From positions 1 through 24,921 of the forward strand of contig AJFK01000306.1 in the NCBI GenBank assembly GCA_000467715.1: a DNA stretch of 24,921 nucleotides. The letters are read 5' to 3'. The translations under genes were made by a program, and so were the position numbers. The notes under the pieces are model-generated. The model did not search any database. It saw nothing but the letters and a program-made list of their open reading frames with translations, and was not told the origin of the DNA. How positions within the stretch are numbered: position 1 is the stretch's first letter; each line of letters begins with the position of its first letter. Of the stretch, positions 1 through 24,921 are shown piece by piece. This DNA comes from Hysterium pulicare CBS 123377. Taxonomy: Eukaryota > Ascomycota > Dothideomycetes > Hysteriales > Hysteriaceae.

Positions 1-168
1 GAGGGCGGAGGAGTCGAGGCCGATGCTTGTTACGGGGAAGCGGGAGAAGTGGACGGTGGTGTTGGGGAGGGTGGAGATGAGGGAGTAGGTTAGGGGTTCT
101 AGGGATGTGTTTGAGGAGGGGACTAGGATGCCTATGCGGATTTGTTTTGGTTTGTTTGGGGAGGGCAT
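1..168 (-). CDS. Asp/Glu racemase / maleate isomerase-type protein, N-terminal part only
   Basis: Reading leftward from the ATG at 166-168, the frame stays open for 56 codons to the window edge. After a short polar lead it reads IRIGILVPSSNTSLEPL. This is the first beta strand and substrate loop typical of the Asp/Glu racemase superfamily (maleate cis-trans isomerase, arylmalonate decarboxylase and fungal relatives), in which this G-x-L-x-P-S-S-N-T loop holds the dicarboxylate. The rest of the gene, including both catalytic cysteines, lies outside the window, so racemase, isomerase and decarboxylase cannot be told apart. The ATG is the first in frame and sits just before the conserved strand, as in family members. 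Its neighbours are remnants of an EthD gene and an alcohol dehydrogenase, which suggests a small catabolic or secondary-metabolite patch (inference). Confidence 0.75.
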   Translation of the reverse strand, partial: MPSPNKPKQIRIGILVPSSNTSLEPLTYSLISTLPNTTVHFSRFPVTSIGLDSSAL

Positions 169-1150
169 TTCTTGGGTTTGGGGGGATTTTTCTTGGAGAG
201 TGGGTTGGAGAGGTGTTGAGAGTTGCGTTTTGCTGTTTAGATAAGTTGATTGTTTTCAAGCTGTAGATAAGAGGGTTGTGATCTGCATATCCCCCATTTT
301 AGGATGCCGTTTTTCCCGTAGCTTATACAGACTAACGAGTGAAGGGCGCATTAGTGATATATGAGTTCCATTTCGCATCTATCCTGAAGTGTGATACTTG
401 GTGTCTCTTGAGCCAATGCTGGCGAAATGGCGGGATGGGTGAATGCTGTGTACGTGACGTAGACTTTAAGACCGAGGCCCGGAGAAACTCCGACGTCTAA
501 CGTCGTCAAATGTATCTTTATCAATCTCCATCCTCCTGTATGCTTTGCTCTCCGACTTCGTCACGCCGCAAAGCCCTGATCGCGATTATGAACAGGCTGT
601 GGCTGGATGGTTCCTGAATCATACTGGCCTAGAGGTCGCTGAGTCTCTAGAGCCAAGTGGGCTGCCGAAAGGAAGTTCGGAGCTCCGAAAGGAGTTGTAA
701 GATGGAGAAAGACAGGGGAGAAGCGGTGCATTGCATCCGATCAGTGGTATGTGAATGATTGAAAGGGCGGTAGTTAAGTTGCGACAGCGATGATTATATG
801 CATGTAAGTGAATTAGGGAATTTAGTCAGCTTGCATCTTATGGACCTCACCTCCCGTCTCCTTTCTTCCACCAACAAAGAATCGAATATCGATGTTGACG
901 TCATGATTCATAGTCGCCGCTAACATTACTTTACAACATCATTGGCAACCGTATTTATGAACAATTCACAGCCCTTCGAGCGCTCAAGCGCTATGCAGGG
1001 TCGTGCGGGCGTAGAAATTCGAAAACTTCATTTCCATTTTGGATCAAGCTTCTATGTGGTCCCCGGAGTACTTCCCAAACAAGAAGAACTGCCCATTCCT
1101 TCCAATTCCCTCATCGGAATCTCCTTCATCATCTACCTTAGAAAGACGCC
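169..1150. other. Intergenic stretch, no gene seen
   Basis: This is the 5' flank of the racemase-type gene and the 3' flank of the EthD remnant. The longest open frame here, on the plus strand from about 942, runs into the antisense of the EthD remnant and has no recognisable motif. I see no tRNA, repeat or conserved signal that I can support. Confidence 0.4.
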
Positions 1151-1476
1151 TCACCCCACAACCCTCCCAACAACAGCCACACTCTCCACATTCGTAAAAT
1201 TCTGAACATCCTCCATAATCTTCTTCGTTTTCTCATCTCCTTTTACTGCTTGCCAACCACCTAGGTGATATCCTTCCACGTCGTAACGACCTTCACAGCA
1301 AATTTGGAGTCGTTCTCAATCTCGCAGACGGCACAGCTAAGCATGCCGTGCTTATCCCAAATGGAATGTGTGGGGGGAATATGGTGACTGAGGTAGTATT
1401 TCATGTCGAAATTCGAGGTCTGAGTGCGAGGATAGAGAGCCGTGATGATGATTTGGGTTGGGGATGTGGCCGACAT
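1151..1476 (-). pseudogene. EthD-family protein, broken by one frameshift
   Basis: From an ATG at 1474-1476 the first 71 codons read as the N-terminal two thirds of an EthD-domain protein: ITALYPRTQTSNFDMKYYL, then a His-His-Ile-Pro motif and WDKHGM. EthD proteins are roughly 100-residue ferredoxin-like (dimeric alpha-beta barrel) proteins found in degradation and polyketide-type gene clusters. The frame ends early at a TAG (1261-1263) just after the TWKDI segment. The expected C-terminus, GWQAVKGDEKTKKIMEDVQN followed by an FTNVES-type end and VVG-stop, continues in another frame to the TGA at 1151-1153. The total length of 326 bases is one short of 109 codons, which points to a single-base deletion. 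No GT...AG pair of plausible length spans the break. It is either a recent pseudogene or a sequencing/assembly error. Confidence 0.75.
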
Positions 1477-1744
1477 TTTGGAATTGTTGAAAGACTCAAG
1501 AGAAGGAATCGATGCAAAGAGTTCGGAGTTTGGTGCTTAGAGCTGCTCGTATTGTCGATCATCACGGAGTATTTGAGACCGCTCGTAGGAAGATTGGTTT
1601 TGAAGAGGAATTCGTCTGGCAATCTGCAGTGCGCTTATTGTACTCTCCCCAGACTGCTGTGGGATTGAGGAAGGTTGCTGAAGTAACGGAAGGAGCATCT
1701 TACCAACCCATCTGTAAGAGAGGGGAGCTACTGTGATTGGCTTC

Positions 1745-2448
1745 GATGTGCTGGATCTAATAGCTACGTCTTATAAAACTCCTAAACTCCGTGCACGGCT
1801 GAATGACGAAGACTTGGCATTGATGTGTGCGGGTGTGAGTATTCCACAAGCCGATACTCCTGCTATCCAAGGCTGGCAGCTGATGTTCTGGATCTAGGCT
1901 ACTGTCTGGGGTGGAATCATGGCCGCAGGTGTTGATCCATCCCAACCTATTGGGATCGTGGGAGTAGGTGGCTTAGGCAGTCTCGGCGTTCAGTTTGCCA
2001 AAGCAGCATCGTCGCCATTGACAACCGTCCCGAAGGCCTCGCTCTCGCAAACGAGTCTCCCCTAAAGGCGGATTTGATCATAGATTATAATGATCCAGAC
2101 GGGATCCAAAAGATCAAATCCTTCGCTGGCGACATGGGCCTCCCAGCCATTGTCGTATGCACTGACGACATCTCGGCCATTAAATGGAGCACCAAGACTC
2201 TTAGACCCCATGGTGTTTGTGTACCTCTTGGACTGCCAGTTGCAGGGTTCAAGTTTGATGCTTTTGACACTGGTTTTGGGATGAAGACGATCAAGGGTTC
2301 TTTAGTGGCTACCAAGGAGCAAATTGAGCAAATGTTGAAGTTGGTGGTAAAGGCTAAGATTAGGAGTCATATCACGACCGTTCCGCTAAAAGAGGTACCT
2401 GAGTTGCCGGAGATGTATATGGATGAGCATCTTAAGGGACGGTGGTGA
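1745..2448 (+). pseudogene. Zinc-type alcohol dehydrogenase (MDR family), C-terminal remnant
   Basis: The first piece (1745-1834) ends RLNDEDLALMCAG, the segment just before the cofactor domain of zinc alcohol dehydrogenases. A 63-bp intron (1835-1897, GTGAGT...CTGATG...CTAG, phase 0) separates it from TVWGGIMAAGVDPSQ and the Rossmann motif GVGGLGSLGVQFAKAA. Right after this, at about 2009, the frame slips. The next beta strand, VAIDNRPEGLALANE, resumes at 2011 two bases out of phase and stays open to the TGA at 2446-2448, passing CTDDISAIKWS and the LVVKAKIRSHITTVPL end typical of the family. No N-terminal catalytic zinc domain is visible upstream, where the frame meets a stop at 1715-1717. 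The gene therefore lacks its first half and carries a frameshift in the cofactor domain. The surviving intron argues that it descends from a normal gene rather than a retrocopy. Confidence 0.75.
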
Positions 2449-2718
2449 TGAAGATTGAGTCTTGAAGGATGTCGAATGGAGATGTACTACATGCTCCTGG
2501 GGTAGAAACTATTTGACCTCCAAAATTGATTGATCTCGCGTGCAATTTGCTTACGTGCAACAATGATGTGTGCTCCATCCTGCTCAAATCCATTAGCGGA
2601 TAATTGCCAAGCTTCTATACTCTATTATGCGCAAGCCACTTTGTCATTCACAGTTCCCGCTAGAATAATATCGAACTTCATAACCCCTTGTCGAGAATCC
2701 TTCTATGCGCCAACGTCA

Positions 2719-4389
2719 TCATGTCTTACCGTCGCAGAATTGCACAACGGCCCACTTCCCACTCCATGCCCATTTCCGAGCGCCGCTGTCGCCACCACCT
2801 CCTTCAGTAGCTTTGATCCTTTCATCTTCACCTTTTGGCAATCCCACTACGACGTCGGCTTTGCAAGTGCGGAGGGCGAGGACACGAAGATCGGATTTAG
2901 GGCCAAGAGGACCTATTGCCTTTGCGAACGGAGTCGTTGCCGGCCACATCGCCTGCGAAAGTCAGTATACAATGAAAGTAATAGGTGGTAGCACTCACAT
3001 CACCAGTCAGCTTTCGATAATTGAGATCACCTTTAAATATGACCAGCTCGCTCTCTTTCAAATCCTCATACAAACTGGGTTCCGTGGCTGGTAATCGCCA
3101 GTAGCTTCCGCCTTCGGTCCAGAAGCGATTCGGGCGTAGAACGAGCTGGCCTTCTGAGTGGAGATAGCTCCAGTTTTCGAAGAGGAATTTTAAGTTCGAC
3201 ACCTCGGTTTCAGAGAGCGGTGTTGGCGTTTTGCCGGTATGCTTATCATCCTCTGATATCGTTGTGTAGAAAGTCTGAGGATCCGCAAGCGCTGAGATGA
3301 GGGAGGCAAAGTCGTTCGGCAGGACATCCGACACGAACCAAGGAATAGACTTTGGATGCAGGACAATGGTTGTCGCGAGGCCGGCAGCGAGCAAGTATCC
3401 TGCCAAGATAAGGTCGACGAAGAGTTCGAAGCCTGCGTTATCAAGCACTATATCCACTCTCCTTTCCTTTTCCCCTGATTTCTGCGCTGTAGTAAGGATT
3501 TCGAAAGCCTTGCCCAAATCATTAACCAGAATGTTTTTCTCCGAAGCCTTCCGTGCTTCCGAACCTTGAAGCTTCTGAATATCCTCGTACGAGAGGTTCG
3601 TCAGAAGAGAAAGATCGGTAGCATTTCCCCAAAGACATATCTCGCACATTTCCATGAAGAGAATCTTCTCCGCTTCTACCAGTTCCTCTTGCGTCTTGGC
3701 GCCTTTAATTGTATGTTTTTGTTCGAGCTCGGTGACTATGTCTCTGTATTTAGCGGCGAGTTCGAGGACGGCGGGGCGGGAGGAACGGAAAGTGGACATC
3801 TTTTGGCGTGCGAAGAGGTCGTAGGACTTCCATTTCTTAGACAGGGCGAAGATTGTGGAGATACGTCTGGCTTGGTGTTATTATCAGCATAGTAATTGAC
3901 TGATGGACGAGTCTACGAAGGGCATACCTGTATAAGTAACATTCGGAGTATAGCCATGGGACTTCGAACCATTTCGGGCTTCCTAACGCCTCGAGCTCTT
4001 TGTTATAGCCTGCGATGTCTGGTTGGCCGTCATCAGATAGTGGACTTCATAGCTATTACTTAGCGACTCATTCAACATAATGGGGAGATCAACACATACG
4101 TCATTTGCCTATCATGCTGAAGCTCATATTTCAGCTTCGCCAGCTCCGACACGATTTCTTTTCCCTCCCTTTCCGTTTCCGAGTCCTTGATGGCCCATGT
4201 TGAACGATGAACATCGTCAATTCCTTGTGTCTAGCATGCTCAAATCAGCCATTTCATCTCATTGATCTCGAGATAGACGTGGATTGTGGGCTGGCATACA
4301 AGGATAACAGGCCATCGGTCTCGGGCGGAGATGTATGCGAATGACGTCTTGTCGGACGTGCTATAAGGCACTGTGAAATCGCTCAGCAT
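2719..4389 (-). CDS. DUF89/ARMT1-type damage-control phosphatase
   Basis: Five exons (4300-4389, 4100-4230, 3928-4044, 2999-3866, 2719-2952) separated by introns of 69, 55, 61 and 46 bp, all GT-AG with matching phase, give 479 residues, normal for the family. DUF89 proteins are metal-dependent phosphatases that hydrolyse sugar phosphates and related damaged metabolites. The human relative ARMT1 was also reported to methylate carboxylates. Seen here: the N-terminal SFAYISARDRWPVIL, GIDDVHR, a WGNATDLSLL metal-site segment (residues about 192-201), the signature LDNAGFELFVDL (about 254-265), KGDLNYRKLTGD (391-402), then MWPATTPFA, LRTCKADVVVGL and the C-terminal GKWAVVQFCDGK. The Asp-Asn of the LDNAG motif and the Asp of KGD match metal ligands known in the family. 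The start at 4389 gives the usual length. An in-frame ATG at 4452 would add 21 residues but lies in a likely leader intron context. Confidence 0.9.
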
Positions 4390-4452
4390 CCTATGTTTGA
4401 AAAGGTATTCAGGAGATGAACAGTGCTTACGTGTCTTGGTGTCGTGCTCCAT
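4383..4452 (-). promoter_or_regulatory. Possible spliced uORF overlapping the DUF89 start
   Basis: An ATG at 4450-4452 lies upstream of the main ATG at 4387-4389. Between them is a plausible 40-bp leader intron (4391-4430; GTAAGC donor, CTGAAT-like branch, CATAG acceptor). If it is spliced, the upstream ATG opens a nine-codon reading frame whose TGA (4383-4385) overlaps the start region of the main frame, a layout that would favour termination and reinitiation. If it is not spliced, the upstream ATG is in frame and adds 21 residues. The sequence alone cannot decide. Confidence 0.35.
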
Positions 4453-5256
4453 ACTTGGTGCTTCAATTGAAGAGTATGGTGCAAGGTAAACGGATGGTGG
4501 GGTGGAGGGGTATGGTGAAAACTACCGTTCGGCATAAGGCTGAGACTTCATAGGTACTTACCGTACAACCTCGACATTCCGATCTTTACAGAGCAAATCC
4601 GATCAAGTCATGGACTGTACTCTCAAAATCTACCCATTTTTCAGGCCTATTAAAACCTCTACGGACGTCCTTGGGCATGCCGGAGATAATTGCCCTTCTG
4701 ATGACGTCGAACTCATCGTTGTGATATCTATAAATCTTTCTTTCTAGCTTTTACATTCATCTCATCAATTCATAGACCTGTGTTTCCGCCAAAGTCTTTC
4801 ACGATACGCTTTCACGATTTGAGCCCAGAGTTACGGCCAAGGACGAAAGAATCACGCGAGGGCCTGGTCCACTAGTGGAAGAGCGATACGTTTATTCCCC
4901 CTTGCCTCCGTCTAGGTCCATCCGCTTGATTGAACGGACTCGAGACCTTATTCCAACCTCAGACTTGCGATGTCGCCTGCGCGTACTCGATTTAAATGAA
5001 TTCGATATGATGGAATGTGGAATGCCTATACTATGCTTCTGATTTAATCATCTTCATTCTCGCCTTCAAGGTAGAATTTTTATCATCTATCCAATTCAAT
5101 TCCATAAGAAGTTGGGTCTAAATGTCGAGTGCCTGGTACATCACTGGGCTACTGTTGACCATTGTCCTCCCCCTCCTTTTCCTTGGATTTCCTTTCCGCT
5201 CCCCGATCAAAACTAGCTATATTGAGAGAGGACGCTCCAAAACGATTTTTGAACAC
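4453..5256. other. Intergenic region between the STAND-like gene 3' end and the DUF89 gene
   Basis: This holds the upstream region of the DUF89 gene and the downstream region of the STAND-like gene. A TATA-like stretch near 4728-4735 (tatctataaa context) is the only element I could point to, and it is weak. A plus-strand frame of 107 codons at 5122-5445 is antisense to the STAND-like gene end and has no protein-like features. Confidence 0.35.
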
Positions 5257-7438
5257 TCATTCAAGAACCAACGGCTTCCGACCGGGCGAAGGCCGTCCCA
5301 TAGATCTCGAAATATTCTCCGACGCGAAAAGATTTCCATCGTCCAACTTTGCAGCCAAAGCCTCCGAAAGCCCGCTCGTCGTAAACAGGACCTTGAGAGA
5401 ACAGTTCCCTTTCTGAGATCCAAGCTTTACCCGATCTTGCAATAGTGAGGTTAATTCTTCCAGGTATTTATGCGTACTCCAATTACTGTGATCATCCAAC
5501 CACTGCAGCCCGTCCACCACGATGAACAAGATCGGTTGATCAGCAAAGTCAAGCAGATCTGCAAATAACGATAGAGCTTGCGACCAGGACCGAAGGGTTC
5601 CGTCTAACTCTTCAAACCGACTGACTCCGAGGCTCGGCTCTGGTTCTTTAAAGCTCACAGGGATGAGCTCAGTCAGCTGTCTTATAAGAGCATACATCAA
5701 AGCGATAAGCCCAACCGTCTCCCTACACCTTCCCTCGGGTGGATCTTCATGGGATAGCGAGCAGAAGAAAGATACAACGGGAAGTTTTGCCTCTCCAAGT
5801 AGACAGCACAGTTGTGCCGCGACAAGAGAAGTCGCAGATTCTTCCCGGAGATCGCTTGGGCCGACAAAATTCAGGATGCTGGAACCAGTTTCTCCTGCTG
5901 TCCATTCCTGTAACCTGGCGGCTACAGTTTCTTCAGTAAAGAAGAAATTAGATGATGCGGGCCGGATCATGACTCGATTACTATCGAAATAGTCGTCTAG
6001 ATCTTTCGAATTATATTGGACTTCGGTGCGGAATTGCGGGTTGTCGACTACACGAGCTTTAGACTTTGAGGCATTGACGTACTTGATAACATACCAGCAT
6101 TTGATTGCGGAGTTGCCGAACTAGCGCCCCACGAGAGTCTCGCAGGGCTCGCGTCTGCAAAGAATTAGCAACTTCTCCAGTCCATACATAATACGTTTCT
6201 TACTACTTCTCGACCCCTGCTCCTCCAAAAACTTCTGCGCACGCTGTTCCAACAGCTCATTCAACGCGGACCCAATTATGTCGGTCCTCACGCCCGCCCA
6301 GAACTGCCCCATCAATTCTAACATGTTACTCTTATTCTCCCTCAGCATCTTCTTCCTTTCCTCCTCCATAAACTCCGCCATAAACCGTCTTCTTTCTTCC
6401 TCTCTCCTCTGTCGATCCGAAACATCATGTCGCTGCAAATCAATCAAAAACTGGACGTTCTCATCGACGTTCTCCGTCACCATACGCGTGACTCGAACTT
6501 CGGCGGACAATCCTAGATTTGCGGCACGATTGACTTCTTTCGAAAGCCTTTGAATCTCGGCTATATCTTTCTGGAAAACTTCATAGAGGTTCTGGTTGAA
6601 GGACCAGCGAAATCGATTACGAGACCTTTCCGTGTACCATTTCAAGAAGCCGGTGAGTACAGTGAAGATTTGTGTGTAGAGACGAGCGGCTAATTGACGG
6701 ACTTCGGGGCTCTTATAGAGCCAGACTTCTTTCTCGACGAGGGAGACGGCGTCGTTGATATCTATTAGACAGAGAGAAAATGCTTCGCTGAGTTGCGAGT
6801 AATTCACCGATGCCTGATGCTGTGGTAAGATGGAGTTCTTCGAATGATTTAACTACGCAGCATACCTTCATTAAAGTCTCCAATGCGCCGCAGAACAAGG
6901 AGACATACTCGCTTTCTCTCGGTAGCATTTTCATTGCATTAGAATGCCCATCCAAAGTCCGGGCACAACGATGGAAATATTTCTTCGCTTTGCCGAATTT
7001 GCTACTATCTCGTTGTAGTTCCCATTCCTGCCGCGCATCTTCAACTGCTTTGAGGACATCTCCCATGCTACATTTCTTAGATCCAAAGCATCCTCTTTGC
7101 TTCTCAGGTAGCGTATTCTGGAAAGCAACAAGAGCATCGCTTAGCTCTTTCTGGCGCAACTCCAATTCATTGAATTGGGCGTATCTGGAAGCTGTCAACA
7201 TTCAACCCATCCCAATCCATCGGATCTAGATATGTGAAACTTACTCGGACGAAGTAAAATACGATCTCAGGTTGGCCAAAACTTGTTCTCTTCTCTCATC
7301 GCCCCTCCTCCTATGCTCAATCAGCGCCCGCTCATGGTCCTCGCTTGGCTGATCCGCCGGCCGATTCGCGATCTCATCTTCCAGCTCAAAAGTATATCTG
7401 CGCACCAGACCGCCCGATATTATACTATCATCATCCAT
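5257..7438 (-). CDS. Fungal STAND-like protein with degenerate P-loop
   Basis: Five exons (7245-7438, 6866-7184, 6204-6813, 6095-6154, 5257-6047) joined over 60-, 52-, 49- and 47-bp introns give 657 residues. The N-terminal half is helical and charged (EYAQFNELELRQKELSDAL; a MLPRESEYVSLFCGALETL segment) and resembles the helical domain that precedes NACHT-type modules in many fungal proteins (DUF7708-like, by memory). A long Arg/Glu-rich coiled coil follows (RQRREEERRRFMAEFMEEER). The C-terminal third (from about residue 421) has the order of a P-loop NTPase: RPASSNFFFTEETVAARL, then ILNFVGPSDLREESATSLV where Walker A should be, VVSFFCSL, and a good Walker-B-like strand PILFIVVDGLQWLDD (about 566-580). 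The Walker A Gly-Lys-Thr/Ser core is missing (GPSDLREESATS, 457-468), so nucleotide binding is doubtful. No C-terminal repeats are seen. The 60-base exon 4 is the least certain part. Confidence 0.7.
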
Positions 7439-7780
7439 CTTTCATGACTGGAGGTTGCAAGCAATGAGGCTCTGGTATTCTCGATGGAATTCCTTTTTAT
7501 AGATGGCCGGAGCTGTTGCCTGCCACCTGCAGCCACATGCAGGCGACGTTGATCGTAACCAATGAGACGTAGTAGCGCATCGCCAGCTACTCGGGCCCCA
7601 GACCCCAGAGGGCGGCCTGGTGTTGGCGTCACCTTTTGGCCCCCATCCTAAACCCTCCACCATGGCACTCAAGAATCACATAAAGGCAGCGTCGTGTCGC
7701 GGTCGCAATATTTCTGCCCTCCGAGGGTTCCATCTCAGCCTTGTGGCCTGCCTTCACGACAACGCGATCCGGAATCGAGA
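7439..7780. promoter_or_regulatory. Shared divergent promoter of the STAND-like and AAA+ genes
   Basis: Only 342 bp separate the start codons of two genes that point away from each other. A CCAAT box lies at 7559-7563, near the middle, and could serve either direction through the fungal CCAAT-binding complex (inference). A strong-context ATG at 7662 (ccaccATGGc) opens a 59-codon plus-strand frame that runs out of phase through the AAA+ start at 7781 and stops at 7841. If the AAA+ transcript starts upstream of 7662, this would act as an inhibitory uORF. Confidence 0.5.
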
Positions 7781-10700
7781 ATGGCTCACGGCGATGCCAC
7801 AGGGGCTCTGGAAGGCCCTGAAGACGGCAAGGAAGATTTAATCCGTGAGGCCAATGATGCCGTTGATGCGCCATCTGCTGCGGATGCTCCTAGTGAGAGC
7901 GTAAACGTCTCTGAACATCCTGGAGAAGGTCCTCCGACGACTCAGACTGAGCCTTCATCTTTGAATGATGTTCCTGCTTCCGCCGATTCTTCCGACGAAC
8001 AGCACGCCTCTAAACACAACGAAAAGCCAAACGGTGAAAGTAAAAAGGAGAGAAGTCAAAATACTGAAGATCAACCGGAGTCCGGGACTGAGGATGGTCC
8101 CAAGCAAAGCGACGAAAAGGACGGATATGAGAGTGAAGCATCCAGTACAAACCGGTCCGAGTGGTCAGAGCCTTCACGGCGTTCAAACCATCACAATGAA
8201 TGCTGTTGCTGCTGCGAGATACGAAAGAGCGACAGACACTTTAGACCATATCGTGGGCCCATGCCACCCCCAGGTCCTCGTCCCATGCCTCCAATGCCTC
8301 CAATGCCTCCAATGCCTCCAATGCCTCCATCGCCAATTATTATCCGGGATTTGTCACCTCCACCCGCAGCGCGAATCGTCAAAAAGGTTGAATATCGATA
8401 CGTGCAAACGCACGACATCGTCTGTCAAATCCCCATGCACGAATCTACAGCCTACAAGATTGACCGCGTTAAGCCCATTTTGGAATATGTCGATGTGCGA
8501 TTCACTTCGCGAAAGGAGTATCTCGTTCCAATGGACAAGGCAGCAAAGGCAGAAGATCCTCCCATGGTAGTTACGGGGAACCCTTATATGCGTATCCATT
8601 CACCGTGCGTCATCAATGCACTGCGACGTGTTGTCGACTATTATCCGGACCTGAGCTTGTCCGCCGAGACGATTGTAATGTACGAGCCATTTCCAATGCT
8701 GGTGCATTTCGAGAAAGAATTGGCGGCGTTCCGGGAGCTCTATGCGCCTAAAGAAGACGAAGAGCCACCGAAAGATTGTCGGAACCAAGATACGTATGAG
8801 CATCTGAAAGTGCTTCAAGGATTCATGGACGAAAAGGTTAAAGCCTCGGTGGAAGCCGAGAGAGCGCGCTACAAGCGTGAACGTCCCGTAGCCACATGGG
8901 CGATGCTATGGCTCTTATTTCCTCCCGGAGTAGACGTTTACGTCGACTACGATGATGACGGTGTTCTGCAGCCTTGCGTTGTCAAAGGACTGGATTTCTC
9001 GCTGAGAGACGGAGTCCCTGAGACATACGTTATTTCCTTTTGGTATATGAATTCGAAAGACAAGAATCTGGGTCCCCATGAGCAATTATTCTCCATGCCG
9101 AAGTTCGAGGGAGAGAAGGAAATTGCTTCGCTACGGGTATTTCCTTGCGAATTTGCGCGGGAAGACGTGAATGGGAAGAGTGCTGAAATGATGAGAGAGC
9201 ATTTCGTCGAAAGAGGGAAACGGTATGTCAGATTGCAGAAGATGAGGTGCATGTGGTTCAACGGCACACATGGAAAGCGACGAGTGAGATTTTCCCAAGG
9301 GCTTATCTTTGCCCACAGAGCAATATGTTAACCACGTCAACCAGTACAACGGACTCACCATGGTCGATGCCGAGAATTATCCTATAGGCGGCCCTCGAGA
9401 TCCTCCGTCCCGATCACGGTCACCACCACCACCGCCGCCTCCCCCAATGTTTCCTATGGAGCCTTTGGTGCAAGCACCAGCTGTTCACGACGTGGAAAGA
9501 ACCCCTGGAGGTATATACAATTGTGAATGTGAACGGTGTCTGGGAATTGGCGAACGCTTGAACATCAGACCCAAGTTCGCAGGATATTCTAGGATCAACC
9601 CTCTAAGAGCTGGGCCACTTACCGATCATAAGTATTTTCTCTGTGACAGCAAAATCAGGACGTTCATGTTCAAAAATAGAGAGTGGGGTAAGTCTAGTGT
9701 TGAGAGGTTAACGCTGAGAGCACTAATGATCAAACAGGTCAACTCGATGTGAACGGCTTTGAAGAGCCAACGTTTGATGCATCTCTGATTGATGATTTGG
9801 TTATTCCAAATGATACCAAGGACTTGATCAAGGAGCTTACAAAGATGTACATCCACAGTGCTTCAGAAGAAAACGCCTCGACTGCCTGGTCTGCCGACTT
9901 CGTAGAAGGTAAAGGCGAAGGCTTGATCTTCCTACTCCATGGCAAACCCGGCGTTGGCAAAACCTATACTGCGGGTTAGTGAAGATTCTTCATTTTCCAC
10001 ACATTAAGCATTGCCAAACGCAGCTGACGAGACTCAGAATGTATATCCGAACATACCGGCCGACCCCTTCTCGCCCTCACGTCCGCAGATATCGGCACGA
10101 ACCCAACCCAAGTCGAGATAAATCTAAAGCACTGGTTCAACCTCGCTCATCTATGGGGCGCCATCATGCTCCTCGACGAAGCCGACATCTTCATGGAGCA
10201 CCGTCAAGTACAGGACTTAGAGCGTAACACTCTCGTCGCCGTGTTCCTACGAGCGATGGAGTACTACAAGGGGATCTTATTCCTGACGACGAATCGCGTA
10301 GGAACTTTCGACGAAGCCTTCATCTCGCGTATTCACGTCATGCTCTACTATCGCGACTTTACGGATGATGAAAGAGAGGAGCTGTGGGCGACTTTCTTCA
10401 AGAAGCTAGAGCGGGAGAGGGAGGATCAGATGCGTATACCGGTGTCGACCAAGGACTATGTCAATTCGAGAGAAGTTCGAGATCTCAAATGGAATGGGAG
10501 GGAGATTCGAAATGGTTTGTGCCTTTTGCATCCCACCCCCTTCTCCGACGAATTCACTAACATGTTATAGCCTTCCAAGTCGCCGTCGCTCTCGCCGAGT
10601 CAGAGGGCGATAAAGACAAGAACGGGCGCGTGTTGGTCAAGATGGAGCATATCAAGTCCACAGTCCGCACGTCGAAGTCATTCAAGAGTTATCTGCAGCG

Positions 10701-10812
10701 CTTGTACAAGAAAGATGAGAGTCAGCGCGCGGCGATTATGGGACATCGATATGATGCGTTCGATGAGAAGGATGCCAAGAATGCCAGCGCAAGTAGCTCG
10801 CAGCTGATTTGA
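7781..10812 (+). CDS. Fungal AAA+ ATPase with proline-rich, cysteine-run N-terminus
   Basis: Five exons (7781-9283, 9345-9687, 9738-9974, 10038-10514, 10571-10812) give 933 residues. The first intron (61 bp) has an alternative acceptor at 9321 in the same phase; the other introns are clear. Order: an acidic Ser/Glu-rich leader; five cysteines in a row (141-145); a PPMPPM repeat (169-183); an N-terminal domain of the kind that precedes the ATPase in large fungal AAA proteins (DUF7025-like, from memory), with LLFPPGVDVYVDYDDDG; a polyproline stretch; a NCECERC cluster; then the AAA module. Walker A is GKPGVGKT (684-691), Walker B IMLLDEADIF (Asp741-Glu742) and sensor 1 LTTNR (Asn780). The lid segment holds GREIRNAFQVAVALAE. 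All core catalytic residues are present, so it should hydrolyse ATP. Substrate and localisation are unknown; relatives of this class are abundant and mostly uncharacterised in Pezizomycotina. ATG 7781 is the first in frame. Confidence 0.88.
8285..8329 (+). repeat. Five 9-bp tandem repeats encoding Met-Pro-Pro
   Basis: Five perfect copies of ATGCCTCCA lie inside the AAA+ coding region and encode (Met-Pro-Pro)5. Being a multiple of three, copy-number change keeps the frame, so length differences between strains would be expected. Confidence 0.9.
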
Positions 10813-11426
10813 TAGCATTAGATCTACAAGGAGAGCTCTTCATAGAAAAATCATGTTCTAATCGCTGCTGAGGAAATATAGCTCTAAATAAAGCTCAATG
10901 CCTGCAGCATTTATGCTAACTTCGACTTCTTGTCAACATATAGCTAGCTCTATATTCGAGGTCAATGGTGCCATCAAGCCAGAACACTTTGTCACGTGAG
11001 CGCGCAAGTTTCTACCTAGGTAGTATATCGCCCAAGATCCACTTCACCGGTACCGGATCCGTTGACCTGTAACCCGGAAATGTGGCATCCTGCAGACGCG
11101 TGGAGCTGTGTTACAGTATCTTGACGCGAGCCCCTCGCATTGTCAATGATTTGTCTGATCGGTGAATTACTATATTAGCTTTATCATCTTTTCGAGCAAA
11201 GCATTGCAGACACGACAGACTTACTTGTGTTGTACTGTGCACTGAAGGCATGAAATGGCGTCGAGTCTGCAGCACTGTTGTCCAACCCCTCGAAGAAGAG
11301 TCTGGTAAAGCTCAACCACGCGTGAGCGGTGATTATATTTAAAGCAACCCCTTCTACCAGTGAAAACTGCCTCTAACGTCCCAAATATGGCACAGAAGTC
11401 CCCAATCATCAAGAATATGACATTAT
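10813..11426. other. Tail-to-tail intergenic region
   Basis: The 3' flanks of the AAA+ gene (plus) and the Helo-like gene (minus) meet here. It contains a palindromic CACGTG E-box at 10993-10998 within GTCACGTGA, the form bound by Cbf1-type bHLH factors, though its position between two 3' ends makes a role doubtful. A minus-strand open frame at 11221-11412 could be an alternative last exon of the Helo-like gene, because a GTAAGG donor-like site sits at its apparent end, but its composition is not convincing. Confidence 0.35.
10887..10892 (+). terminator. AATAAA polyadenylation-type signal
   Basis: A perfect AATAAA lies 75 bases after the AAA+ stop codon, in an A/T-rich stretch, and fits the 3' end of that transcript. 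Confidence 0.45.
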
Positions 11427-13154
11427 TTAACCCTTACCATTAGAATCTATTATAGTGCTTGAGTTTATGCTATTACACTCTGTAGGGGTATCCGCATAGT
11501 TGACTGTGAATGACGACGATAACGATGTCGAGAGCGACGGACACAACTCTAAACGAGGTGGCTTATCGTCAGGGTTTTTGGGATAATAATCATCGAAGAG
11601 ATTTTTGAAGTTTCGGGCCTCTGAAGAGTATATGAGTGTTCGGTTCTGTCGAGATGCATGATTTTCTCACAAATGAAATAGGAACATCTCACGTACCAGC
11701 GGCGTCTACAAATTTGATCAACGCGCCTCGAACAGCAGAATCCGGGTATAAGGGGCACAAGTTAAGCGTTCTGGGTTTTCTAGCCGCGATAAATGTCGGG
11801 TTCGGTCTGAAATCTTCTATGTGCCACTCCAAATGTGAGTTACGATCCCCCACACGCGTAGCTAGAAATGTGATAGTAACGTCAGGTCGAGTTCTGGGTG
11901 CGGGTTTGCTCCAGAGTCGGAGAACCTGGCAATTAGTAAGGCACCGGTTTTCGGAAGATACATTGACGGCTTCGAACTCCCCAAGAAGTATTCGTTCGCG
12001 TGCGATATTCTGAAACTTTCTCCGAGCCTCCAGAGTTTTGAACTTGTACCTTGGTCGATACACATGGTATAAATGATGGCCGTCACTGTTGATGACAGTT
12101 ATAGTATGGGACGTAAGGAATCGTACTTCAAGCGAATCCTTGTCGTCTGTGAATGGGATCGAGCCAAAAGGCACTGGCATACGGTTAACACTTAGTCGAG
12201 AAAACAAGAAAAAAAGTGTTTGTATACCTAGGTGTTTTACGCGGATCGACTCATCGTGGTTTCGAAAGTGAAGGACCCTGGTTTTCTCATCCCGGGTCAT
12301 GATTTGTACTTCCTTTAGCTTTAGTACTCTATGCAACCCGGAAACATTGTCTAGAATACTAATGAATATATGTTAGGTGACAGTAATGAATTAGGGAGAC
12401 AAGTCAGGTCGATGCGTACAGTGTCGTGAGAACATCGTCGAATTCCTCGTTGTCCATGACTATGGGATCGTCCAGAATTCGGTTGATTGCCACACCCAGA
12501 ATTGTCGTGTATTCCCACACTTTCTGATCGACCTCTCGAAGTTTTTGTTCAGGTATGGGGTCTTGAGTATTAATAGTATTATGATGCTGGGTCTCTAAGG
12601 ATAGACCCTCGATTTCAGTTGCTGAAGCCGTGATGTCATGTGTAAGGCTGTCATTTCTAACCGTGTTACTACGCTGCCTCGCGCTAATTGAATATCAGTT
12701 TCTCGCCCGTGATTCCGCTCAGTATCACTTACCTGATCAATCGCAGCCAAACTGAGTGTATGGTATGGACATAAATTCGGTCGATCTGTTCCCTGTATCC
12801 GTCCAGTTCGTGACCGCTCGTAAAGGACCAGAAGGCACGACGGACACCTCCAATTGTCCCCTGACTCTTGAGCGTAGTTTCGTATTTGCTTAACAACGCC
12901 TCGCACGCTTTCAGAGTTTGAAGTATTTCCTCGTGATCTGCAGTGGGAATATGGATCGATCCATGGCATTTGACCTCCTCTCGGAGGCATTCGAAATTGA
13001 ACTCGAGTCGAGACACCGATTTTCTAAAGTTTCGTATGTGCCTTGGTGCGTTATGAAGCCGATCGAATAACTTGCTAACCTTGTCCACGGTCTCTATGAC
13101 TTGGAGGACTATACTGGTGATAGCTAAAATTTCGCCGACGCCGAGCAGGGTCAT
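11427..13154 (-). CDS. Helo-like / fungal STAND N-terminal domain protein
   Basis: Five exons (12733-13154, 12420-12683, 12228-12358, 11697-12173, 11427-11620) over introns of 49, 61, 54 and 76 bp give 495 residues. The first 140 residues start MTLLGVGEILAITSIVLQVI and continue through KVSKLFDRLHNAPRHIRNF and LEFNFECLREEV. This is the amphipathic helical pattern of the Helo-like/fungal STAND N-terminal domain, which in some proteins forms membrane-active assemblies in incompatibility. No P-loop follows. Instead there is a linker (VDQKVWEYTTILGVAINRIL) and a C-terminal module with LEVRFLTSHTITVINSDG, YKFKTLEARRKFQNIARE and ALIKFVDAAEARNFKNLFDD. The last looks like the closing strand-helix of a PH-like fold (inference). 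The tail is Ser/Thr-rich. The 54-bp third intron is a multiple of three without in-frame stops, so it may be retained. The ATG at 13154 is the first in frame. Confidence 0.75.
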
Positions 13155-13757
13155 GTTGGCTATCACCGATGTTGTATCTCGAATACGCACAACGTAACTG
13201 CAGTAGGTTGCGCTGGTGCATACGAACCGACCTCTGGCGACACTCGATAGCTCAAGTGAGGGCGTGGAAAGGAAGGCAGAGTGGCGCCTAGTTCTATCAC
13301 TCGTAACAAAGTCTCAGCCTCAGCTTAGAGAAGCTGACGCAGGTGAAAACTGCCTGGCCCTCGAATGCACACCGGAAACGCCACCAGGCTATAAGGCTTA
13401 CACCTGATAGCAACTTAGCAAGATATGGGCGAATCGCGAAGGTGGCAAGGGTCATAGCCTATGAAGAGAGTGTCTTTTGTAGCGAGGTGCGCAACCATAA
13501 ACGAGTGGATGACCAGTAAATCTGCTCCACGGAGCAAGCCACTGTGTTGCTTGGGGCGCAGCCTTGCATGTGGCGTACCAGCCTTGCAGGCGAAATGCAA
13601 CAGACCAGGCGGGGTGAGCTGAATCTCTGCTTGGCAGCAGCGGCCGTGGACGCAAAGCAGATAAAGCAGCCGGTTTGCTCTTAGAACGCTGGCACTATTC
13701 CTATCCCTTGTTGTAACCTTGGTTTCGCTTGTCGTGTGAACTGAGACTCGTGCCACA
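13155..13757. promoter_or_regulatory. Divergent upstream region of the Helo-like and transporter genes
   Basis: The 603 bp lie between two start codons pointing apart. A 113-codon minus-strand frame at 13415-13756 has no ortholog-like motif and starts antisense to the transporter leader; I treat it as chance. No clear TATA or CCAAT element is seen. The promoters of both neighbours must lie here. Confidence 0.4.
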
Positions 13758-15977
13758 ATGCCGAATCACCGTCGCTCTGGAATCCCTCGGAGGCTACCTT
13801 GGAAATGGAATGGCGTTGAAGATGCCAACTATGAACAACCTGGACCTAGGGTGAGTTGAAGGCGGCTTTCAAGTAGCTATATGATGCGCTAACTTGCGGA
13901 CCAGAGAATGAGGCGAATGGTAAAAATCATTGATAGTGGTGGGTTTAATAAAATAGTGTTCTTTGTCGCTTCTTCAGGCTTCCTGGCATCGTCCTATGGA
14001 CTGTTTGCAACCAACGTCATCAAGCCGGCACTCTATTATGTCTACCCACCCTGTGGACGACTCAATTCAAGTGCAGGAGTGGTCATTGACCAGCTCACCC
14101 TTATTGGCACGGCGCTCGGTATGCTGGTCGCCGGTCATTTCGCCGACCTCTGGGGTCGCAAGAAGCTATACGGCTTTGAGCTCGCCATTTTGGTCATCGC
14201 CACACTGGGGGTCGTGCAGGCGTCGGAGGGGTTCCAGTCCCAGAACCCAGATGGCACGTATAAAGGCACCATGAATATATATGCTTGGATATCATGGTGG
14301 CGCTCTATACTCGGCATTGGAATTGGAGCTGAGGAAAGAAGAGCTATCTGCAGATAGATGCACGGTATGCTAACTTACTTTGCAGTACCCACTGTCCTCC
14401 ATCATAGCAGCAGAGTGGACGTCCACCAAATCCAGGGGGAAGATGCTTGCGGCGGTTTTCTCCATGCAGGCTGTTGCTAGGCTACTGGCTTTCGGGATAT
14501 GCCTCGCGGCACTGCACGTCATAAGCAGTCGGAATGAGATTTCGCCTGACATTCTTGAAGACAACTCCGTTAAGATGAAGCGAGTTGTTGATCAAGTCTG
14601 GAGATGGGTGACTGGAGTGGCAATCATTCCGGCCGCATTAGCTATTGTCCTCCGACTCACCATTCCTGAAACACCGAGGTACTATGCCGATATACGGAAA
14701 GACATAGCCAAAGCAATCAAGAAGGCTTTGCAGGTGTATGGGCAGCAGGGACTAGAAGACGAGCCAGTTGATGAATCTGACGAGTCTGACGCAATTTCTC
14801 AGCATGATAGCGACAGCATAGAGGAGGATGAGCACTGGTATAGAAGCGCTTGGAAATACCTTAGGACAACCATGGCTGGGAGGCATCTTGTTGTGATTTC
14901 TGGCCTCTGGGCGATCATGGATATTGGCTGGTATGGTCTTTCCATGGATAGTCCCAGCGCTCTGTCAACACTCTGGCACGATCCTTCCACTCCACTCATC
15001 AAGTCGCCATCTACAGATACTAGGAGATCAGCTGAGAGCATTTGCCCCGAATTCAATAGCTGGAGAACTGATTCCAACCCCAACATAACGATCTATCGAA
15101 TGCTCGAGAAAAACTCCGTTCGTTCGATGCTGGTTGTCTCCATTGGCTCCTTGCTTGGCAACATAGCTCTTATCGTTATCATCGACCGGTTCCACAGGAA
15201 GAGGATTTTAATAACGACATTTTGCCTACTCGGCTTGCTCTTTGCTATCATAGGAGGAAGTCTAATCGGAACATATCGAGCCGGTCACAACCACCTCGTA
15301 GCTACTGTCTTTTTGGGCATCATACATTTCTTGTTTACCATAGGCCCCAAAACATTGATACTTGTCATAGCAGTCGAGATGTTCCCTACTATCTATCGAG
15401 GCACTTTCTACGGAATCGCTGCTGCAACGGGCAAAGTTGGTGCTATTATTATCCGAGCTATCATCGGAGGGACTGGAAATGGTGAGATGGCACTTGGCCT
15501 CAGACTACTTGCTGTCATACCGCTGATGGTGCTGGGGGCGTGGATGTCTTGCATGCTTCCGGACGTGCAGCATGTTCGAGAAGTAAGTGATGCTGAAGCT
15601 GCAGTGAAAGATTCGTCAGTTGTGAAAAGAAAGAATCAGTCAGAGGTTAGGGATGGCAGTAGCGATGAACACCAACCGAAGCCAGATGAAGACGGCAGAG
15701 AAAAGCAAGGGACGTCTCTTCGAAGAGTTCGCTTCTTCCAGCAACTCCAAAACATGACACTTGAAGAAATTGCGCCGAGTCCGGCACTGGGTCTCGTAAG
15801 TTCTATTCAGGGAAGGGGGCGATGAAGAAGGCACCGATGATCATGCTGAATCTCTAGTTGGAAGGCTGGATTAGCGGTGTGGAGTCTGTCATTGTGATCT
15901 GGACGCCGGCATATATGCAGCTGATACGGATGTGGGAGAGTGGCGGAATTGATAGCTCGATGACATCCGAAAGATGA
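13758..15977 (+). CDS. MFS transporter, phosphate:H+ symporter (Pho84/PHS) type, with a mutated splice donor
   Basis: Four exons (13758-13850, 13905-14333, 14386-15795, 15858-15977) would give 683 residues in one continuous frame. Known of the family: 12-TM plasma-membrane H+ symporters for phosphate or related anions. Seen: the MFS loop signature GHFADLWGRKK after TM2, GIGIGAE|YPLSSIIAAEW (the PHS signature, split by intron 2), IPETPRYYADIRKD, a large acidic loop (DEPVDESDESDAISQHDSDS), and GPKTLILVIAVEMFPTIYRG with GKVGAII in the C-half, as in Pho84 relatives. Intron 2 (14334-14385) keeps its branch (GCTAAC) and TTTGCAG acceptor, but its donor reads GAAAGA instead of GTAAGA. Without splicing, translation stops at 14355-14357 after 181 residues, so the gene is dead unless GA-AG splicing works. 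The last exon is less certain; ending in the unspliced frame at 15825 is possible. Confidence 0.8.
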
Positions 15978-16414
15978 CGGAGTGCTCAGAGGACGCTGAT
16001 GTCGTAGATCTTCTTTCTCCTAAATCTAGCGCTCTATTCGATTCTCTAAACTTTTGCCGCAACGTGGCCTGCTCGGCATGGAGAAGGTAAGTAATAAGAA
16101 GCAGAGCTAGCGTCCAGATAAACGCAGCCGCGAAGCCTACCACTAAGCCGCTAGTTCGCGTGGGAATCGAGCCGAACGGGAACATCCCAGACAACCTTGG
16201 ACTATGTAATCCAACTAAGCTTCCATTCAACCTCATTTCTTGAATCTTCCTCACTGCATCCGCCTGCGCCTTTGTATGAGCTCTTTTATCAGCTACATGC
16301 ATTACGGTGGTGACGACGTAATGCACTTTAGATATTCGCGTGTGCTAACCCAACTGGTTCCGCTTTGGTAGAAGTTGAACGATAAACCCGCAGGATATTA
16401 GGGAGGCTCGACAT
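15889..16414 (-). CDS. Small single-membrane-segment protein, possibly mitochondrial
   Basis: Two exons (16350-16414, 15889-16282) joined over a 67-bp intron (GTTAGC...CTGATAAAAG, phase 2) give 152 residues. The N-terminus is short, basic and hydroxylated (MSSLPNILRVYRSTSTKAEP), which could be a mitochondrial presequence (inference). The middle carries FPFGSIPTR and one clear hydrophobic span, GLVVGFAAAFIWTLALLLI, followed by a charged helix (HAEQATLRQKFRESNRAL) and a Ser/Arg-rich tail. I do not recognise the family. Its start is only 75 bp from the stop of the coiled-coil gene upstream on the same strand. Its last 89 coding bases overlap the predicted last exon of the transporter on the other strand. 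An AAAAG acceptor is slightly unusual. Confidence 0.5.
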
Positions 16415-16489
16415 TTTGACCTGAGATTCAAGAAGACCCCAGTCAGTGAACTCCAAAGTCCAAACATCACTCTTATGCTAATTGAACCC

Positions 16490-16969
16490 TTACTTTAGTT
16501 CCGACTCGAGATCGTCCAAGAACGCCTGCTCCACCTGGCTCACTCCTTCACCTCTGCAGTATTTCCAACGCAAGCTTCTGAGAAGTGCTTGCTGCCTTTT
16601 GATGAAACGCTGGTTTTGCCCTGAAAAGTAGGTACGTACATCTCAACTTCGTACGCAAGTTGAAAGCTGCTTACACCTTGAAGAAGTCAACCAGATTCGT
16701 CCCAAAGGATACCGAGCGTCCTACTTGTGTTGGTTTGTTGCTCCAGAAGTTCGCACTCTAGCTCGAGGAGCTGTAAGTTGACTCAAGATATAGACATGGA
16801 TATTTGTCACTAATCCTTTTCCTTTAGCAAGCCTCTTCTCTGCACTCAAATCGTGTTCGAATACACGTCTGGAGCAACCCGGCTCGATTCGTTCGACCTG
16901 CTCTGTCCACCGCTTGTAGTCTGCTGCGGGTATTCTGCGGATGTCAATTCCAGCCGTGCGTAGCCTCAT
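16490..16969 (-). CDS. Small coiled-coil protein, unrecognised family
   Basis: Three exons (16811-16969, 16725-16770, 16490-16620) over introns of 40 and 104 bp give 111 residues. Evidence is the way separate open frames join in phase into one heptad-rich sequence: IPAADYKRWTEQVERIEPGC, then AEKRLAKGKGL|LLELECELLEQ, then QNQRFIKRQQALLRSLRWKY and GVSQVEQAFLDDLESELK. The start is uncertain. The ATG at 16969 gives the above, but just upstream a second open frame from the ATG at 17064 (RDRQALGPTNAHFRRFKRVS) ends at GTATGA exactly where this one begins, two bases out of phase. That suggests a longer protein of about 140 residues, broken by an indel or by an intron I cannot place. At the 3' end the TAA sits inside a GTAAGG donor-like site. 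Confidence 0.55.
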
Positions 16970-17122
16970 ACCAGAATGCTAGACTGAGTGCTGACTCTTT
17001 TAAAGCGTCGAAAATGGGCATTCGTGGGGCCTAAGGCTTGTCGGTCACGCGTACGTGTGTCCATGTTGAAGAATTAGGTACAAGGCCTTGCTTCCTAAGA
17101 AGACAAAGCGCTAACGATCAAG

Positions 17123-17690
17123 TCAAGTTCGAAGGCTCGATCGTATGGCGCGTGTCGTAAGTCCGACGTAAACCCCAAATTACTACAGCTCAGATGCTAA
17201 ACTAGGGCGAAGGCTGAGGAATGGATGGGATAGAACTTGGATATTTCGTGTAAGTTTGGCCGGACCGTTGCTTTGTAATATGCAAAACACTAACCTGTCC
17301 AGTGAAGTGGACCCGAAGGTTCGCGGTCGTAAGCTCTATCAGAGCCCTGCTTTACCAAAGGCCAGACAGTAACCATATCTTTTTAGGCGCAGAATTCGAC
17401 TGTTCTTATGGAACTTGTAAGAAATGGTCCGATGCAATACTCATATCGCACGATGTACTCACTGGGTCAATTTAGGCGAAGCTGCTGCCTGCGCAGATTG
17501 AGTCACCTCATCGTGACTGAAGTGATGAGGCAATCATGTAAGCCTTTGATTTTGTTGTTGGCTGCCCTTGTTAAATGACACAGGTTTGAATGTTCGTCGG
17601 GACTGAGTGGGGATGCGATGGTGTAAGTCTTTGGTGGTGTTGTTGACTGTCGGTGCTAAATGACACAGGATTTCATGATCAAATCCGACC
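17123..17690 (+). other. Candidate plus-strand transcript of micro-exons
   Basis: Strong introns follow each other at very short spacing: 17157-17205, 17250-17307 (or acceptor at 17302), 17329-17386, 17417-17475, 17538-17583 and 17623-17668, with GTAAG donors and, in most, CTAA-type branch sites. The exons between are only about 21-62 bases. One frame stays open across exons 1-5 (including WDRTWIFR|WTRRFAV|AQNSTVLMEL|AKLLPAQIESPHRD), then a TGA at 17518-17520. After that stop the same frame stays open through two more splices before another TGA. I find no good start codon for this frame, no known domain, and no support from the minus strand. It may be a spliced non-coding RNA, a decayed intron-rich gene, or a fast-evolving small protein. 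Confidence 0.35.
17514..17668 (+). repeat. Tandem duplicated exon-intron unit, period 85 bp
   Basis: Two 46-bp introns (17538-17583 and 17623-17668) share GTAAG(C/T)CTTTG, TGTTGTTG(G/A)CTG and an identical AAATGACACAG end, about 80 percent identical by eye. The exon ends before them are also alike (GACTGAAGTGATGAGGCAAT versus GACTGAGTGGGGATGCGATG). A local duplication of one exon-intron unit is the simplest reading. Confidence 0.7.
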
Positions 17691-17776
17691 GTGGTTGACC
17701 AACTGTGGTTGAACCAGCGACTCGTGGATAAGGCTATTGTGGTTGAACGATCCATGGATAACTCTACCGTGGTTAA
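17685..17776 (+). repeat. Degenerate GTGGTTGA repeats
   Basis: The core GTGGTTGA (last copy GTGGTTAA) occurs at 17691, 17705, 17739 and 17769. Two longer copies (17702-17735 and 17736-17765) also share the following ATGGATAA or GTGGATAA. It looks like an old short tandem array of about 30-34 bp units, directly after the duplicated introns. Confidence 0.6.
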
Positions 17777-18083
17777 ACTAGTCAATAGTTAGCATTATTG
17801 TTTGCATGTACGTGTAGGATATACGTAGGTTTAGTTTGAAGGTTTTGAAGTGTGATAATAGAAGGAATTATATAGTAAAGCTTGCATAATCGCTGATGCG
17901 ATCGGGACGAGCTCAATGAAATAATAAATACCCTTGACTGATAAGCTTTTTCGTGCAGTCTCGGTACGATCGGATGAGGGTAATCGAGTGCAATCTATGA
18001 GGTAGTTTTGCATCATCGTTTCACATGATGAATCGATGCCTAGGTATGGACATCCACGGGTCGGTGCACTGGTGCCTAGGCGC
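17777..18083. promoter_or_regulatory. Upstream region of the F-box-like gene
   Basis: About 300 bp without a gene. It has moderate A/T content and leads into the TATA box at 18084. Nothing else stands out on either strand. Confidence 0.4.
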
Positions 18084-18093
18084 TATATAAAAA
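18084..18093 (+). promoter_or_regulatory. TATA box of the F-box-like gene
   Basis: A perfect TATATAAAAA lies 77 bases before the ATG at 18170 and is followed by a pyrimidine-rich CTCCCTTCCTTC tract, the usual layout of a fungal core promoter. Confidence 0.7.
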
Positions 18094-18169
18094 GGTCTCC
18101 CTTCCTTCAACTCACCCTCATCCTCTATCCCACGACCACGCGTGATATACGATCGCGCAAACCACTGAC

Positions 18170-19843
18170 ATGTCTCCAACTCCTTCCGCCAGCCACCCGA
18201 TACTATCCCACCAGCCTGAAGCCGGCACCTTGGCCTTCACGACGACATTACCATCGATCTCAAGGACCTTCCTTTCTACTCAAGAGCAGTCTCCTCTATT
18301 TCGGATCCCCCGGGAACTTCGCGACGGAATTTATGGCTACTATGTCGCACAAGAGCATGGGTACCATTACAACCCCGAATCCGGCAAGTTGCGGGGTTCC
18401 GATGACAGCCCCGTTGACCTTGCCTTGATGTATACCTGCAAAGGTATAGCGGAGGAAATGATGGGGGTTGCTCTCGAGGCAAACGATATCACTTTCACAA
18501 CAGCTTATTCGGAGCAGGATCTGCAGAATGATCGTGACATCCGGTCGAAAGCAGGTCGCTTCTCTCGTCTTATAGCTGGATCGATGAGGGCCCATGGCGC
18601 TATGTTTGAGCATGCCGCTGAATGCGTCACGCCAGACATAGTGGAGAAAGTTGCCCAACGGTACCCAGGCAACGACTTTAGTGAAACAATCCAGGACCGT
18701 TTGGATGGACGGGTATTTAAAACGGCAGGGCTCTGGGGACCGGTAACCGGAGGAATCTCGGTTCATCGCGATGCTCTTCGTTACACTCTACAGCTCGCCT
18801 CAACTCATCCTGAGTTTGATGTTTTGGCTTCAGAAGGATGTCGTCCCAGCCCTTGGACATCGCAACCAGGTCACGATGACATCTTCATCGAAGGAGCCCA
18901 TACGAAGGTGCTTGCGTGGTACCCTCTACCGTGGTCAATTCCTAGCGAGACTGAGCTCGACTCAGTGGAAGACCTTACCTGCCGTAAGCAGCTCACACCC
19001 CCCTGTGAAGTCGACGCACCTCGTATGGGTGAACATGAGCACCGGTTGAAATTTTACTTCTCGGCAACTGCTGTAACAATAAGTTTCCTTCAACATCTCA
19101 CGAGCAACACACGCCTGCATATGCGAAGAATTACAATCAGAGAAGACCGCAAAAGCGTCGCTTTCCCTGAATCCCACGCACGAGGTCTCATTCCGTTCTG
19201 TCTAGAGAATCGAAATCTCCGCATCGAAAGGCGTGTAGACATCTGGAGGACTGTCTTTCCATTAGAATGGAGCTATATGACCTACGCTGAACTTACACCA
19301 GGCACAGGCTGGAACACAATACTTAAACATATGGCTCGGACCAAAATGCAAGATTGGTTAGATGAAGTAATGAGCTTAGTCCCGCATGGAATGCCAGCTA
19401 AATCTTTTTCACTGGTCTTCGAGGGGCCACCAGACTCAACACAGCAGGTATGGGACTTGCTGAAGCACGCCGCGGCTCTGCAAGAGGCAATGCTTGAATG
19501 CCATCGGCGAGGGTGCCTACCTAGCGACAGTTTATACCGTATTGAACGGTATGAACCCCGGACACGCCACGTTTCGGAACAATTCCTGCAAGCGATTAAG
19601 GATATCATGCAAGGAAACTCGCTCGTTCGGTTCGAGGCTCATTTGGGAGAGCTTTGGGATACGGAGGAAATAATCAGGAAGCATGAAGGGTCATCCCCAG
19701 TGGACTGGAAAAGTGAGTGGCTAGAATTCTGCGATCAACTCGTTGATGATCCACCTGGTGGATATGCCGCTATCCTCGCCGAGTACCGCGAATCATTTCA
19801 GCCATCGTTAGTACGCACGGCTGTTCCCGTGGACCACACATAG
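18170..19843 (+). CDS. Hypothetical F-box-like fungal protein
   Basis: A single uninterrupted frame of 557 codons starts at the first ATG after a clear TATA box. Residues 43-59 (LFRIPRELRDGIYGYYV) match the short leucine/proline motif that opens F-box-like and related fungal domains (L-x-x-L/I-P-x-E-L/I-R-x-x-I/L-Y), and LALMYTCKGIAEEMM follows as in that group. The rest is a mixed helical protein with no catalytic motif that I recognise. Such proteins are numerous in Pezizomycotina and often vary between strains. Some may be substrate adaptors of SCF ubiquitin ligases, but without a canonical F-box this is only a possibility. Absence of introns contrasts with the intron-rich neighbours. The function is unknown. 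Confidence 0.8.
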   Translation: MSPTPSASHPILSHQPEAGTLAFTTTLPSISRTFLSTQEQSPLFRIPRELRDGIYGYYVAQEHGYHYNPESGKLRGSDDSPVDLALMYTCKGIAEEMMGVALEANDITFTTAYSEQDLQNDRDIRSKAGRFSRLIAGSMRAHGAMFEHAAECVTPDIVEKVAQRYPGNDFSETIQDRLDGRVFKTAGLWGPVTGGISVHRDALRYTLQLASTHPEFDVLASEGCRPSPWTSQPGHDDIFIEGAHTKVLAWYPLPWSIPSETELDSVEDLTCRKQLTPPCEVDAPRMGEHEHRLKFYFSATAVTISFLQHLTSNTRLHMRRITIREDRKSVAFPESHARGLIPFCLENRNLRIERRVDIWRTVFPLEWSYMTYAELTPGTGWNTILKHMARTKMQDWLDEVMSLVPHGMPAKSFSLVFEGPPDSTQQVWDLLKHAAALQEAMLECHRRGCLPSDSLYRIERYEPRTRHVSEQFLQAIKDIMQGNSLVRFEAHLGELWDTEEIIRKHEGSSPVDWKSEWLEFCDQLVDDPPGGYAAILAEYRESFQPSLVRTAVPVDHT

Positions 19844-20916
19844 AGCAAATCTCGGCGGCATGATGGTGGCAATGTACAAGGCTAAAAGGAAACACCGGCG
19901 CCGCTTTCCGCAGGACTTCCGGCGGCAACGACGGGTGAATATGTATGCGACGACTCGTGCATCATCATTAGAAAGAAGCGCGAGCATATGTGGTCGCCAG
20001 CGCGCGCTCGATCGGATTTTGTCACAGTTCGTTTTTATTCCTCTTTGTCAAGCAACCAGCACTAACGATTATGTATTGTAGTGAAATTTCAATAGCCATT
20101 TTACAAGCGCACTGCACCGCCCTTCAGTATTCCGTCAAAAGCATAAGAGCAGGTCATATGGATACGTGATGAAGCCGCGGCAAGTGTTTACACGAAACTA
20201 GCAAGGAACGCCGTGATGATACTGACGGCAACACTAGGGACTAACCGAGCATTGAGCAGGAGAGGGAGAGTTGTCTAGGCAAGTTTGATGGCAAGACCAG
20301 GTTCAAGAGCACCCGTACTTACCATCTACGAACGATTGGAAATGCCTCATGTCTTTTCCCCATGCTCCAGCGCTTTTCTTCAGCCGCGGCCTAAACGAAG
20401 CATTCATCAAAGATCCGAAGCCTCCATACCTCGCTTTACTGATCTTGGTACACAATCGCTTCCGTTGACGGACTGGTAAGAGGTCAGAGTTTTTCCCTTC
20501 TCCTTTCTGCTTATGTTTCGCTATTGGCGCAGGATATAGCACTCTGGACTAGCTTGGATGTCATCTCGCCACTGTTAGGAAATTTTTTTTTGGTGCAGGT
20601 GTAACGTGGTGACTCAACGATGGAATTCACTGGGATTGTAGAGGTAAGTGAAGTACGTTGATCCGCGATCTCGATTCTGATGCCTGGTCTTGCATTGGGG
20701 ATTGGGGATATACGAGCGTAGGTAGTAGGAGTGATGCGACTGGAAATTAAAGAGACGTGGGACTGGATAGATGTAGAAAGCTTTGAAAGTTATCCTCTTG
20801 ACTATCCATGATCTTTAGGGGTGACTCAGGAGCACCTTCATTTTTCTATGAATTTCCCCCAGATTCGGCACCGAAACGCAAGAATATCTCTCTTAACGCC
20901 CAACCTCAATGATGTT

Positions 20917-20922
20917 CACGTG
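20917..20922. promoter_or_regulatory. CACGTG E-box
   Basis: A palindromic CACGTG in TTCACGTGACT context, the core bound by bHLH factors such as Cbf1-type proteins. A second one with the fuller GTCACGTGA core lies 340 bp away at 21257. No target gene is evident nearby. Confidence 0.3.
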
Positions 20923-21256
20923 ACTCAAACCAAGTTGAATCAAAACATTGAGCCATCAATATTGAATAGTTTCTTCTTAATTCATGAAACTAAGATATAC
21001 CTATACACAGATATCTTTTCTTTCCTCTCACTTAAGTATAGTTCTGAGACGGTTCTCCAACTCCAGCTCGCCAGCTCCTTTCGCACTTACGTAACCTAGC
21101 CCATCTAATACATATCTACTTTGATACTCGTACCTAGTCCCCAACACTCAAGGTCCAAATTGAATATTTCAAAGCAACGCTCAGATCACTAGCCCGCAGC
21201 AATGACTGGCTGATCTTGTTGAACTGTAGGTCCGATACCCAGAGTGTGAACAGAGT

Positions 21257-21262
21257 CACGTG
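21257..21262. promoter_or_regulatory. CACGTG E-box in GTCACGTGAT
   Basis: This matches the RTCACRTG consensus of Cbf1-type factors on both strands. It lies in the gene-poor region, over 1.4 kb from any predicted gene start. Confidence 0.3.
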
Positions 21263-22006
21263 ATCAGAGTAGTTGGAGAACGTGAATTAGAGACTAGCCA
21301 AAACAGAGATTCCTTGCTAGCAGTCGATTCCATGCCAGCATGCTGAACATTTCTATCGTCTGTATGTGTTGCAGCCCGTTCCTATCCCTGTGCCTACCAA
21401 TAATGCGTTCCCGGTAGTTATGCGGGTGTAGGAACATCAGGATATTGAAGAACAAGCGTATACGTCAAATATCGAGCTTGTAAGTTCCGATAGTGAAAAG
21501 ATCAAATATTAAGCCTCAATGCAATGGCGAACGGTCGATCCAAGAAATGGAAAGAGGAAGAAGGCGATGCGCAGAGGCTACAAAATGTGTGATTCGTGCT
21601 CTTTGGGCTTTTACATAGCGCTCGACTGCTGGAGGAGATATCTAGAGGCGTCAAAGCATTGATTTGACTGTGGTTTATTTTGCTTTACAGATAAATGTTG
21701 AAATATTTGAGAAGTTGTTAATTGCGGCAGGTCAAAGGCTTGTGGTTTAGTGGGGACTACAAGCTCCTTGAGTGATGCATGAAGGTTTAAATTCCCGTTC
21801 TTAGATTGACATAAACATAACCTAGAATCCCACTGCTCGTGGACGGCGGGATCGGGAAACCATTTTTGCTAGCATAGGGTCCAAGGAATCTCGGTCACTA
21901 ACAGGCTTTAAGAGAACTTTGCTTGCTGCTTAATGCGTGGTAAACCGACATAATCCTATTTTTAAATTTCAGTGCTTCAACTCCAGTTTCCCGAATTTAG
22001 TTTCTA

Positions 22007-22030
22007 GTGTGTGTGAGTATGTGTGTGTGT
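22007..22030 (+). repeat. GT-rich microsatellite
   Basis: A 24-base imperfect GT tract interrupted by GAGTAT; a simple-sequence repeat with no gene context. Confidence 0.75.
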
Positions 22031-22989
22031 TCTATTATGCCCATTCCGCCTATGGGTAAAGGCCGTTACGATGCGCCAGCTATATACAACCTACTACACC
22101 ACCACGCTCTCTCTATTTCAGACGCGAACCATGAGACCTGTTCATCCCTCGCCTAACACCAAGCTTAATAAAGGAAACGTAAGAGAAAGTAATGCACTAC
22201 CGTTCTAGAGAGGGTCGTGTTAGCAGCAAGCGCAGAAACGAAGGTGTGGAGAAACTTTCATACGGTCTGAAGGATGACCGAGGCTTTATTCGTATACGGC
22301 ACGTTCATTGCCTGGTGGAATAGTGTGAAGTTAAGATGTTGGCTTTTTAGATGGCATAGGTTGATCTAAGCGTCTCCAGTCATAACTGTCGGCGAATAAG
22401 TTAGGGTCTGATGTTCTGAAGTAGGAGACAGGTTTTTATCTTTTTGTTACGATGTTGATACTTTTAACCATCTGGCCTTTCCAAAGGTGGACATCGTTAG
22501 GCCTCATGGCTGATATTGTCTCCATATTCTGGTGGGCTTCTGCTGCGCATGTTTCACTTCGGTCCCCGAAAATTGGAATGCTAGCATCTGCGTTAGGGGC
22601 GTAGTATCCGCATGCAATGTCTCTTTTATCCTGAGGTGCTGTGGAGGATAAATCGTGGGGCGGCACAGTTTGGCGGGTATATGCAGCTTTACGGCGCAGC
22701 TTGAAGTACCCATGATGCTTGATAATTACTTTTACCGTATCACCTCATATGCAGTCTAATATGCCTTCAAATCTCCCAACCACGCCTTTGGTTACCTTGT
22801 TTTACCTCCTGGGTGCCTGCAAATGTCGAACTCTGATTGGTTGCCTTTTCGACGTCGAAGTTCGGTTGCAGTCCTGGTAATTGACACACTGATGCAGCAG
22901 TAGTCCGCTCAACAGGCTTACATTCCAGCTTCTAGACCCGCATTTTGTCAAGTTACAAAGTGCCCAGTCCAAAATCCACTCATACCATC

Positions 22990-24715
22990 TCATTTCTCGC
23001 GCACCCCAACATAACAAGGGTACCGATCCGCTGGATGCTGACCACCTCCACCGCCTGCAACCTGGTACGCTCGCTCCCCCAACGCCGTCTTCACCACTTT
23101 ATTAGGATGCAAGCGATCCCACTCCTCGTAGGCAGGTCTGACATTGAATTGACGGAGCGTTAGAATGAGAATAGTTTTAATCTCAATCATGGCTAGAGTC
23201 TGTCCAATGCAGTTGTGGGGTCCGATTTCAAACGTCCTCCAGGCTCCCTTGATTGGGTACAACGGGTCGTCAGGTCCAACCAGCCAGCGGTCAGGGATGT
23301 ATGAATCAGGCTCTGGCCAATAAGCAGCATTCCGGTGAAGGGCCTCGTGGACAATCCAGACCTGGCAATGCGCAGTGGGAAACTTCGTGCCATCTTCTGC
23401 TGTGAGAGTGATGTCTGGACTTCCCATGCGGATTCCTCCAGCGGGTGGGAACAAGCGTAGAGCCTCCTTGATAGCGGCAAGAGTAAGCGGTAATTGGTTT
23501 AGAAGGCTTGGGTCTTGCCTCAAGAGCATAGCTGTTGAGGAGATATCTGTCCCGAACACGGAGTCGTGTTCACCTCGGACCCTCATGAGGAAGTCTGAAT
23601 GCGTATGCAGAAGGTGAAGTGTATACGTGATTGCACTGGATGTTGTATCATGTCCAGCTACAAGAAACAGACGGAGCTGGGCTGTAGCATAACGCTTGAA
23701 GTCAGCATCCATGACTGCGGTTTCCTGCTTTGTATGCTCGGCGATGTAGGTATCCAGCGCCAAAGCAACGATGGATTTCACCTTGCGTCCTCGGTCGTCA
23801 AGTAGCTTAGATGAGTCCTCGAAGGCTCTGCGTTCGGCAAAACGCTTCTCCAATTGTGTATGTATGAAAGAGTCGAGATACTGGCCCCAAACCCAGACTT
23901 TGAGGAACCGAAGAGGGTTCCACCGCTTCAGAGGATTCGTTTCCTGTCCGAAGGTAACAATCTCGATCAGCGAGCGCATGGTGTATGGGAATCTGCTGTT
24001 CTTTGACTGATAGTTGAAATCAATGTCCCTAGAACTTATTATCAGTAGGAGGCATAGCGCAGATGTATTATACTTACAATCCAATGAGACCGATGACATC
24101 AATCGCCAGCCGAAGCGTGGCTTCTTCCAGCTGGAATAGTTGGCCGGTCTCTGCATGCTTTCGTAACTTCTCGCAGAAAACCTCTCCTTGATCGACGAGC
24201 TTCGGCACTTGTTCAAGCATGTACCCAGAGCTAAATCCCGGATTGAAGATAGAGCGCCAGCGCTTCCATGGGCCTTCGGGCATGGTGATGAGGTTCGGTC
24301 CACCGGTCATCTGCAAGAAGGCATCAAAGACATTTTTGGGTTTCTGAACCCAGGAGTGTCGCATGATTTGGTCGGCAGCAAACGGATTTGAGACAACCAA
24401 GACCGGAATGGTAAATGGCCAGAAGTCGAGATAGAACATGTGGTGGTCGGTGAAGGTACGAGCTATGCTCAACGCCGTATAGTTGAAGACTGCATCGGCT
24501 GGGAATTGGTCGAGGTACCCTTTTATGACGAGGAGATGGCCGAAGATCCAGCTGAATTGTGGCATCGGCTGGAAGAATTAGAATATAGCTTCTAAGACAA
24601 AGCGATCACAGACCTTGCGCTGCTGTTGCAAACGGCCAATAATTTTGCGACTTCGGTACGCTGCGACCACGAAATAGCTGATCACAGCTATGCCAATTGT
24701 AAATAGCAGAGACAT
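22990..24715 (-). CDS. Cytochrome P450 monooxygenase
   Basis: Three exons (24614-24715, 24078-24568, 22990-24028) with 45- and 49-bp introns give 543 residues, a normal length. The N-terminus is a membrane anchor (SLLFTIGIAVISYFVVAAY) with a basic RSRK stop, so it should sit in the ER membrane facing the cytosol. Seen: the I-helix AGHDTTSS (322-329), the K-helix Glu386-x-x-Arg389 (EALRLFPPAGG), a PDRWL region, and the heme loop FEIGPHNCIGQTLAMIE with the thiolate ligand Cys471. The CIGQ-x-(L/M)A heme loop is common in fungal P450s of the StcS/verB type used in polyketide pathways, but substrate cannot be read from it. The first donor is GTCTGT, weaker than the others. The gene is complete and all key residues are intact. 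No backbone synthase gene is in this window, so a link to a cluster is open. Confidence 0.93.
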
Positions 24716-24921
24716 CTTTATGTATGATGTGTTTTAAGTCACTAGACGAAGTGCGAGGTCCTTAGACCACAATCACAATAAGACAGTTAATAATTAAAGC
24801 AATAACAAATTTAGATTATTGCGCAACTACCTAATATAGACCTATAAGTTAATTAAATTTTTTTTTTCTTAATTTATTCTAATTATATTACTTTAAAAAC
24901 TATTAAATAATATTATATACT
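24716..24921. other. AT-rich edge upstream of the P450
   Basis: Base composition shifts sharply: from about 24770 to the end the sequence is nearly all A and T (only 7 of the 60 bases in 24841-24900 are G or C). This is typical of the border of an AT-rich block, often repeat DNA hit by repeat-induced point mutation. The P450 promoter must lie in or at this border. Confidence 0.6.

Follow-up and report, generated by a model that had tools for sequence, protein, structure and literature searches.

Results

Organization of the locus

The window analyzed here is the whole of contig C241 (24,921 bp), from an assembly of 37.2 Mb in 596 contigs that looks fungal by its genes and introns. It was found that two large genes lie head-to-head in this window, exactly where the original prediction had placed them. 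The features of the two genes are as follows.

5257..7438, minus strand: left gene, DUF7708 plus pseudo-NACHT; gene model of 660 aa, ATG at 7438, stop at 5257
7438-7245, 7184-6866, 6813-6195, 6154-6095 and 6047-5257, minus strand: predicted exons of the left gene model
6499..6976, minus strand: DUF7708 helical domain (model residues 135-276), which the intron 6865-6814 divides; the genome-wide match covers 6499-6813
6121..6123, minus strand: TAG in frame in the unspliced left ORF, inside the short predicted exon 6154-6095
5260..6047, minus strand: pseudo-NACHT (NPHP3_N-like) domain, from an alignment of 11 rows, hhalign and a structure model
7439..7780, no strand: divergent intergenic region and presumed shared promoter, 342 bp between the ATGs at 7438 (minus) and 7781 (plus)
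7781..10812, plus strand: right gene, DUF7025-AAA-AAA_lid_13 ATPase; gene model of 933 aa with 5 predicted exons
7781-9283, 9345-9687, 9738-9974, 10038-10514 and 10571-10812, plus strand: predicted exons of the right gene model
8867..9157, plus strand: DUF7025 domain (Pfam)
9738..10713, plus strand: AAA core (with Walker A, Walker B, sensor 1 and the SRH arginine) plus AAA_lid_13; two introns fall within this stretch

The ORF listed at 5257-5970 covers only the 3′ portion of the left gene. Two introns with GT..AG borders, 6194-6155 (40 nt) and 6094-6048 (47 nt), are predicted for the left gene and leave a frame of 660 aa open. Since the short exon between them is read in another frame, the TAG would be bypassed. 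A single 147-nt intron across the same stretch also leaves the frame open. The gene models of the relatives at C4 and C238 likewise have an intron between the coiled coil and the NTPase (such labels denote contigs of this assembly that carry loci of the family). The splicing at the two sites, and hence the reading frame, is that predicted by the gene model.

DUF7708 (PF24809; E 1.9e-19, 70.4 bits against a Pfam cut-off of 25), a domain which the original prediction had left unnamed, makes up the N-terminal half of the left protein. The C-terminal part is homologous to the NACHT/NPHP3_N fold. At the P-loop position it reads FVGPSDLREESATS, so that GK[ST] and with it the canonical Walker A motif GxxxxGK[ST] are absent. 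The Walker B motif IVVDGLQWLDD (strand IVVDGL) and a sensor-1-like strand are kept, and the Walker B aspartate (D179 of the alignment) is found in at least 90% of the 11 rows. When the family profile was compared with two live NACHTs by hhalign, they were aligned from the P-loop to sensor 1 (Prob 96.7). The structure model of the domain resembles the ORC5/Cdc6 and NB-ARC folds. In a Pfam search, the window's own NTPase domain gave no NPHP3_N match and a weak AAA_16 match. The left protein was recovered by profiles built without it (E 5.9e-13 and 3.1e-12). It ends about 40 aa past the sensor-1 strand, lacking the winged helix and the C-terminal repeats of a complete fungal NLR, and no repeat family is among its Pfam matches.

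The right protein has three Pfam domains above the cut-offs: DUF7025 (PF22942; E 5.3e-19, 68.8 bits), AAA (PF00004; E 1.2e-14, 55.3 bits), and AAA_lid_13 (PF23232; E 1.2e-34, 119.2 bits). Its motifs are Walker A GKPGVGKT, Walker B LLDEAD, sensor 1 LTTNR (TTN), and the SRH arginine (SR). Thus, the prediction of a left NTPase-like part that lacks the Walker A lysine and of a complete AAA+ ATPase on the right holds for both proteins. The structure model of DUF7025 has a weak SH3/Tudor-like resemblance. In neither protein was a known cell-death domain found. In the literature searched, no paper carries the names or Pfam numbers of DUF7708, DUF7025, or AAA_lid_13.

The window also contains a Helo-like gene (11689-13154, minus strand). 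Its N-terminal part matches SesA (E 0.11) and RPW8 (E 0.18) weakly, and its C-terminal part has no match. This gene had been taken to strengthen the idea of an island, which the searches did not support. When it was searched by phmmer against the fetched windows around the other pairs, the best E was 0.021 and no convincing relative was found. In the windows seen, the recurring unit does not include the Helo-like neighbor. The other genes are an ARMT1-like phosphatase gene (2897-4452, minus strand; Pfam E 2e-65), genes that look transporter-like (13908-15825, plus strand) and P450-like (18170-19843, plus strand) by eye, and a 557-aa ORF (22990-24565, minus strand) without a Pfam match at E<=0.01.

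Recurrence of the head-to-head pair in the genome

The pairing itself had been pure inference, and the check proposed for it was whether relatives stay adjacent and divergent. I sought the relatives in the window's own genome, from which all pairs described below come. A PF22942 search found 20 DUF7025 genes (21 matches, one gene being split), and a PF24809 search found 18 DUF7708 loci at E<=1 (25 matches), of which C4 and C78 are below the Pfam cut-off. With Pfam matches as the sole criterion, seven of the 18 DUF7708 loci have a DUF7025 neighbor within 5 kb, where 0.097 are expected (Poisson P 1.4e-11). For this count, positions were taken from the genome-wide Pfam matches with adjacent matches merged, and the DUF7708 edge of the window was entered as 7000 (6976 in the gene model). 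All seven pairs are divergent, and 1.9-2.4 kb separate the edges of their domains. C4 is among the seven; when only DUF7708 loci above the cut-off are counted, 6 of 16 are paired.

Six more partners were found by profiles. A profile of eight pseudo-NTPase domains detected the partners at C238, C347, and C307, none of which was in the training set (E 1.3e-17 to 3.2e-17). The partners at C286 and C1 were found by a three-sequence profile (E 0.016-0.029) and by eye, and the C180 partner by a 13-sequence profile. These six are outside the P value because they were sought near DUF7025 genes only. On the joined N-terminal parts, Pfam DUF7708 is above the cut-off in C180 (1.7e-8), below it in C238 (2.2e-5), C1 (5.1e-5), and C307 (0.0095), and not detected in C286 and C347.

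In summary, 13 of the 20 DUF7025-AAA genes have a DUF7708/NACHT-type partner beside them, and all 13 pairs, that of the window and those at 12 other loci, are head-to-head. Leave-one-out profiles, searched against the open frames of the fetched loci, recovered the partner at every one of the 13 pair loci, with best E values per locus between 1.2e-9 and 4.9e-36. They found nothing at E<=1 in the 6 windows that surround the 7 unpaired genes, and with the filters off the best E there was 4.3; upstream of the frame that carries DUF7025, these windows cover about 2.4-4.5 kb. Within this genome, relatives are thus not usually apart, as a refutation would have required, and the pairing is the best supported part of the original prediction. 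The seven other genes lack a partner in the stretch covered, which indicates that the AAA family does not always depend on one. The unpaired genes are on C281, C244, C365 (two, convergent within 4 kb), C540 (108 kb), C590, and C478. Conversely, 11 of the 18 DUF7708 loci lack a DUF7025 neighbor within 5 kb: C139, C596, C485 (two), C481, C26, C372, C161, C309, C78, and C538, the last being 1 kb from its contig end.

A few other relatives were seen. At L008 (C165, 3561-4391, minus strand) lies the sequence in this genome that is closest (32% identity) to the pseudo-NACHT domain of the window; its frames are broken and, with no DUF7025 match on that contig, it is either a remnant or an intron-rich solo gene. 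Three IMG/VR contigs filed as viral (L026, L027, and L028) carry an AAA relative of 44% identity in a 584-codon open frame, which may be a fungal contamination or a virus-borne copy. L026 and L027 open with identical first 200 bases. Four pair loci have in common a short DNA stretch outside the AAA core, 69-76% alike (L015 2192-2351, L016 9702-9909, L022 5918-6124, and L024 6711-6789), which has no Rfam match.

State of the P-loop in the partner family

The partner genes at C354, C347, C1, and C286 were read without their ends and the C180 partner in part; for C286 and C1, the DUF7708 half alone was read. The canonical P-loop is absent in all 10 readable partners other than C180. The loop of the C307 partner contains a GKT, which comes three residues later than a canonical P-loop would have it. 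NPHP3_N (PF24883) matches 9 of the 11 family members at E<=1, and six of the nine scanned singly are above the cut-off. Among the readable partners, only that at C180 keeps the P-loop (ASAGFGKT), and its NPHP3_N match is strong (E 5.5e-35). Since this partner combines GFGKT, a strong NPHP3_N, and DUF7708, an NLR-type ancestor is suggested by its sequence. The C180 locus (L019, 6510-9999, plus strand) encodes an NLR-like protein in which DUF7708 and NACHT are followed by a 536-codon open frame without a Pfam match.

On the AAA side, Walker A was read in 19 of the 20 DUF7025-AAA genes (that of C354 runs into an intron), the DE of Walker B in 19 (that of C8 lies at an exon edge), and the SRH arginine in all 20. 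The dead P-loop of the window is common to the relatives, and the pairing recurs far beyond chance.

Age and correlated divergence of the pairs

The AAA proteins of the 13 pairs are 25-43% identical (mean 33%), which indicates that the duplications are old. Across the loci, the DNA is similar only over short stretches, most of which are in the AAA core. The distances among the AAA proteins correlate with those among the partners (Mantel r 0.755, P 1e-4 for 12 pairs; r 0.77, P 5e-5 for 10 pairs without C1 and C286; r 0.76, P 5e-5 for 13 pairs), a correlation that co-adaptation and joint duplication would produce alike. The AAA and partner trees have 4 of 9 bipartitions in common and differ in 5. 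C71 groups with C354 in the partner tree (bootstrap 80) and with C540/C8 in the AAA tree (75). The place of C1 also differs between the two trees, as it joins C4 (67) instead of C286/C307/C347 (99). The seven unpaired genes form one group on the AAA tree (bootstrap 56). Paired and unpaired states require one change on this tree, against a shuffle mean of 6.0, and none of 5000 shuffles was as low.

These results fit a history in which the two genes would have duplicated and diverged mostly together, apart perhaps from some exchange or errors in the trees. As judged from the sequences, the pair is an old, multiplied, and co-inherited two-gene unit within this genome.

Discussion

Possible function of the pair

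The best explanation, to which I give an even chance as a whole with the mechanism proposed below, is that the two genes make up a single co-inherited two-component unit and that the locus belongs to a family multiplied in this fungus. It is very likely that the two products form a functional unit. Whether the AAA+ protein acts on its pseudo-NACHT partner is about evenly balanced. An immune or allorecognition role, drawn by analogy, is possible and somewhat on the doubtful side.

The divergent promoter would co-regulate both genes and keep their dosage matched. The pseudo-NACHT protein would be unable to switch by its own ATP binding, and it may be a sensor, client, or adaptor bearing an NLR-type N-terminal signalling domain. 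In fungal NLRs, a signalling domain stands at the position that DUF7708 occupies here, and DUF7708 may be the output domain of the pseudo-NACHT protein. The AAA+ protein, as an oligomeric ring, might bind and remodel the pseudo-NACHT protein and thereby supply the ATP-driven switch that its partner has lost. Since the SRH arginine finger is present throughout the AAA family, which has the residues for a self-sufficient ring, the active site would be complete without the partner. If one partner were lost, mismatched, or modified by a foreign factor, a signal might be released, which would be an NLR-like guard function in nonself recognition.

The strongest rival, itself unlikely, is a real functional unit outside immunity, in which the pseudo-NACHT protein would be a dedicated adaptor or substrate selector of an AAA+ remodelling machine with an everyday task such as chromatin, protein quality control, or organelle work. 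However, 13 strongly diverged copies in one genome would be unusual for a housekeeping machine, and the fold family of the partner is that of the fungal NLR NTPases. It is improbable that the linkage is passive, that is, one ancestral divergent pair copied several times and kept together only through its promoter. The single paired/unpaired change on the AAA tree is what such copying would leave, and joint duplication alone also predicts correlated partner distances. However, the persistence of the pairs at identities of 25-43%, their single orientation in all 13, and the conserved dead P-loop suggest some constraint, and the DNA similarity left across loci is short and mostly in the AAA core. 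A toxin-antidote or other selfish pair, in which one product harms, the other neutralizes, and deadly separation selects for linkage, has a slightly smaller chance still. Strict divergent linkage, correlated divergence, and multiple copies would all suit it, but the Pfam matches of both proteins include no toxin-like domain, both proteins are large and multi-domain, and unpaired AAA copies exist. Least probable of all is that the left gene is a decaying pseudogene and the locus no longer a working pair, since the TAG found in frame without splicing is answered by predicted introns that give an open product, by the similar intron of the C4 and C238 models, and by the conservation of both halves of the left protein.

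A wider proposal is speculative and rather unlikely as it stands: fungi may have a large overlooked class of two-component nonself-recognition loci, in which an NLR-derived sensor without its own ATP switch is permanently head-to-head with a dedicated switching AAA+ ATPase. No description of a DUF7708/pseudo-NACHT and DUF7025-AAA pair was found in the literature searched. If its two products work together, the pair would give DUF7708 and DUF7025, both domains of unknown function, a shared and testable context.

Comparison with known systems

The right protein is a full member of the DUF7025-AAA-AAA_lid_13 ATPases (PF22942, PF00004, PF23232). The left protein resembles the fungal NLR/STAND proteins with NACHT (NPHP3_N, PF24883) in the NPHP3_N matches of its family, the alignment to live NACHTs, and the Walker B. 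It differs from them in the lost P-loop, the N-terminal DUF7708, and the end soon after the NTPase core. An earlier paper had already noted that fungal NLRs can have non-canonical P-loops (PMC4986451).

Torsin and LAP1 are an AAA+ protein and its pseudo-AAA cofactor; Torsins lack an arginine finger and borrow one. As in the present pair, a live AAA+ protein there has a partner that is related to it in fold but without the nucleotide-binding motif. In contrast to Torsins, all 20 AAA genes here have the SRH arginine.

In nwd2/het-S, adjacent fungal genes likewise include a STAND-type protein and are divergent in Podospora (PMC3321046). However, their orientation varies between species, and the partner is a HeLo cell-death effector that has an amyloid motif in common with the STAND-type protein (PMC3321046). 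Here, all 13 pairs of the one genome have the divergent orientation, and an AAA+ ATPase takes the place of the effector.

A 2025 survey of Sordariales by Bonometti and colleagues gives 13 head-to-head arrangements among 225 two-NLR clusters and terms them rare (PMC12258605). One genome here has 13 divergent pairs of a NACHT-type and an AAA+ protein, a count that is not directly comparable with the survey's 13 because a pair is defined differently. In plants, immune receptors in divergent pairs are well known, and the survey describes such head-to-head NLRs (PMC12258605). The plant paired NLRs, sensor and helper, resemble the present pair in two divergent genes with a common intergenic region and one inferred sensor-like product, and head-to-head adjacency holds for every pair found here; however, both plant partners are NLRs in that account (PMC12258605), whereas the right partner here is a DUF7025-AAA-AAA_lid_13 ATPase. 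If the two proteins cooperate, the pair would be a different solution for splitting sensing from ATP-driven switching.
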